Source: Chloroflexus aurantiacus J-10-fl | GTDB taxonomy: Bacteria; Chloroflexota; Chloroflexia; Chloroflexales; Chloroflexaceae | Assembly: GCF_000018865.1 (NCBI RefSeq) | Contig: NC_010175.1 | Coordinates: 3,472,001-3,536,000 of the forward strand | Direction: 5' to 3' | DNA: 64,000 bases | In this document: piece after piece, positions 1-64,000 of the stretch | Layout: each line of letters begins with the position of its first letter | How positions within the stretch are numbered: position 1 is the first letter of the stretch | Notes under the pieces: generated by a model | Database searches by the model: none | Told to the model about the DNA's origin: nothing | Seen by the model: only the letters and a program-made list of their open reading frames with translations | Position numbers and translations under genes: made by a program

Positions 1-4
1 ATTA

Positions 5-1111
5 GTGGCTGAACCGCGGCGGCATCCATGGCGGGCGCTCGCGAGTGGTCTGGCAGCCGCAGCCGGGGCAGCGCTGGCCGGTTGGGTGCTGCGGCGCTAC
101 GTGGATTGGGTGACTGAAGCAGCGGATGTTGATGCACCTGCGCCGAATGCCCACGATCTGCTCTTGCCGGCAGCAGCGGTGTGTGCCGGTACGGTTGGCC
201 TCTCTGCCCTGGTTGGACGCGAGCCTGAGCGTTATATCGAATATAGCGGTAAACACGGTGATTACCGCTGGATTTCCGCCATCCCCCATCCGGCACAGCG
301 CTGGCTGGCCTGGAGTGGATACCTGCTGCATCAGTTCGCGATCTGGGGGTGTATCTACGCTGCTCAACACCAGCGCTTGCCTTACACTACTGCTATGAAG
401 CGACTCAACTGGATTGCGCTGGCCGTTAATGCTGGTGGTGTGGCCCTGCACTATCTCCAGTCGCACTATACCTACGACGGATTGGCGCGTGATGTGCCTG
501 AAGGGAGTGCGCTTGGCTCTGTTGCGTTCATCTTGATGTTGACGCTGGCGCTTGAGGCACCCCGGCGTGGTCTTTTCTTCGGCAGTCGGCGGGTCTTGCC
601 ACCACCTGAGTTAGTCCGCTTTGCCCGGCGCTTTCACGGTTATATCTTCTCGTGGGCATCGACGTACAATTTCTGGTATCATCCTATCGATCCGAAACCG
701 CTGCATTACACCGGTCTCTTTCACACCCTCCTGCTCTTTGTGCAATCGGCACTGATCTACACAAAAGCGCATCGCGACCCGCGCTGGACACTGGTACTGG
801 AGTTGATGGTGCTGCCACATGCAGTTGTTTCGACTCTCTACAAGCGGAGCGGGTTGGGTGCAATGTTTACCTTCAGCCTGCTCGCGATGTTCGTCATTAA
901 TCAGATGCACGGCCTGGGACTCTCGCAACGAGCGCGGTGGACAATCGGTGCCGCGTATGCAACAACCGCATTGACCTATTGCGGTGTACGTCGTGAGTGG
1001 CATCGTTTACCTGATATTCTGCGCATACCGATTCTTGAATATGGAGTGCTGGGCATTTTAGTCTTGCTGTCGCTACTCATGCGGGTAGTGCGTCAGTCTA
1101 AAGAGCGATAG
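5..1111 (+). CDS. Polytopic membrane protein of unknown function
   Basis: I do not recognise this 368-residue protein. It starts with GTG at 5, but the frame stays open to the window edge, so the true start may lie upstream. About nine or ten hydrophobic stretches can be seen (roughly residues 13-30, 52-70, 99-117, 134-153, 170-185, 236-252, 263-279, 286-300, 310-326 and 341-360), so it is an integral membrane protein of the cytoplasmic membrane. The middle part is rich in aromatic and His residues (SWASTYNFWYHP near 215-226), but no metal or cofactor motif is convincing. It ends in a basic tail. It stands alone, followed by a 640-bp gap. The frame is certain, the function unknown. Confidence 0.75.
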   Translation: MAEPRRHPWRALASGLAAAAGAALAGWVLRRYVDWVTEAADVDAPAPNAHDLLLPAAAVCAGTVGLSALVGREPERYIEYSGKHGDYRWISAIPHPAQRWLAWSGYLLHQFAIWGCIYAAQHQRLPYTTAMKRLNWIALAVNAGGVALHYLQSHYTYDGLARDVPEGSALGSVAFILMLTLALEAPRRGLFFGSRRVLPPPELVRFARRFHGYIFSWASTYNFWYHPIDPKPLHYTGLFHTLLLFVQSALIYTKAHRDPRWTLVLELMVLPHAVVSTLYKRSGLGAMFTFSLLAMFVINQMHGLGLSQRARWTIGAAYATTALTYCGVRREWHRLPDILRIPILEYGVLGILVLLSLLMRVVRQSKER

Positions 1112-1308
1112 CTTGCCAACAAGACCTGGAACGTCGCTCAGCAAACTTGCTATTACGATGCCTTGCTGTAGTACAGGCAGGTATTTACAGCGTACATGAA
1201 GCAACGTATCCTGATCCAGCACACCGATCAGGAAGAGGGCAGTGTTGTCGTCCATCTACAGTTGGGTTGCCTCTTGCCGCCGTTGGGCGGGCTGTACCGT
1301 GGACGGGC

Positions 1309-1392
1309 TGAAGCCCTGCCTGACAGCGTGCAAGCCCTGCAGGGTCTGGGGGCACTCTTCCCCGTCGTCAGGCCAGTCCCGCAGGGGCTTCA
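1309..1392. other. Branched inverted-repeat element, possible structured RNA
   Basis: The outer arms TGAAGCCC(TGC) at 1309-1319 and GCAGGGGCTTCA at 1381-1392 are complementary with one bulge. CCTGAC at 1319-1324 then pairs with GTCAGG at 1367-1372. Inside lie a perfect CCCTGCAGGG palindrome and a GGGG...CCCC hairpin. This gives a closed stem with two inner hairpins, like a three-way junction. It matches no RNA family I know and could equally be a DNA-level repeat. Confidence 0.45.
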
Positions 1393-1502
1393 AGGAATTG
1401 AGGTAGGGTTTTAACCCGCCGACTCGCCGGCCATCACCCCTGCTCCCGCACGCGAGCTATGCAGTATTCGAGTTATGGGTAATGCATAGCCTACACACGG
1501 GT

Positions 1503-1600
1503 GAGGGGAGACCAGAAGCTGGCGCTGGAGCTTCCTGCCTCCACTCCTCTGTGCGCGGTAGAGGGGAAACCAGAAGTCTGTGCCAGAGTGTTCCGACATG
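1503..1600. repeat. Short imperfect direct repeat
   Basis: GAGGGGAGACCAGAAG at 1503-1518 recurs as GAGGGGAAACCAGAAG at 1561-1576. The sequences after each copy also resemble one another (GCTGGAG... and GTGCCAGAG...). It may be a degenerate tandem duplication of about 58 bp. Confidence 0.45.
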
Positions 1601-1752
1601 GCAGCAGTTGCATTCCTGGAGAGGTAAGGTGTGCTGGTAAAGCATCCCGTTAATTCAAACCTTAGCACTTTGTCATCCAGGAAACCTTTGCCTCACAATG
1701 ACGTTATGGTAGTATAGGTACAACATCGAACCATTGCTGCATACGGTCACTT

Positions 1753-4128
1753 ATGCATCGCTTCGCCTCCTGGCTGCTCATCGTGAGCTTCGTTGTTATC
1801 GCCAATCCGGTCCACGCCCAGCCGACCGGTGGATGGAGCGTGGCTGAGTTTCTCGCCCGGCAGCCCGGCCCCTTGAAAGAACTCGATGTTGACGGGAAAC
1901 CTGCGGCCCAGATTATCGAAGAGCAGAGCATTTACTTCGGCGTCAGTCCATTCCTTACCCTGGCCCTGCTCGAAGCAACAGCGGGTCTAATCAGCGATCC
2001 TGCTCCGCCAGCAACCGCCTTGAGTCACCCCTTCGGCCTGCACGGCCCTACCGGTTTCGCCGAACAGATCACATGGGTTAACCGGGAATTACGGGCTGGA
2101 TTGGGACCGTATCAGCAACCGCCAACCATTCGATTACAAGATGGGTTGACACTCACCATCTCACTTGATGAGCCGGCTGAGTGGATTGCCATGAAGCGAT
2201 TTCTGGCTCAGGGCCGTGATTCGGTGACATGGCTGGCAGCAGTGAAAGCAACCGCAGCGGCACTTCGTACCTATTTCGATGGTCAGCTCGCGCCACCTGT
2301 CGTGGTGACGACCGATGTTACCGGTTGGTTACGGGCGCCATGGCCGATGGGTACGCGGGTCAACCATCTTGCCTACTTCGATCATCTTTACCCAATGGTC
2401 GATACCGGGGGTGATGGCAACAATGAAATGGTTGACTATCTTGGCCGGCGAAACGTGCAATACAATAGCCACGATGGTCATGATTATGTTTTCCCGGATG
2501 CACCGTTCTCCACTCCGATCCTTGCTGCCGCAAGTGGTACGGCGTATGCGTTTCGTGAGTCACGGGGTCTTGGCGTTGTCATTGTTCATCCCAACGGCTA
2601 CGAGACCGTCTACTGGCATTTGAGTGCATTTGCACCCATCTTCAACGAGGGCAATGGGGTGCGCGTTGCAACCGGTCAGCAGATTGGTGTGAGCGGTGCC
2701 AGTGGGGTGAGCGGAACTCCGCATCTGCACTTTGAAGTCCGGCGCTGGGAAGGGGGTATTCGCAAACAGGTTGATCCGTATGGCTGGTTCGGCCCCGGCC
2801 CCGATCCCTGCCCGGCCTACGCCGGTTGTGCAGCCAGTACCTGGCTCTGGCATCCTGATCTAATCGGCACCTACGATTTCACACCGCCTGATTACATGCC
2901 ACCAGTGTCTGACACCACACCGCCAATTGGTACGATGCGTGTCGCACCGCCCGACCATCTCCGCCTTGCCGTGAGTTTCGATGGGCATGCGCTCCAGACA
3001 GTTGGTCAGAGCATCCCATACCTCAGTGGCAATCCACGCTTTACCGGCGGTCGCTTCGGTCAGGCAATGGTGAGCGACAACGCCATCGTTGCCTTACCCA
3101 CGACCGGCAACCTCGATCTTGAACGAGGAACCATAAGTTTATGGGTTGAGATACCGACCACCTTCCCCGGCAATAGCCTTAATCGCCACTATCTGTTTGC
3201 GACGAGTGCCGAACCGGAAGGGGTGCCTGTCTATACTGGAACCCTGGCCCTGCGCCGGGATCGGTCTGGAACCGATAGTCGTGCGCAGTGGACGTTCTGG
3301 ACGGTGGGTGATGCCACCAGCGGCGAAGACCTGCTGAGCGTACCGGATACGTTGAGTGCCGGCTGGCACCATTTTGCGGTGATCTGGGATGCTGCGAATG
3401 GGTATAAAGCCCTCTACATCGATGGCGTGTTGGTTGCCGAGCGGAATAACGCCGTCTTACCGTATCTTCCTGGTGCGCTGCTGTATATCGGACGCTTTAG
3501 CGCCGGTAGTCCCGCTGCCGGCGTGGCAATTGACGACCTGGCGATCTTTGCTAATCCCTTATCACCAGCCGAAATTGCTGTTCTTGCCACAGCACCAGCC
3601 CTGTCCCCCGATCCGGTCGTTGTCAATGAACCCACAATCCGCATTGACACCAATGCTATGGACGACAACGGTGGCATTGTTGCGGTGACGTTGAGCATTA
3701 ACGGTGAGCAGAGCGATCCGTTACCGTATTACGACAGCTATCGCTGGAGTTTACCGTCAGTTGAAGGCGATCATGTGGTAGAGGTGTCCTACGTTGATCG
3801 AGCGGGAAACACGACTGTTGTATCGCAGACAGTAACGCTCAATCTGCCACCACGTGCCGGCATCCAGACTGAGTGGCTCGAAACTGACACTGTGCGATTG
3901 CGCTTCGATTCCCACGATCAAGATACACCACTGGATGTACAACTGAGTACCACCCCCGATTTCGCCACGGCAGCCTGGCTACCGCTGGTACCGGAAATCC
4001 GCTGGCGATGGGAGGCTGGCGAAACCCGCCAGCTCTTCGTCCGTGTGCGTGATGCAACAGGACTGGTTAGTGAGCCGATGGCTGTCCCGCTGTGGCATCA
4101 GGTCTTTGTGCCGTTGATGCAGCGGTGA
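1753..4128 (+). CDS. Secreted M23 peptidase with LamG-like domain
   Basis: This 791-residue protein has a signal peptide (about 1-23, ending VHA). An M23/LytM zinc metallopeptidase domain lies near residues 235-345, with the HxGxD motif at H240/G242/D244 and HLH at 324-326, both zinc-binding motifs of peptidoglycan endopeptidases. A concanavalin/LamG-like beta-sandwich follows (about 395-610), then an Ig-like stretch (about 620-700). The last residues are VFVPLMQR, a tail also seen on the next secreted protein. It probably cuts or binds cell-wall or sheath material outside the membrane. The ATG start fits the signal peptide. The 200 residues between signal peptide and peptidase domain are unassigned. 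Confidence 0.88.
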   Translation: MHRFASWLLIVSFVVIANPVHAQPTGGWSVAEFLARQPGPLKELDVDGKPAAQIIEEQSIYFGVSPFLTLALLEATAGLISDPAPPATALSHPFGLHGPTGFAEQITWVNRELRAGLGPYQQPPTIRLQDGLTLTISLDEPAEWIAMKRFLAQGRDSVTWLAAVKATAAALRTYFDGQLAPPVVVTTDVTGWLRAPWPMGTRVNHLAYFDHLYPMVDTGGDGNNEMVDYLGRRNVQYNSHDGHDYVFPDAPFSTPILAAASGTAYAFRESRGLGVVIVHPNGYETVYWHLSAFAPIFNEGNGVRVATGQQIGVSGASGVSGTPHLHFEVRRWEGGIRKQVDPYGWFGPGPDPCPAYAGCAASTWLWHPDLIGTYDFTPPDYMPPVSDTTPPIGTMRVAPPDHLRLAVSFDGHALQTVGQSIPYLSGNPRFTGGRFGQAMVSDNAIVALPTTGNLDLERGTISLWVEIPTTFPGNSLNRHYLFATSAEPEGVPVYTGTLALRRDRSGTDSRAQWTFWTVGDATSGEDLLSVPDTLSAGWHHFAVIWDAANGYKALYIDGVLVAERNNAVLPYLPGALLYIGRFSAGSPAAGVAIDDLAIFANPLSPAEIAVLATAPALSPDPVVVNEPTIRIDTNAMDDNGGIVAVTLSINGEQSDPLPYYDSYRWSLPSVEGDHVVEVSYVDRAGNTTVVSQTVTLNLPPRAGIQTEWLETDTVRLRFDSHDQDTPLDVQLSTTPDFATAAWLPLVPEIRWRWEAGETRQLFVRVRDATGLVSEPMAVPLWHQVFVPLMQR

Positions 4129-4369
4129 TTGCGTTGCCTGCCAGCACCGGCAATAAGCTCTACTGCCGAAGCTGTTGGGAATGAAACCCTACCATCGGCG
4201 TGCTGGATCATTCCGTTACACACAATTGAAGATGACCACCCTTACATTAATACACTATTCAAAGCATACACATCATCAATGCTTAATGTCGGTATTACAC
4301 TCATTTAATACAACTTTTTTATATTGGTAGATGCATGTGTCCGTGTGTAAGCTTAAAGGAACGGTTGCC

Positions 4370-5986
4370 ATGTATCTACGCAAATTGACCACGTTCGTCA
4401 TTGCTGTGCTGTTGCTCGTTGTGATTTTTCCACTGCCCGTCCTCGCGTCATCAATCCACCCCACATTCACGCTTCTTGCTACGTATTCAACCGGTCTTGG
4501 CGAAGCTTCTGCTGAAACTGTTGCGGTCAGCAACAATCGCTTGTACGTAACGAATAGCGCCGATAACTCACTCGATATCGTCGAGCTCAGCGATACCCCC
4601 AGTCTGACTCGCACCAATCGTATCGATCTCTCTGCCTACGGTGCTGGACCGAATAGTGTTGCAGTACGGGGCAATCTGGTTGTGGTGGCAGTTGAAGCTG
4701 ATCCGAAAACCGATCCCGGCTCGGTGGTCTTTTTTGATGCCCAGGGACAGTTCATCAATCAGGTTCAGGTTGGTGTATTACCTGATATGTTGACATTCAC
4801 CCCGGATGGCGCACGCCTGTTAGTTGCCAACGAAGGCGAGCCAAATGATGACTACACGATTGATCCCTATGGAACAATCAGTGTTATCCCAGTCGACGGT
4901 GATATTTCAGCCTTGACCGATGCTGATGTCATTAGTATAGGCTTTGCCGATTTCGAGATTAGCGGTGCCCGACGGAGTCAATTTGATACGGATACCCGCA
5001 TCTTTGGGCCAACTGCAGGTGATCCTGATGCAGTGCAAAAGAATCTGGAGCCTGAATATATCACGGTAACTGCTGACAGCCAGACTGCGTATGTTACCCT
5101 CCAGGAGAATAATGCCATTGCCAGAATTAACCTGCAAACTTCCAGTGTCGAGTGGGTGCGCTCACTCGGTTTAAAGAATCATCTGCTGGCCGGCAATGGA
5201 TTGGATGCCAGTGACAGGGATAATGCCATCAACATTGCTAACTGGCCGGTTTACGGTATGTACCAACCGGATGCAATTGCCTCCTACACGGTTGGAAGTC
5301 AGTTGTATCTGGTAACTGTTAATGAGGGCGATGCACGAGCTTACAGTGGTTTTAATGAAGAGGTGCGCCTGGGAAGCAACAGTTATCAGCTCGATCCTAC
5401 CGAATTTCCGAATGCAACTGCACTGAAAGCAAACACAGCCCTGGGCCGCCTGACTGTTAGTAATGCGAGTGGTGATTTCGACAACGATGGTCAATTTGAC
5501 CAGATTCACGTATTTGGTGCTCGTTCCTTCTCGATCTGGAACGGTAACGGCGAGTTAGTATTCGACAGTGGCGACCAGATTGAGAGGATCGTTGCTGCAA
5601 CGTATCCTGAATTTTTCAACAGTAACAATGATGAAAACGACTTTGATAGCCGGAGCGATAACAAAGGTCCCGAACCAGAGGGGCTGACGCTTGGTGTGAT
5701 CGGCGGTCGAACCTACGCATTTGTCGCACTGGAACGGCAGGGTGGTGCTATGATCTTCGATGTGAGCACACCTGACATGCCGACATTCGTGCAATATGTC
5801 AACAATCGCACCTTCAGCGGTGACACTGTTGGTCCGGATAGTGGCCCAGAAATCGTTCTCTTCATACCGGCAAACCAGAGTCCAACCGGACGGGCATTAC
5901 TTTTCCTGGCCAATGAGATTACCGGGACAGTCAGCATATACGAGGCAGGCTGGCGAGTCTTTATGCCAATTATTCAGCGCTCATAA
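4370..5986 (+). CDS. Secreted choice-of-anchor-I-type beta-propeller protein
   Basis: The frame opens at 4331, but the ATG at 4370 follows AAAGGA and gives a clean signal peptide (MYLRKL then a hydrophobic run ending VLA), so I chose it (538 residues). The body carries repeated beta-propeller strands such as LTFTPDGARLLVANEGEP and NSVAVRGNLVVVAVE. This resembles the choice-of-anchor-I family, related to surface glycoproteins with YncE-like propellers. Acidic loops (DNDGQFDQIHVFG, SNNDENDFD) could bind calcium. It ends VFMPIIQRS, nearly the same tail as the M23 protein upstream. It is presumably exported and surface-attached. Substrate and role are unknown; the family assignment is from memory of its conserved GEPNDDYTIDPYG segment. 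Confidence 0.8.
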   Translation: MYLRKLTTFVIAVLLLVVIFPLPVLASSIHPTFTLLATYSTGLGEASAETVAVSNNRLYVTNSADNSLDIVELSDTPSLTRTNRIDLSAYGAGPNSVAVRGNLVVVAVEADPKTDPGSVVFFDAQGQFINQVQVGVLPDMLTFTPDGARLLVANEGEPNDDYTIDPYGTISVIPVDGDISALTDADVISIGFADFEISGARRSQFDTDTRIFGPTAGDPDAVQKNLEPEYITVTADSQTAYVTLQENNAIARINLQTSSVEWVRSLGLKNHLLAGNGLDASDRDNAINIANWPVYGMYQPDAIASYTVGSQLYLVTVNEGDARAYSGFNEEVRLGSNSYQLDPTEFPNATALKANTALGRLTVSNASGDFDNDGQFDQIHVFGARSFSIWNGNGELVFDSGDQIERIVAATYPEFFNSNNDENDFDSRSDNKGPEPEGLTLGVIGGRTYAFVALERQGGAMIFDVSTPDMPTFVQYVNNRTFSGDTVGPDSGPEIVLFIPANQSPTGRALLFLANEITGTVSIYEAGWRVFMPIIQRS

Positions 5987-6419
5987 CTGGTATCAGAGCC
6001 TGTTATGCACATTTGCCATCGAAGGTAGTACGCTTGAGCGCGAGGGGGTGTAAGGTTGGACGAATATCGATCTGAACCTCACCACTGCCTATTGCAGCAT
6101 AAACGACAAACCAACTGCCGTGATAGTCAAATAATGGGCATGAATGCCACTATGTTGTAACATGCTGCACTCAAATGGACCAACGGAATAGCTGTGCTCA
6201 GGATCGAGCTATAAGCATCTGGCGTAACATGCAGTGAGTGCGGAAGTAAGGCTTCCGCACTCCAGACAGACGGAATCGATCCGTGAGGTGTGGAAGATAT
6301 ACTATCAAGCAGGGTTGCTTCCTGAGGGGATGGATGATTTCACGTATGACCTACAACATTCACAACAGGTTCCAGTAGCAACAAGGATCACGTTCCTACA
6401 TTGCCTGTCATCCGTTCGA
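5987..6419. other. Gene-free gap between convergent genes
   Basis: No convincing gene. The stretch contains one copy of the GCGG/CCGCACTCC hairpin family (6236-6262) and a small ATGTTGTAACAT palindrome near 6151. The two neighbouring genes converge here. Confidence 0.55.
6236..6262. repeat. REP-like hairpin, CCGCACTCCA family
   Basis: GAGTGCGGAAG (6236-6246) and CTTCCGCACTC (6252-6262) form an 11-bp stem with a 5-nt loop. The same design followed by CACTCCA occurs at 20317, 33170 and 59523. Confidence 0.75.
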
Positions 6420-6797
6420 TCACCTTCCCCGCCACCAGGCCAGCACCAGCCCACCGAGCAGGTGTAATGCCAGCACACTGACAAAATAGACCGTGTGCGG
6501 CCCTACCGTCTGGCGCGCCGCATCGGGGGTGAGGATGGTTTCGATGCGGGCAGCCACGAAGGGCGTGAAAAAGTAGAGCGCACCACAGCACGCAGCGGCC
6601 AGACGCCACTCGTGGCGCCGGATAGCAATCCATCCGAGCAAGCCACTGAGTGGTGTAATCAGAATGACCAATGCCAGCCAGCGCAAGAGTTCCGGGCTGC
6701 GATTGTCACCGATCTGGGTGTAGACTGCGACAGCAATAATCCACCCGGCCAGGCTGGCAAGCACAATGGCAAAGAATGTCCGGTAGTCGCGCATCAT
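6420..6797 (-). CDS. Small four-helix membrane protein
   Basis: I do not recognise this 125-residue protein. It has four hydrophobic segments (about residues 8-27, 37-58, 65-84 and 100-120), which makes it integral to the membrane. It starts at 6797 (two consecutive ATG codons) just 4 bp after the stop of the DUF4139 gene, so the two are very likely co-transcribed and possibly translationally coupled. The short polar loops show no catalytic motif. Confidence 0.7.
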   Translation of the reverse strand: MMRDYRTFFAIVLASLAGWIIAVAVYTQIGDNRSPELLRWLALVILITPLSGLLGWIAIRRHEWRLAAACCGALYFFTPFVAARIETILTPDAARQTVGPHTVYFVSVLALHLLGGLVLAWWRGR

Positions 6798-6801
6798 GGG
6801 T

Positions 6802-8739
6802 TTACGCTGTACGTTTCAGTGCAGAAAGGCGCTGTAACCGACGTTCGATCTGCGCTGTGAGTTTTTCGATGGTGGTCTGTTGTTCGGCTATTGATCTGGC
6901 GATCTGCTCGAACTGATCTTCGAGCTGTGCCAGGGTCGCGACGTAACGCTGACGCAATGCCCCCTCTTCACCAGTGCTGCGCAGTGGTTCAATGGTCTGG
7001 CGCAGGTGTTGCTGGCGCTCCAGGATACGTCGCTGTTCGACTTCGTGTTCGGCGATCATCCTGCGCGCCTTGTCAATCTGGCGGTAGAGTTTGAGCACTC
7101 CGCTAAGCTGCTGAAAGGTCGCTTCGTCGAGCAGTTTGTCGCGGAGGAAGTGTTGCAACTGTTCGCCGGTGAGACTGCTGATTGACTGGCTGCGCGAGAG
7201 TAGCCGTCGCTCGCACACTGTGAACACCGTTTGATCAGCAGCCGGTACATTCACTGCCCAACGTGCGATGAAACCCTCTTCGCTGAGGGGCGGTGGTGTG
7301 TCTATCAGTTCGGTATGAGCAGTGCGGTGATGCTCGATGATCACGGTAGATGGTGTATGCAGAGTGCTGATGATCGTATATTGCCGGAACAAGAGCATAT
7401 ATTCATCGATCAATAGATCACTATCGTGAAGCCGAATCCCGTGGAGATGGCGGGTCTCATGCGTCGTTTCCAGTACCGTCACCCCCAATTCAACAGCGTG
7501 GAAGACAGTGAACCCGGCACCGGCACGGGTGAATGGTAGTACCGCTTCACCGGCGTATTCGCCATTGATCAGCACGGTGACCGGCCCTTGCTCCAGGGTG
7601 AGGTCAGTCTCGTTCTTGAGCCGAATGGCGGCCAGGGGGTGTTTGTCCAGCCGACGCTGATTGTACACCAGCTCTCGCGCCCCGCTGATCTGTGATCCAA
7701 CGATAGGCGCCATTGCCGATTGACCTCGTCCGACACTGACCGGCTGCGTGACCCGATACGCAAAGAGCGCCCCCTGATCTTCACCCACCGCGACCGCACG
7801 TACACTGTCGGTTACCGTCTCAATGGTCAGGGCGGGAGCGGGGGCAGGTGCTGCCAGTGCCATCGTTTCCACTGCTTCCAGCATCATGTCGTATTCCTGT
7901 GCCGGCATCTTCCGCATACGGGCCATCGGTTTTGGCTGTGGGCGCGGTACATCACCCAGCAAGGGGCGTTCCGGCGTCTGCGGTTCGTATAGACGATACC
8001 GGAACGAAACCGGCTGGCCGGCAACCAGCGTCACCGCAACATCGACCAAATCTTCCTCAAGCTGATTGTCGAACAGCCCCCAACCCTGGAGGAAGCAGCG
8101 TGACGCACCATCGGCACCATCCTCGCAGAGCAGACGATAGCTAACCCGCCAGGCCGGTGCCGGCGCCACGTAGCCGATCAAGAGATCGTGTTCACCCGGT
8201 GTCAGGTGTACGGTCGCCGTGCGGTTGCGCTCGTCGTTTTGGGCAGCGCGCAAAAAGAAGGACAGATCGTGATGCGCCTTTTCATCGACAAGTTCAACTC
8301 GTAACAGATCATCGAGCGCAAACGGACGCACCACCCGCTCTTCCGCGAGGTAGAGACTCACAATAGCTCGACGCAGCGGTTTTTCATCTTCGACATCTAT
8401 CCCAATCACCTGACCGGTGATCGTCTCGCCCTGTTTGCCGGTCAGGGTCAGGCGCACAGTGCGTCCACGCAGATCGCGCAGCAAATCGAGCAGGCTCCGT
8501 TCGTTCGAGAGCTGAATGCTCCCGCGAGCCAGCAGCGCGGCGCGGTCTTCAGGGGTGGCAAAGTCGATGTTGCGCACCTGGCCGCTGCGGTCAATGACAA
8601 CCAGACTCTTCAACACGTCGTCCATTGCCGTCAGGGGAAAGGTGAGCGTTAAGGTGTCACCGCTGAAGGTGCCCTGTCGTTCAAAATAGCCAACACCGTG
8701 TTTGTAGAGCACCATGCGCTTGATGGGTAGACCGGTCAT
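6802..8739 (-). CDS. DUF4139-domain protein
   Basis: This 645-residue protein opens with LPIKRMVLYKHGVGYFERQG, typical of the DUF4139 family (related to the mucoidy-inhibitor MuiA-like proteins). The family function is unknown. There is no signal peptide. The C-terminal 110 residues (about 535-645) are a Glu/Gln/Arg-rich coiled coil that could oligomerise the protein; the middle is predicted mostly beta. Its ATG overlaps the stop of the upstream lipoprotein gene by four bases (ATGA, 8736-8739), so the two are translationally coupled. The overlap links it to a beta-lactamase-fold cell-envelope lipoprotein, which suggests an envelope-related role, but that is inference. Confidence 0.82.
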   Translation of the reverse strand: MTGLPIKRMVLYKHGVGYFERQGTFSGDTLTLTFPLTAMDDVLKSLVVIDRSGQVRNIDFATPEDRAALLARGSIQLSNERSLLDLLRDLRGRTVRLTLTGKQGETITGQVIGIDVEDEKPLRRAIVSLYLAEERVVRPFALDDLLRVELVDEKAHHDLSFFLRAAQNDERNRTATVHLTPGEHDLLIGYVAPAPAWRVSYRLLCEDGADGASRCFLQGWGLFDNQLEEDLVDVAVTLVAGQPVSFRYRLYEPQTPERPLLGDVPRPQPKPMARMRKMPAQEYDMMLEAVETMALAAPAPAPALTIETVTDSVRAVAVGEDQGALFAYRVTQPVSVGRGQSAMAPIVGSQISGARELVYNQRRLDKHPLAAIRLKNETDLTLEQGPVTVLINGEYAGEAVLPFTRAGAGFTVFHAVELGVTVLETTHETRHLHGIRLHDSDLLIDEYMLLFRQYTIISTLHTPSTVIIEHHRTAHTELIDTPPPLSEEGFIARWAVNVPAADQTVFTVCERRLLSRSQSISSLTGEQLQHFLRDKLLDEATFQQLSGVLKLYRQIDKARRMIAEHEVEQRRILERQQHLRQTIEPLRSTGEEGALRQRYVATLAQLEDQFEQIARSIAEQQTTIEKLTAQIERRLQRLSALKRTA

Positions 8740-10256
8740 GGTGTGTCTCCCTGTGAAGCCGGATCAATTTGAATTGGATTGTAGGCAGTGTACACAAGAC
8801 GGCTGAAATCGGCAATTGCTCCGCCGAGCAGCGAGTCGGGCCAGGCTGCCCGATCTCCCAGTGGCTTGTAGACGTACACGGCCAACACATAATCACCACC
8901 GGGTGAGCGTACAATCCCGGCATCAGCCTGGGTGTTGTCAATCCATCCCGATTTGTGCTCGACCCGTACTCCCTCTGGCAGACCGGCAACCATCCGGCTA
9001 TTGTCGCCATTCTCAGCCAGCAAGTCGAGCATCTCCTGACATCGATCTGGATTGAGCAGTTCAAATTTCTCAAGCAGCACACCTTCACCGCGTGCACACT
9101 CGTCAATCATGCGGTAGATCTGCCCGATAGCGTAAGGAGTTGCCCGCAGTGCGCAACCGGTCTCGGTATACGGCGGCTCGCCGACCGGGTCTCTTGGCCC
9201 ACAGCGATACCTGACGTTGTACAGCCGGATGTAATCGGTCGACTCGTAAGGGACGTAGAGATAGAGATATTCCAGACCAAGATCGGCCAGCATATCACTC
9301 ATCTCTTCGGCACCGCGAAATGCTAGATCGGTACCGGTACCACCGGCGCCGGCAGCCAGTATGTCATTTGCCGCCAGGTTGTCACTCTCGATGATCATGA
9401 GGCGCATGCGCCGCCACTGGCGTTCGGTAAAGGTTTCAAGTTTCGTGTAGGCATAGAGCATAATAGCCGTCTTGATCGTGCTGGCGCCGGGGAAGACACT
9501 GCGCGCATTCACCGCGACTTCAGCGCCGGTGGCGAGATCATACAGATAAACCCCAGCCACACCATCCCATGCCTCAGCCATTTCTTCGAGCTGGGTGGTA
9601 AGTTGTTCAAGCGAAGCACGCGGCTGTTCGGTAGTCGGCCAAAGAGTCAGCGCAATCGGTTCGGTTGCCCGTCCACGGCGTAGCAAGCCGCTCACAATCT
9701 CCAGCGAGCGGTCGAGATCAATCGCCCGGCCGGGAATGTAGGCAAAGCTCCGTGACAACACGTCAGTTGACGTGATAACTGTGACCTGGGGTGGCAGAGC
9801 CGACTCGGCAGCAAACGTCGTCATCTGCTCACGGAGGGCTGTTTCATCGAAGCTAAGCTGGAGTGGTACACGTACCGGCGTACTACTCCCCAACGCCGGC
9901 GCTGCCGCAGCCAGCAATGCAGCCGGGTCGGCGTGCAGATTAATTGCCGTCGGCTCAATTGTCTGCGTATATGCACCGGCAACCAGTCGCAGCGGCGTTA
10001 CCCTCGCCGACAGCGCACTGCTCAGTGCTGCTTCTGCCTCTGCAACCGTCAAGCCACCAATCGGCACACCGGCAACTTCAGTGCCGTCGGCGTAGACCGG
10101 TACAGGTGTCGGAAGCGGGGTAGGGATCACCGGTTGCGTCGGCGCAGCAGCCAGCACCGGTTCAGAGGGCATTGAAGCACGAGGTGTTGATGTACACCCG
10201 GCAATGAAAGCCATGCAAATCAGGGCAATGGCAAACAAACGGGGCCGGAGATTCAT
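8736..10256 (-). CDS. Class A beta-lactamase-fold lipoprotein
   Basis: I start this 506-residue protein at 10256, which gives a lipoprotein signal with lipobox FIAGC (Cys21); an in-frame ATG at 10274 only adds six residues. After a Pro-rich linker (about 40-55), residues 60-205 look like a peptidoglycan-binding/VanW-adjacent domain. The C-terminal half has all three serine beta-lactamase motifs: S259-TI-K262, SDN (291-293) and KSG (435-437). This fold includes class A beta-lactamases and related transpeptidase-like hydrolases. The protein should sit on the outside of the membrane, acylating a beta-lactam or a wall peptide. I cannot tell whether it confers resistance. No Glu166-type residue was located with confidence. 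Confidence 0.84.
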   Translation of the reverse strand: MNLRPRLFAIALICMAFIAGCTSTPRASMPSEPVLAAAPTQPVIPTPLPTPVPVYADGTEVAGVPIGGLTVAEAEAALSSALSARVTPLRLVAGAYTQTIEPTAINLHADPAALLAAAAPALGSSTPVRVPLQLSFDETALREQMTTFAAESALPPQVTVITSTDVLSRSFAYIPGRAIDLDRSLEIVSGLLRRGRATEPIALTLWPTTEQPRASLEQLTTQLEEMAEAWDGVAGVYLYDLATGAEVAVNARSVFPGASTIKTAIMLYAYTKLETFTERQWRRMRLMIIESDNLAANDILAAGAGGTGTDLAFRGAEEMSDMLADLGLEYLYLYVPYESTDYIRLYNVRYRCGPRDPVGEPPYTETGCALRATPYAIGQIYRMIDECARGEGVLLEKFELLNPDRCQEMLDLLAENGDNSRMVAGLPEGVRVEHKSGWIDNTQADAGIVRSPGGDYVLAVYVYKPLGDRAAWPDSLLGGAIADFSRLVYTAYNPIQIDPASQGDTP

Positions 10257-10312
10257 AGTTGGGCAAAACTCCATCTTTCAAAATGCGGGACGCATGTACC
10301 AGGTCGGAAACG

Positions 10313-10639
10313 TTACTGTTCATCAGGCTCAAGATAAAAGGTTAACGGGTAGCCGGCCTCGCGGGCTGCATGATGAGCCTGATAGACACGCTCTTGCGCT
10401 TCTTGCAACGGGAGTACCGTTACCAGCGCACGCCCTTCATAATGGGCAGTAAGCATCACCTGTTCGGCACGGGCCAGATCAAGCCCGAAAAAGACACGCA
10501 ACACGATGACGACAAAATCCATGGGAGTCACGTCGTCGTTCTGAACAATAACCCGGTACGGCCGTTCAAGTTCCTCATCGCTGGCAACCGCAAATGAGAC
10601 GGCAGGCCGCACGGTGACTGCTGGTTGTTCAGTTGACAT
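10313..10639 (-). CDS. clpS: ATP-dependent Clp protease adaptor ClpS
   Basis: This 108-residue protein has the ClpS core RPYRVIVQNDDVTPMDFVV followed by helices ending MLTAHYEGRALV. ClpS delivers substrates with destabilising N-terminal residues (N-end rule) to the ClpAP or ClpCP protease in the cytoplasm. The N-terminal 30 residues are a flexible extension, as usual. I chose the ATG at 10639 because GGAGGAG lies just upstream; a TTG at 10654 is in frame but less likely. An extended -10 (TGCTATACT) lies 45 bp upstream, so the gene has its own promoter. The clp ATPase partner is not in this window. Confidence 0.92.
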   Translation of the reverse strand: MSTEQPAVTVRPAVSFAVASDEELERPYRVIVQNDDVTPMDFVVIVLRVFFGLDLARAEQVMLTAHYEGRALVTVLPLQEAQERVYQAHHAAREAGYPLTFYLEPDEQ

Positions 10640-10683
10640 GGGCTCCTCCGTCAACTACTGTTGTACCATCAAATCCTTCTGGC

Positions 10684-10692
10684 AGTATAGCA
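10684..10692 (-). promoter_or_regulatory. Extended -10 promoter for clpS
   Basis: TGCTATACT on the minus strand, 45 bp before the clpS ATG and just past the stop of the VWA gene. No good -35 is seen, as expected for an extended -10. Confidence 0.6.
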
Positions 10693-10699
10693 TAAAGCA

Positions 10700-13417
10700 T
10701 CACTCATCCCGGCGACGGCGTCGTTTCGCTGCCAGTAGTGCGGCAATCCGCTCTTCGTCGCTTTGCGGTAAGGTAGAGGTTGGGGCTGGCGCTGATGAAG
10801 ATGGTTTCGCCTCCGGTGGTTTGCGCTGCGGTCGGCGGATGACAACAGGACGCCAGTCGGGCACTGCGACAAAGAGTCGACGTAGCGCAATGTCTACTGG
10901 CAATAATGCCAGTGCCAGCCAGATTAGAGGCATGGTTACCGGCCAGACCTCGTACACCGAACGTTCTGTTGGAGCAAAGATCAGGTCTGGCGGCGGATTA
11001 ACCTGACCACCGGTCAATGCTGCAAGTTCGGTCATGAGGCCAGGATTCGCCGCAAACTGTCCATACTCCGGTGAGTAGTTCACCGTCAGACCGGTGGCAA
11101 CCGTGCCGAGCGGCATCCCGTTGCGGTCAGTTGCACTCACCTGTACCAGATACGCTCCCATCTGATCGATGGTGGTGATCGCACGATACCGTCCAGGCGC
11201 GATCTGCACAAAATCTGGCACGACTTCATCGGCCAGGCCACTAATGCGACTGCGAATCTCGCCCAATTCAACAGGCAATCCACTGCGATCACGGGCCTGA
11301 AGGTCAATTTCAACTCGATCTGCGGTTACCGTTGCGCTGAGCGATAGATAATCATCACTATTGAGTGGGAGTACTTCAGACACCAATCCGGCGGCAAAAC
11401 GGGGAAATGCTGACCAGGATAACCATGCAGTCGCCCAATGTCCGGTCATATCACTTGCCCAGGCCAGCACCCGCCCAACACCGATCTGGGCCGTCGCCAG
11501 GAGCGGCGATCCGTCATCGGCGACCAGGAGCACCCGACTGATTGACCGTTCGGCAACGACATTCCGCCCTTGCAGTGGTGGCAAAGCGCTGAAATTGCGC
11601 AGCCATGGTGTCGGTAATGCAAGTGCAGGTGTGAAAGGCTCTTCTACCAGATCGCGATTCGCCACCCGGACAGTCTCTTCCAGCAGAATCTGTGGCAGAG
11701 CTTCGGCTTGACGAACAACGTAGTATTTACCGCCACCGATCTGCGCCACTCGTTCGAGTTCTGGATCGGTATTCAGACCAATCGCCACCGTACTGACCGT
11801 AACCCCTTGTGCGCGCAGGTTGGCAACCAGATCGGCATATTCAGTCTCGGAGACACCATCGGTCAAGAGGATCACATGTCGAATCCGGGCATCAGCCGTG
11901 GCAATGGTCTCGGCTGCCAGTGCCATTCCGCTACGAATATTTGTGCCGCCACCGGCAGATAATCGACTCAGCGCATCTTCAATTGTCGCCAGATCAGGGA
12001 GTGGTTGCAACGGTAAAATCACATCGGCAACGCTATCGAAGGCGATAATCGAGAGCTGATCCTGACGCGATAACCCAAGGCTCGCTTGAAATGCCGCTTC
12101 ACGGGCCAGATCGAGTTGGGTGCGCAAACCGTCCACGAGTTCGCTCATACTCCCGCTGCGGTCGATGACCAGCGTCAGCGCCAGATCGAAGCGTTCCTCG
12201 CGCGATGGCGGATCAAGCGAAACCGGAAATAACGACTCGAGCAGAGAACGACGCCAGCCTCCGGCGCCGAACGATTGGGGGCCACCAATGAACAGCAGTC
12301 CACCGCCCAGATCGCGCACGTAGGTCGTCAGGGTGCGCTGAAGTGCCAGCGAAACCGCGTTCGCCGGTGTGTCAACTAGAGCAATCGCATCGAAGGAGCG
12401 CAAATCGAGTGGATTGGCCGGCGCCTGCATCGGTGTCTGCACCGTCACCTCAATCCCTCCGGCACGCCATGCTTCGGCCAGTGCCAGTGCCTGTTCCGGT
12501 CCCACCGTTAACAACAACACGCGCGGTGGGCCACTGACAAAGGTAAATGCCACCGCCCGATTGTTGGCCGGCTGGGTATCGAAGGGAGCAATCAGACGCG
12601 CTTCAAAGCGGCGAAACCCACTCTCGCGTGCCGGTACAGAAAATGCAATCTGATTGCGACCGGGTGTCACCGTCACGGACTGTTCGGCCAGCAACTGACC
12701 ATCAGCGATCAACTGCACCGTCGCCGCGCCCTCGACTTCACTTTCAATCTGAACAGTTAGCGGAATGTTCTGATTGATGTCAGCCGTCGTCGGTGCCTGT
12801 AAGGCCGTGATCAGCGCATCAGGGCCGCGCTCCGCCGACAGGATGACGACCTCAATCGGAACGCCACGGGCAGCCGCCAAACGAGCGGCTGTTAACGCCT
12901 GACCTGCATTCTCACCGCCATCCGAGATCAACACCAGCCGTCGATGCATCGCATCGGGCAAAATTGCCAGTCCCAATTGGATGGCGTCTTCAATATTGGT
13001 GCGTGAACCGGCTACCAGCGCGTCGATCCGGTTCAGTGGACGGGGCGGTTCGGCCACGCGCTCGACCATTGCTCGTGCGCCAAACACGATCACGGCCATA
13101 CGGTCGTCGGGATCGGCGGTAGCCACCGCCTGCTCAATAAAATCGAATGTTGCTACCCGTTGGGCAGGTGAGACTGAGTCGCTAACATCGAGCAGAAAAA
13201 CCGTGGCGGTAGCATTCACCGGTCGACCGATCTGAAGGCCGGCCACGGCCAATACGAGCGCTGCCAGGATCAGACAACGTACCACCACCAGCAACCATAA
13301 TCGCACACGCCCAAGGCGACGGTGGAGATCAGTACGACCCAGCCAGATCAGCCCAAGCAGAGGAATGGCGAGCACAAACAGCCATAATGCTGCCGGCTCA
13401 ACAACGCTCAGCACCAT
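10700..13417 (-). CDS. Membrane protein with two von Willebrand factor A domains
   Basis: This 905-residue protein has BatA/aerotolerance-like N-terminal membrane helices (about 7-25 and 38-62). A first VWA domain (about 70-205) has a DVSDS metal site. A GATase1-like/DUF1355 segment (about 300-395, GGGLLFIGGPQSFGAGGW) precedes a second VWA domain (about 405-565, MIDAS motif DRSGSM). A beta-rich region and a further membrane helix (about 845-865) follow, then a basic Pro/Ser-rich tail. VWA MIDAS sites bind a divalent metal and mediate protein binding. The large middle part would be extracytoplasmic. GGAG four bases before the ATG supports the start. There is no MoxR ATPase nearby, although many such proteins have one. 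Confidence 0.85.
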   Translation of the reverse strand: MVLSVVEPAALWLFVLAIPLLGLIWLGRTDLHRRLGRVRLWLLVVVRCLILAALVLAVAGLQIGRPVNATATVFLLDVSDSVSPAQRVATFDFIEQAVATADPDDRMAVIVFGARAMVERVAEPPRPLNRIDALVAGSRTNIEDAIQLGLAILPDAMHRRLVLISDGGENAGQALTAARLAAARGVPIEVVILSAERGPDALITALQAPTTADINQNIPLTVQIESEVEGAATVQLIADGQLLAEQSVTVTPGRNQIAFSVPARESGFRRFEARLIAPFDTQPANNRAVAFTFVSGPPRVLLLTVGPEQALALAEAWRAGGIEVTVQTPMQAPANPLDLRSFDAIALVDTPANAVSLALQRTLTTYVRDLGGGLLFIGGPQSFGAGGWRRSLLESLFPVSLDPPSREERFDLALTLVIDRSGSMSELVDGLRTQLDLAREAAFQASLGLSRQDQLSIIAFDSVADVILPLQPLPDLATIEDALSRLSAGGGTNIRSGMALAAETIATADARIRHVILLTDGVSETEYADLVANLRAQGVTVSTVAIGLNTDPELERVAQIGGGKYYVVRQAEALPQILLEETVRVANRDLVEEPFTPALALPTPWLRNFSALPPLQGRNVVAERSISRVLLVADDGSPLLATAQIGVGRVLAWASDMTGHWATAWLSWSAFPRFAAGLVSEVLPLNSDDYLSLSATVTADRVEIDLQARDRSGLPVELGEIRSRISGLADEVVPDFVQIAPGRYRAITTIDQMGAYLVQVSATDRNGMPLGTVATGLTVNYSPEYGQFAANPGLMTELAALTGGQVNPPPDLIFAPTERSVYEVWPVTMPLIWLALALLPVDIALRRLFVAVPDWRPVVIRRPQRKPPEAKPSSSAPAPTSTLPQSDEERIAALLAAKRRRRRDE

Positions 13418-13530
13418 TCAGCTCCGTTCCAGGATAGTAGTGCAGTATGCCGTACCATCGTATTGAGAGGAAATGACGCCGGGTAAACAGAACCCACAGC
13501 TTGAGAAGACGCAGATAGCGTCAACACACC

Positions 13531-16500
13531 CTATGGGTTCACCCGCACAACGACCAGCGTCATATCATCGTGAGCGACTCGTCCTTCGGTAAATCCATGG
13601 ATTGCCGATAACAGCCGCTCTAGCAGATCAGCGGGTTCCAGGTGTCCCAAATGACGCACCAACCGTTCAAGGCGGTCAAAGCCAAACATCTCACGCTCAC
13701 GATTCTGGGCTTCAACCACACCATCAGTATAGAACACCAACGTATCGCCAGGAGCCAGATCGAGTTCGAGCTGATTGTAGCGGGCATCACGTTGCATGCC
13801 GAGTGGCAATGCGCCGGCGGTTTCCAGGAAGGTCGTGCGTCCGTCGGCGTGGCGGAGCAACGGTGACAACTGACCGGCATTCGCCAGGATCAAGCGTTGC
13901 GCGATTGGATCGATCAACGCATATCCCAGGGCGACAAAGGTATTACGTGGTACATCATCGACCAGCCAGCGGTTGGTCTCGGCCAGCACCAGACGCGGAA
14001 ATTCATGATTGCGCGCTTCAGAGCGAGCAGTGGAACGGGCAACCGCCATCAACATTGCCGCCGGTAACGACTTCCCGCTCACATCACCGATAATGACCCC
14101 AATCCGTGAGCCAAGATCGATCACATCGTAGAAATCACCACCTGTCTCACGGGCCGGTAAACAACGGGCTGCGACCCGCAGTCCAGGACACACCGGTAAC
14201 TCCTGTGGAAAGAGGTTTAACTGAATCTGGCGTGCAATCGCCATCTCTTGTTCCACCCGGGCCACCGACTCCTGGTAGAGTTGCGCATTCTCGATTGCCA
14301 GTGCTGCGTGGTTGGCAAAGGTCAGTGCAACCTCCAGATCACGTTCGTTGAAGGCATTGCGATGGTATGAATCAATATTTAATACGCCAAGCACACGCCC
14401 CTTTGCGATAAGCGGTACCCCCAGCCAGGTCAGAATATGCTCACCCATATCGCCGGGCGGCCAGATTGTACGATCAGGTGGCGCAACCAATAAGATAGGG
14501 CGTCGCTCGCGAACGACCTGGCCGGCACCGCTATCGGCAACCGGTAGCGTTCGCCCTAACGGCACTTCATCAGCGGGCCAACCACTGGCAGCCGCAATCC
14601 GCAAGATTGGCCCATCGAGCAACATGATGGTTGATGTATCGTAATTAATAACCTTACGCAGCTCTGCCAACACGAGCTGTAAGACTTCGTGGGGGTTGAA
14701 GCTTGAACTCAAGACGCGGGCAACTTCGCGCAGTGTCTCCGCAGTACGGCGCTGCTCCTGTTCAGCGGCGAAGAGCAATGCATTTTCATAAGCCGTCGCC
14801 ACCGAGGTTGTTACCGTCATCATCAGTTCCAGCTCCTCGTCGGCATAGGAGCGTGGTTCGCCAAAGCTGTCAAACGAAATCGAGCCAAACACCCGATCAC
14901 GGCTGATCAACGGCACAATCACCAGCGAGCGCACCCCCATCTCACGCCACCGCTCGCGTGATACCGCTGCCCGTGGGTCACTCTCAATATCAAGAATGAC
15001 CTGTGGACGACGAGTGGTGCGCAAGGCATCAACCAGCGGATTCTGCCAGAGATCAATCACAGAACCGACAATCCCGGTTGGTGGATATTCTGCTGCCACA
15101 ATCCCGGTTTCTTCGTCTTGAAACAGCACCAGGCCGGTGTGATCGGCCCAGAAGAGCTGCACCAGTTCACGAGTGGCAATTTCGAGAATCTCTTGCTGGT
15201 TAAGGTGAGCAGCCAGCAAGCCGGCAATGCGATTAACCAGTGCCATACGGGCTGCCTGGCGTTCGGCTGCAATTGCGTGGGCCTGCGCAGCCTCGAACAG
15301 ACGTGCATTTTCGCGTACCTGACGCTCTCGCTCTTCAAACAACTGTACTTTTTGTACGGCCAGGCTAATCAGGTTGGCAATCTGAGCCAGCACATCAACC
15401 GTATCATCATCATAACGATACGGACGCTCGTCCTGGAGTACCAGCACCCCGATAGCGGTTTGATTGTAAGACAGGATAGGCACCCCGACCCACGAGCGCA
15501 TCAGATGCACCGAGCCGATCTGGTGCGGTTTGATCCCCATTGCGTGGATTCTGGCACGTTCAACCGCCAGATCATCAAAGCGCAGGGGCTGGCGATGGGT
15601 GAGGAGCCAGTCAGAAAGGGAGGATGGTGGCGGTGGTTTACCAACCAGATCATGCCCGATCTGGCGGTCGTGTTCAATAAATGTCGCATGCTGTACCCGG
15701 CGCGAAACCGGATCGCAGAGCAGCAAGTAAAAGACCGATGCGGTTGTCAAATCGACCACAACCCGCCGGGTTTCGTTCAAAATGCGCTCAAGGTCGTAGG
15801 ATTCTGCAACCAGCTTGCCAATCTGATTAATCGCTTGCAGCTCGGCAATCTGGCGTGAACGTTGGGCTAGCAACGTCACATTCTTGACGTGCAACGATAA
15901 CTGGGCGGCAACATTGCCGAGAAACTCCATATCGCGAGGCGTGAAAGCGTTGGCCTGATAGCTCTGAACCGAGACAACGCCGATTGGTTGACCATCACGG
16001 TCGAGCAGGGGCCACCCCATCCACGACCGCGCCATTCGTTCAGCACCGATGATGACCCCTTCGACATCAGGCAATGAGCTGATCTCGTGTGACAGGTCGC
16101 GTAAAAAAATCGGTTGCCGCTCCCGCAGAATACGGGCGGTGAGTGAACGTGGCGGCGGAGGTTGGCCGATCCAGAAATCGAAAAACTCTCCTTCATCGAG
16201 GATAATCCCGTCACTAATCAGATGGCGAACCGGATCGTAGATCACCATCGTGAAAGCGTCGAGATTGATACAGTTCTGCAAACCCAATGCCGCCCGCTGA
16301 AGCAATTCGCGTGTCGTCTGCACCGTTGAGGCAGCCAGACTGATCTCACGCAATGCACGTAATTCCGCAATCTGACGTTCACGTTGTTCGGTAAGTCGGT
16401 TATGTTCGACCAGGATCGCAATCTGGTTCGCCACCGCCTGCGCCAGGGTTAGCTCATGGGGGGCCAGTTCGCGTGCTGAAAAACCAAACAGGCTCAATGT

Positions 16501-17505
16501 TCCCAGGACCTGACTTCCGACCACCAGTGGCATATTGATGGTCGACTCGAAGGGCGGGAAGAGATGCAGAGGAAATGTTGCCGGATCGTAACGAGCCTGC
16601 CAGTCACGGTCAATAATTCGTGGCTGTCGTTTCAGAACCACTTCACGCAAGGGGCTGATTTCGAGCGGGATTTGACGAGTTTGTTCAATGTATTCCTGGG
16701 CAAACCCTCGCTGTGCGCACAACACCAGTAGCGAACCCGTCTCATCGAGGAGACGAACATTACCGGCATCGAAATGTAGGGTCGTAATCGCAATAGCCAG
16801 TGCCTGATCCAGGACTTCGTGCAGGGATCGTGTATCGACCAGTGTTGCCGCCAGTTCACTCAGTGCCGCTAATTCTTCGCGCCGCGCTGCTAACTGTGTG
16901 GCTAATTCCCGACTGAGCCGATCCTGCTCTTCAACCAGTACCGCATTTTCCAGCGCCAGCGCAATGACATTCGCGATCCGCTGCAACAGATCGAGCGTTT
17001 CGTGGTTGTAGCGGCCAGGCTGATAACTTTGCAGTGAGATCACACCAACCACTGCGTCACTAATCATCAGCGGCACACCGATCCACGAACGCGAGAGTTT
17101 TGAGGTATTGCCGAATGGTACCGGCGGTAGACTGGCATCGCGTTCGGTCAACAGATCGCGGAAGAGCATTGGCTCACGCCGGCGGACAATTAAACCGGTC
17201 AGGTAGCCATACTCACGATTTTCGAGAAAGTCGATCTGCCCCTCATCGTAAAGCAGTGCGGCCTTAAAAATCTCTGGTCGCTCATCACAAAAGGCCAGAT
17301 AGCAGGCATCAAACTCAAAGACATTGTGCAGCTCGCGCACAATTGTCTCGAAAATAACCCGTAACGACGGACGGCCACGGGCGGCAAGACCAATCGCGTA
17401 GAGCGCAGCCAGAATCTGCTGGTCGCGCTCTTGTTGCAGACGCAATGCGTCACGCTGGCGTTGCAGATCGCCTATCAGTTGTCGGCGACGTGCGGTACGA
17501 GTCAT
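13531..17505 (-). CDS. Six-GAF SpoIIE/PP2C-type phosphatase
   Basis: A 1324-residue cytoplasmic signalling protein. Six successive GAF domains can be seen by their repeated pattern (a start like LEVLxxALxxL...D, then RSWMGWPL/SWIGVPL and an end like IANLISLAVQK). They lie at about 40-190, 225-375, 395-555, 575-735, 765-905 and 920-1060. They are separated by short coiled-coil linkers rich in QERERQIAEL. A PP2C/RsbU-like Ser/Thr phosphatase domain follows (about 1085-1320), with the metal-binding motifs GGDFYD and GDVSGKS and a later HDDMTL. No membrane segment is seen. It probably senses small ligands and dephosphorylates an anti-sigma-factor-antagonist-type protein, but no anti-sigma partner lies nearby. 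Its ATG overlaps the ygfZ stop by four bases. Confidence 0.9.
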   Translation of the reverse strand: MTRTARRRQLIGDLQRQRDALRLQQERDQQILAALYAIGLAARGRPSLRVIFETIVRELHNVFEFDACYLAFCDERPEIFKAALLYDEGQIDFLENREYGYLTGLIVRRREPMLFRDLLTERDASLPPVPFGNTSKLSRSWIGVPLMISDAVVGVISLQSYQPGRYNHETLDLLQRIANVIALALENAVLVEEQDRLSRELATQLAARREELAALSELAATLVDTRSLHEVLDQALAIAITTLHFDAGNVRLLDETGSLLVLCAQRGFAQEYIEQTRQIPLEISPLREVVLKRQPRIIDRDWQARYDPATFPLHLFPPFESTINMPLVVGSQVLGTLSLFGFSARELAPHELTLAQAVANQIAILVEHNRLTEQRERQIAELRALREISLAASTVQTTRELLQRAALGLQNCINLDAFTMVIYDPVRHLISDGIILDEGEFFDFWIGQPPPPRSLTARILRERQPIFLRDLSHEISSLPDVEGVIIGAERMARSWMGWPLLDRDGQPIGVVSVQSYQANAFTPRDMEFLGNVAAQLSLHVKNVTLLAQRSRQIAELQAINQIGKLVAESYDLERILNETRRVVVDLTTASVFYLLLCDPVSRRVQHATFIEHDRQIGHDLVGKPPPPSSLSDWLLTHRQPLRFDDLAVERARIHAMGIKPHQIGSVHLMRSWVGVPILSYNQTAIGVLVLQDERPYRYDDDTVDVLAQIANLISLAVQKVQLFEERERQVRENARLFEAAQAHAIAAERQAARMALVNRIAGLLAAHLNQQEILEIATRELVQLFWADHTGLVLFQDEETGIVAAEYPPTGIVGSVIDLWQNPLVDALRTTRRPQVILDIESDPRAAVSRERWREMGVRSLVIVPLISRDRVFGSISFDSFGEPRSYADEELELMMTVTTSVATAYENALLFAAEQEQRRTAETLREVARVLSSSFNPHEVLQLVLAELRKVINYDTSTIMLLDGPILRIAAASGWPADEVPLGRTLPVADSGAGQVVRERRPILLVAPPDRTIWPPGDMGEHILTWLGVPLIAKGRVLGVLNIDSYHRNAFNERDLEVALTFANHAALAIENAQLYQESVARVEQEMAIARQIQLNLFPQELPVCPGLRVAARCLPARETGGDFYDVIDLGSRIGVIIGDVSGKSLPAAMLMAVARSTARSEARNHEFPRLVLAETNRWLVDDVPRNTFVALGYALIDPIAQRLILANAGQLSPLLRHADGRTTFLETAGALPLGMQRDARYNQLELDLAPGDTLVFYTDGVVEAQNREREMFGFDRLERLVRHLGHLEPADLLERLLSAIHGFTEGRVAHDDMTLVVVRVNP

Positions 17506-18491
17506 GCTGCATCGTCCTGGGTTGTACCACTAATGAATGGTAGCCGACACACGGTTGCCGGTTGTTGAGCGAGGGTCACGATGGTGCCACTCTCGGCATA
17601 GGCACGGCGCACATAGGCCAGTCCGATCCAGCCGTAGCGTGGTGAGTAGGCAGCACTGGTCAGGGTACCAGCCTCTTTGCCATCCACCGTTACCGCTGCC
17701 GGTACCGCTTCGGGCGCAGCCGACAGACGTAAGCCGCACAAGAGCTTGGCGATCCGCCCCCGGCTCTCCATGCGGGCAATAATCTCTTGCCCAACGTAGC
17801 ACCCTTTCTGGAAACTCACCGCACGCCACAAATCGGCTTCGAGCGGAATATAATCCAGTGTGATCTCGTGTTTGAAGCGCGGATAGCCATGCTCGATGCG
17901 TACTACTTCTGCCGTATGACTGTCGAGTGGAACGGCCCCTTCATCAGTTAGCGCAGTAAGCAGCGTCGTTGTTTGCGTTGCCGGTGGATAGAGAGTATAC
18001 CCATCGCCACCCAACGGTTCACACCGTGCTACCAGCACCTGATGTCCATTCCAGTCACCGGTTGCGATACTGTGTAGCGGCAGATCAACCGACAAACCAA
18101 TCGTCTGAATCACCTGGCTAGCCTGTGGCCCGTAGACGCCAATCTGACCCAGTTCGGCACTCGCGTCGGCGACCGTCACCTGATCGTTGAAGAAGATATT
18201 CTTGCGCAAATGGCGCAAAATCGCCGGTCCATGACCATCGCCGGTCTCAAGCAACAATGCGTCAGGGAGGGCATATACCCGTAGCAGATCGATCATACGC
18301 CCAATTGGCGTGGTGAGCGCGGTCAGGGTGCCTTGACCGGGCTGTAATCGCTCGATATGGTTCGTCGAGAGCCGGTGTAGCAGTGCTGCGCGGTCGCGAC
18401 CACGCATCCAGAGCCGTCCGCGATCAGACTCGTTGATCACGGCAGCATACCCATACACCGCCTCGTAAGCTGTCAGTGTTTCCTGATTCAT
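17502..18491 (-). CDS. ygfZ: YgfZ/GcvT-like folate-binding Fe-S cluster assembly protein
   Basis: This 329-residue protein carries the YgfZ signature KGCYVGQE (about residues 227-234) followed by a GcvT-like C-terminal barrel. YgfZ/IBA57 proteins bind tetrahydrofolate and support assembly or repair of certain [4Fe-4S] proteins in the cytoplasm; the signature Cys is functionally important. The length is normal for the family. An extended -10 (TGATACAAT) lies about 42 bp upstream. Its stop overlaps the start of the GAF/PP2C gene, so the two are co-transcribed; the functional reason for that pairing is not clear. Confidence 0.9.
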   Translation of the reverse strand: MNQETLTAYEAVYGYAAVINESDRGRLWMRGRDRAALLHRLSTNHIERLQPGQGTLTALTTPIGRMIDLLRVYALPDALLLETGDGHGPAILRHLRKNIFFNDQVTVADASAELGQIGVYGPQASQVIQTIGLSVDLPLHSIATGDWNGHQVLVARCEPLGGDGYTLYPPATQTTTLLTALTDEGAVPLDSHTAEVVRIEHGYPRFKHEITLDYIPLEADLWRAVSFQKGCYVGQEIIARMESRGRIAKLLCGLRLSAAPEAVPAAVTVDGKEAGTLTSAAYSPRYGWIGLAYVRRAYAESGTIVTLAQQPATVCRLPFISGTTQDDAA

Positions 18492-18532
18492 AGCGTAGCA
18501 ATCATCTACTCAGAAGCTTATCGTTCATAAAT

Positions 18533-18541
18533 ATTGTATCA
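18533..18541 (-). promoter_or_regulatory. Extended -10 promoter for ygfZ operon
   Basis: TGATACAAT on the minus strand, about 42 bp before the ygfZ ATG. It overlaps the last codons of the P450 gene. Confidence 0.45.
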
Positions 18542-19879
18542 CGCTGCACCCAAAACTGTTCGACGTTCTCTGAGCTGTAATTGCATGCCGTACCGTGGAC
18601 GGAGGGTAATACCGGTCTGGAGGACGACCGGATGATCGGCGACCGGCAGAAATTGCCAGCGTTGCGCCAGCGTTGCCAGCACGAGAATACCCTCCATCCA
18701 GGCAAACGGTTCGCCGATACAGGTGCGCGGCCCACCACCGAAGGGGAAGAAGGCAAATTTTGGTCGCTGAGCCTGGGCTTCCGGCGTGTGGCGGAGGGGA
18801 TCACAATGGTACGGTTCATGGAAGAACCGGGGATCGTGGTGCATCAGCCATGGACTCAACAGAACGATGGTATCAGGCGCAATCCGCACATCACCGAGTG
18901 TCACCGGTGCAATTGCCCGCCGCCCGATGAGCCACGCCGGAGGATAGAGACGCAGGGCTTCGGCAAAAAACCATGAGGTATAGGTCAGCTTCGGCAGATC
19001 GGCGACAGTCGGTTTCCGTCCACCAAGCACAGTATCCAGTTCGGCGGCCAGGTGTGCGGCAAGAGATGGATATTGCGCTAACAAGTAGAGCGCCCAGGTC
19101 AAAGCGTTTGCGGTGGTCTCGTGTCCGGCAAGAAAGATCGTCAACAGCTCATCACGCAGTTGGGTATCGGTCATCCGGTAGCCATCACCCTCATGATCCA
19201 CAGCGGTCAGCAACATCGAGAGCAGATCGCCACGATCAACCGGATTGGCGCGGCGCTGGGCAATCAACCGGTATATGATGGCATCGAGGCGGGCTTTCAC
19301 AGCCTGAAAGCGGCGCACAGGTGGTAACGGCAAGGCAAACAGCCAGTCGGCAAACGGTAATACCGCCAGATCGAACATAGCAACCAGATCATGCATTGCC
19401 GCAAACACCTCATCGGCATCGGCTTCCGTATCAGCCGAGAAGAGGGTTATCCCAACAATCTGCAATGTAATCGCCATGAATTCGCGGCTGACATCGAGCA
19501 CCAGCCCATCTTGCCAGCGCGCACTGCGCGCCTCGGCCACCGCGACCATTGCATCGCCGTAAGCGGCAATCCGCTGGCGGTGAAAAGCCGGCTGCATCAG
19601 GCGTCGCTGGCGCAGATGTAACTCACCCTCACTGGTCAGCAATCCCTCACCGAGCAGGCGCTTTGCCCGTTCCAGCACACGCCCCTTGACAAAGGAGCGA
19701 TGCTGTGTCACCAGCACCTCCCGGATGAGATCAGGATGGTTCACCAGCACCATCATTTGCGGCCCAACCCGAAATGGCACCACATCGCCGCGAGCAGCCA
19801 GTTCCTCCAGTAGCGTCAGCGGTTCGCGACGCAATTGCTGTAGGTTGCGAATTGCAACTGGGGAAGGAAAGCGGATCAT
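18539..19879 (-). CDS. Cytochrome P450
   Basis: This 446-residue protein is a soluble bacterial-size P450 monooxygenase. The I-helix motif AGHETT, the K-helix EALR and the heme-binding loop [11 protein letters not shown] (axial Cys at about 387) are all present. The substrate is unknown. Hydrophobic-residue patterning and the CYP102/CYP110-like motif spacing suggest a lipid, terpenoid or carotenoid substrate, but this is weak. I chose the ATG at 19879: GGAGA lies 8 bp upstream and an extended -10 TGCTATGAT lies 35 bp upstream, which rules out the longer frame beginning at 19918. No ferredoxin or reductase partner is adjacent. It is a single-gene unit. Confidence 0.93.
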
Positions 19880-19913
19880 GGCTGTATCTCCGATCAAAAC
19901 AGGTATTGCCGGT

Positions 19914-19922
19914 ATCATAGCA
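19914..19922 (-). promoter_or_regulatory. Extended -10 promoter for the P450 gene
   Basis: TGCTATGAT on the minus strand, 35 bp before the chosen ATG at 19879. It overlaps the longer reading frame and so argues for the shorter start. Confidence 0.6.
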
Positions 19923-19998
19923 CGAGTATCAGCATACGATAATGACGTTAGTAAAACGTTAATTGTTCTTCAGAGACCATGCAGTCTACACCACGATG

Positions 19999-20021
19999 GC
20001 GAGGTTGTGATGCGACCTCGC
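19999..20021. repeat. Hairpin of the GTTGYRATGCGAC type
   Basis: GCGAGGT and ACCTCGC flank TGTGATGCG. The arrangement parallels the hairpin after mcr (GAGACGT-TGCAATGCG-ACGTCTC), so the two look like members of one family with compensatory changes in the stem. Confidence 0.5.
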
Positions 20022-20204
20022 GTTACCAGCCATGCTTATGCAGATAGGCGCAATTGGCTGGGCCACTCTCTTAATCCCAGACAGGTAGCTTCGCTGTTGA
20101 ACAAACTATCACCGTAACCAATATTCCAACGTGCTGCGTTAGGACATTGGCGGTGCGGAGTGACTCGAACCTGCTTCAAAAAACATCTATTACAAAGTTA
20201 TCTC

Positions 20205-20400
20205 ATTCATTGACGACCGACTTCATGATCGTGATGATCGTGACGAACACACCCCGCATCCTTGTAACCAGCCGGGTCAATGGCGGGCCAGGTGCCGGAT
20301 CGTGAGCACGGCTGGCGCGGCAGCGTGGCTGCCGCACTCCACACGCTGCGCCACGCGCATGACAGACAGGTAAGGCCCCCAATCCAACGAGATGGCACTG
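20205..20400. repeat. Duplicated non-coding segment, copy 1
   Basis: This segment is clearly related to 33065-33260: both contain GCACGGCTGGCGCGGCAGC, then GCTGCCGCACTCCA, CACGCGCAT/CACGCACAT and GTAAGGC, in the same order and spacing, with similar flanks. On the minus strand both copies can be read as related peptides (GVRQPRCRASRAHDPA / GVRQHGCRASRAYDSA), but no start signal supports translation. Confidence 0.7.
20317..20335. repeat. REP-like hairpin, CCGCACTCCA family
   Basis: GCGGCAGC and GCTGCCGC form an 8-bp stem around GTG, followed by ACTCCA. Same design as 6236, 33170 and 59523. Confidence 0.7.
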
Positions 20401-20900
20401 ACGATGGTCGTCAGCCCTCCTCGCTTCCATACCGGCAGCCTGAGAGCAGGATTACTGTTGTTGGTGATTGGCAAGCGTTCATGCACCTGTGCGACAGTCC
20501 GATAGCACGACAGTACGGCTTTTATGAAATAAGTGCCAATCAAGATTTGATATAGCCTCTCCTGCACTGCGAGAAAGGGAAGCACAGCAGTCTGCATTGA
20601 GGCGTCCTGATGAGGTAGACGGTGTGTTTGCTTATATGTTCTGTCCGTTCCTGAACTGTCTGGAGTAAGGCTGTCTTTGAGTGATAAAGATAACTTGAAC
20701 GAATACTTGTAATGACAAAAAGGTATGAAACGGCAACATCATTTACCACCAATACGCCGATCGCAGCGATGTCCATGCTCACAGAAGTATGCACGCGCAT
20801 GCCATTGGCAACCGCTTTCTATCACGGTTGTCAAAAAATCACTTAAGCCATATCAACAGTCATACATTCTTAACCATCCGTGAAATTTGGAACAACATCA

Positions 20901-20909
20901 TGGTATACT
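20901..20909 (+). promoter_or_regulatory. Extended -10 promoter for mcr
   Basis: TGGTATACT, about 63 bp before the mcr ATG. TTGGAA at 20887 could serve as a -35 for the overlapping TATACC at 20909, 16 bp apart. The region is AT-rich. Confidence 0.55.
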
Positions 20910-20971
20910 ATACCTATCGATAATTCTTCAACTAATTGCATAACAGAACAGCGATGGCGACGGGGGAGTCC

Positions 20972-23900
20972 ATGAGCGGAACAGGACGACTGGCAGGAAA
21001 GATTGCGTTAATTACCGGTGGCGCCGGCAATATCGGCAGTGAATTGACACGTCGCTTTCTCGCAGAGGGAGCGACGGTCATTATTAGTGGACGGAATCGG
21101 GCGAAGTTGACCGCACTGGCCGAACGGATGCAGGCAGAGGCAGGAGTGCCGGCAAAGCGCATCGATCTCGAAGTCATGGATGGGAGTGATCCGGTCGCGG
21201 TACGTGCCGGTATCGAAGCGATTGTGGCCCGTCACGGCCAGATCGACATTCTGGTCAACAATGCAGGAAGTGCCGGTGCCCAGCGTCGTCTGGCCGAGAT
21301 TCCACTCACTGAAGCTGAATTAGGCCCTGGCGCCGAAGAGACGCTTCATGCCAGCATCGCCAATTTACTTGGTATGGGATGGCATCTGATGCGTATTGCG
21401 GCACCTCATATGCCGGTAGGAAGTGCGGTCATCAATGTCTCGACCATCTTTTCACGGGCTGAGTACTACGGGCGGATTCCGTATGTCACCCCTAAAGCTG
21501 CTCTTAATGCTCTATCTCAACTTGCTGCGCGTGAGTTAGGTGCACGTGGCATCCGCGTTAATACGATCTTTCCCGGCCCGATTGAAAGTGATCGCATCCG
21601 TACAGTGTTCCAGCGTATGGATCAGCTCAAGGGGCGGCCCGAAGGCGACACAGCGCACCATTTTTTGAACACCATGCGATTGTGTCGTGCCAACGACCAG
21701 GGCGCGCTTGAACGTCGGTTCCCCTCCGTCGGTGATGTGGCAGACGCCGCTGTCTTTCTGGCCAGTGCCGAATCCGCCGCTCTCTCCGGTGAGACGATTG
21801 AGGTTACGCACGGAATGGAGTTGCCGGCCTGCAGTGAGACCAGCCTGCTGGCCCGTACTGATCTGCGCACGATTGATGCCAGTGGCCGCACGACGCTCAT
21901 CTGCGCCGGCGACCAGATTGAAGAGGTGATGGCGCTCACCGGTATGTTGCGTACCTGTGGGAGTGAAGTGATCATCGGCTTCCGTTCGGCTGCGGCGCTG
22001 GCCCAGTTCGAGCAGGCAGTCAATGAGAGTCGGCGGCTGGCCGGCGCAGACTTTACGCCTCCCATTGCCTTGCCACTCGATCCACGCGATCCGGCAACAA
22101 TTGACGCTGTCTTCGATTGGGCCGGCGAGAATACCGGCGGGATTCATGCAGCGGTGATTCTGCCTGCTACCAGTCACGAACCGGCACCGTGCGTGATTGA
22201 GGTTGATGATGAGCGGGTGCTGAATTTTCTGGCCGATGAAATCACCGGGACAATTGTGATTGCCAGTCGCCTGGCCCGTTACTGGCAGTCGCAACGGCTT
22301 ACCCCCGGCGCACGTGCGCGTGGGCCGCGTGTCATTTTTCTCTCGAACGGTGCCGATCAAAATGGGAATGTTTACGGACGCATTCAAAGTGCCGCTATCG
22401 GTCAGCTCATTCGTGTGTGGCGTCACGAGGCTGAACTTGACTATCAGCGTGCCAGCGCCGCCGGTGATCATGTGCTGCCGCCGGTATGGGCCAATCAGAT
22501 TGTGCGCTTCGCTAACCGCAGCCTTGAAGGGTTAGAATTTGCCTGTGCCTGGACAGCTCAATTGCTCCATAGTCAACGCCATATCAATGAGATTACCCTC
22601 AACATCCCTGCCAACATTAGCGCCACCACCGGCGCACGCAGTGCATCGGTCGGATGGGCGGAAAGCCTGATCGGGTTGCATTTGGGGAAAGTTGCCTTGA
22701 TTACCGGTGGCAGCGCCGGTATTGGTGGGCAGATCGGGCGCCTCCTGGCTTTGAGTGGCGCGCGCGTGATGCTGGCAGCCCGTGATCGGCATAAGCTCGA
22801 ACAGATGCAGGCGATGATCCAATCTGAGCTGGCTGAGGTGGGGTATACCGATGTCGAAGATCGCGTCCACATTGCACCGGGCTGCGATGTGAGTAGCGAA
22901 GCGCAGCTTGCGGATCTTGTTGAACGTACCCTGTCAGCTTTTGGCACCGTCGATTATCTGATCAACAACGCCGGGATCGCCGGTGTCGAAGAGATGGTTA
23001 TCGATATGCCAGTTGAGGGATGGCGCCATACCCTCTTCGCCAATCTGATCAGCAACTACTCGTTGATGCGCAAACTGGCGCCGTTGATGAAAAAACAGGG
23101 TAGCGGTTACATCCTTAACGTCTCATCATACTTTGGCGGTGAAAAAGATGCGGCCATTCCCTACCCCAACCGTGCCGATTACGCCGTCTCGAAGGCTGGT
23201 CAGCGGGCAATGGCCGAAGTCTTTGCGCGCTTCCTTGGCCCGGAGATACAGATCAATGCCATTGCGCCGGGTCCGGTCGAAGGTGATCGCTTGCGCGGTA
23301 CCGGTGAACGTCCCGGCCTCTTTGCCCGTCGGGCGCGGCTGATTTTGGAGAACAAGCGGCTGAATGAGCTTCACGCTGCTCTTATCGCGGCTGCGCGCAC
23401 CGATGAGCGATCTATGCACGAACTGGTTGAACTGCTCTTACCCAATGATGTGGCCGCACTAGAGCAGAATCCCGCAGCACCTACCGCGTTGCGTGAACTG
23501 GCACGACGTTTTCGCAGCGAAGGCGATCCGGCGGCATCATCAAGCAGTGCGCTGCTGAACCGTTCAATTGCCGCTAAATTGCTGGCTCGTTTGCATAATG
23601 GTGGCTATGTGTTGCCTGCCGACATCTTTGCAAACCTGCCAAACCCGCCCGATCCCTTCTTCACCCGAGCCCAGATTGATCGCGAGGCTCGCAAGGTTCG
23701 TGACGGCATCATGGGGATGCTCTACCTGCAACGGATGCCGACTGAGTTTGATGTCGCAATGGCCACCGTCTATTACCTTGCCGACCGCAATGTCAGTGGT
23801 GAGACATTCCACCCATCAGGTGGTTTGCGTTACGAACGCACCCCTACCGGTGGCGAACTCTTCGGCTTGCCCTCACCGGAACGGCTGGCGGAGCTGGTCG

Positions 23901-24631
23901 GAAGCACGGTCTATCTGATAGGTGAACATCTGACTGAACACCTTAACCTGCTTGCCCGTGCGTACCTCGAACGTTACGGGGCACGTCAGGTAGTGATGAT
24001 TGTTGAGACAGAAACCGGGGCAGAGACAATGCGTCGCTTGCTCCACGATCACGTCGAGGCTGGTCGGCTGATGACTATTGTGGCCGGTGATCAGATCGAA
24101 GCCGCTATCGACCAGGCTATCACTCGCTACGGTCGCCCAGGGCCGGTCGTCTGTACCCCCTTCCGGCCACTGCCGACGGTACCACTGGTCGGGCGTAAAG
24201 ACAGTGACTGGAGCACAGTGTTGAGTGAGGCTGAATTTGCCGAGTTGTGCGAACACCAGCTCACCCACCATTTCCGGGTAGCGCGCAAGATTGCCCTGAG
24301 TGATGGTGCCAGTCTCGCGCTGGTCACTCCCGAAACTACGGCTACCTCAACTACCGAGCAATTTGCTCTGGCTAACTTCATCAAAACGACCCTTCACGCT
24401 TTTACGGCTACGATTGGTGTCGAGAGCGAAAGAACTGCTCAGCGCATTCTGATCAATCAAGTCGATCTGACCCGGCGTGCGCGTGCCGAAGAGCCGCGTG
24501 ATCCGCACGAGCGTCAACAAGAACTGGAACGTTTTATCGAGGCAGTCTTGCTGGTCACTGCACCACTCCCGCCTGAAGCCGATACCCGTTACGCCGGGCG
24601 GATTCATCGCGGACGGGCGATTACCGTGTAA
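20972..24631 (+). CDS. mcr: Bifunctional NADPH-dependent malonyl-CoA reductase
   Basis: This 1219-residue cytoplasmic enzyme reduces malonyl-CoA to 3-hydroxypropionate with two NADPH, a key step of the 3-hydroxypropionate CO2-fixation bi-cycle. It consists of two short-chain-dehydrogenase halves, each with an extra SDR-like extension. The N-terminal half (about 1-550) has TGGAGNIG (15-22) and Ser157/Tyr171/Lys175 and reduces malonate semialdehyde. The C-terminal half has TGGSAGIG (578-585) and Ser719/Tyr737/Lys741 and reduces the thioester. I chose the ATG at 20972, which gives the family N-terminus MSGTGRLAGK; ATG at 20954 and TTG at 20936 are also in frame. Length and sequence agree with the C. 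aurantiacus enzyme as I remember it. It is monocistronic, with a hairpin 46 bp after the stop. Confidence 0.98.
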   Translation: MSGTGRLAGKIALITGGAGNIGSELTRRFLAEGATVIISGRNRAKLTALAERMQAEAGVPAKRIDLEVMDGSDPVAVRAGIEAIVARHGQIDILVNNAGSAGAQRRLAEIPLTEAELGPGAEETLHASIANLLGMGWHLMRIAAPHMPVGSAVINVSTIFSRAEYYGRIPYVTPKAALNALSQLAARELGARGIRVNTIFPGPIESDRIRTVFQRMDQLKGRPEGDTAHHFLNTMRLCRANDQGALERRFPSVGDVADAAVFLASAESAALSGETIEVTHGMELPACSETSLLARTDLRTIDASGRTTLICAGDQIEEVMALTGMLRTCGSEVIIGFRSAAALAQFEQAVNESRRLAGADFTPPIALPLDPRDPATIDAVFDWAGENTGGIHAAVILPATSHEPAPCVIEVDDERVLNFLADEITGTIVIASRLARYWQSQRLTPGARARGPRVIFLSNGADQNGNVYGRIQSAAIGQLIRVWRHEAELDYQRASAAGDHVLPPVWANQIVRFANRSLEGLEFACAWTAQLLHSQRHINEITLNIPANISATTGARSASVGWAESLIGLHLGKVALITGGSAGIGGQIGRLLALSGARVMLAARDRHKLEQMQAMIQSELAEVGYTDVEDRVHIAPGCDVSSEAQLADLVERTLSAFGTVDYLINNAGIAGVEEMVIDMPVEGWRHTLFANLISNYSLMRKLAPLMKKQGSGYILNVSSYFGGEKDAAIPYPNRADYAVSKAGQRAMAEVFARFLGPEIQINAIAPGPVEGDRLRGTGERPGLFARRARLILENKRLNELHAALIAAARTDERSMHELVELLLPNDVAALEQNPAAPTALRELARRFRSEGDPAASSSSALLNRSIAAKLLARLHNGGYVLPADIFANLPNPPDPFFTRAQIDREARKVRDGIMGMLYLQRMPTEFDVAMATVYYLADRNVSGETFHPSGGLRYERTPTGGELFGLPSPERLAELVGSTVYLIGEHLTEHLNLLARAYLERYGARQVVMIVETETGAETMRRLLHDHVEAGRLMTIVAGDQIEAAIDQAITRYGRPGPVVCTPFRPLPTVPLVGRKDSDWSTVLSEAEFAELCEHQLTHHFRVARKIALSDGASLALVTPETTATSTTEQFALANFIKTTLHAFTATIGVESERTAQRILINQVDLTRRARAEEPRDPHERQQELERFIEAVLLVTAPLPPEADTRYAGRIHRGRAITV

Positions 24632-24677
24632 ATTCTACGCCACAGGAACCACTACCAAACCAGCATAGTAAGAGAAC

Positions 24678-24708
24678 GATAGAGACGTTGCAATGCGACG
24701 TCTCTATC
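24678..24708 (+). terminator. Hairpin after mcr, likely terminator
   Basis: GATAGAGACGT and ACGTCTCTATC form an 11-bp stem with a 9-nt loop TGCAATGCG. Only a weak T run follows (ATATTT). The same palindrome type occurs widely as a dispersed repeat, so it may be both. Confidence 0.6.
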
Positions 24709-24771
24709 ATATTTCCGGCCCCCCCTAGACAAACCCCCACGTCTTCGTGTAGACTAGAAACAGGAGGCTGT

Positions 24772-25476
24772 ATGCACGTCCAACAAGAACCAATTCTGGT
24801 TATCGCTGCACATGCTGATGATATTGAGTTTGCTGCTGCCGGTACTATCGCCAAGTGGGCAGCAGCCGGGCATCCTGTTACGTATTGCATCGTAACCGAT
24901 GGTTCGGCTGGCTCAAATGAACCAGGTGCCAATCTGGCAACCCTGGTCGCTCGCCGTCAAGAAGAGCAGCGTGCTGCCGCAGCAGTCCTCGGTGTGCACG
25001 ATGTCCGTTTCCTTGGCTACCGCGACGGCATCTTGCAGCCAACCCTCGATCTGAGGCGAGAGCTAACTCGCCTGATCCGTGAAGTACGACCATTCCGGGT
25101 TCTCTGCCAGGACCCAACACTCGTCTTTGCCGGCAACACCTACATTAATCATCCCGATCATCGTGCAGCCGGTGAAGCGGCGCTCTACGCCGTTTTCCCC
25201 AGCGCTGAAACGCGCCCCATCTTCCCGGAACTCCTTGCCGAAGGCTACGAACCGCACAAAGTGCGTGAACTCTATCTGATGTTTCCCAGTGCCCCTGATC
25301 TCTACCTCGATATAAGTGATCGGATTGAGCAGAAGATTGAGAGTCTGCTCTGCCACCGCTCGCAGCTTGGCCCCGAGGTGGCTGATTGGGTGCGCACGTG
25401 GGACGCCGAGAACGGCACGAAGATCGGCGTTGCCTACGCCGAGACGTTCCGGGTCATTCGCCTGGTCGATAATTAA
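24772..25476 (+). CDS. PIG-L family deacetylase
   Basis: This 234-residue protein has the two zinc motifs of the PIG-L/LmbE superfamily: AHADDIE near residue 13 (family AHPDD, with Pro replaced by Ala) and HPDH near 127. Members remove acetyl groups from N-acetylglucosaminyl lipids or thiol precursors (for example BshB and MshB). The enzyme is soluble; the real substrate is unknown. AGGAGG seven bases before the ATG at 24772 sets the start and rules out the longer open frame. It lies between mcr and an aminotransferase, in the same direction but with wide gaps, so it is probably its own unit. Confidence 0.9.
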   Translation: MHVQQEPILVIAAHADDIEFAAAGTIAKWAAAGHPVTYCIVTDGSAGSNEPGANLATLVARRQEEQRAAAAVLGVHDVRFLGYRDGILQPTLDLRRELTRLIREVRPFRVLCQDPTLVFAGNTYINHPDHRAAGEAALYAVFPSAETRPIFPELLAEGYEPHKVRELYLMFPSAPDLYLDISDRIEQKIESLLCHRSQLGPEVADWVRTWDAENGTKIGVAYAETFRVIRLVDN

Positions 25477-25807
25477 CCCGCGACACGAACCCTCTGGAAC
25501 GGGCAGCGTTTACGCTGTTCCCGGATGGTTTGGTGTACGCGCCGGTTTTTGGTTATTAGTGCCGGGATAACCGGCTAGAAAGGAATGACATTGGCAGATT
25601 GATATGCGTGAGGTGCGCATGTGTCAGGGCCGTGCGCATCTCGGTCACACCGGGTACCTCATCCGGCGTGTCGCCCTGTTCTTCGTGTCCGCGCCAGGGT
25701 CGGGGCATGTGCCTACGATGTGGTCTCTCTCTCTTACCTGCTGCGGTGTCGCAGTCGCGCATTCGGCGCGTTAGAGGCCACGGTTGCGGACGTAGTCAGG
25801 AATCTAT
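25477..25807. other. Gene-free gap
   Basis: No gene supported. Short GC-rich inverted repeats occur near 25500-25525 (GGAACGGGCAGCGTTTACGC...). I see no clear promoter for the aminotransferase. Confidence 0.5.
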
Positions 25808-27253
25808 ATGAGTACCATTACGAACAATCGACGTCAGGCCCTCAGTGATAATGTCTGGTTACATTTCTTCCAAATGGGCCACTTCTCCAGTACCGACGCG
25901 CGGCCCACAATACTGGTCCGAGGTGAAGGGTCGCGCGTATGGGATCAAGACGGTAACGAGTACATCGATGGTCTGTCCGGTCTGTTTACAGTCAATGTCG
26001 GTTATGGTCGCCGTGAAATCATCGAGGCGATCAGTGCGCAACTGAGCGAGATTGCTTACGTCAGTCCTTTCAGCTTCCCCAGTCTGCCTTTAATTGACAT
26101 ATCGGCGCGCCTGGCTTCAATCAGTCCCACCGGCCCCCGCTCGCGAGTATTTCTGACCACCGGGGGTTCAGATGCAGTGGAGACTGCATTGAAGCTGGCC
26201 AAAGCGTACCAGCGGCGGCGCGGGTTTGCCGACCGCACCAAGATTATTGCCCGTCGCGTGAGCTATCACGGCACCTCAATGGGTGCGCTATCGGTCAACG
26301 GTGTCACCTCCATCCGTAACGGTTTTGGCCCGCTGGTACCGGGGGCACGCCATGCGCCCCTCCCCTATCGTTTTCGCTGCGACTATTGCGCCACTCACAG
26401 TGGCTGCCGTGGTGTCTGTGTCGATGAAGTCGAGCGTCTGATCGAGTTTGAAGGCCCTGAAACAATTGCCGCCATTATTATGGAACCGGTGCAAAATAGT
26501 GGCGGTGCAATTGTCTCGCCTCCCGGCTATCTACAACGCATTCGCCAGATCTGCGATCACTACGGGATCGTCATGATTGTTGATGAAGTGATCTGCGGTT
26601 TTGGCCGGGTTGGTGATTGGTTTGGTTCAACAGCGATGGGGGTCAGGCCCGACATCATCACCTGCGCCAAAGGCATCACCAGCGGCTACGCTCCGCTCGG
26701 TGCGGCCATTGTCTGTGACACGCTCGCCGATGTCTTCGTTTCCGATAATGAAGCAGATAAGTTTATGCACGGAATCACCTTTGGTGGGCACGCTGCCAGT
26801 TGTGCGGCAGCACTCGCCAACCTGGACATTATCGAACGGGAACATCTGCTGGAGCGGTCGCGCGAAATGGGAGCCTACCTGATGCAAGAGCTAACCGCTG
26901 CCGTTGGCAATCACCCCAACGTGGGTGAGGTGCGGGGGATGGGCATGTTTATGGCTGTCGAGCTGGTACGTGACCGGGTCACCCGCGAGTCACTGGCCGA
27001 GGAGCGGCTGATGATCTGGCTGAGTGATCAATTGAAGCAGCGTGGTCTGATTTGCCGGGCCGATGATCGACTCGAACCGGTGATCCAACTGGCGCCGCCG
27101 TTGATCCTCACCCGCGAAGAAGCTGATCGCTGTGTCAGCATCGTCGCCGAGGCCGTCCATGCCCTCGGTCGTCGACTGGGAAGCGTCCCAACCGTCATCT
27201 CGCTCAACGTCACAACACCGGTAGAACCACCGACAGCGGTGGCGGCTGATTAA
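25808..27253 (+). CDS. Class III PLP-dependent aminotransferase
   Basis: This 481-residue protein belongs to aminotransferase class III (omega-amino acid transaminases). It shows the dimer/PLP region LTTGGSDAVETALKLAK, the aspartate that contacts the pyridine nitrogen (IVDEVICGFGRVG, about 259-271) and the Schiff-base lysine in ITCAKGITSGYAPLG (about residue 290). A Cys-bearing loop RCDYCATHSGC occurs in related transaminases. The closest resemblance is to beta-alanine or omega-amino acid:pyruvate transaminases. If beta-alanine is the donor, the product would be malonate semialdehyde, the intermediate of the Mcr reaction; this is inference. A strong convergent terminator follows directly. Confidence 0.88.
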   Translation: MSTITNNRRQALSDNVWLHFFQMGHFSSTDARPTILVRGEGSRVWDQDGNEYIDGLSGLFTVNVGYGRREIIEAISAQLSEIAYVSPFSFPSLPLIDISARLASISPTGPRSRVFLTTGGSDAVETALKLAKAYQRRRGFADRTKIIARRVSYHGTSMGALSVNGVTSIRNGFGPLVPGARHAPLPYRFRCDYCATHSGCRGVCVDEVERLIEFEGPETIAAIIMEPVQNSGGAIVSPPGYLQRIRQICDHYGIVMIVDEVICGFGRVGDWFGSTAMGVRPDIITCAKGITSGYAPLGAAIVCDTLADVFVSDNEADKFMHGITFGGHAASCAAALANLDIIEREHLLERSREMGAYLMQELTAAVGNHPNVGEVRGMGMFMAVELVRDRVTRESLAEERLMIWLSDQLKQRGLICRADDRLEPVIQLAPPLILTREEADRCVSIVAEAVHALGRRLGSVPTVISLNVTTPVEPPTAVAAD

Positions 27254-27264
27254 AAAGAGCAAGA

Positions 27265-27298
27265 AAGGTGCGATGCATCGTCACATGCATCGCACCTT
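27265..27298. terminator. Bidirectional terminator
   Basis: AAGGTGCGATGCAT and ATGCATCGCACCTT form a perfect 14-bp stem with a 6-nt loop. T-rich sequence follows on both strands (CTTTC on plus, TCTTGCTCTTTTT on minus). It separates the convergent aminotransferase and thioredoxin genes. Confidence 0.9.
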
Positions 27299-27301
27299 CT
27301 T

Positions 27302-27757
27302 TCATCCGGCAACCGTTGTCTGCCGGATGCCAACCTCTCGCGTTAATAGTCCGACCTGCTGCAACAATACCGGCGTATCCACAAACCCCAAATTGATGTG
27401 GCGTACCACACCACGGGCATCAAGCACCACAGTCGCCGGCGCAGTGAGAATACCCAGTTGCGTCACGAGCTGCGGATAGTCCGCAGCCTGCAAGGTACAG
27501 ATAGTGACCTGAGTGACCTGATCGTTGACAGCACCGGCCAGCCTCGCCAGCGCCGGTGCTTGCCGGAAATGACACTCGCGACAACCAGGTGTGGTAAAAG
27601 CAACCACTGCCGGCTTCCCCGTCGGCACCAACCCGACGAAGGGAGACTTCTGAGCGAGGGATCGTACCGTGCGTGCCTGCCAGTAACGTACCCCTGCCCA
27701 CACCAGCAGTACCGCGAGCGTCACAACCCCAATGATCAACAGCCGTTCAACCAGCAC
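27302..27757 (-). CDS. Membrane-anchored thioredoxin-fold protein
   Basis: This 151-residue protein has one N-terminal membrane helix (about 3-24) and a thioredoxin-like domain with the redox motif CREC (Cys59 and Cys62, in FTTPGCRECHF). The usual cis-Pro region is present (LTAPATVVLD). It likely exchanges thiol/disulfide bonds at the outer face of the membrane. It begins 20 bp after the DUF4395 gene, whose product also has a CxxC at its membrane edge. The pair recurs in many bacteria, as far as I remember, and may act together. Confidence 0.88.
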   Translation of the reverse strand: MLVERLLIIGVVTLAVLLVWAGVRYWQARTVRSLAQKSPFVGLVPTGKPAVVAFTTPGCRECHFRQAPALARLAGAVNDQVTQVTICTLQAADYPQLVTQLGILTAPATVVLDARGVVRHINLGFVDTPVLLQQVGLLTREVGIRQTTVAG

Positions 27758-27777
27758 TCAAATACCTCACCGGTCAT

Positions 27778-28224
27778 CTACTTCAGAACACCCAATCGCC
27801 GCAACTGAAAGAAGATAAAGCATCCGGCGCAGAAACCGAAGATCAGATTCACTGCCGCCAGCACAACGACCAGCAGCGCCAGGCTCCAGCCGATAACCTC
27901 TGCCCCTAACCACAGGCTCAACGTAGCCAGCAGCAGTACACCAGCCCCAACACCTTGCGCAAAGCGGTGAGGTGCTGCATCTTCCTCGTGCAGGTCAGGA
28001 CGTAACCAGCCCAGGGGGCGCAGGATGTCGCGGTATAGACGCTGGAACAATGCCAGCGCAGGATGGATCACACCAAGAGCAAGGACAACCGCAACGAACG
28101 CAACCAACCAGTGTTGATTGGTAACGAAGGCTGTTAGAACAAGCACGATGATCGCCGCCTGGTTAAAGCGCAGGGCAGTGCGGTCGAAGAGAGCAGGTGG
28201 TGAAGAAAATGCTTTCGCAGACAT
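27778..28224 (-). CDS. DUF4395 membrane protein
   Basis: This 148-residue protein has the DUF4395 layout: an N-terminal FDRTALRFNQ segment, then paired membrane helices (about 18-50 and 92-130), ending GFCAGCFIFFQLRRLG with a CxxC (residues about 131-134) at the membrane boundary. The family function is not established. It is often next to thioredoxin-like or rhodanese genes. It is first in a two-gene unit with the thioredoxin, driven by a near-consensus promoter (TTGACA-17-TAAGAT) about 43 bp upstream. Confidence 0.88.
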   Translation of the reverse strand: MSAKAFSSPPALFDRTALRFNQAAIIVLVLTAFVTNQHWLVAFVAVVLALGVIHPALALFQRLYRDILRPLGWLRPDLHEEDAAPHRFAQGVGAGVLLLATLSLWLGAEVIGWSLALLVVVLAAVNLIFGFCAGCFIFFQLRRLGVLK

Positions 28225-28266
28225 TGTTGACTTCCTTGCGCAATTTTTTCAAGATACCTGTCATTA

Positions 28267-28295
28267 ATCTTACATAAAACGATAGATTTTGTCAA
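28267..28295 (-). promoter_or_regulatory. Sigma-70-type promoter for DUF4395-thioredoxin operon
   Basis: On the minus strand TTGACA (28290-28295) and TAAGAT (28267-28272) are exactly 17 bp apart. It is one of the clearest consensus promoters in the window. Confidence 0.82.
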
Positions 28296-28735
28296 GATTA
28301 TTGATAACAGAACATATCTTTGATTGGGTCATGACTTTGGAGACCGATACAGGCTGTGAAATCATGAAAGGAGAAAACGGCTTCCAGACCAACCCCTATT
28401 GCGTTGCCCAGCACGATAACGGTATGGAAGTTGTCTTCGCCATCGTGAAAAGGCTTTACGACCACCAGGTAGTCCTGAACGGTATGGACAAGAACGGACT
28501 ACGGTCATGACAGGAATCGCTCAGGAACGACTGAGGAATTGCCTGCACTATCCCTGTACGATGGAGGCAGACACTTTATTCCGCACGCCACATCACGTGC
28601 CACGTGTATCACTGTGTGTCTGGAGAATATGCTGTACAGCGACCACTGTGGTACAGTGTGTGCACGGATACGGGTACTGTAAGGGGAGAGCACCTGTGAT
28701 CGGCCTTGAAAAAATCGACCCTCAACATATAATAA
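28296..28735. other. Gene-free gap before the initiator tRNA
   Basis: No supported gene. A 59-codon plus-strand frame from ATG 28331 to 28510 has no good ribosome binding site and no family likeness. Nothing else stands out before the tRNA terminator. Confidence 0.5.
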
Positions 28736-28763
28736 AGCGACAGAACTTGTGGGTTCTGTCGCT
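28736..28763 (-). terminator. Rho-independent terminator of tRNA-fMet
   Basis: AGCGACAGAAC and GTTCTGTCGCT form a perfect 11-bp stem with a 6-nt loop. On the minus strand it is followed by TTATT, eight bases after the tRNA 3' end. Confidence 0.85.
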
Positions 28764-28770
28764 CTTTTGG

Positions 28771-28842
28771 TAGCGGCGGCAGGATTCGAACCTGCGACCT
28801 TCGGGTTATGAGCCCGACGAGCTGCCACTGCTCCACGCCGCG
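28771..28842 (-). tRNA. Initiator tRNA-Met (CAT)
   Basis: A full cloverleaf of 72 nt without encoded CCA. The anticodon loop is CTCATAA, so the anticodon is CAT. Three G-C pairs in the anticodon stem (GGG/CCC), an A11-T24 pair and an unpaired first position (C1 opposite T72) are hallmarks of the initiator tRNA that binds IF2 and the ribosomal P site. The T arm is GCAGG-TTCGAAT-CCTGC. The E. coli initiator has C1/A72 instead, so the mismatch here differs but serves the same recognition. A terminator follows and an extended -10 precedes it. Confidence 0.93.
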
Positions 28843-28854
28843 CCAGCATTTAAT

Positions 28855-28863
28855 ACTATAGCA
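28855..28863 (-). promoter_or_regulatory. Extended -10 promoter for tRNA-fMet
   Basis: TGCTATAGT on the minus strand, about 13 bp before the tRNA 5' end. The sequence is nearly symmetric (TACTATAG on plus) and may also serve the GNAT gene. Confidence 0.55.
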
Positions 28864-28870
28864 GGGTAGA

Positions 28871-29386
28871 ATGCCTATGTCAAGAGGTTTTTCGCTACAA
28901 AGTGTTGTTGTGCATGCCGAAACCCCGGCTCAACTCGCCCTCATTCGTGACCTCTTCCGCGAGTATGCCGCCGGATTGCCAATCGACTTAGCGTATCAAG
29001 GTTTTGACACCGAACTGGCAAGCCTTCCCGGTGCTTATGCTCCACCGCGCGGACGGCTGCTGCTGGCTATGGTTGATGAGACCGCAGCCGGCTGTGTAGC
29101 GCTACGTCCACTGAGCGATACCATCTGTGAGCTAAAACGCCTCTATGTGCGACCGGCGTTTCGCCACTTGGGATTAGGGCGATACCTGACAAGATACATG
29201 CTCAATGAAGCATCTACCATTGGCTACGAATATATGCGTCTTGATACCCTTCCTTCAATGCACAGTGCAATTCACCTTTACGAGTCGCTCGGTTTTATGC
29301 GCTGTGCACCGTACTATCCGACACCTATCGCCGATACGGTCTTTATGGAACGGCGGCTGGCAGACAGAGCTACGAATGGTGAGTAG
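28871..29386 (+). CDS. GNAT family N-acetyltransferase
   Basis: This 171-residue protein has the GNAT fold with a clear acetyl-CoA loop: LKRLYVRPAFRHLGLGRYLT (about 99-118; the R/Q-x-x-G-x-G/A motif A is RHLGLG). Motif B follows (MRLDTLPSMHSAIHLYESLGF). It transfers an acetyl group from acetyl-CoA to an amine; the acceptor is unknown. The ATG at 28871 is very near the tRNA promoter; an ATG at 28880 is also possible. The 5' leader would be very short. Confidence 0.9.
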   Translation: MPMSRGFSLQSVVVHAETPAQLALIRDLFREYAAGLPIDLAYQGFDTELASLPGAYAPPRGRLLLAMVDETAAGCVALRPLSDTICELKRLYVRPAFRHLGLGRYLTRYMLNEASTIGYEYMRLDTLPSMHSAIHLYESLGFMRCAPYYPTPIADTVFMERRLADRATNGE

Positions 29387-29436
29387 TCTCTGCGTTGCCA
29401 GCCACTTTAGCGAATAGAGCTGTTCCTTCCATTCAC

Positions 29437-30621
29437 CTACCGCACCGAACGGTAACCACCGGCCACTCCTCGTGGTGACAGCACCAGTTGCCAGAGCTGG
29501 CTGGCCCGTGCCATAAAGCTACCGGCGCTCATCAGCAGATAGAGACGCCACATCCGGTAGAAGCGCTCGTTGTAACGGGCAGACAATTGTGGCCATGCCC
29601 GCTCGAAATTGGCGTGCCATGCTTTGAGCGTAGTCACGTAGTTGATCCCGAAGTTATGCCAGTCTTCCAGCACAAAGAGACCCTCGAATGCCGCTGTGAG
29701 TAATCGCGGCGAGGGCAACATCGAGTTGGGGAAGATGTAGCGCTCGATCCAGGCATCACGGCCCTGGTATGCCACGTTGGTGCCAATCGTGTGCAGCAGA
29801 AGTAAGCCATCATCAGCCAGACAGCGCCGCGCGACCTGCATAAAGGTGCGATAGTTACGGTAGCCAACATGCTCGAACATGCCAACGGAAATGATGCGAT
29901 CAAACGTTCCGCGTGTCTGCCGGTAATCTTCCAACCTGATCTCAACCGGCAAACCGCGACATCGTTCACTCGCCAGCGCGGCCTGTTCTTTTGACACGGT
30001 GATGCCGACTACATGTACCCCATAACGCTCAGCCAGATACTGCGCAGTACCGCCCCAACCACAGCCAATGTCGAGCACGCGCAGCCCCGGCTGCAGGTCG
30101 AGTTTACGGGCAATCAGGTCGAGTTTGGCCTCCTGTGCTTCATCGAGCGTGCGCGCCCCACTATCCCAGTAGGCACAACTGTAAATCATACGCCGATCAA
30201 GCATCGCCTCGTAGAGATCGTTGCCAATATCGTAGTGGTGCTCTCCAATCACGAACGCACCTTTGCCACGCTGCCGATTTATAAACCGACTGTCAAACCA
30301 GAGCGGGATGCGTGCCAGCCAGCCGATTGTCTGGGGTGCCTGCACACTCAACAGACGACGAATACACTCATCAATTGCCTCACAGTCCCACCAGCCATCC
30401 ATGTACGCTTCGCCCAACCCTAGTGAGCCATGGAGCAGGCAGCGCAGATATAACCGTTCATCATGAACCTGAATGTCCCACGGTTGCGTGCCATTGACCG
30501 TAATGCCGGCAGCAGCAAGCAGTTTGAGCGCGTATGATCGCGCCAGTTTGTGCAGTCCGTCGTTCGTTGATCGAGGGGTTTGCGGAGTCGTTGTTATTGA
30601 AGCCAGTCCATGTTTTGCCAT
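29437..30621 (-). CDS. cfa: Cyclopropane-fatty-acyl-phospholipid synthase
   Basis: This 394-residue protein belongs to the CFA synthase family. It has the AdoMet-binding motif VLDIGCGWGG and the downstream family segments GITVSKEQ, SVGMFEHVGYRNY and MYSC-like MIYSCAYW. CFA synthase adds a methylene bridge from AdoMet across the double bond of an unsaturated acyl chain in membrane phospholipid. It is a soluble enzyme acting at the membrane surface. AGGAGG sets the start at 30621; a longer frame begins at 30669. It is transcribed divergently from a MarR-type regulator, with two palindromes between them, so it is likely under that regulator's control. Confidence 0.93.
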   Translation of the reverse strand: MAKHGLASITTTPQTPRSTNDGLHKLARSYALKLLAAAGITVNGTQPWDIQVHDERLYLRCLLHGSLGLGEAYMDGWWDCEAIDECIRRLLSVQAPQTIGWLARIPLWFDSRFINRQRGKGAFVIGEHHYDIGNDLYEAMLDRRMIYSCAYWDSGARTLDEAQEAKLDLIARKLDLQPGLRVLDIGCGWGGTAQYLAERYGVHVVGITVSKEQAALASERCRGLPVEIRLEDYRQTRGTFDRIISVGMFEHVGYRNYRTFMQVARRCLADDGLLLLHTIGTNVAYQGRDAWIERYIFPNSMLPSPRLLTAAFEGLFVLEDWHNFGINYVTTLKAWHANFERAWPQLSARYNERFYRMWRLYLLMSAGSFMARASQLWQLVLSPRGVAGGYRSVR

Positions 30622-30730
30622 ATGTGATCCTCCTGTCCAAGTTTTGCAAAACAATTGAACACACTTCATAACCTTGCTTGCCGCATATTCACCTAAAATA
30701 CTATTTCATCACTTGTCACCCCCTCAAAAG

Positions 30731-30771
30731 AGCAGTATACTGCTTGCAAAGAAAACGGTTGCACATGTGCA
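30731..30771. promoter_or_regulatory. Two palindromes between cfa and marR, candidate operator
   Basis: AGCAGTATACTGCT (30731-30744) and TGCACATGTGCA (30760-30771) are perfect palindromes 15 bp apart in the divergent cfa/marR region. The first contains TATACT on both strands and could be a shared -10 as well as a binding site. MarR dimers commonly bind such palindromes; the assignment is inference. Confidence 0.5.
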
Positions 30772-30782
30772 GGTTTACTATT

Positions 30783-31253
30783 ATGAAACAACACGAAGCT
30801 CGTTCACATTTGCCACATCAGCTTATCCATGACGTGTACGTGCTGCTTGACGATGGCGACCGGCGAGCATTGTCACACGTCAATTTGACCCCGCTCGAGT
30901 TTAATTTGTTGCTCCAGTTAGACCTTGAGCAGGGGCAACGACTGACTGATGTTGGCGCCAAACTGCTCTGTGTTAAGAGCACCATTACGCGGTTGGTGGA
31001 TCGCCTCGAACGCGACGGTTTGGTCAAGCGCAATCCCGATCCTGATGATCGGCGGGCACAGCGGCTGATCCTGACGCCACGCGGAGCCGCAGTGCGTGCC
31101 GAGGCGCTGGCAATGCACAATGCGGCTGTCGAGCGCCGGATGGGCTTGCTCGATGAGCAGGAACAGGAGCAGTTAACACGACTACTGCTCAAGCTGCGTG
31201 ATGGATTGGCCGCCGATCTGGCCGCCCAGCAGACTGTTGAAGCTGAGTCATAA
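30783..31253 (+). CDS. MarR family transcriptional regulator
   Basis: This 156-residue protein has the MarR winged helix: LTDVGAKLLCVKSTITRLVDRLERDGLVKRNPDPDDRRAQRLILTPRG, where the DRR wing is the family signature. MarR proteins act as dimers and usually repress divergent genes until a small ligand binds. Divergent to cfa, so cfa is the likely target. I chose the ATG at 30783 to give the usual length; an ATG at 30765 would add six residues but lies in the TGCACATGTGCA palindrome, which would then be internal. Its start has no strong ribosome binding site. Confidence 0.88.
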   Translation: MKQHEARSHLPHQLIHDVYVLLDDGDRRALSHVNLTPLEFNLLLQLDLEQGQRLTDVGAKLLCVKSTITRLVDRLERDGLVKRNPDPDDRRAQRLILTPRGAAVRAEALAMHNAAVERRMGLLDEQEQEQLTRLLLKLRDGLAADLAAQQTVEAES

Positions 31254-31336
31254 TATTTGCCATACATCGTGCGCACCTTTGCCTGGGTCTGAACGGTATC
31301 TTTTATAGTACCGCGTTTTTGACAACAGGCAAAGCG

Positions 31337-32851
31337 ATGAATCTGATTCGACTCGCAATCGGTTGGCTGGTCGGGATTGGCCTGGCAGGTTCGTTCAATG
31401 TTCCGTTGCCCTGGTGGCTGATTGTGGCTACCGTGGCGCTGGTGGGGTTACCGTTTGACCGCAGCTCTCAACGCTGGCTGGCCCTCTCGGTGCTGTGCTG
31501 CGCGTTGGGAGGTGTTCGTTTTCATGTTGCTCAACCCCTGATCGGCCCGCAGCATATTGAGCGTTGGGCTGATACTAACCGTCTCACTCTGGTTGGCTAT
31601 GTAGCAGAGGAACCCCGCCGTGATGATCGGGGTCAGCAACTTGTTGTCGAAGTTACCCATACCCGCACCTCCGAACGGTTCGTTATGACGGAAGGGCGGG
31701 TTCTGGTGCGGGTACCGCCCTATCCGCCATATTATCCAGGCGACCGGCTCTGGCTGGAAGGAGATCTGAGCAGGCCGGCTACTGCACAGCGGGTAGGGGA
31801 ATTTGACTACCGGGTCTACCTGGCGCGGCGCAATATCTTCGTGCTCATGCATCGGCCCACAGTGATCCGGCAACTCGACAAGCCGGTCACGAATTGGGGG
31901 ATAAAACAGATCAGTCAGTTCCGTGAACATTGTCGGCAGATTATCTTGCGCCTCTTACCCGAACCCCAGGCAGCGCTGACAATTGGGATTTTGCTCGGTA
32001 TTCAGGCCGGGTTACCAGAAACCACCCGCACGGCTTTCGCAGCGACCGGAACATCGCATATTCTGGTTGTTTCAGGCTGGAATTTCAGCATTGCCGCAGC
32101 AGCGCTGGCAGCCCTGGCCCGATTGTTGCGCCTGCCGCCCTGGCCCGCCTTCTGGCTGAGTCTGGCAATCATGTGGATATATGCCGGTTTCACCGGTGCT
32201 TCAGCAGCCGTTATACGGGCGGCAATGATGGCGAGTCTTGCGCTTTTGGCCCGCACCGCCGAGCGGCAGAGTGAACCCTGGCGCCTGTTGCTGGCTGCAT
32301 GCTGGCTGTTAACCCTGATCAATCCGCAAACACTGTGGGATTTAGGCTTCCAGTTATCGGCGCTGGCTACGGCCAGTCTGTTCGCATTTGGCAAGCCGGT
32401 TGATCACTGGCTGGATACGGTACGCTGGCCCCCTCATCCGGTGGTAGATGCGATGCGCGAGGCACTCGGTGCAACCCTGGCTGCCCAGGTCTTGACCCTG
32501 CCGCTGATGCTCTACCACTTCGGGAATCTCTCCCTCATCGCTCCGCTGGCCAATATTGTGATCGTACCGGTTGTTCCTTTTGCCATGTTACTCGGTGGTT
32601 GTGCCCTTCTCGGTGGTCTGGTCTGGCTACCGTTGGGTCAGTGGCTGGCGCTGTGTGCCTGGCTCCCGCTAAGCTGGATCAACAGCGTTGCGATGTTGCT
32701 GGCAGAGCCGGCGTGGGCCGTTGTCCGACTCCCGGTGTTTCCACTCTGGCTATTAGTCGTTATGTATGTCGTGATTGCCAGTGTCTGGTGGCGATGGGTA
32801 CGAGATGATGGGCAGGTAAATGCTGCGGCTGTCAGATCATCCGTGGACTGA
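31337..32851 (+). CDS. ComEC/Rec2-type competence membrane protein, short form
   Basis: This 504-residue membrane protein has the DUF4131 region (about 60-170) and the ComEC core (about 205-480), including GILLGIQAGLPETTRTAF and GTSHILVVSGWNFSIAA. ComEC forms the DNA-uptake channel of naturally competent bacteria. Full-length proteins (about 700-800 residues) end in a metallo-beta-lactamase-type nuclease domain; this one stops after the transmembrane core with a normal stop codon. The nuclease part may be encoded elsewhere or be absent. I chose the ATG at 31337. No other competence gene is in the window. Confidence 0.86.
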   Translation: MNLIRLAIGWLVGIGLAGSFNVPLPWWLIVATVALVGLPFDRSSQRWLALSVLCCALGGVRFHVAQPLIGPQHIERWADTNRLTLVGYVAEEPRRDDRGQQLVVEVTHTRTSERFVMTEGRVLVRVPPYPPYYPGDRLWLEGDLSRPATAQRVGEFDYRVYLARRNIFVLMHRPTVIRQLDKPVTNWGIKQISQFREHCRQIILRLLPEPQAALTIGILLGIQAGLPETTRTAFAATGTSHILVVSGWNFSIAAAALAALARLLRLPPWPAFWLSLAIMWIYAGFTGASAAVIRAAMMASLALLARTAERQSEPWRLLLAACWLLTLINPQTLWDLGFQLSALATASLFAFGKPVDHWLDTVRWPPHPVVDAMREALGATLAAQVLTLPLMLYHFGNLSLIAPLANIVIVPVVPFAMLLGGCALLGGLVWLPLGQWLALCAWLPLSWINSVAMLLAEPAWAVVRLPVFPLWLLVVMYVVIASVWWRWVRDDGQVNAAAVRSSVD

Positions 32852-33064
32852 TACTCACTGCACGCTTACGGGAATGAGAGGTTGCTACTCTCAAGGTACG
32901 CGACATAGGCATTCCCCTGGGAGCGCGCGCCTCCGGCGCGCTCATCAGTGGCGCGGGCTGGAAGCTCGCGTGCAGGCATCATCTCCACCGCCGTCAGGTG
33001 CTGGCCGTGGCCGCTGGTACACAGGCACGAACCCGGTGCAACAACACGCCTACACGCAGGTATC

Positions 33065-33260
33065 GCATTTATTCCTGACCGACTCGATGATCGAAACAAG
33101 CGCATCCAGCATTCCCGTGACCAGGATGGGTAACGGTGTACCACGCGCCGAATCATAAGCACGGCTGGCGCGGCAGCCATGCTGCCGCACTCCAAACCCT
33201 GCGACACGCACATAATGTGCGCGTAAGGCAACCCATCCAGCACGTAATAGCACGGCTGGA
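33065..33260. repeat. Duplicated non-coding segment, copy 2
   Basis: Counterpart of 20205-20400. It carries the same order of blocks around GCGGCAGC-CAT-GCTGCCGC-ACTCCA. The two copies differ at many positions, so the duplication is old or under selection. Confidence 0.7.
33170..33188. repeat. REP-like hairpin, CCGCACTCCA family
   Basis: GCGGCAGC and GCTGCCGC form an 8-bp stem around CAT, followed by ACTCCA. It lies inside the duplicated segment. Confidence 0.7.
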
Positions 33261-33483
33261 GCTGCGCATTGTCACCGGGCCAGTCGCCCAAAACAGCATC
33301 CATGGCGATCATACCCGCTGATACACCCGTGGTTGATACCAGTTGCAGGTAATGCATTGCCCAGCGGGGGCGGTTGAGGGTGGGGGCGTGTCGCATACCT
33401 ATGGCAGCATGACCGGTGTACCACACACCTGTCAGTGCGCTGTCGTGGTGCGCACACGCTGGCCTCTCCTGGGATCACGCGCC

Positions 33484-33672
33484 TCCTACCCCTACCTCCT
33501 ATCTTCTACCTCCTACCCTACCTCTACCTCCTACCCCTACCTTCTATCTTCTACCTCCTACCCTACCTCCTATCTTCTACCTCCTACCCCTACCTCCTAC
33601 TTCCTATCTCCTACTTCCTATCTCCTACTTCCTATCTCCTACTTCCTATCTCCTACTTCCTATCTCCTATTT
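33484..33672. repeat. Pyrimidine-rich heptamer repeat tract
   Basis: About 190 bp built from variants of CTCCTAY, where TA steps recur about every seven bases (CCTACCT, CCTATCT, TCTACCT...). The last 70 bp are nearly perfect 14-bp units (CTACTTCCTATCTC). One strand is almost free of G. It sits directly before the promoter of the S9 peptidase. Heptanucleotide tandem repeats are known from cyanobacteria as STRR elements; whether these are related is unknown. Confidence 0.85.
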
Positions 33673-33693
33673 CCTCCCTCACCCCTCACAGTA

Positions 33694-33702
33694 TGTTATG
33701 AT
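33694..33702 (+). promoter_or_regulatory. Extended -10 promoter for the S9 peptidase
   Basis: TGTTATGAT, immediately after the heptamer tract. With transcription starting near 33709, the ATG at 33715 would be almost leaderless, so the ATG at 33739 is favoured. Confidence 0.55.
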
Positions 33703-33738
33703 AAAGAAGGTAACATGCACAGCAGAACGAGGTTCATT

Positions 33739-35628
33739 ATGGCCCAGATTGCCCCCTACGGTAGTTGGCGCTCGCCAATCTCCGCTGAAATGCTCGTCGC
33801 CAGACAAGTGAGCCTGAACTGGCCCGCTATCGATGGTGCCGATATCTATTGGATTGAGGGTCGGCCCCAGGAGGGCGGACGCAATGTCCTGGTACGCCGC
33901 ACTGCCGATGGTGTGGTCAGCGATGTCACACCACCAGACATGAATGTACGCACACTGGTACACGAGTATGGCGGCGCCAGCTATACGGTCGATCAGGGTG
34001 AGGTGTTTTTTGTCGAATTTCGCGACCAACTGCTATACCGCCAGCGTCCCGGCGAGCTGCCGGTTGCGGTAGGTACTCCCGATGGGCTACGCTTTGCCGA
34101 GATGCAGGTTGATCGCCGACGCAACCGCATCATTGCGATTGGCGAAGATCATCGCGGTACCGGCGAAGCCCAAAACTATCTGGTGGCAGTTGATCTGGAT
34201 AGTGGTGCGATCACACCTCTCCATACCGGACGTGATTTCGTTGCTGCACCCCGGCTCAGTCCCGATGGCAACTGGCTGGCCTGGTTAGCCTGGGATCATC
34301 CCAATATGCCCTGGGATGCCGCTGAGCTGTGGGTGGCTCCGATCCTGGAGGATGGCAGTCTCGGTTCGGCTCGTCAACTGGCCGGTGGCGCCGGCGATTC
34401 ATGCTTCCAGCCAGAATGGACGACCGACGGTCAGGTACTGGTCGTCGCCGAGCGGACTGGCTGGTGGAACCTGTATCGGCTCGATCTTGCCGGCAACGCG
34501 ACACCACTGTACCCGCTCGATGCCGAATTTGGTCAACCACTCTGGCAGCCGGGCATGCGCACCTATGTCCCCCTGGCTGATGGCCGGGTTCTGGCGACAT
34601 ATTGCCGGCAGAGTCGCTGGCATATGGTGATCATTGAGCGTGATGGTAGTATTCATCCCATCGATCTGCCGGTGTCGGTGATTAACATTGTCAATGGCAC
34701 CGGTGAGCGTGTGGTGTTTACCGGCAGCTCACCAACCACACCAACGACCCTGTTCCTGCTCGACCTGAGCGATCAGTCGCTATTGCCGCTGCGGCGTAGC
34801 GGTGAATTGCCGGTTGACCCGGCTTATCTATCTCTGCCAGAGGTCATCAGCTTTCCGAGTGCCGGTGGTCGCACTGCTTACGGCATCTTCTACCCACCGC
34901 ACAACCCCGATTTTGTCGCGCCAGAAGGCGAATTACCGCCCCTGCTGGTTATGATCCACGGCGGACCAACCGCTGCTGCCCAACCAACCCTTCGCCTATC
35001 GATCCAGTACTGGACAAGTCGGGGCATTGGGGTGTTGGATGTGAATTATGGTGGAAGTACCGGCTTTGGTCGCGCTTATCGCGAGCTACTCGATGGGGCG
35101 TGGGGTGTCGTTGATGTAGAGGATTGTATTGCCGGTGCCCAATTTCTCGCTGCTACCGGGCGGGCTGATCCCAACCGGCTGCTGATCACCGGAGGGAGTG
35201 CCGGTGGGTTTACCGTACTGGCCGCACTCGCATTCCACAAGGTCTTCCGCGCCGGTGCCAGCCACTTCGGCGTGGCCGATCTGGCAGCATTGGCTCGCGA
35301 CACGCACAAGTTCGAGTCGCGTTATCTCGACCGCCTGGTCGGCCCATACCCTGAGCGCGCAGACCTCTACGAGGCACGCTCACCGCTCACTCACGCCGAT
35401 CAAATTACCAGTCCGGTGATCTTCTTTCAGGGGTTAGAAGATAAGGTTGTTCCGCCAGCCCAATCGGAAATGATGTACGAGGCATTACGTTCACGGGGCG
35501 TCTACACCGAATATGTCCCCTTCCCCGGCGAACAACACGGTTTTCGCAAGGCCGAAAACATCATCACCGCAATCGAGCGCGAACTGGCCTTCTACGGCAA
35601 CGTGTTGGGATTCACCCCGGCGCAGTAG
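33739..35628 (+). CDS. S9 family prolyl oligopeptidase-type peptidase
   Basis: With the ATG at 33739 the protein has 629 residues. An N-terminal beta-propeller (about 30-350) with LSPDGNWLAWLAWD repeats is followed by an alpha/beta-hydrolase domain (about 375-625). The catalytic triad is Ser487 in GGSAGGF, Asp568 in LEDKVVPP and His600 in EQHGF. It resembles acylaminoacyl peptidases/dipeptidyl aminopeptidases, which cut short peptides in the cytoplasm; no signal peptide is seen. ATG at 33715 is in frame with AAGAAGG before it and remains possible. The upstream low-complexity frame is not part of the gene. A terminator follows. Confidence 0.92.
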   Translation: MAQIAPYGSWRSPISAEMLVARQVSLNWPAIDGADIYWIEGRPQEGGRNVLVRRTADGVVSDVTPPDMNVRTLVHEYGGASYTVDQGEVFFVEFRDQLLYRQRPGELPVAVGTPDGLRFAEMQVDRRRNRIIAIGEDHRGTGEAQNYLVAVDLDSGAITPLHTGRDFVAAPRLSPDGNWLAWLAWDHPNMPWDAAELWVAPILEDGSLGSARQLAGGAGDSCFQPEWTTDGQVLVVAERTGWWNLYRLDLAGNATPLYPLDAEFGQPLWQPGMRTYVPLADGRVLATYCRQSRWHMVIIERDGSIHPIDLPVSVINIVNGTGERVVFTGSSPTTPTTLFLLDLSDQSLLPLRRSGELPVDPAYLSLPEVISFPSAGGRTAYGIFYPPHNPDFVAPEGELPPLLVMIHGGPTAAAQPTLRLSIQYWTSRGIGVLDVNYGGSTGFGRAYRELLDGAWGVVDVEDCIAGAQFLAATGRADPNRLLITGGSAGGFTVLAALAFHKVFRAGASHFGVADLAALARDTHKFESRYLDRLVGPYPERADLYEARSPLTHADQITSPVIFFQGLEDKVVPPAQSEMMYEALRSRGVYTEYVPFPGEQHGFRKAENIITAIERELAFYGNVLGFTPAQ

Positions 35629-35653
35629 CTGACACCTCTCTTGTGCAACCGTA

Positions 35654-35683
35654 GAGCGAGATGACGGTTTCCTCATCTCGCTC
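35654..35683 (+). terminator. Terminator after the S9 peptidase
   Basis: GAGCGAGATGA and TCATCTCGCTC form a perfect 11-bp stem with an 8-nt loop. CTCTTCATT follows. Confidence 0.72.
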
Positions 35684-35706
35684 CTCTTCATTGCGAACCG
35701 GTTGCG

Positions 35707-35715
35707 TGCTATACT
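35707..35715 (+). promoter_or_regulatory. Extended -10 promoter for the histidine kinase
   Basis: TGCTATACT, 35 bp before the proposed TTG start at 35751. Confidence 0.6.
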
Positions 35716-35750
35716 TAGACCATCAATACATCAGACGTGGGAGTAGAGCC

Positions 35751-36776
35751 TTGAGTACGGAGCCAGCCGCCTTACTTGAGCGTGCCACAGCTATCGTTAC
35801 CGCGCAATTAAACGAACTGCGCGATCTATATCACGCTGCGCTGCATCAGCACGAAGACATACGGCGGCGCGTCCAGCAACTCTCGCGCCAGCTTGACGAA
35901 GCCGTGATTCAGGAACGCTTCGCGCGTGAGCGCGGCATGTCAACCGTTGCCGCAACTGCCCGCGTTAATCAGATACGGGCGGAACATGCGGCGGCGGCGG
36001 CTACCGAAGCCGAACTACGGCGGGCTATGCGCCAGCTCGATCAGCTCATTCGTCAGATTGAGATGAGCAGCACGACGTTAACGCGCAATGCAGAAGGTAT
36101 CGCTGCCGATCCCTGGGTGCAGGCATTGCGTGCTCAGATTATCAAAGGCCGTGAAGAAGAACGTATCCGACTGGCGCGTGAAGTTCACGATGGCCCGGCC
36201 CAGGTGCTGGCAAATGCGCTGATGGGAGTAGAGGTGTGTCAGAACCTGCTCCAGGAACAACACCTCGACCGGTTAGGCTCAATTTTGAGCCAGTTGGGTG
36301 ACAGTGTGCGTGAAGGGTTGCGCGAGGTGCGCAGCTTTATCGCCGACCTGCGACCGGGTAAACTCGAAGAGCAAGGACTGGTCGCCGCGCTTCACGAGTA
36401 TATTCGGCGCTACCGCGACACGGTGAGCAATGCCGTTCACTTTGAAGCCGACCCACTGCCGCGACTACCAGCCGAAGCCGAGATTGTGCTCTACCGCATC
36501 GTGCAGGAAGCCCTACAAAATGCCCGCAAACATGCCCGCGGTGCTCCGGTACGGGTCACCCTTACCACTCGCAACGGCCAGTTACAGCTCATCATCCGAG
36601 ATGAAGGGCCAGGATTTGATCTGCGCGAAGTAAGCCGACGTGCTGGCCGTGAAAGCTGGGGTCTGACCAGCATGCGCGAGCGTGCCGAACTCATCGGCGC
36701 TCAATTGACAGTTACGACCCGTCACGGTGCGGGAACCGAGGTTCATGTGAAAATGCCATTACCTACTGCGCGTTAA
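35751..36776 (+). CDS. DegS-type cytoplasmic sensor histidine kinase
   Basis: The extended -10 at 35707 and GGGAG before TTG 35751 place the start there (341 residues). The N-terminal 130 residues are charged coiled coil without membrane helices. A HisKA_3 dimerisation domain holds the phospho-acceptor in REVHDGPAQVLANAL (His near 143), the HDGPAQ form of DegS. An HATPase_c domain follows with EALQNARKHA (N box), DEGPGFD (G1) and GLTSMRERAELIGA. It autophosphorylates and donates to a NarL-type regulator, almost surely the next gene 122 bp downstream. Being soluble, it must sense a cytoplasmic signal or a partner protein. Confidence 0.92.
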   Translation: MSTEPAALLERATAIVTAQLNELRDLYHAALHQHEDIRRRVQQLSRQLDEAVIQERFARERGMSTVAATARVNQIRAEHAAAAATEAELRRAMRQLDQLIRQIEMSSTTLTRNAEGIAADPWVQALRAQIIKGREEERIRLAREVHDGPAQVLANALMGVEVCQNLLQEQHLDRLGSILSQLGDSVREGLREVRSFIADLRPGKLEEQGLVAALHEYIRRYRDTVSNAVHFEADPLPRLPAEAEIVLYRIVQEALQNARKHARGAPVRVTLTTRNGQLQLIIRDEGPGFDLREVSRRAGRESWGLTSMRERAELIGAQLTVTTRHGAGTEVHVKMPLPTAR

Positions 36777-36898
36777 TTCTTGACTTCGTTTCGTTTTACA
36801 CTACGGAGAAGGCATAGAAATATGCTACTCGGATTACAGCAATCGTGGCAGCAACACCGTGTACGTGTATAACAGGGATCAACATTAAGGAGTCGTGT

Positions 36899-37609
36899 GT
36901 GACGGCACCGTCAAAAGTAAAAGTATTGATCATTGATGACCATCCGCTCTTCCGTCAAGGTATTCGCTGGAGTCTGGAGAGTGCTCACGATATTGAGGTT
37001 GTAGGGGAAGCTGAGAACGGTCAGGAAGCGATCAAGCTGACCGAACGGCTCTTTCCCGATGTCGTCCTGGTTGATATTAATCTGCCCGGTTTGAATGGTC
37101 TGGAAGTCGCCCGTGTCATCAAGCGACGTGAACCGCGTACTGGCATTATTGTGTTGAGTGTTTACGAAGATGAAGAGCAACTCTTTCAGGCTATCAAGGT
37201 TGGAGCAGCAGCCTTCACCTCAAAAGACATCAGTCCCGAAGAGCTTGTTCACATGATTCGCGAGGTGGCGCGCGGTCGCTACCTGATCAATGATGCTGTT
37301 CTGGCCCATCCCAACGTCGCTGCACGGGTGCTACACCAGTTTCGCGAACTGGCGGCAACCGATGAAGAGGACGGTGCAAGTCTGTTTGCACCGCTTACAT
37401 CACGTGAGATCGAAATTCTTGACTGTATTGCCCGTGGTCTCTCAAACAAAGAGATCGCCAGCGAACTAAGCATCAGTAGTCAGACGGTGAAGAACCACAT
37501 TACCTCCATCCTTGCCAAACTCCAGGTCAATGATCGCACGATGGCAGTGATTGTTGCGATCAAGAAGGGATGGATCAAAATGGGGTATTCGCAATCGTCT
37601 GAGGGGTGA
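36899..37609 (+). CDS. NarL/DegU-type response regulator
   Basis: With GTG at 36899 (AAGGAG upstream) the protein has 236 residues. The receiver is intact: Asp13-Asp14, phospho-acceptor Asp59 (VLVDINLPG), Ser87 and Lys109. A LuxR-type helix-turn-helix follows (about 165-225; LTSREIEILDCIARGLSNKEIA, then SISSQTVKNHITSIL). It is the likely partner of the DegS-type kinase upstream and should bind DNA as a dimer when phosphorylated. It closely resembles the regulator at 54662, sharing SxQTVKNHIxSIL and the ending GWIK, so the two are paralogues. Confidence 0.93.
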   Translation: MTAPSKVKVLIIDDHPLFRQGIRWSLESAHDIEVVGEAENGQEAIKLTERLFPDVVLVDINLPGLNGLEVARVIKRREPRTGIIVLSVYEDEEQLFQAIKVGAAAFTSKDISPEELVHMIREVARGRYLINDAVLAHPNVAARVLHQFRELAATDEEDGASLFAPLTSREIEILDCIARGLSNKEIASELSISSQTVKNHITSILAKLQVNDRTMAVIVAIKKGWIKMGYSQSSEG

Positions 37610-37745
37610 TCATTGGATTAGTGAGCATAACTACAAAATCGTAACGCTGGTGTACCTGAGTAACTGTTACGTATTCGACCGTGGGTGTCAATAAGCAGCA
37701 CTGTGAGAAAATATCTGCCTTTCAACCTGATGTAGAGCGTAAAAT

Positions 37746-37773
37746 GTAGGGGCACGGCATGCCGTGCCCCTAC
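37746..37773. repeat. 28-bp perfect palindrome, GTAGGGGC family
   Basis: GTAGGGGCACGGCA followed directly by its exact reverse complement. A relative with the same GTAGGGGC...GCCCCTAC ends lies at 52371. From memory such palindromes are dispersed in cyanobacteria and Chloroflexi. Confidence 0.8.
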
Positions 37774-37811
37774 TACTGCAAGATACACCATGTCGGCACC
37801 CATCGAACCAA

Positions 37812-37820
37812 TGCTATAAT
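37812..37820 (+). promoter_or_regulatory. Extended -10 promoter, methyltransferase gene
   Basis: TGCTATAAT, a perfect extended -10, about 120 bp before the ATG at 37942. This implies a long leader of roughly 110 nt. Confidence 0.6.
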
Positions 37821-37941
37821 ATCCCCCAGCAAACCGATGACAAAAGATACAAAGCAGACCTTCCGGTAGTATAGTTCACGTTCTGATCGTCAGTCTCCAC
37901 TCGTTCGTTAAGACGACTAAGCATTCGTTGGAGCACATGCT

Positions 37942-38697
37942 ATGCAAGCGTATGATAAGGGTTTTGCCAAAGTATACGATCTGAGGTGGTCTGGTTTTGC
38001 CAGGCAGGTCGCTCCGCTTATCCTTGATTTCTACGCCGCTACACCGATTGCTCAAGAGAACAAAACTGTTCTTGATCTCTGCTGCGGTACCGGTCATCTG
38101 GCGGTACACTTTCTTGCCAGGGGATATCGGGTTGTGGGGCTTGATCTATCAGACCATATGCTGCACTACGCCAGGGAGCATGCCCGCCAGTATATTCAAA
38201 CCGGTCAGGCCACCTTCATCCAGGGTGATGCGAGCAATTTTACGTTAGATGAGCGTTTCGGGTTGGTTGTTTCTACCTTTGATTCGCTCAATCATCTCGA
38301 ACATGAACAGGCACTGTACCGGTGCTTCCAATGCGTCTACGCCGTATGCGATGGTTATTTCATTTTTGACTTGAATACACGACGTGGGCTAAAGCGCTGG
38401 AATAGCATTCAGGTAGACGACAGCGATGATGATGTCTTGATCATCAATCGCGGTATCTATGATGGCCACAGTGATAAGGCGTGGACAAAGATCACCGGGT
38501 TTATTCGATTGCCCGATGGCCGCTACGAGCGATTTGATGAGACCGCGTTTAACACTGTCTTTGACATGGCGAAGGTCCGGGATGCGATGCTCGCTGTTGG
38601 CTGGAAAAACGTCTACTTTGCCCGGATTCAAGATTTGCGGACGCCCCTAGACGAACCTGAAAAGGAAGGACGGGTGTTTATCGTTGCCGTTAAGTAG
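37942..38697 (+). CDS. Class I SAM-dependent methyltransferase
   Basis: This 251-residue protein has the Rossmann AdoMet motif VLDLCCGTGHLA (about residues 43-54), the acidic residue that binds the ribose (VVGLDLSDHML) and a post-motif QGDASNFTLDERFGLVVSTFDSLNHL. The substrate cannot be told; the family (Methyltransf_25-like, with a C-terminal beta extension) acts on small molecules. GGAG lies about 9 bp before the ATG. It is a single-gene unit with its own promoter and terminator. Confidence 0.9.
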   Translation: MQAYDKGFAKVYDLRWSGFARQVAPLILDFYAATPIAQENKTVLDLCCGTGHLAVHFLARGYRVVGLDLSDHMLHYAREHARQYIQTGQATFIQGDASNFTLDERFGLVVSTFDSLNHLEHEQALYRCFQCVYAVCDGYFIFDLNTRRGLKRWNSIQVDDSDDDVLIINRGIYDGHSDKAWTKITGFIRLPDGRYERFDETAFNTVFDMAKVRDAMLAVGWKNVYFARIQDLRTPLDEPEKEGRVFIVAVK

Positions 38698-38726
38698 CGT
38701 TCTCTGCCGAAAAGACCGTCCGACCG

Positions 38727-38770
38727 GTGCACGATATAGCGGTAGGCCGTCAGTCGTGCACGTTTTCTTT
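38727..38770 (+). terminator. Terminator after the methyltransferase gene
   Basis: GTGCACGA (38727-38734) and TCGTGCAC (38754-38761) enclose a loop with a small CGG/CCG stem, and GTTTTCTTT follows. Confidence 0.75.
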
Positions 38771-38785
38771 ATCCACAGCACGACC

Positions 38786-38794
38786 TGTTACAAT
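38786..38794 (+). promoter_or_regulatory. Extended -10 for the hydrolase gene
   Basis: TGTTACAAT, 18 bp before the ATG at 38812; the leader would be only about 12 nt but includes GGGAGG. Confidence 0.5.
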
Positions 38795-38811
38795 CACTGC
38801 AGGGAGGCCAC

Positions 38812-39474
38812 ATGACAGTTTCGCAACCCCAGGGCTTTCTCGCCGTCCCAACCACCGGAAACGGACCTGGCGTATTGGTGCTGCATGCCTGGTGGGGGTT
38901 AAATGACACCATCAAGATGTACTGCACACAACTTGCCGGGGCCGGTTTCGTAGCCTTCGCCCCAGACCTTTATCACGGTAAGGTTACCGACAATATCGCC
39001 GAGGCGGAAGCTCTTGCCCAGGCGCTCGACGCCAACCATCGCCAGGTCAGGGCCGAGATCGTCCAGGCAACGCGGTTTCTTAGCGAACACGCTGACAAAG
39101 CTACCCGTGGCCTGGCAGTGATTGGCTTCTCACTCGGTGCTTACTATGCGCTTGATCTTTCCGCTACTTGTCCGGAATACATTCGTTCCGTCGTCCTCTT
39201 CTATGGCACCGGTCTCGCCGATTTCAGTAACTCAAAGGCGGCCTATCTCGGTCACTTTGCCGCGAATGACCCATTTGAACCGCAAGCCAACATCTACAGC
39301 CTGGAGGATGCCCTCAAGCAGGCTGGCCGTCCGGTGACGTTCTATCATTACAGTGGCACTGGACACTGGTTCTGTGAACCTGATCGCGATCAGGCGTACA
39401 ATCCGGCGGCAGCAAGACTGGCCTGGGAGCGAACGCTTCATTTCCTGGAGCGTGGCACGACTGATGACAGTTAA
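38812..39474 (+). CDS. Dienelactone hydrolase family protein
   Basis: This 220-residue alpha/beta-hydrolase matches the dienelactone hydrolase family (VLVLHAWWGLND near 22, PDLYHG near 49). The nucleophile elbow reads GFSLGAYYAL, so Ser replaces the Cys of classical dienelactone hydrolases. The His is in GTGHWFCEPDRD near residue 180. It is soluble and likely hydrolyses an ester or lactone; true substrate unknown. GGGAGG lies just before the ATG. No aromatic-degradation genes are near, so a role in chlorocatechol breakdown is not supported. Confidence 0.9.
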   Translation: MTVSQPQGFLAVPTTGNGPGVLVLHAWWGLNDTIKMYCTQLAGAGFVAFAPDLYHGKVTDNIAEAEALAQALDANHRQVRAEIVQATRFLSEHADKATRGLAVIGFSLGAYYALDLSATCPEYIRSVVLFYGTGLADFSNSKAAYLGHFAANDPFEPQANIYSLEDALKQAGRPVTFYHYSGTGHWFCEPDRDQAYNPAAARLAWERTLHFLERGTTDDS

Positions 39475-39778
39475 GCTGCCATCGGCGCCTATCTACACCT
39501 CGCTTGACTGGAGTGGTTGTTATGCGCATCCAGCACCTGGTGGTTGCGGAAGTTATCCTGCTACACGCTAACTGTCTAACACAGCTACCCTGAACCCGGA
39601 ATAGGTATCATCCGGCAGCGTTACCCTGAGCTGTTTACACCCTCCAGCAGAGATGGGTTGGGGAAGGAACCAGTGCCCGCCCCTGGCAGGGATGAGTTGG
39701 GTGCGCGTCTCGTATACCATCTCCGGTAGCAGCGAACGCATTGCACGCTATCCAAACCACGAGCAGACTACCTGATCG
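39475..39778. other. Gene-free gap
   Basis: No gene or clear repeat. Short direct copies GGGATGAGTTGGG / AGAGATGGGTTGGG near 39648 and 39690 are the only pattern. Confidence 0.45.
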
Positions 39779-39787
39779 TGGTATACT
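39779..39787 (+). promoter_or_regulatory. Extended -10 promoter for the GAF-GAF-PAS gene
   Basis: TGGTATACT, identical to that of mcr, 37 bp before the ATG at 39824. It may drive the whole series of genes to 47820. Confidence 0.6.
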
Positions 39788-39823
39788 AAAATACTGAACG
39801 CAAAAACGTACTTGAGAACACCT

Positions 39824-41323
39824 ATGCTGGATGCCGATAATCTCGCTGCTTTGACAGTTGCCGAACTGGTTGCGCACGTTCGTGAATTGCGCAACGCCAA
39901 TGCTCAATTGCGTCGCCAGTTACACCCGGCTGGCCCGCCGCTGGCTGCTCACGCGCTGACGGAAGAGCTGATGCGGCAGACTGCCTTGCTCACCCGGTTG
40001 GGAATTGAATTTCGCGAAGATCTCGAACCGACAACACTCCTCCAGCAAGCCCTGCAAACGATCACGCTCCATCTGCCCGCCGATGAAGCGACTGCGATCC
40101 TTATCGGTGCTGACCAGACACCCTCCCATGCTCTGACGGTCTCGCTTGGCGCACCGCGCCTGTTGCCCCACGAGCGCGCCACCGAACTGCTCAAACACGG
40201 AAGTGCAGGCTGGGCGTTGCGTCATGGCAGCAGCATCGTGCTGCTTGATCTCGCCAATGATGCACAGCGGTTTCATTTGCGAGAATTGCAGAGTGGCGGC
40301 AGCCTGATCGCGACGCCGATCCATCAATCGGCGGCTACTGCCGGCGTGTTGCTTATCTATCGTCTGGCAACGCACGCCTTCAGCAGCCATGATCTGATCC
40401 TGATCGAAAGCATCGCTGCGCAACTTGGAGTTGCGCTTGGGGCAGCACGCCTGTATCAGCAACATCGCCTTCGCCAACAACACATCTTAACCTTGCTCGA
40501 TTTCGGTCAGTCGTCTGGCGCCAACCTCTCACCCGGTGACGTAGCCGCTCGTTGTCACACTATCGCGACTGAAACTTTCGCTGCCCGTTGGGGGTTACTC
40601 TTTCTGCGATCTTCCCCACAGAGTCAGCCCGAATGGATTGCGCCAACCAATCTGTCGTTAGACGTACCGGTTGCCGCCGCCAGTGGTGCCGCACAACTGA
40701 CAACCGAGAGCCAGAGTGTGGTGACAATAGCTATCACTGATGATCAGACCTGCATCGCTCTCCCCTTGATCCACGACGGCAATGCCATTGGGAGTCTGGC
40801 ATTGGGCTATACCAGTGCGCAATCACAGCCTTCCGCGATAGACTGGAAACTGCTGGAACTCTTTGCCCGTCAGGCTGCTACCGTGTGTGCTACGCTCCAA
40901 CTGGTCTCTCGTCTGCGTGAACAGACCCAGTTACTGGAAGGGTTGATCGCCGAACGCACCAATCAATTGCAGCGCTCACGCGATTTGCTCCGCATCGTTT
41001 TTGATAGTCTGCCTGAAGGGGTTGCCTTGCTTGATGAAACGGAGCGGCTGGTGGCGGCCAATACGGTCTTCGCCAGTCAGATCGTCGGGCGGCATCCGCG
41101 CGACTTGGTCGGCAAAACCTATGCTCACCTGCTCCGCATGCTCGAACGGGCCGCCCCGACCACTATCGAATTACTCGCCGACACCCAAAAGGAACGTCGC
41201 CGACTCCGCCTGCGCCAGGTCTTTCCCGAAGGTGAACGGTCGTATATTGTCGAACGCATGGAGATACCACCCTCACATGGCCAGCCGGCATCACGGCTGG
41301 AATTCTGGCGGCGCGAACAGTAA
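39824..41323 (+). CDS. GAF-GAF-PAS sensory protein without output domain
   Basis: A 499-residue soluble protein. It begins with a coiled coil (about 10-35), then a GAF-like domain (about 45-205), a second, more divergent GAF (about 215-365), a coiled-coil linker (about 365-395) and a PAS domain (about 395-495; IVFDSLPEGVALLDETERLVAANTVF). There is no kinase, cyclase, phosphatase or DNA-binding part, so it must work through a partner. I chose ATG 39824 over TTG 39812. The M16 peptidase gene begins 29 bp downstream, so they are probably co-transcribed, although I see no functional link. Confidence 0.85.
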   Translation: MLDADNLAALTVAELVAHVRELRNANAQLRRQLHPAGPPLAAHALTEELMRQTALLTRLGIEFREDLEPTTLLQQALQTITLHLPADEATAILIGADQTPSHALTVSLGAPRLLPHERATELLKHGSAGWALRHGSSIVLLDLANDAQRFHLRELQSGGSLIATPIHQSAATAGVLLIYRLATHAFSSHDLILIESIAAQLGVALGAARLYQQHRLRQQHILTLLDFGQSSGANLSPGDVAARCHTIATETFAARWGLLFLRSSPQSQPEWIAPTNLSLDVPVAAASGAAQLTTESQSVVTIAITDDQTCIALPLIHDGNAIGSLALGYTSAQSQPSAIDWKLLELFARQAATVCATLQLVSRLREQTQLLEGLIAERTNQLQRSRDLLRIVFDSLPEGVALLDETERLVAANTVFASQIVGRHPRDLVGKTYAHLLRMLERAAPTTIELLADTQKERRRLRLRQVFPEGERSYIVERMEIPPSHGQPASRLEFWRREQ

Positions 41324-41352
41324 TCGTGTTCTGATCTGATAATGTGTAAACA

Positions 41353-42624
41353 ATGCCATACTTGCATACCACGCCTAACGGCATCCGCGTTTTAATCGAA
41401 GAACTGCCACACACCCATTCGGTTGCAGTTGGTTGCTTCATTGACATCGGTGCGCGCTACGAATCGGCAGAACTGGCCGGTGCTGCCCACTTCATTGAAC
41501 ATATGCTCTTCAAGGGAGCCGGTGCCTATCCAACCGCCCATGCGATCTCGCTGGCAATTGAGGGGATTGGTGGCTATCTTAACGCTTCCACTGGCTACGA
41601 GACAACTGTTTTTTATGCGAAAGTTGCCGCTATCCATTTCCAACGAGCACTGCACGTGTTGAGCGAGATGGTGCAACGGCCACTCTTCGATGCTACCGAA
41701 TTAGAAAAAGAGCGGCGGGTGATTATCGAAGAGATTCGCGGCATCCAGGATAATCCCACCGAGCTTGTCCACGAACTGCTGCAACGCACAATGTGGGGCG
41801 ATCATCCGTTTGGCCGCGATATTGCTGGAAGTATTGCTACCGTCAGCGCCATTGCCCGCCACGAGCTGTTGCAATTTTTCGCTCAGGGGTATCACGCCGG
41901 GAATCTGGTCGTATCGGTCGCCGGCAAGATTGCTGCCGAAGAGGCCATTCCCGCCATCGAACGCGCTTTTGCCGATCTCCCTGCCGCGCAGCGTCCGGCG
42001 GCAATTGCCGCGCCTCCCTTACCGCACCAGCCCAAACTCAGCCTGCTCACACGTGACATCGAACAGGGCAACTTTTGCCTTGGCATGCCCGGCGTCTCGT
42101 ACCACGATCCTGATCGCCGGGCAGTGCATGCGCTCGACGCCCTGCTCGGTGGCGGTATGTCGTCGCGCCTGTTCCAGACGATCCGTGAAGAACACGGTCT
42201 CAGCTACAATATCGGTTCTTATCACAACGAATTTTCTGATACCGGTATGTGGGTTATTTATGCTGGGGTGGAGCCTGATGCATTGCGTGACGCGGTGGCA
42301 ATGACCCGCGCTATAGTGCGCGATGTGGCCGAAAACGGCCCTACAAAGCAAGAGCTGGCAACCGTGAAAGAACAGCTCAAGGGCAGCTTGTTACTCTCGC
42401 TCGAAGATACCTGGTCGATTGCCTCGCGTAACGCTACCAGTCTGCTGCGTTATCAAATGGTGCCGCCGGTTGAACAGATTATTGCCGAGATTGATGCATT
42501 GAGTTTAGCCGATCTCCAGCGTGCTGCCCGCCGGTTACTCACTGCCAATCAACAGTGGCTGGCGGTTGTTGGCCCATACAGCGACGAAGATCAGGCCGAT
42601 TTACAGATATTGCTGGAAGAGTGA
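41353..42624 (+). CDS. M16 family zinc peptidase
   Basis: This 423-residue protein has the inverted zinc motif HFIEH (H46, E49, H50) with the downstream EEIRGIQDNP segment carrying the third ligand, and the C-terminal M16 half with GGGMSSRLFQTIREEHGLSYNIGSY. This length fits the single-chain bacterial processing-peptidase-like M16B group. It is cytoplasmic: no signal peptide. It likely degrades or trims peptides. It heads a run of genes spaced by about 10 bp that includes two further peptidases. Confidence 0.94.
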   Translation: MPYLHTTPNGIRVLIEELPHTHSVAVGCFIDIGARYESAELAGAAHFIEHMLFKGAGAYPTAHAISLAIEGIGGYLNASTGYETTVFYAKVAAIHFQRALHVLSEMVQRPLFDATELEKERRVIIEEIRGIQDNPTELVHELLQRTMWGDHPFGRDIAGSIATVSAIARHELLQFFAQGYHAGNLVVSVAGKIAAEEAIPAIERAFADLPAAQRPAAIAAPPLPHQPKLSLLTRDIEQGNFCLGMPGVSYHDPDRRAVHALDALLGGGMSSRLFQTIREEHGLSYNIGSYHNEFSDTGMWVIYAGVEPDALRDAVAMTRAIVRDVAENGPTKQELATVKEQLKGSLLLSLEDTWSIASRNATSLLRYQMVPPVEQIIAEIDALSLADLQRAARRLLTANQQWLAVVGPYSDEDQADLQILLEE

Positions 42625-42633
42625 GGTTGCACG

Positions 42634-43665
42634 GTGAAGAGTGTGGCAATTGTTGGCGCCGGTATAGCCGGGCTGGCTGCCGCTCAGGCGCTGATCGCCA
42701 ATCAAAGTGGGATTGTGCCGGTCGTCTTCGAGAAGAGTCGAGGTGTGGGTGGCCGGGCCGCTACTCGACGCATCGACGGTTTTTGCTTCGATCACGGTGC
42801 TCAGTATGTGAAAGCACCTACGCCTGAGTTACACGCTCTCATCGCTGCCACGGGCGATGCCGTGACGATTGATCGCCCAGTCTGGACATTTACCAGCACG
42901 AACCAGATTGCACCTGGCGACCCGGCCTTCGCCGATGAACAGAAGTGGACCTGGCCGGGCGGGATTACCCGGCTGGCAAAGTATCTGGCTACCGGTAGCG
43001 AGGTGCGATTGGAAACCACTGTGGCCCGTTTGCATCGTGAGCGCGACGCCTATCGTCTCTTCGCCGACGACGGTCGTGATCTGGGCAGTTTTGCCGCCGT
43101 TCTGTTGACTGCTCCCGCCCCCCAGACAGCCACCATCCTCGCCGCCAGTCATCTCGCTGATGTCCAACCTTTGATCGAGGCACTCCAGACCGTTCAATAC
43201 CGGCGTTCGATCAGTATCACGCTGGCGCTGCCTCGCCGTCCACTCGTACCCTGGTATGCGCTGGTCAACGTAGATCGCCAACACCCGATCAGTTGGCTGG
43301 CCTGCGAACACGATAAACCCAACCGGACACCACCCGATCACGGTCTGCTTATTGCCCAGATGAGCGACCACTGGGCTACAACGCACTGGGATGCTCTTCA
43401 GAAAGGAACCTTTTCCCCTGCTGATGCCCCCAAACCAATTGTTGAAGCGCTGGCGGCAATCCGTGCGCTTATCGGTGATATTGATCAACCACTGTGGATC
43501 AATGTCCAACGCTGGCGGTATGCGCTTCCAGACACAGCGGCACCGTTAAGCGATCACGACCGTCTCATCCTCGCCGGTGATATGCTGTGCGGTCAGGGGC
43601 GTGTCCATCTCGCTATCGAGAGCGGTTGGCGCGCTGCGACGCGCATCCGCGAAGTTGTATCGTGA
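42634..43665 (+). CDS. Renalase-like FAD-dependent oxidoreductase
   Basis: This 343-residue protein starts with GTG, 9 bp after the M16 stop. It has the FAD-binding GxGxxG motif VAIVGAGIAGLAAAQAL (about 4-20) and a family segment KSRGVGGRAATRR / DHGAQYVKA of renalase-like NAD(P)/FAD oxidoreductases. Bacterial renalase-type enzymes oxidise aberrant dihydro-NAD(P) isomers, but the family is broad. The C-terminus ends CGQGRVHLAIESGWRAA, the usual second FAD contact. It is soluble and co-transcribed with the peptidases. Confidence 0.87.
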   Translation: MKSVAIVGAGIAGLAAAQALIANQSGIVPVVFEKSRGVGGRAATRRIDGFCFDHGAQYVKAPTPELHALIAATGDAVTIDRPVWTFTSTNQIAPGDPAFADEQKWTWPGGITRLAKYLATGSEVRLETTVARLHRERDAYRLFADDGRDLGSFAAVLLTAPAPQTATILAASHLADVQPLIEALQTVQYRRSISITLALPRRPLVPWYALVNVDRQHPISWLACEHDKPNRTPPDHGLLIAQMSDHWATTHWDALQKGTFSPADAPKPIVEALAAIRALIGDIDQPLWINVQRWRYALPDTAAPLSDHDRLILAGDMLCGQGRVHLAIESGWRAATRIREVVS

Positions 43666-43675
43666 GGATACCTGT

Positions 43676-44743
43676 ATGACAACTCCGGTCTGGCCACCTG
43701 TATTCGACGGACATAATGACGTTATTCTCGACCTTTACCGCCCTAAACCCGGTGAAGAACGCGACTTCTTTCACGCCAGCCCCTACGGTCATCTCGATCT
43801 GCCTCGTGCGCGGGCTGGTGGGTTTGGTGGCGGCTTTTTTGCCATCTACGTCCCACCACCACCTGCGCCCAAACCACCACCAGAACACATTCCCTCGCCA
43901 CCGTACTATATGCCATTGCCGCCACCACTCGAACATAGCTACGCCTTACACACGACGATGGCAATGGCCGCACGCCTCTTCCGCATCGAAGCCGAGTCCA
44001 ACGGCCAGTTTCGCATCTGTCGTACTGCTGATGACATTCATGCCTGCCTGACGAATGGTATTGTGGCAGTCGTTTTCCACATTGAAGGTGCTGAAGCGAT
44101 TGGCCCCGATCTCGACGAACTAGAGGTACTCTATCAGGCGGGCTTGCGCTCGCTAGGGCCGGTCTGGAGCCGTCCCAATATCTTTGGGCACGGCGTGCCG
44201 TTTGCGTTTCCCGCTTCACCCGATACCGGACCCGGTCTGACCGACGCCGGTAAAGCGCTGGTCAAGGCGTGCAATCAACTACGCATCCTGATCGATCTCT
44301 CGCATTTGAACGAAGCCGGTTTTTGGGACGTTGCCCGGCTAAGCACGGCACCGTTGGTGGCTACGCATTCCAATGCGCATGCTATCTGCCCCAGTAGTCG
44401 GAATCTTACTGATCGTCAGCTCGATGCCATTCGCGACTCGGATGGCATGGTCGGACTGAATTTTGCCGTCACGTTTTTGCGCCCTGACGGGCACCGTGAT
44501 GCTGATACGCCGGTTTCGATTATGGTGCGGCATGTGCAGTATCTGGTTGAACGCCTGGGTATTGACCGGGTAGGTTTTGGTTCAGATTTCGACGGTGCCT
44601 TGATCCCGCAGGCCATTCGCGACGTAAGCGGTTTACCGGTACTCTTGCAGGCGCTGGCCGATGCCGGCTTTACACCGGCAGAACTACGCAAGCTGGCCTA
44701 CGAAAACTGGTTGCGCGTATTGCGGTTGACCTGGGGCGCATAA
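43676..44743 (+). CDS. M19 membrane-dipeptidase family enzyme
   Basis: With the ATG at 43676 (GTGAGGA just before it) the protein has 355 residues. It is a renal-dipeptidase-type zinc enzyme with a TIM-barrel fold: HND (H13, D15), HIEGAEAIG (bridging Glu, about residue 124), DLSHLNEAGFW and ATHSNAH for zinc ligands, and GFGSDFDG near the C-terminus. The family cleaves dipeptides, including D-amino-acid-containing ones. A Pro-rich loop PPPPAPKPPPEHIPSPP (about 60-80) is unusual. No signal peptide, so it should be cytoplasmic. It starts 10 bp after the preceding gene. Confidence 0.93.
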   Translation: MTTPVWPPVFDGHNDVILDLYRPKPGEERDFFHASPYGHLDLPRARAGGFGGGFFAIYVPPPPAPKPPPEHIPSPPYYMPLPPPLEHSYALHTTMAMAARLFRIEAESNGQFRICRTADDIHACLTNGIVAVVFHIEGAEAIGPDLDELEVLYQAGLRSLGPVWSRPNIFGHGVPFAFPASPDTGPGLTDAGKALVKACNQLRILIDLSHLNEAGFWDVARLSTAPLVATHSNAHAICPSSRNLTDRQLDAIRDSDGMVGLNFAVTFLRPDGHRDADTPVSIMVRHVQYLVERLGIDRVGFGSDFDGALIPQAIRDVSGLPVLLQALADAGFTPAELRKLAYENWLRVLRLTWGA

Positions 44744-44808
44744 CGTGATCACATCGTGAGTAGACATCAATACCAGACAATCACAGCTAAGGAGAGTACA
44801 TTCCCGCT

Positions 44809-46098
44809 ATGCAACATCTGCATCCGATTGAGCAACGAGTGCTCAGCGCCATCAACGACGATGGCTTATTGAAGGCACTGGCCGATCTGGTCAGTATCCC
44901 CAGCCTCGACGGCACTACGGCTGAAAATGAAGCCCAAGAGGCCGTCGCTGCGTTGCTACAATCCCAATCAATGACGGTTGATCGGTGGGAAATCGATCTA
45001 CCCCGTTTGTATGCTCATCCTGATTGCAGTTGGGAAGTGCCGCGTGAGCGAGCGCTCGGCGTCGTCGGAATTCTGGGTGAGGATCGCGGTGGACGTAGCC
45101 TGATCTTCAACGGCCACGTTGACGTTGTGCCGGCTGGTGACCGACGCCTGTGGCATAGTGATCCGTGGCAGGCGACTATCGTCAATGGCCGGGTCTACGG
45201 GCGCGGTGCGCTGGATATGAAGGGAGGGCTGTGCTGTGCCATCTTTGCTGCCCGGGCCATCGCGGCTGCGGGTGTCCGGCTCCGTGGCCGTCTCGTGATC
45301 CAGAGTGTGATCGGCGAAGAAGATGGCGGTCTCGGCACACTGGCAGCCATTTTGCGTGGCCACACTGCCGATGCCGCGATTGTGGCCGAGCCAACGGAAT
45401 TGAAAGTCGCACCGGCTCAGGCCGGCGCACACAATTTCCGCTTAACGGTGTATGGGGCGGCGGCGCACGGCTGTGTGCGCGAAGAGGGTGTCAGTGCAAT
45501 TGAAAAATTTGCACCGCTACACCAGGCCATCATCGCGCTCGAACGTACTCGCAACGAACGCTTGCGTGCAGCCGACAGCAGCGGTCTCTTCTCGCGCTAC
45601 CGTACCCCCAATGCTATCTGTATCGGTGTGGTGCGGGCAGGCGAATGGGCTTCTTCCGAAGCCGAGCAACTGGTCGCCGAAGGCCGTTACGGGATTGGGG
45701 TCGGCGAAGACCCGGCTATTGCACGCACCGAGCTGGAGCAGACGGTAGCCGCTGCTGCGGCCCAAGACCCCTGGCTGCGCGATCATCCGCCAATGCTGGA
45801 ATGGTGGGGTGGGCGGTTTGATCCGGCCAGTACGCCCATGGACTCACCTGTTGTCCAAACCCTTGCCGCCTGCGATCAGGCGGTGCGGGGCACACCTGCC
45901 ACATTTGAAGGCATGACCTACGGCGCCGATATGCGGCTACTGGTCAATGTTGGCGGTATTCCTACCGTCCTCTACGGGCCGGGTGATGTCCGCAATGCCC
46001 ACCGACCGAACGAGTCGGTTGCCATCGTCGATTTACAGACAGCCACTCGCGTCCTGGCCCTCACTGCCCTTCGCTTCTGCGGTTACGATGAGGAATAG
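44809..46098 (+). CDS. M20 family metallopeptidase / deacylase
   Basis: This 429-residue enzyme belongs to the ArgE/DapE group of M20. The zinc and catalytic motifs are [12 protein letters not shown] (about 102-113), [10 protein letters not shown] (about 130-139) and the catalytic GEEDGG (about 170); the dimerisation domain follows. It could be an acetylornithine deacetylase, a succinyl-diaminopimelate desuccinylase or a peptidase; no arg or dap gene is near. AAGGAGAG lies about 13 bp before the ATG. The stop is followed at once by the fhs start. Confidence 0.92.
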
Positions 46099-46101
46099 TT
46101 G

Positions 46102-47820
46102 ATGAAAACCAGTCTCCAGATCGCTGCCGAAGCCCGGCTAGAGCCAATCGCTGCCATTGCCGAACGGCTTGGCCTGCCTGTCAGGTACCTCGAACCGTAT
46201 GGCCGGTACCGCGGCAAGATTGACCTCACCTTTCTTGACGACTACCACGACCGGCCATTGGGCCGTTATGTCCTGGTCAGCGCAATCACCCCCACACCGC
46301 TCGGCGAAGGCAAGACCACAACCGCCATCGGGCTGGCAATGGCGCTCAATCGCATTGGCAAGCGTGCCGCGGTCACCTTACGCCAATCCTCGTTAGGGCC
46401 GGTCTTTGGCATTAAAGGCGGTGGTGCCGGCGGCGGTTACAGCCAGATCGTGCCCCTTGTCGAAAGCATTCTGCACCTGAACGGCGATATTCACGCTGTA
46501 TCACAGGCGCACAATCAGTTGGCTGCGCTGACCGACAATAGCTGGTATCACGGCAACCCGCTCGATATTGATCCCGACCGGATCGAGATTCGCCGGGTTG
46601 TTGACGTGAATGATCGCTTTCTGCGCCAGGTGATGATCGGGCTGGGTGGTAAACAGAATGGTTTTCCTCGTCAGACCGGCTTCGACATCAGTGTCGCAAG
46701 TGAACTCATGGCCATTCTGGCGATGGTGAACGGTGTTGGTGCCCGGGCTGCCTTGCGCGATCTCCGCAGCCGGATCGGTCGTATGGTGGTTGCCTTCCGC
46801 CGTGACGGTACACCCATTACTGCTGAAGATGTGCGTGGTGCCGGGGCGGCGACAGTACTTATGCGTGAGGCGCTCAAACCGAACCTGATGCAGACTATCG
46901 AAAATACACCAGCCCTCATTCATGCCGGGCCATTCGCCAACATTGCCCAGGGTAATTCATCGATCCTGGCCGATCTGATTGCGTTACGGTGTGCCGATTA
47001 TGTGGTCACCGAAGCCGGGTTTGGCGTGGATATCGGGGCAGAAAAGTTCTTCAATCTAAAGTGTCGGGCCAGCGGACTCTGGCCCGATGTGGCGGTCATC
47101 GTCGCGACTATTCGGGCGCTGAAGGCGCATAGCGGAAAGTACGACATTGTAGCCGGCAAACCGTTGCCGCCTGCCTTACTGCACGAAAATCCCGACGATG
47201 TCATCAGCGGTGGCGCCAACCTGCGGCGCCAGATCGAGAACCTGCACCAGTTCAAGGTACCGGTGATTGTTGCCCTCAATGCATACCCGGAAGACACGCC
47301 AGCAGAGATAGACGCAGTTGCCCACATTGCCACCACTGCCGGCGCTGCTGGCATGGCGGTGAGCAATGTCTATGCCGCAGGCAGTGCCGGCGGCGTAGAC
47401 CTGGCCCGCCTGGTTATCGAGATTGCCGAACGACCGGGACCGCGTCCGGTACAGTTTCTCTACCCACTGGAGTGGTCGCTGGCCGACAAAATCACCACTA
47501 TCGCGCATCGCATTTACGGCGCGGCAGCGGTAACGTTCAGCCCAACAGCAGCCGCCCAACTGGCAGCCCTTGAGGATGCTGGTTTTGGCAATTTACCCAT
47601 CTGCATGGCGAAAACGCATCTCAGCCTGAGCCACGATCCGGCCTTGCGCGGTGCACCGGAAGGCTTCACCTTCCCGATTCGCGAGGTGCGCCTCAGTGCT
47701 GGTGCCGGATTCATCTTGCCGATTGCCGGCACGACAGTCACGATGCCGGGTCTGGGTGCCCATCCAGCGGCCCATCAGATTGACATTGATGACGAGGGGA
47801 ATATTGTTGGTCTGTTTTAG
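46102..47820 (+). CDS. fhs: Formate--tetrahydrofolate ligase
   Basis: This 572-residue enzyme makes 10-formyltetrahydrofolate from formate, ATP and tetrahydrofolate. Its P-loop-like motif PTPLGEGKTTTAIGL (about 70-84), RQSSLGPVFGIKGGGAGGGY and the C-terminal GAGFILPIAGTTVTMPGLG are diagnostic; length agrees with the family (about 555-560). The ATG at 46102 is three bases after the stop of the M20 gene; a TTG directly before it is in frame but has no advantage. It is the last gene of the run. One-carbon units would feed purine and formyl-Met-tRNA synthesis. Confidence 0.96.
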   Translation: MKTSLQIAAEARLEPIAAIAERLGLPVRYLEPYGRYRGKIDLTFLDDYHDRPLGRYVLVSAITPTPLGEGKTTTAIGLAMALNRIGKRAAVTLRQSSLGPVFGIKGGGAGGGYSQIVPLVESILHLNGDIHAVSQAHNQLAALTDNSWYHGNPLDIDPDRIEIRRVVDVNDRFLRQVMIGLGGKQNGFPRQTGFDISVASELMAILAMVNGVGARAALRDLRSRIGRMVVAFRRDGTPITAEDVRGAGAATVLMREALKPNLMQTIENTPALIHAGPFANIAQGNSSILADLIALRCADYVVTEAGFGVDIGAEKFFNLKCRASGLWPDVAVIVATIRALKAHSGKYDIVAGKPLPPALLHENPDDVISGGANLRRQIENLHQFKVPVIVALNAYPEDTPAEIDAVAHIATTAGAAGMAVSNVYAAGSAGGVDLARLVIEIAERPGPRPVQFLYPLEWSLADKITTIAHRIYGAAAVTFSPTAAAQLAALEDAGFGNLPICMAKTHLSLSHDPALRGAPEGFTFPIREVRLSAGAGFILPIAGTTVTMPGLGAHPAAHQIDIDDEGNIVGLF

Positions 47821-48041
47821 TGAAGGTTGGGCTGGTCATTGCGGAAAAGATTGTTGCCAGTTTAACCAACGGGGGAACAAGCAACCCATACGTCGCTTCT
47901 GAATGTTGCTTTGACATCGAGAAGAGACTCAGCGTGAGCGATAGGCTCGCTCGTCCTGATATGCACGTTGCAGTGTGAACGTGATCACTAACATTTCTGA
48001 AGACGAATAAACGAATTGTAAAGGCACAAACGCTCCTGTTG

Positions 48042-48050
48042 TGCTATGAT
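48042..48050 (+). promoter_or_regulatory. Extended -10 promoter for the subtilase gene
   Basis: TGCTATGAT, 44 bp before the ATG at 48095. Confidence 0.55.
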
Positions 48051-48094
48051 GCAAATACTGACGTTAATCTACTCAGCACTGTGGCATTGTCTGT

Positions 48095-51000
48095 ATGAAG
48101 CGCACATCTCTGATAATCTTCACCCTCATTATTGGTGTGCTTAGTTGGTTTACCTTCACGCCACCACCATCAACTCACGCCGATGCATCGCATCTGAATG
48201 CGGCCCCAACCAGTCTCTCAGCGACAGTCGAACTCGGTGATACGACCACCGTCAATCTGACGATTACCAACACCGACAGTAATGCCACAACCCTTTATCT
48301 ACATACCGGCTATCCTCCACCGGTGGCGCCGGCCATGATGATGGCACCACCGCACGTGCCGGTACCCTTACCGCAACAGCGTGAGCGTGTCGATCCTGAT
48401 CTTCAGGCGGCGTTGCGTGACGGTAAAACCCGTTTTCTCGTCTTTTTTGCCGACCGACCCGATCTTGGCCCGGCGTTTCTCATTCGTGACTGGGAAGAGC
48501 GTGGGGAGTATGTCTACCGCACGCTGACGACTCACGCCGAGCGGAGTCAACGTGCGGTGCGGGCAATGCTCGATACGGCTGGTGTACGCTATCAACCACT
48601 CTGGATAGTTAATGCCTTACTGGTTGAAGGTGATGCGACCTTAGCCAACGCCCTGGCCGCCCATACCGATGTAGCTCTGTTGATGGCCGATCATCAATTG
48701 CAGATGTCACCCCCTGCCACAACCACCGCTGTTTCGTGTTCGGCGACCTCTAACAATGTCTGTTGGAATATTGCTCGCATCGGGGCTGATCGAGTCTGGC
48801 GTGAGTTCGGTGTGACCGGTAGTGGGATTACGGTTGCGAACATTGATAGTGGTGTTCAGTACACCCATCCGGCACTGGTAAATCAGTATCGTGGCAACCT
48901 TGGCAGCAACACGTTTGATCACAACTACAACTGGTTTGATCCGGTCGGAAACCAACCAGCACCGGTGGACGCAGGGACGCATGGGACGCACGTTATGGGT
49001 ACGATGGTCGCTAATCCGCCTGGTGAACCGGCTATGGGTGTGGCACCAGGCGCACGCTGGATTGCCGCCCGTGCCTGTAGTAGTGTCACGTGTAATGATA
49101 GTGACATTATTGCTGCTGCCCAGTGGATGCTGGCCCCTACCGATCTTGCCGGTAATAACCCACGCCCCAGTCTGCGCCCGCACATCCTGAATAATTCCTG
49201 GTCATTCGATAGCGGGGGCAATCCGGTATACAGTGGTTACACTACAGCCTGGCAGGCAGCCGGTATCTTTGTCGTCTTTGCTGCCGGCAATATCAGTAGT
49301 AATTTCACCACTTGTAGTTCAGTAGCATCGCCCGGCGATTACAGTAATGTGGTTGCCGTTGGCGCTACCGATCAAAATGACCTTTTGAGCTATTTCAGCC
49401 GCATCGGCCCAACCACCGATGGCCGCATTAAGCCCGATCTGGTTGCACCCGGGCAGGGGATCGTTTCGACAGTTACCTCGACAATTACCGATGCAAACAC
49501 CTTCGGTGCATTGTCAGGTACTTCGATGGCTGCACCACACGTAGCTGGTGCGGTTGCTTTGCTCTGGTCAGCGAAACCGCAACTGATTGGGGATTATGAT
49601 GCAACATACGCCCTGCTCACCGGTACAGCTTTGCCATTAACCGGTGATAGCAGGTATATGGGTGCTAACCATAGTGCCTGTCGGCCAGATACGGTGCCGA
49701 ACAACATCTATGGCTATGGTCGGCTTGACATCTTCAACGCCGTCGCGGCTGCACGTGTCACCGTGCCCTGGCTGGTATTGCCGGAATGGTCATCACCATC
49801 GTTAGCCAGTTATGGCAATATCGTCATTCCAATCACTCTCGATGCGCGCCGCGTAGCCGGACCTGGTGTCTATACAGCGCGCATTCTGATTTACGGTGAT
49901 AATCTAACCGATCCACCATTAGTTGTTCCGGTCACGATGACGGTACCATCCCGCCCGTCACACGCCACTATTAGCGGCACAGTGACCGATAGCGAAACCG
50001 GTTATCCATTGCGCGGGGTCATTACCACGACGAACGGTGTAACACTCAATACCAACGCAACCGGCGGTTATAGTCTGACCGTCCCCGGCGGCGTTGCGCA
50101 GCAATTGACGGCAACGGCCAGTAATTTCGCATCACAACAGCAAGCAATTACACCGGACCCAGGCAGCACCGTGACGCTGAATTTTGCCCTCGATCCGTTG
50201 CGGCCAGAACTCACCGTTGTCCAGGACCTGATCACGGCCACGGTGGATTTCAACCAGATAACGCCTATTACATTACCGCTTCGTAACGATGGCAATATGC
50301 CGCTCAGCTACACCTTACGCATCGATAGCGAACCTTACGGGGTCTGGCGGAGTGATGAATCGAGTGGCCCTAGCGGTGGATGGATCGATCCGCCTTTCGA
50401 CGCCCAAATCCTGAACCTCTTTGATGATGACAACAGTTCGGCCATCGATCTCGGTTTTGATTTTCCGTTTGCCAACACCTACTATCGCAATATCTACATC
50501 AGTGCCAATGGCATCATTGCCTTTGCCCCATTTGCATCCTCCTCTGGCTACTTTACTCCGAGTTGCATGCCACTGATAGCAACCACAGCGCCGGCTATCG
50601 TTCCGCTCCATGTGGATTTCAACAGTGCTCAGGGGGGACAGATTAGTGTTGCCTACATTAGCAGTGGTGTATTGATCACCTGGGATAACGTGCCACTCTA
50701 CGGTACCACCCGTACCTTGAGTGTCCAGGCACTGTTGCAACCAAATGGCACTATTCGCTTCCACTATCGAAATGTCGCCAGTCTGACGAAAAATGATATG
50801 GGAGCAGTTGGTCTCCAGTTCGTCAACGGTTCACAGACTATCGCCTGCGACATTGAGCATATTGATCAACCACAACCACCGCTGACGCTTTCTGATGGTC
50901 TGGTTATTGAGCTGCGCCCACAAGTCGATCCGCAGGCATGGCTGAGCATTAGCCATACGGGCAGTGCTGCCATTGCTGCCGGATCGCAGACGAATGTTCA

Positions 51001-51160
51001 GCTCACAGCCCGCTGGATTGGCCCCTTGTACACAACCCAACAGGCTCGTGTGCGCATTATCAGCAACGATCCACGACAACCGGTCACTGAAGCGCGCATT
51101 CACCTCAACGAAGGTATGCCGGCGCCGTACCAGATTTTACTGGTGCAAATCTTTCGCTAG
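48095..51160 (+). CDS. Secreted subtilisin-like serine protease
   Basis: A 1021-residue exported S8 peptidase. Signal peptide about 1-30 (ending THADA). A propeptide-like region precedes the catalytic domain (about 220-560) with the triad Asp251 (VANIDSGV), His296 (GTHGTHVMG) and Ser477 (SGTSMAAPHVAG). A carboxypeptidase-regulatory-like beta domain (about 620-705, GTVTDSETGYPLRGVITT) and a long beta-rich C-terminal region follow. The last residues are PYQILLVQIFR, a little like but not the same as the tails of the two secreted proteins near 4-6 kb. It probably degrades external protein. A 30-bp palindrome follows the stop. Confidence 0.93.
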   Translation: MKRTSLIIFTLIIGVLSWFTFTPPPSTHADASHLNAAPTSLSATVELGDTTTVNLTITNTDSNATTLYLHTGYPPPVAPAMMMAPPHVPVPLPQQRERVDPDLQAALRDGKTRFLVFFADRPDLGPAFLIRDWEERGEYVYRTLTTHAERSQRAVRAMLDTAGVRYQPLWIVNALLVEGDATLANALAAHTDVALLMADHQLQMSPPATTTAVSCSATSNNVCWNIARIGADRVWREFGVTGSGITVANIDSGVQYTHPALVNQYRGNLGSNTFDHNYNWFDPVGNQPAPVDAGTHGTHVMGTMVANPPGEPAMGVAPGARWIAARACSSVTCNDSDIIAAAQWMLAPTDLAGNNPRPSLRPHILNNSWSFDSGGNPVYSGYTTAWQAAGIFVVFAAGNISSNFTTCSSVASPGDYSNVVAVGATDQNDLLSYFSRIGPTTDGRIKPDLVAPGQGIVSTVTSTITDANTFGALSGTSMAAPHVAGAVALLWSAKPQLIGDYDATYALLTGTALPLTGDSRYMGANHSACRPDTVPNNIYGYGRLDIFNAVAAARVTVPWLVLPEWSSPSLASYGNIVIPITLDARRVAGPGVYTARILIYGDNLTDPPLVVPVTMTVPSRPSHATISGTVTDSETGYPLRGVITTTNGVTLNTNATGGYSLTVPGGVAQQLTATASNFASQQQAITPDPGSTVTLNFALDPLRPELTVVQDLITATVDFNQITPITLPLRNDGNMPLSYTLRIDSEPYGVWRSDESSGPSGGWIDPPFDAQILNLFDDDNSSAIDLGFDFPFANTYYRNIYISANGIIAFAPFASSSGYFTPSCMPLIATTAPAIVPLHVDFNSAQGGQISVAYISSGVLITWDNVPLYGTTRTLSVQALLQPNGTIRFHYRNVASLTKNDMGAVGLQFVNGSQTIACDIEHIDQPQPPLTLSDGLVIELRPQVDPQAWLSISHTGSAAIAAGSQTNVQLTARWIGPLYTTQQARVRIISNDPRQPVTEARIHLNEGMPAPYQILLVQIFR

Positions 51161-51191
51161 TGCAACGTTATCCCGGCATCGTTCGTCTCTT

Positions 51192-51221
51192 GTATCGTAG
51201 CATGCATGCATGCTACGATAC
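51192..51221. repeat. 30-bp perfect palindrome after the subtilase gene
   Basis: GTATCGTAGCATGCA followed directly by its exact reverse complement. No T run follows on either strand. It could be a terminator-like hairpin, an mRNA-stability element or a protein-binding site. Confidence 0.7.
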
Positions 51222-51270
51222 GCTTCAGCACGACTGCTATCATTCAGACTTTATTCTTCGTGGAGCTTAC

Positions 51271-52014
51271 ATGGAATCCTATCAGAACGAAGTTTTTGCG
51301 CCGATTGATGTTGATCATGTGCTCGAACGAGTCGCCGGTGGTAATGAGACCGAGGTCTACCGCAGTGATGATTACCGCTTTGTCGTCAAACTCAAAGGTG
51401 ATTTAAGTAGTTGTGATGTAGGCGCAATGTTGCGCGAAGCCCGCCAGATGAAGAGCGCGGCCCAACGCTTTGCAGGCTGTCTCGGTAGTGACCATACCAT
51501 TCCTACCTATTTTGTCCTCAGCCGCGATCAAGCCGGATTTGTTCATATCCTTGCTATCCAGCCTTATCTTCAACATGCCCGTGTGCTGGCAGCCGTCGAC
51601 TGGCGACGCATTCCTGCCGATCACTGTCATCGGATAGGGTACGATCTGCGCCGCATTATCTTTCGGGCTATCGGTTGTCTGCTCAGCACCGGTCACCTCC
51701 CCGACCTCTATGGTAGAGTGAGTTCCAGTCCTGCTGAACGTCAGCGACGTAAACAGTTGCGGTATCTGCCAGAACGAATCTGGAGCTTTCTGGTCAAACG
51801 GACTATTTTACAGTCGCAGAATTTAATGCTTACCGGCGAGAATCCGCCACGCCTCATCCTGATCGACTACGATGAAGTGCGACGCCACACCCTGTACCGG
51901 ATGATCTACTTTCTGGCGCGCCTTGTGCTCTTTGCTCGCGATCTGATCGTTATCTGGTGGCAGTTAGAGCGAAAGCCGGAAGGAGTAGGCGGTTCAAGAG
52001 CTGCCAAACAATAG
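51271..52014 (+). CDS. Divergent kinase-like protein
   Basis: With ATG 51271 (GGAG about 7 bp before) the protein has 247 residues. I do not recognise it as a named gene. It shows features of the aminoglycoside-phosphotransferase/protein-kinase-like fold: a glycine loop VAGGNETEVYRSDD, a Lys strand FVVKLKG, then SQNLMLTGENPPRLILIDYDEV near 190, which would supply the metal-binding Asn and Asp. The usual HxD catalytic loop is not visible, so it may be a pseudokinase or a relative of YrbL-type proteins. C-terminal hydrophobic segment MIYFLARLVLFARDLIVIWW (about 211-230) suggests membrane contact. Confidence 0.7.
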   Translation: MESYQNEVFAPIDVDHVLERVAGGNETEVYRSDDYRFVVKLKGDLSSCDVGAMLREARQMKSAAQRFAGCLGSDHTIPTYFVLSRDQAGFVHILAIQPYLQHARVLAAVDWRRIPADHCHRIGYDLRRIIFRAIGCLLSTGHLPDLYGRVSSSPAERQRRKQLRYLPERIWSFLVKRTILQSQNLMLTGENPPRLILIDYDEVRRHTLYRMIYFLARLVLFARDLIVIWWQLERKPEGVGGSRAAKQ

Positions 52015-52160
52015 CGTCGCCTGCCCCAAACTGACGTGGAATAAAAGAGATAATCGCTTCTTTCCGGGTGAGACCCACGGGAACTTATCGTAGTGTGGCG
52101 TGAAACTGCCTTTCATATCAAATCTGAAAAATATCACGCATAGCACGCGCTTCAAGGCGT

Positions 52161-52399
52161 CCCCTTATGCCCCTCCCGCGTTCGCCGTGTCTCCTGTATG
52201 GCAATGTGAACAGGTACATGCATCGTCAGTAGGGGCGGGTTCTTTCCGCCTCTTCCATGTTCGCCGCGTCTCCTGTATAGCAATGTGAACAGGTACATGC
52301 ATCGTCAGTAGGGGCGGGTTCCTTCCGTCCCTCCCGCGTTCGTCACGTCTCATATATGGCAATGTGAACAGTAGGGGCGGGTTCTGAACCCGCCCCTAC
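52161..52399. repeat. 79-bp tandem repeat, three copies
   Basis: Units start at 52181, 52260 and 52339, so the period is 79 bp. Each begins TTCGYCRYGTCTC and includes GGCAATGTGAACAG and GTAGGGGCGGGTTC; the first two also carry GGTACATGCATCGTCA, which is deleted in the third. The tail of a possible earlier unit precedes 52181. Confidence 0.88.
52371..52399. repeat. 29-bp palindrome, GTAGGGGC family
   Basis: GTAGGGGCGGGTTC, a central T, then GAACCCGCCCCTAC. Only the last of the three tandem units completes it; the other two hold the left half alone. It is related by its ends to the palindrome at 37746 and could act as a terminator of convergent transcripts. Confidence 0.78.
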
Positions 52400-52553
52400 G
52401 GAACCCTCCCATCCGTATCATGAATCCTCACGGATTGTTGCGAAGCGTGCGGATCGTCACGCTTCACCGCATATCCGGTGAAGACGAAAACCACTTCGCC
52501 GCCAGCTCAGCCCCGGTGCGAGTGTAGTGTTGTAACACCCGATTTCCCCATCA

Positions 52554-54590
52554 TTACTTCACGTCACGGACACCGCGCACCAGATCGAGTAGTGCAGCCC
52601 GGTCACCGCTATCTACGTCCCACACCCACAATGTTGTTGGATAACGCTGACTTTGGGTCTGCGGGCCACGCGGACCGGCATCGGCCCCATTCACCGCAGC
52701 GTAGAAGAGCTGCCCATTACGTACCACAACAGCGCCGATTCCGCCCAGACTCTGACCGGTGGCCAGCAATTCACTGCGCTGAAGGCCACGCCAGCGGTAG
52801 AGCTGATAGTCCTGCACCAGATCGCTGGCACATAGCGTTGTCAGGTATAGCAACCGCCCTTCCTGGTCCCATCCTAACGGTCGTGTCCAGAAGGGTCCTT
52901 CGCGCAGTGGTTGGGGCGGGATGGGTTCTGGCGTTGCCGTTGGGATCGCAGTAGCGGTTGGTGTCGCGGTTGGCGGCTGGGGTGTGACGGTGCCGGTCGG
53001 TGTCGCGGTTGGCGTGGCAGTTGCTGTAGCGGTTGGAGGCACAGTCGGTGTGGCCGTGGGTGCCGGTAAGGTCACACGCTGCGTACCGATCCGCTCGACC
53101 AGTTGCCCTGCGCTATCAAGGATCAACAGATCGGCACCTGGATCATCAGCGCGCAATGCCTCTACCGCAACGTATTCCCCGTTGGGGCTGGCGATCAATG
53201 CTCCAAAGCCACGGTACCGCACCACAAGGCGCTCATCAGTCAACAGTTCAGCACCCACATCGCGAACTTCCCCGGTCGGCAGACGCAAGAAGAGCGCACT
53301 GCGGCCATCGGGAGCTTCAGCGCGGTACACCAACCGTCCCCCGCTGAGCCACTGCGGCATGAACCGGCTCCATTCGTCGAGTGCAGCCTCTACCCGCTCT
53401 GGTTCACCACCGCTCACCGGTACGGTATAAATTGTCCATTGGGTCGGAATTGCGCCGGTTTCATCAACCGCAAACGCAATCGTGGCACCATCCGGGCTAA
53501 AGACCGGATCGGCGCAACTCACCCCTACCTGAGCCAGCGGTTGCGCCTCGCCTCCGGCGCGTGGCAACAGCCAGAGCGTCGAAGGCACGGCCAGCACTGC
53601 ATCAGCCGGATCGAGTCCCGGCTCGGCGCGACAGAATGCCAGATAGTCACCACCCGGACTGACTGCCAGATGAGTTTCTGTTTCAGCCGAGTCGGTAATA
53701 TTCACCGCACCGGCCAGTCGACGGGTCATGCCATCACCGACAGTGGAGAATGCCAGATCAAGTTGCCAGACATCACCATCGAACAGGAAGTAGAGCGGTT
53801 CGAGCGAAGCTGGTGCACTACCAGATGGCACTCGCAACGTATCACTGGCTACGCCAAACGTAGCTGAACGCGCAACGGCCACTGACAACCGGTTCTGGGC
53901 CAGCGTCACCCGAAATGGCACCGGTTCAGCAAGCGGCACCAGCATGGTTGCCCCCACGTCAGCCTGGGGATCGACCACCAGCAATGCCTGGGTAATCGTG
54001 CGGGTATTTGTAAATGACACCGTTTGTGAAACTGGCGACGCTGCAAAGCGGTCATCACGCAACCAGCCCGCCAGTTCAATCCGCAGAGCATACGGAGCGT
54101 TAAGCATTGTAGCAGCCGGCACGATGCGGGCATCAGCTACGGTCAGACAACTGACTGTCGCGCTCAGCGGAGCCGAACCCTGGCTCAGATCAAAGATGAG
54201 GTCAAGCTGCTCAAAAGCCGGATTCCCGCTCGTTCGCACCTCTTGCAACGCTGCCGAGAAGCGACCGGTAGTCAAACCAACGGTTTGGGTACAGTAGCCA
54301 AAGCCGGTTAATGCCGGATTCGGTGTTGGCGTTGGTGGCAATGGTGTCACCGTTGGCGTAGCTGTTGCGGTAGCCGTTGGTGTTGGGCCGAATGTCGGCG
54401 TCGCAGTGGGTGTGGCAGTTGCCGTAGCAGTAGCGGTAGCCGTTGGTGTCGCCGAAGGCGTACCGGCAATGATTGTCTCGATATTTGCAATTTGCTCTCC
54501 CTCACCCACAGGGATCAGATCGCATCCCACCAGGACTATAGCGAACAGGATAACCAGCAGGCAAGGATGCACAACACGGAAACGCCCCAC
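52554..54590 (-). CDS. Lipoprotein with TP-rich linkers and a beta-propeller
   Basis: With GTG at 54590 (GAGGAG six bases upstream) the protein has 678 residues. It has a lipoprotein signal (VLLVILF...LVGC, Cys near 23). A Thr/Pro/Ala-rich spacer follows (about 45-100, repeats of TPTATAT). A beta-rich domain (about 105-270) precedes TolB/PD40-type propeller repeats (VSPGGDYLAFCR, FSPDGATIAFAVDE, SPNGEYVAVEAL). A second TP-rich spacer lies near 545-590. It should be outer-surface, with spacers crossing the envelope. The function is unknown. It lies 70 bp after the atypical response regulator gene, in the same direction. Confidence 0.84.
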   Translation of the reverse strand: MGRFRVVHPCLLVILFAIVLVGCDLIPVGEGEQIANIETIIAGTPSATPTATATATATATPTATPTFGPTPTATATATPTVTPLPPTPTPNPALTGFGYCTQTVGLTTGRFSAALQEVRTSGNPAFEQLDLIFDLSQGSAPLSATVSCLTVADARIVPAATMLNAPYALRIELAGWLRDDRFAASPVSQTVSFTNTRTITQALLVVDPQADVGATMLVPLAEPVPFRVTLAQNRLSVAVARSATFGVASDTLRVPSGSAPASLEPLYFLFDGDVWQLDLAFSTVGDGMTRRLAGAVNITDSAETETHLAVSPGGDYLAFCRAEPGLDPADAVLAVPSTLWLLPRAGGEAQPLAQVGVSCADPVFSPDGATIAFAVDETGAIPTQWTIYTVPVSGGEPERVEAALDEWSRFMPQWLSGGRLVYRAEAPDGRSALFLRLPTGEVRDVGAELLTDERLVVRYRGFGALIASPNGEYVAVEALRADDPGADLLILDSAGQLVERIGTQRVTLPAPTATPTVPPTATATATPTATPTGTVTPQPPTATPTATAIPTATPEPIPPQPLREGPFWTRPLGWDQEGRLLYLTTLCASDLVQDYQLYRWRGLQRSELLATGQSLGGIGAVVVRNGQLFYAAVNGADAGPRGPQTQSQRYPTTLWVWDVDSGDRAALLDLVRGVRDVK

Positions 54591-54661
54591 AAACGTCTCC
54601 TCATGCTCCACCCGATCAGCGACCGGATGCAGCGCTGATCAACAACCAAATGAGTCGTACA

Positions 54662-55348
54662 CTACCCATTCGGTAACATAACCTTGATCCAACCCCGGCG
54701 CATTGCATAAACCACAGCCTGGGTTCGATCATTCACAGCCAGCTTGCGCAAAATCGACGAAATGTGATTCTTGACAGTCTGGTTACTGATATCAAGCCGG
54801 GCCGCGATCTCACGATTGGTATGTCCGGCTGCTACCAGTTCCAGCACTTCTAGCTCTCGCGCTGATAGTGGTGAAAAGATGGTCTGTATATCATCATCAC
54901 CGACCATCTGCCGAAATGCCTCCAGAACTGTAGCAGCCACTTCGGGTGAAGCCAATACCAGATCGTTGATCGGATACTCGCCACGTCGCACCTGACGCAG
55001 CGTGCCGAGCAGATCGGCAAATTCAATATTCGGTGGCACACATGCCGCTACGCCGGCACGAATGGCCTTCACCACAAACGCGCCACTCTGTACCGGCCCA
55101 AACAGTACGATGGCAATGTGAGGATGACTTCGCTTGATAACCCGCGCTACCTCTAACCCGTTTACACCTGGCAAATCGGTATCCATCAGCACCAGATCGG
55201 GATCAACCTGATCCACTAACTGGATAGCCTGTTGACCATTGCTGGCTTCACCAACCACTGAAAATCCAGGCGTTGACGACAGGGCAAGGCGCAAACCATC
55301 TCGAAAGAGAGAGACAGTATGCACAATTATCAGCGTTGTCACACTCAC
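54662..55348 (-). CDS. Atypical NarL-type response regulator
   Basis: With GTG at 55348 (GGAGGAG upstream) the protein has 228 residues; GTG at 55363 is an alternative. The C-terminal LuxR helix-turn-helix is intact (LSARELEVLELVAAGHTNREIA, SNQTVKNHISSIL). The receiver keeps the phospho-acceptor Asp56 (VLMDTDLPG), but the acidic pair is His10-Thr11, the conserved Ser/Thr is Phe83 and the Lys is Pro106. Normal Mg-dependent phosphorylation is therefore unlikely. It is a paralogue of the intact regulator at 36899. No kinase is adjacent. It lies 50 bp downstream of dnaN in the same direction. Confidence 0.9.
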   Translation of the reverse strand: MSVTTLIIVHTVSLFRDGLRLALSSTPGFSVVGEASNGQQAIQLVDQVDPDLVLMDTDLPGVNGLEVARVIKRSHPHIAIVLFGPVQSGAFVVKAIRAGVAACVPPNIEFADLLGTLRQVRRGEYPINDLVLASPEVAATVLEAFRQMVGDDDIQTIFSPLSARELEVLELVAAGHTNREIAARLDISNQTVKNHISSILRKLAVNDRTQAVVYAMRRGWIKVMLPNG

Positions 55349-55398
55349 GGGTAACTCCTCCACCGATTTGTTGATGTCGGCTCTGCCACCGATACCAT

Positions 55399-56532
55399 CT
55401 ATCGCATACTCATTGGCATCACAATATGAATGTACCCGTCTTGACCGACCGGCTTAAACACTGCCGGACTTTGCGCACTCTGCATTTCAAAGGCGATCTG
55501 ATTGGAGTGTACTGCTGCAATCGCATCGGCCAGGAATCTGACATTGAGCGCAATAACACCGCCTTCACCGGTCACACTGCCATCAAGTTCACTGGTATTA
55601 TCACCCAACTCAGCAGCATTTGCACTGATCACAACCCGTCCCGGTGCTAATTCACTTGCCGGTTCAATCTTCAGCTTCACCACATTCTGGCTACTGCCGG
55701 CGAAGAATGATGCCAGCTTGACCGCCTTCGCCAGTTCACTGTTATCAAGAACCATGCGTGTCAGGTACTGCTGCGGGATAATCCGCTCGAAATCAGGAAA
55801 TCTTCCTTCTATTAAACGTGATACGACTTCAATATTTTCGGTGTGGAAGAGCACGTGGCTGCCCCCTGGCGTATAGACCATTGCCACTTCTGCGTCCGTA
55901 TCACCAATAATCCGGGCCAATTCGCTCAATGTACGCGCCGGGATCAGGCAATCAACCGCGTGCGCAACCGGAGCAGACAACTGAATTGTTCGCATCGCCA
56001 GACGGAAGCCATCCGCCGCAACCAGCGTGACTTGCTGATCGCGCGTGCGTACCAGCACCCCGGTCAGGATCGGACGCGACTCATCAGTGGCAGCCGCAAA
56101 CGCCACCTGATCAATCGCCTCTTGCCATACCTCAGCCGGTAGTGATACCAGCGGCGTTTGTGCGCTAACAGTTGGTAGCGAAGGAAATTCGTCAGCATCC
56201 ACCCCTTTAATATTGCTCACGAAACGCCCGCACTCAACACGTAAGGTCTGGGTTTTCTGATCGAGGCTTAGTGTTACCTTATCATTTGGCAGGCCGCCGA
56301 CCACATCAGTTAATAATTTGGCCGGTACGGCTACTGCACCGTCGCGAGTAATCGTAGCGCTGATCCAGCGATTAATACCTACCTCCAGATTGGTAGCCGT
56401 CAACTTCAGCCGACCTTCATCGGTGGCAAGGAGTATATTCGCCAACACTGGCAGAGTGCTCTTACCGGCGACGGCATGGCCAACTGCGGCCAGACCACGC
56501 TTTAAATCTTCCTGCATGCATGTGAGCTTCAT
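55399..56532 (-). CDS. dnaN: DNA polymerase III beta subunit (sliding clamp)
   Basis: This 377-residue protein is the beta clamp that tethers the replicative polymerase to DNA. It starts MKLTCMQEDLKRGLAAVGHAVAGKSTLPVLANILL, typical of clamps, continues with three similar domains (about 1-120, 128-245 and 250-377) and ends HIVMPMSMR, the usual C-terminal M-P-M-R motif. The ATG at 56532 has GGAG five bases upstream; an extended -10 TGCTATAAT lies about 68 bp before it. It is not next to dnaA or recF in this window, so it lies away from the classic oriC cluster. Confidence 0.96.
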   Translation of the reverse strand: MKLTCMQEDLKRGLAAVGHAVAGKSTLPVLANILLATDEGRLKLTATNLEVGINRWISATITRDGAVAVPAKLLTDVVGGLPNDKVTLSLDQKTQTLRVECGRFVSNIKGVDADEFPSLPTVSAQTPLVSLPAEVWQEAIDQVAFAAATDESRPILTGVLVRTRDQQVTLVAADGFRLAMRTIQLSAPVAHAVDCLIPARTLSELARIIGDTDAEVAMVYTPGGSHVLFHTENIEVVSRLIEGRFPDFERIIPQQYLTRMVLDNSELAKAVKLASFFAGSSQNVVKLKIEPASELAPGRVVISANAAELGDNTSELDGSVTGEGGVIALNVRFLADAIAAVHSNQIAFEMQSAQSPAVFKPVGQDGYIHIVMPMSMR

Positions 56533-56599
56533 TGTCGCTCCTTGAAAAGACAACCTCAATCACGGCATACGAACGCCGCCCTTGATCCGGGTGTGGCGC

Positions 56600-56608
56600 A
56601 TTATAGCA
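56600..56608 (-). promoter_or_regulatory. Extended -10 promoter for dnaN
   Basis: TGCTATAAT on the minus strand, about 68 bp before the dnaN ATG; a perfect extended -10. Confidence 0.65.
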
Positions 56609-56986
56609 TATTGCGCTAACCAATGACAGCGTATCAGTAGCTATTATCCCATAACGCAGCGCCATGTAGCGCCCACTTCATTTCTCCCGACTATCAGTCG
56701 GCACATAACCAGGGACGTGATTCCTGTGCAGGCAAATACCCTGGCCTGCCCCACCCGGTGATACGGTGTGATCAGGCTGCAACATGCACAGTAGTCTCTG
56801 AACAAGGGTTTGCGCGTGCTATTGGAAAATGAGCAGGTATGCCTGCGCATCACATAACCGTGCAGATGGTGTGCATTCCGGGAACAGAGACCTTGACTTT
56901 TTTCAGAGCCGTGGTACCGTTCATAAGGGAAGAGTTTTTATATTTTGATGATTGACACAGCGATGGTTAACAGAAAGGATTATTCT
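56609..56986. other. Gene-free divergent gap
   Basis: Between dnaN and the pterin genes. A TTGACT near 56893 may be a -35 for the pterin genes, but I see no good -10. No repeat or riboswitch could be recognised. Confidence 0.5.
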
Positions 56987-57811
56987 ATGGTCGTTGCAAC
57001 CCGTCGCTTTGAATTTTCGGCAGCTCATCGCTACTGGCGCGATGATTGGAGTGCGGAAGAAAATGAGCGCGTCTTCGGGCCGTACACCAGCCCATACGGT
57101 CATGGGCATAACTATACACTCGATGTCAGCATTACCGGTGAGCTTGACGAGCGCACCGGGATGGTGATGAATATGACCGAACTGAAGGCTATCGTGAATG
57201 AGGTGCTCGAAGAGTTTGACCACAAGCACCTCAATTACGATACACCTTACTTTCGCGATCAAGTGCCCACGACCGAGAATCTGGTGCGCGTACTCTGGCG
57301 TTTAATTGCAGCCCGCCTGCCTGCCCATGCGCGCCTGAAGCATCTCCGCCTCTATGAACAGCCCGATCTGTGGGCCGAATACGATGGTGTTGGTGAGACC
57401 CAATTTGCTCGCCTGTACACCTTCGCCGCTGCCCATCGTCTGCATGCACCAGCCTTGAGTGATGAGGAGAATCTGGCTATTTATGGCAAATGCAATAATC
57501 CTAATGGTCACGGTCACAACTATACGCTAGAGGTTACGGTACAGGGGCCGATTGATCCGGCAACCGGTATGCTGGTCGATCTGGAGTGGCTTGACCGCAC
57601 GGTACACTCGGTCATCGACCGATTGCATCTGCGCCACCTGGATCGTGAGATTCCGGCTTTTGCCGACCGCCCATCGACCGCTGAGAATATCATCGTTTAC
57701 CTCTGGAATGAACTTGCGCCGCTCCTTGAAGGTCGCCTGGCGCTCTTGCGCTTGTGGGAGACCCGCAAGAACATCTTTAGCTATGCCGGTCCGTCGGTCA
57801 TTCCCGCCTGA
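56987..57811 (+). CDS. Fused tandem 6-pyruvoyl-tetrahydropterin synthase
   Basis: With ATG 56987 (AAAGGA upstream) the protein has 274 residues, twice the family length: two PTPS domains at about 5-137 and 140-270. Zinc His residues are present in both (H14, H39, H41; H150, H175, H177), as are the pterin-anchor region T/STxEN and the late Glu. The second half has the catalytic Cys169 in GKCNNPNGHGHNY; the first has Tyr at that place. The first half has the Asp78-His79 pair (EFDHKHLN); the second has His214-Leu215 there. PTPS converts dihydroneopterin triphosphate to 6-pyruvoyl-tetrahydropterin. folE follows 73 bp downstream. The CNNPNGHGHNY motif is closer to biopterin-type PTPS than to QueD. 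Confidence 0.93.
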   Translation: MVVATRRFEFSAAHRYWRDDWSAEENERVFGPYTSPYGHGHNYTLDVSITGELDERTGMVMNMTELKAIVNEVLEEFDHKHLNYDTPYFRDQVPTTENLVRVLWRLIAARLPAHARLKHLRLYEQPDLWAEYDGVGETQFARLYTFAAAHRLHAPALSDEENLAIYGKCNNPNGHGHNYTLEVTVQGPIDPATGMLVDLEWLDRTVHSVIDRLHLRHLDREIPAFADRPSTAENIIVYLWNELAPLLEGRLALLRLWETRKNIFSYAGPSVIPA

Positions 57812-57884
57812 TGGCACGTAATCCTGTGTTTCGTCGCCGAACGCGCACGTCGCGTTGTTCGTGCCTGTAATGGAGAACACATCT

Positions 57885-58568
57885 ATGTCTAGTAATGGTA
57901 ACGGCTATCACCACCCAACTCCTGAGCTTGATGAGGAGCACTACGAGAGTTTGATCATCCCCGGTCGAGGGAAACTTGAAGGTATGTCATTTAACGCCGA
58001 TCCTCGGATTGAGGAGGCGGTACGGACAATTCTGGCTGCTATTGGTGAGGTTCCGGATCGCGAAGGGTTGCAGAAGACACCGTCACGAGTGGCCAAGATG
58101 TATGCCGAACTGACGGCAGGTTACCACATTGATCCGCAGGCGTTGATCAACGGTGCTGTCTTCAGCGTGGCCTACGATGAGATGGTATTGGTCACCAACA
58201 TCGACTACTACAGTCTCTGTGAACACCACATGCTGCCATTCTTTGGTCAGGTTCACGTGGCCTATATCCCCAATGGCAAAGTTGTCGGTCTAAGTAAGAT
58301 ACCACGCATCGTTGAGATGTTTGCCCGGCGCTTGCAAGTGCAGGAACGGATGACGGTGCAGATCGCAGACTTCATCAATGCCACCCTTGAACCTGCCGGT
58401 GTCGCAGTCGTGGCCGAAGGCATTCACATGTGTGGCGTCATGCGCGGTGTCAAGAAGGCCAATGCCCGCATGGTAACCTCGGCAATGCGGGGCGTGTTCC
58501 GCGAAGACCCCAAGACGAGGGCCGAGTTTATGGCGCATATTAACCGGGTGAATAATCGTCAGGAATGA
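57885..58568 (+). CDS. folE: GTP cyclohydrolase I
   Basis: This 227-residue enzyme makes 7,8-dihydroneopterin triphosphate from GTP, the first step of folate and biopterin synthesis. Signature segments are [37 protein letters not shown] (zinc Cys and His), [21 protein letters not shown] and [14 protein letters not shown] (second zinc Cys). The N-terminal 40 residues are a His/Glu-rich extension. ATG at 57885 has GGAGA nine bases upstream; ATG 57870 would add five residues. Lying 73 bp after the fused PTPS, it supplies that enzyme's substrate. Confidence 0.95.
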
Positions 58569-58748
58569 GTCTTTCGCACGCACCTGCACACGACAGCTAT
58601 TTGCGCTTATCTGCCAGCGCCATGTCCGGGAACCCGGCAGTGTAGCCGATAGGCGATAACAACGTTGAGTCTGCTGTTTCAGCGAAACAGTCTCTTCGCT
58701 AGCCTGAAGCGCAAGTGGCTGTCGTCTATTGCAACAGGACAAGAGAAT

Positions 58749-59444
58749 ATGCGTACCATTCTGATTACCGGTGCTTCACGCGGTATCGGTGCAGCTACAG
58801 CACTTGCATTGGCCGGGCCTGACACTCGTTTAACGCTGGCGGCGCGTGATCGTACTGCCCTCGAAGCGGTTGCCCGACAGGCTACTGCGGCTGGTGCCCA
58901 ATGCCTTGTCGTACCGTGTGATGTCACCGATCCAGCCCAGGTTGCCCCAACCGTTGCTCAGGCTGCTGGAGAAGGGACACTTGATGTTGTGGTGCATAGT
59001 GTTGGTGGGGCTTTGGTAGCACCGCTGGCCGACATTGAACTTCCCGCCTGGGAAGAACACATGCGGACTCAGCTCACCAGTCTCTTCCTGGTTGCGAAAG
59101 CGACTACAGCCCGCATGGATCGCGGTAGCCTATTCATCAATATTGCCTCAGTTGCCGCTCGCCAGGCATTCCCAGGCTGGTCGGCATATGTAGCCGCTAA
59201 ACACGGCGCACTTGGCTTTATGGCTGCCATCCGTGAAGAGCTGCGCCCACGCGGTATTCGTGTCTGTTCGATCCTACCCGCCGCCACCGATACCGCGATT
59301 TGGGATGCCATACCCGGTGACTGGTCGCGTACCAATATGCTACAACCGGGCGATGTTGCTGCGGTCATTGCCGCCCTTGTTGCACTTCCACCATACGCGA
59401 CGGTTGAGGATTTGACGATTGGTCATGTCGCAGGGCGATTGTGA
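58749..59444 (+). CDS. Short-chain dehydrogenase/reductase, possible pterin reductase
   Basis: A 231-residue classical SDR: NADP-binding TGASRGIG (about 7-14) with an Arg after it, NAG-like motif HSVGGAL (about 79-85), catalytic Ser near 131 (IASVAA) and YVAAK (Tyr about 144, Lys about 148). It is the right size for sepiapterin reductase, and its place after PTPS and folE suggests reduction of 6-pyruvoyl-tetrahydropterin. The gap to folE is 180 bp without a clear terminator, so co-transcription is plausible but unproven. The sequence alone does not separate it from other SDRs. Confidence 0.85.
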   Translation: MRTILITGASRGIGAATALALAGPDTRLTLAARDRTALEAVARQATAAGAQCLVVPCDVTDPAQVAPTVAQAAGEGTLDVVVHSVGGALVAPLADIELPAWEEHMRTQLTSLFLVAKATTARMDRGSLFINIASVAARQAFPGWSAYVAAKHGALGFMAAIREELRPRGIRVCSILPAATDTAIWDAIPGDWSRTNMLQPGDVAAVIAALVALPPYATVEDLTIGHVAGRL

Positions 59445-59701
59445 GGTGTGGCTGTTTTGTCGAAAAGTTGGGTGATGGTGTATGGGCCGGCATGGCCCAC
59501 ACACCCGATCTGATGCGCAACCAGTGCGGAAGTTGTACTTCCGCACTCCAGCCCATGTGGTAGAGGTATCTCAACGCGCCGAAAGGTTCTCTTCCGTTTC
59601 GTACTCACTGCCCGGATGAGATGCCTTCATTCTCCTGTTGTTCACCTTCTTGCTATCCGTTATTGCGCCAACATCTTCTCGCAGCTCAACCCGTTGCGAT
59701 C
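59445..59701. other. Gene-free gap
   Basis: It holds one CCGCACTCCA hairpin (59523-59547) and a small CCGGCATGG...GGCC inverted repeat near 59488. No gene is seen. Confidence 0.5.
59523..59547. repeat. REP-like hairpin, CCGCACTCCA family
   Basis: AGTGCGGAAGT and ACTTCCGCACT form an 11-bp stem with a 3-nt loop, followed by CCA. It is nearly identical to the copy at 6236. Confidence 0.78.
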
Positions 59702-59730
59702 TTGACAAACCTCAGCTCTTCGACTAGAAT
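59702..59730 (+). promoter_or_regulatory. Consensus promoter for tRNA-Thr
   Basis: TTGACA (59702-59707) and TAGAAT (59725-59730) are exactly 17 bp apart, 14 bp before the tRNA. Confidence 0.85.
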
Positions 59731-59744
59731 CGAAGAGGTACATC

Positions 59745-59820
59745 GCCAATGTAGCTCAGTCGGTAGAGCAGCTGTTTCGTAAACAGCCGGTCGCCGGTTC
59801 GAGTCCGGCCATTGGCTCCA
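59745..59820 (+). tRNA. tRNA-Thr (CGT)
   Basis: A full 76-nt cloverleaf with encoded CCA at 59818-59820. The acceptor is GCCAATG paired with CATTGGC; D arm GCTCAGTCGGTAGAGC; anticodon stem-loop CTGTT-TCGTAA-ACAG with anticodon CGT, reading ACG (Thr); T arm CCGG-TTCGAGT-CCGG. It has its own consensus promoter and a strong terminator downstream. Confidence 0.95.
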
Positions 59821-59842
59821 CCCGTTTTGCCATTGCGTTGCG

Positions 59843-59888
59843 GAGACCCATGATGATGCCAGGCATCACATGGGTCTCAGGCTTTTTT
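59843..59888 (+). terminator. Terminator after tRNA-Thr
   Basis: GAGACCCATG (59843-59852) and CATGGGTCTC (59869-59878) form a perfect stem with an inner GATGCC/GGCATC stem, followed by AGGCTTTTTT. Confidence 0.92.
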
Positions 59889-60161
59889 GATCTGACGAAC
59901 TGGTCTATGGTAATATATACAGGCTGACAACTCACATATCTGCCAGGGTTTGAACAGATACGGGATGGCAATAGCGGTTCTTCGCGAATCCTGAAATGAG
60001 TGATGTTCTGAGAGTCTATCCGAAACACCGTATCAGAACAGGTAACAGCAACAAACCGGCTTACCCATTGCATCGACCCTGGCAAGGCTTGTGCGGATAG
60101 ACGCTCAGAGAGCATCCGCTGCTGGATTTTCCACATTCCCTACCATTGAAATGATTTCACA
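59889..60161. other. Leader of uvrA
   Basis: No gene; AT-richer in its left part. TGGTAATAT near 59915 could be an extended -10. No SOS box that I could identify with confidence. Confidence 0.4.
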
Positions 60162-63005
60162 ATGGACTGGATTCGTATTCGCGGTGCGCGTACCCATAAT
60201 TTAAAGCAGATCGATCTCGATATCCCTCGCGGTAAGCTTGTGGCTATTACCGGTGTTTCTGGTTCAGGAAAAAGCTCTCTGGCATTCGACACCATCTTTG
60301 CTGAAGGACAGCGTCGGTATGTCGAAAGCCTGTCAGTGTATGCACGTCAGTTACTCGGCCAGATCGAAAAGCCCGATGTCGATCTGATCGAGGGCCTATC
60401 GCCGGCAATTGCCATCGATCAAAAGGGAAGTGCCCGCAATCCACGCTCGACTGTTGGCACCGTCACCGAAATCTACGACTTTTTGCGCCTTCTGTTTGCC
60501 CGTATTGGTCAACCGCACTGTCCTCAGTGCCGTTCTCCTTTGCGTCGCTACACACCACAACAAATGGTTGACGTGATAGTCAATCTGCCGGTTGGGCGGC
60601 GCGTGTTGTTACTGGCACCGCTTACCGGCGAGAGCGAGAGCGTATTGAGCGAGATTCGCCGTCGTGGTTTTGTGCGCGCCCGTATCGACGGGACTGTCTA
60701 CGATCTCGATGAACCGGTTCGTCTCGAAAAATACCAGCCACACACCATTGAGGCAATTGTTGATCGTCTCATCATTCGTCAGACCACCGATGGTACTCCG
60801 GCACTGGATCGGGTTCGTGTTGCCGACTCGGTAGAAACCGCGCTGAAACTGAGCGGCGGTCAGCTCATCGTACAGGTCATCGACGGCGATGAGTATCTCC
60901 TTAGCGAACGCTATACCTGTCCGCAACACGGCCCGCTCGACCTTGGTCAACTCGAACCACGCGACTTCTCATTCAACAGTCCCCAGGGTTCCTGTCCTAC
61001 GTGTACCGGTCTTGGAATTGTGCCGGAATTTGATCCGGCACTGGTCATACCCGACCGCAGTCTGCCTCTTCTCGAAGCAATTGCACCGTGGCGAGAGGGT
61101 GATGCGAATAGTCAGCGCTACTATCGCGATATGGTTCGCTCATTCGCCAACCATTTCGGCATTGATCCGACAGCGCCGGTCAGCTCGCTATCTCCCGAAT
61201 GTCTGAGCGCCCTGTTGTACGGTACCGGTGGTGAGCCAATCACGTTGCACTATCACGTGAATGGTCAGCCTCGCAGTTTAGAAGCCGAGTTTGAAGGGGT
61301 CATTCCCAATCTCCGGCGGCGATTGGCCGGCCAGGGTGCTGACGGAGATTCATCGGTGTTAGAACAGTACACCACACCTCGCGCCTGCCCGGCCTGTGCC
61401 GGCACCCGCCTGCGAGCTGAAGTGCGAGCCATTCTGATTGCCGGTCGCTCAATCGCCGATGTACACCAAATGACAATTGGAGAGGCGTTTGCATGGGCAT
61501 CCTGGCTCTTAGAACAGGCACAACTCTCCCCACGCGACCAGACGATTGCCCGTCCAATCGTGCATGAGATTACGCAACGACTCCGCTTTTTACAAGAAGT
61601 GGGACTGGCCTACCTGACGCTGGATCGGACAACCATGACCCTCAGCGGGGGTGAGATGCAGCGTGTACGCCTGGCTACGCAGTTAGGAGCCGGTCTCTCA
61701 GGTGTACTCTACGTTCTCGATGAACCGAGTAGCGGTCTACATCCACGTGACCATGACCGTTTGCTGGCTACATTATTTCATTTGCGTGATCTCGGTAATA
61801 GCCTTGTTGTTGTCGAACATGACGAAGCAACGATCCGCGCTGCTGACTGGATTGTTGACATCGGGCCAGGAGCTGGCCCACGTGGTGGCGAAGTTGTGGT
61901 CAATGGCAGCCTGCCCGACTTATTGCAAAACCCACGCTCATTGACCGGACAATACCTGAGTGGTCAGCGGCGCATTCCTCTACCTGCGCAGCGCCGCCAA
62001 CCCAATGGCCGATGGCTGGAGTTGCGTGGCTGTCGGGCCAACAACCTCAAAAACATCGACGTCCGCATTCCGCTTGGCTGCTTCGTCGTGGTCAGTGGTG
62101 TCAGCGGCAGTGGCAAGAGTAGCCTGATCGGTGACACCCTGGCACCGCGTCTGAGCCAACTGCTGCATGGCGGCAAAACACGGGCCGGCGAACACGATGC
62201 CCTGCTGGGGATTGAGCATCTGGAACGGGTTGTCGTAGTCGACCAAAGCCCTATCGGACGTACTCCCCGGTCAAATCCGGCGACATACAGCCGGATCTTT
62301 GACACCATTCGCCAACTGTTTGCGGCTACCAACGAGGCCAAAGCCCGTGGCTACGATGCAGCTCGCTTCAGTTTCAACGTCAAAGGTGGTCGTTGCGAAC
62401 ATTGTGCCGGTGAAGGGTTAATTCAGGTTGAAATGCAATTTCTCCCAGATCTGTTCGTGCCCTGTGACGTTTGCCACGGAACGCGGTATAATCGAGAAAC
62501 ACTGGATATTCGTTATCGTGGCCTCAATATTGCCGAGGTGCTCGACTTAACCATTGCGGACGCACTAGACTTCTTTGCCCGTGTGCCGACAATTGCCGAA
62601 CGGCTTCAGACATTGCACGACGTCGGTCTCGATTATCTCAAACTAGGGCAACCGGCCCCCACCCTGAGCGGCGGCGAAGCCCAACGGATTAAACTCGCTG
62701 CTGAACTTAGCCGACGAAGCAATGGGCACACACTCTACATTCTTGATGAACCAACAACCGGTTTGCACCTTGCTGACATTGATCGTCTCCTGTTTGTCCT
62801 GCAACGTCTGGTTGACGCCGGTAATACAGTGCTCGTAATTGAACATCAACTTGATCTGATTGCTGCTGCCGATTGGGTGATTGAATTAGGTCCAGAGGGA
62901 GGTGAGCGGGGCGGTTATCTGATAGGTGCTGGTCCGCCAGAAACCATTGCCGCCATTCCTGTTTCGCCGACAGGCGCATATTTGCGGCAAAAACTGGCTT
63001 TCTAA
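60162..63005 (+). CDS. uvrA: Excinuclease ABC subunit A
   Basis: This 947-residue protein is UvrA, the damage-recognition ATPase of nucleotide excision repair. It has two ABC ATPase modules: Walker [10 protein letters not shown] at about residues 31-39 and again near 645-653, and signatures LSGGEMQRV and LSGGEAQRI. The first zinc site has C253-P-Q-H256 and C278-P-T-C281, so His replaces the second Cys of the E. coli CxxC; the second zinc site is the usual CEHC...CDVC. The length is normal. The gene stands alone, and uvrB/uvrC are not in this window. Confidence 0.98.
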
Positions 63006-63125
63006 TCAGGCAGATGCATTAATCCGAATGTAATCTCTAAATCTTGTGTCTACAGGAGCTACAACCTATAGTACAAACAGACGATGAACCCATCCGCGCC
63101 GGCAACGGCAGAAAGGACTCGTTCG

Positions 63126-64000
63126 ATGGAGCGGATTATTCTGCGTGATCCAACCCTTATCCCGCCCTTCGCTGAGCCTGCCCGTGAATTGCGGATTCTC
63201 AACAAGCCACTCTGGCTCCTGCAGCGCGATCTGTTGAAGGTGTACGGTAAAAAAGCAACTGAAATTGACCATTTGGCCGAAGTCGCTGACATACCGGCCC
63301 ACGATGAGCGTTTGATCTACCGCGACAACCTCTTTTTCAATGCGGAACTGATCAACACCTTCATTCAGGAAGCCCGTGCACGTGGCACACCGGCCCAGAT
63401 TGCCTTCAAGGCGACCAATCCGGCAACCGGGCAGAAGGGCGATCCCAGCATCGAGCGCCACGCTACCCAGCTTTCCCGCCATATTCGCCGTGAAGGTGAC
63501 TATTATGTTGCCGATCTCTACTACCTCCCTGCGGGGAGTAACGACCTCTCACAGGCACAACCACTCGTGATCGATACACTCAGCCACGAGATGGGCTATT
63601 ACCGCATTCCGAGTTATATGGCCCACAAGGGCGATTTGACCTACCAGATTCCAATTCGGGCTTTCGTCTCTATCGAAAGCTGGCTGCATGTCTTGATGGC
63701 GAATGTTCTGATGGGCGTCTTCTCGTGGGCAGCAGCTCTCGATGTCAGGATGAGCAAGGCACGCCTGCACAACATTCTGCGCTGGACGGCGGAAGACTGG
63801 CGGCTCTTCCCAGGCAAAATCGCCTTTGCGCTGAAAGCCTTCTGGGAGAAGATCAATCCGCTGGAAGAGCAGTGGCGCAACCACTTCCTGGCTTCACGTG
63901 CGCTGGTGAAGGTAGGAAAACGCTGTTCGATTGACCCAACTGCCATCATCCATGGCCCAACGGTTATCGGTGACGATGTCTACATCGGGCCAGGCGTGGT
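63126..64000 (+). CDS. Hexapeptide-repeat protein, cut by window end
   Basis: The frame runs from ATG 63126 (AAAGGA upstream; ATG 63084 is also in frame) to the window edge without a stop, giving at least 291 codons. The first 250 residues are not recognised: a mixed alpha/beta region with many charged and aromatic residues (LYYLPAGSNDLSQ, MGYYRIPSYMAHKG). At the end a left-handed beta-helix begins: CSIDPTAIIHGPTVIGDDVYIGPGVV, hexapeptide repeats typical of sugar-nucleotide and acyl transferases. An N-terminal substrate domain joined to a hexapeptide domain resembles nucleotidyl/acyltransferase fusions, but the function is open. Partial at the 3' end. Confidence 0.8.
   Translation, partial: MERIILRDPTLIPPFAEPARELRILNKPLWLLQRDLLKVYGKKATEIDHLAEVADIPAHDERLIYRDNLFFNAELINTFIQEARARGTPAQIAFKATNPATGQKGDPSIERHATQLSRHIRREGDYYVADLYYLPAGSNDLSQAQPLVIDTLSHEMGYYRIPSYMAHKGDLTYQIPIRAFVSIESWLHVLMANVLMGVFSWAAALDVRMSKARLHNILRWTAEDWRLFPGKIAFALKAFWEKINPLEEQWRNHFLASRALVKVGKRCSIDPTAIIHGPTVIGDDVYIGPGV

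Follow-up and report, generated by a model that had tools for sequence, protein, structure and literature searches.

How can a PTPS-family protein work when it carries two PTPS domains in one chain and each of them lacks a different part of the catalytic set? The question is raised by a gene of Chloroflexus aurantiacus J-10-fl that lies in the window, the whole 64,000-nucleotide stretch of DNA analysed here (Table 1). In rat PTPS, the catalytic Cys comes from one subunit and the Asp-His from its neighbour, and a 1995 paper by Burgisser on that enzyme speaks in its title of an "intersubunit catalytic triad". Where a site lies between subunits, each copy should be free after a duplication to lose one part of it, and the copies would then be locked into heteromers. 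We suggest that a ring-forming PTPS subunit was duplicated in this way, and that its composite intersubunit site was then divided between the copies. We consider it likely that the working site is split between the first half (A) and the second half (B) of the protein, wherever the contact between the two lies.

The Gene and Its Catalytic Residues

Translation of the frame gives 274 residues and a stop. Two stretches match Pfam PF01242 (PTPS), with a whole-protein value of 6.3e-65 and 217.1 bits against a cut-off of 22.4, and no other Pfam family was matched in the protein; the TIGR00039 profile gave 152.1 bits against a cut-off of 125.5. The QueD equivalog profile TIGR03367 also exceeded its cut-off (113.2 bits against 89.25), yet the loop of half B, CNNPNGHGH, is like the rat PTPS loop, and the gene has folE and an SDR gene as neighbours. 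The best match to rat PTPS is half B (4.2e-37). A TTG lies in frame at 56945, upstream of the ATG, and the N terminus could be longer if it is used; the matches of close relatives start at the first or second residue counted from this ATG. Loci labelled Chloroflexus are 89-93% identical.

Table 1. Features of the double PTPS locus, in window coordinates
Feature	Position	Strand	Basis
Fused double PTPS gene, 274 aa, two PF01242 domains	56987..57811	+	translation, Pfam, model
Half A, residues 1-133: has zinc His14/39/41, Asp78-His79 and Glu124 but has lost the catalytic Cys	56987..57385	+	alignment, model
Tyr33 codon, aligned with rat Cys42	57083..57085	+	alignment
Asp78-His79 codons, the protein's only Asp-His pair (= rat Asp88-His89)	57218..57223	+	alignment
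Five-residue turn joining A (strand 4) to B (strand 1), residues 133-137	57383..57397	+	model
Half B, residues 138-270: has zinc His150/175/177, Cys169 and Glu258 but has lost Asp-His	57398..57796	+	alignment, model
Cys169 codon, the protein's only cysteine (= rat Cys42)	57491..57493	+	alignment
His214-Leu215 codons, at the place of rat Asp88-His89	57626..57631	+	alignment
folE, GTP cyclohydrolase I (PF01227, TIGR00063), preceding pathway step	57855..58568	+	profiles
SDR-family oxidoreductase (a large family), candidate reductase of the 6-pyruvoyl product	58665..59444	+	profiles

We aligned both halves with rat PTPS, whose catalytic residues we take to be Cys42, Asp88-His89 and Glu133. The Cys position is occupied by Tyr33 in A and Cys169 in B, the Asp-His position by Asp78-His79 in A and His214-Leu215 in B, and the Glu position by Glu124 and Glu258, respectively. 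The zinc-binding triad is present in both halves, as His14/39/41 and His150/175/177. The initial annotation had read this pattern from the sequence, with Asp-His kept and Cys replaced in the first half, Cys kept and Asp-His replaced in the second, and three zinc histidines in each, and the alignment bears it out on every point. The loop motif CxxxxxHGH, which we take to be the mark of biopterin-type PTPS, occurs in half B only. Excerpts of the literature give this motif for COG0720 proteins (PMC5041015) and place the zinc histidines of rat PTPS at 23, 48 and 50 (PMC10767420).

A residue that might restore either half was looked for across the whole protein, and neither a second Cys nor a second Asp-His dipeptide was found; restoration from nearby is thus ruled out. 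Because Cys169 is the sole Cys and residues 78-79 the sole Asp-His, only one Cys/Asp-His combination is available, given the known chemistry: the Cys of B with the Asp-His of A, the reverse of the A-Cys and B-Asp/His pairing that had been named for checking. One-domain enzymes carry Cys and Asp-His together on every domain; here Cys is confined to B and Asp-His to A. Since the set is complete only in the whole chain, we file the product as a PTPS-family protein of inferred PTPS function and not as a canonical PTPS.

The same catalytic residues are found in eight of eight sequences of the genus Chloroflexus, and the pattern is therefore not a quirk of one strain. For half A, dN lay between 0.026 and 0.043 in seven within-genus comparisons, and dN/dS between 0.012 and 0.023 in the six of seven with computable dS, at dS values of 1.6-3.0 that are near saturation. 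For half B, dN/dS was computable in one of the seven comparisons only (0.017). By these ratios, half A is under strong constraint.

Sequences Compared

Relatives were drawn from the best 80 of 133 related loci, together with genome searches and further regions. The 295 chains obtained were reduced to 256 by dropping domains spanning fewer than 75 residues and exact duplicate chains, and near-identical species are still present among the 256 pairs. Each of these chains carries two or three PTPS domains in succession; 145 chains lie in one frame and 111 in two neighbouring frames, and 24 have three domains. Catalytic positions were read in the last two domains of each chain, A and then B. The phylum labels used below are inferred ones, assigned by locus ranges, and the two frames of one Chloroflexota pair (L025) may in truth be a single fused gene interrupted by a draft-genome frameshift. 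As a control we used 56 unpaired domains from these loci, after those spanning fewer than 100 residues had been dropped.

Distribution of the Catalytic Residues in Relatives

Half B has the Cys and the zinc His triad in all 256 pairs and Asp-His in 127, whereas half A has Asp-His in 224 and Cys in 54. Asp-His is kept by A in all 129 pairs whose B has no full Asp-His, and pairs without any Cys or without any Asp-His number 0/256 in each case. The full split, in which A has no Cys and B no full Asp-His, is seen in 110/256; a further 83 show one loss only (the Cys of A or the full Asp-His of B), both halves are complete in 31, and in 32 pairs A has no Asp-His and B is complete. The reverse split, with A lacking Asp-His and B lacking Cys, occurs in none of the 256. 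The 110 fully split pairs comprise 50 from Acidobacteriota, 26 from Poribacteria, 24 from Zixibacteria, nine from Chloroflexota and one from Armatimonadota, and those of Acidobacteriota are two neighbouring, often overlapping frames. The initial annotation had proposed that each working site forms between an A half and a B half. The comparison of 256 pairs supports this well, but not as a universal rule, since Armatimonadota differ (see below).

In the unpaired domains, Cys and Asp-His are both present in 44 and both absent from 11, and are thus kept or lost together in 55/56; the remaining domain has Asp-His only, and Cys alone occurs in none. That exceptional single copy, L283, comes from a contig of 4456 bases, where a partner could lie out of view. 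As judged from these alignments, Cys and Asp-His travel together in one-domain relatives and separate where two copies exist; linkage in unpaired domains and separation in pairs are what is expected of a site assembled from two subunits. Four one-domain homologs (L320-L323) have a TEP(T/V)HGH loop and HY or NY at the place of Asp-His, like the Glu-type motif of COG0720.

The zinc histidines are kept by A in 230/256 pairs, and in 230/232 of the two-domain pairs. This retention exceeds what would be predicted for a plainly dead site, and half A may have a structural role or a second activity.

Structural Model and the Probable Place of the Working Site

An AlphaFold2 single-chain model built from 30 sequences was of high confidence (pLDDT 93.6, pTM 0.89). 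In it, the last strand of A (strand 4, residues 128-132) runs through a five-residue turn into strand 1 of B (138-150), and B carries its zinc ligands where strand 1 ends and strand 2 begins, on the edge facing A. Half A matched human PTPS (3i2b_A) with Z 19.6 and half B rat PTPS (1gtq_A) with Z 18.3. The whole chain, residues 1-271, aligned with the tandem T-fold urate oxidase 5y2p_B (Z 13.4, 227 residues aligned, rmsd 4.1 A) and, over 205 residues, with GTP cyclohydrolase IB (8g6c_A; Z 11.2, rmsd 4.5 A); the alignment with urate oxidase shows two T-fold domains side by side in one chain. Bimodular QueF is absent from the structural matches listed, which is no evidence against a likeness.

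We propose that half B binds zinc and carries Cys169, that half A gives Asp78-His79, and that there is one working site per chain. Because the strand order makes the zinc edge of B a neighbour of A in the same chain, we place this site in cis, most likely at the intra-chain contact where strand 4 of A leads into strand 1 of B and the zinc strands 1 and 2 of B would stand beside A. Strand order and residue distribution together indicate that the site is probably located there. The reciprocal site, made of the zinc of A with Tyr33 and of His214-Leu215 from B, would be dead for PTPS chemistry. The same split site could instead form between chains, where the last strand of B meets the first strand of the next chain's A. 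Urate oxidase, the best whole-chain match among those listed, has its sites between chains, with N- and C-terminal strands of two subunits pairing (PMC5138847), and in the three-domain chains described below domains 1 and 2 both keep Asp-His, so that either could serve the Cys of domain 3. Against this, the modelled zinc ligands of B face A of the same chain, and in bimodular QueF, as described in excerpts, the site lies within the chain and the Cys in the C-terminal module (PMC5372742). We think a contact between chains unlikely.

In the published description of PTPS (PMC7546909), two trimers stacked head to head make up the hexamer, which has six zinc sites, and each active site lies between adjacent monomers. 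Two-domain chains can neither alternate in nor fill a ring of three domains, and the fixed A-B order in the ring that the initial annotation had proposed therefore meets a parity problem. This would be resolved by an even-numbered ring, as in urate oxidase, or by a dimer without a tunnel, as described for QueF of Vibrio cholerae (PMC5372742). In urate oxidase, the two tandem T-folds of a chain form one eight-stranded sheet and two chains make a barrel (PMC5138847, in part).

Three-Domain Chains

The 24 distinct three-domain chains of Zixibacteria (L078, L154-L177) have Cys only in the last domain (24/24). Domain 3 has lost Asp-His and domains 1 and 2 have kept it in 24/24; domain 1 is without the full zinc triad in 11/24, and Arg replaces the first zinc His of domain 2 in 24/24. 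The Zixibacteria genome search gave near full-length matches in 24 of 118 genomes. Such a chain could by itself be a ring of three. A model of L078 from a 15-sequence alignment (pLDDT 84.0, pTM 0.80, parts of domain 1 below 50) has short turns between domains; ring closure is not visible in it, and we therefore do not use it as proof.

A wider proposal is offered tentatively, as a possibility that falls a little short of probable. A-B PTPSs would be old and widespread hetero-ring enzymes, in which the composite site was repeatedly reduced to one polarity in fused, separate and triple forms. Two-domain chains would no longer form the canonical three-domain ring and would assemble instead into an open dimer or a ring of even number, and the three-domain chain of Zixibacteria would close a full ring by itself, with just one working site in it.

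Exceptions and Covariation

In Armatimonadota (L071, L074, L324-L353), 29/32 pairs have an A without Asp-His and a complete B. Trp stands at the Cys position in 20/32, and half A mostly has DQ, AD or DG at the place of Asp-His. Two cyanobacterium-labelled sequences and one Phycisphaerales-labelled sequence have the same pattern. In the 32 pairs whose A is without Asp-His, an A-B site of the kind proposed cannot be the working one, and on these residues such Armatimonadota-type proteins must work through B alone or through B against B.

A mutual-information scan over the 256 concatenated pairs looks dominated by clade differences. Among 14742 A-B column pairs, A42-B89 had rank 1571 and A42-B88 rank 4690, so that the scan gives no support to an A42-B89 contact; A42 itself scored highest with A89, a position of its own half. 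The Cys position of A is taken by Glu in 27 pairs and by Asp in 8, 35/256 in all. Arg at B89 is always accompanied by Glu or Asp at A42 (13/13, against 22/243 where Arg is lacking); these cases include L140, L146, L150, L153 and others from the Acidobacteriota search. A42 Glu/Asp and B89 Arg perhaps form a salt bridge in the dead site, which we regard as a hint. A sign test of this association found five changes on the tree and four independent pairs, too few for significance. Similar tests gave no information for loss of A-Cys against loss of B Asp-His (five pairs only) or for loss of A Asp-His against loss of B Asp-His (one pair only).

Alternative Readings

The exceptions invite the reading that B acts by itself, using a different base instead of Asp-His, and that half A serves as a pseudo-domain with a structural or regulatory role. 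The invariance of the Cys and zinc triad of B across all pairs suits this, as do the 29 Armatimonadota pairs. However, it leaves unexplained why A retains Asp-His in every one of the 129 pairs with an incomplete B Asp-His and why Cys and Asp-His are linked in unpaired domains, and we hold it to be quite unlikely. Half A might also perform a second chemistry, with zinc and the Tyr, Glu or Asp at its Cys position catalysing another pterin reaction, which would make the protein bifunctional and would be compatible with a split site. The retained zinc triad of A and the 35 pairs with Glu or Asp are in its favour, and COG0720 subfamilies with the Glu-type motif are described as doing other reactions (PMC5041015, in part). 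Yet the residue in Chloroflexus is Tyr, the Asp-His of B, the other part of the site of A, is gone or incomplete in the 110 split pairs, and the Arg at B89 in 13 of the 35 Glu/Asp pairs looks more salt-bridge-like than catalytic; such a second activity strikes us as very unlikely. That each half alone is without part of the known triad would also fit a drifting protein without PTPS activity, but the strong constraint on half A, the identity of the residues throughout the genus and the frequent folE-like neighbour (see below) make a decaying pseudo-enzyme highly improbable. We infer, in preference to these readings, that B's Cys and A's Asp-His act together.

Gene Context and Function

Among the best 80 of the 133 related loci, a folE-like frame is present in 64, an SDR-family frame in 44 and both in 40. 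Since SDRs are a large family, the SDR neighbours need not have one function. The genome of C. aurantiacus has one match to PF00351, the family of biopterin-dependent aromatic amino acid hydroxylases. On the simplest reading of this context, the protein functions in the synthesis of a tetrahydrobiopterin-type cofactor, for which it would make 6-pyruvoyl-tetrahydropterin together with the folE and SDR products next door. PF00351 was found in only 6/28 of the related genomes tested, and we therefore do not extend the tetrahydrobiopterin reading to all relatives, in which use of the cofactor may differ. The genome's only other PF01242 gene (L002, G000:C1:197126-197473) has neither Cys nor Asp-His; it has an FGPATRMHGH loop and HY at the place of Asp-His, and is of a distinct COG0720 type.

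Comparison with Known Systems

Each half shares with the mammalian-type PTPSs (rat 1b66/1gtq, human 3i2b) the fold and the positions of the zinc His triad, Cys, Asp-His and Glu. Mammalian PTPS is a hexamer of identical subunits (PMC7546909), whereas the Chloroflexus chain has two unequal domains and one catalytic set. QueD and other one-domain COG0720 proteins belong to the same family and differ in having a single domain, with Cys and Asp-His either both kept or both lost in nearly all of the unpaired domains above. The bimodular QueF of V. cholerae and E. coli is closer in arrangement, being a tandem T-fold with Cys only in the C-terminal module and a site between modules; it is, however, a nitrile reductase, and it is the QueF motif, not Asp-His, that lies in the module apart from Cys and Glu (excerpts of PMC5372742). 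Urate oxidase is likewise a tandem T-fold chain that matches the model over its whole length and has four sites per tetramer of eight domains, but its sites lie between chains (PMC5138847) and it is a cofactor-free oxidase.

The initial annotation knew of no description of such an arrangement. The principle of dividing a composite site between fused T-folds is in fact already known from bimodular QueF, of the same fold superfamily (PMC5372742, in part). For PTPS, a search of literature with few subscription journals gave no account of a divided site among the top matches listed, and this case appears to be new. Complete, half-reduced and fully split states all occur in this family, which includes fused, separate and three-domain forms, and its one-domain relatives provide a control. 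Annotation that judges the halves singly would call both defective, and the separate tandem genes make the dependence of A on B directly testable.

Evolutionary History

A quick tree of the 256 pairs was built without the catalytic columns. Counted as parsimony minima, with gains and losses treated alike, the fewest changes were 12 for the Cys of A, 26 for the Asp-His of B, four for the Asp-His of A and 23 for the split state; the Cys of B is invariant, and the fused or separate state changed seven times. In a domain tree of 104 rows, with 40 pairs chosen by hand out of the 256, a branch with a support of only 62 set all 40 B domains apart, and 36/40 A domains made up a single open group; the four other A domains, three of them the second domains of triples, fell elsewhere. 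A single ancient duplication with later fusions or fissions would agree with these trees.

Relatives in which both halves are complete had been named as an observation that would speak against the proposal. They do exist (31/256), but in Chloroflexota the complete pairs look ancestral on the tree, and thus reflect history rather than refutation. Sequences from Herpetosiphon and Kouleothrix have both halves complete, whereas Roseiflexus and several others of the order have lost the His of B (to Tyr or Phe) and kept the Cys of A; in Chloroflexus (8/8) the Cys of A has become Tyr and both B residues are lost, and one Oscillochloris-labelled sequence has Gly at the Cys position of A. We read from this tree, which has many weak forks, that in Chloroflexota the His of B would have been lost first and the Cys of A next. 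The order can also be reversed, since in Poribacteria the Cys of A is gone in 39/39 pairs and 13 keep the Asp-His of B.

Two fragments, G013:C62:200925-201124 and G014:C105:79343-79542, each have matches to residues 1-47 and about 238-268 of the double PTPS next to each other. They come from two genomes of a single genus and look like what an internal deletion has left of the gene.
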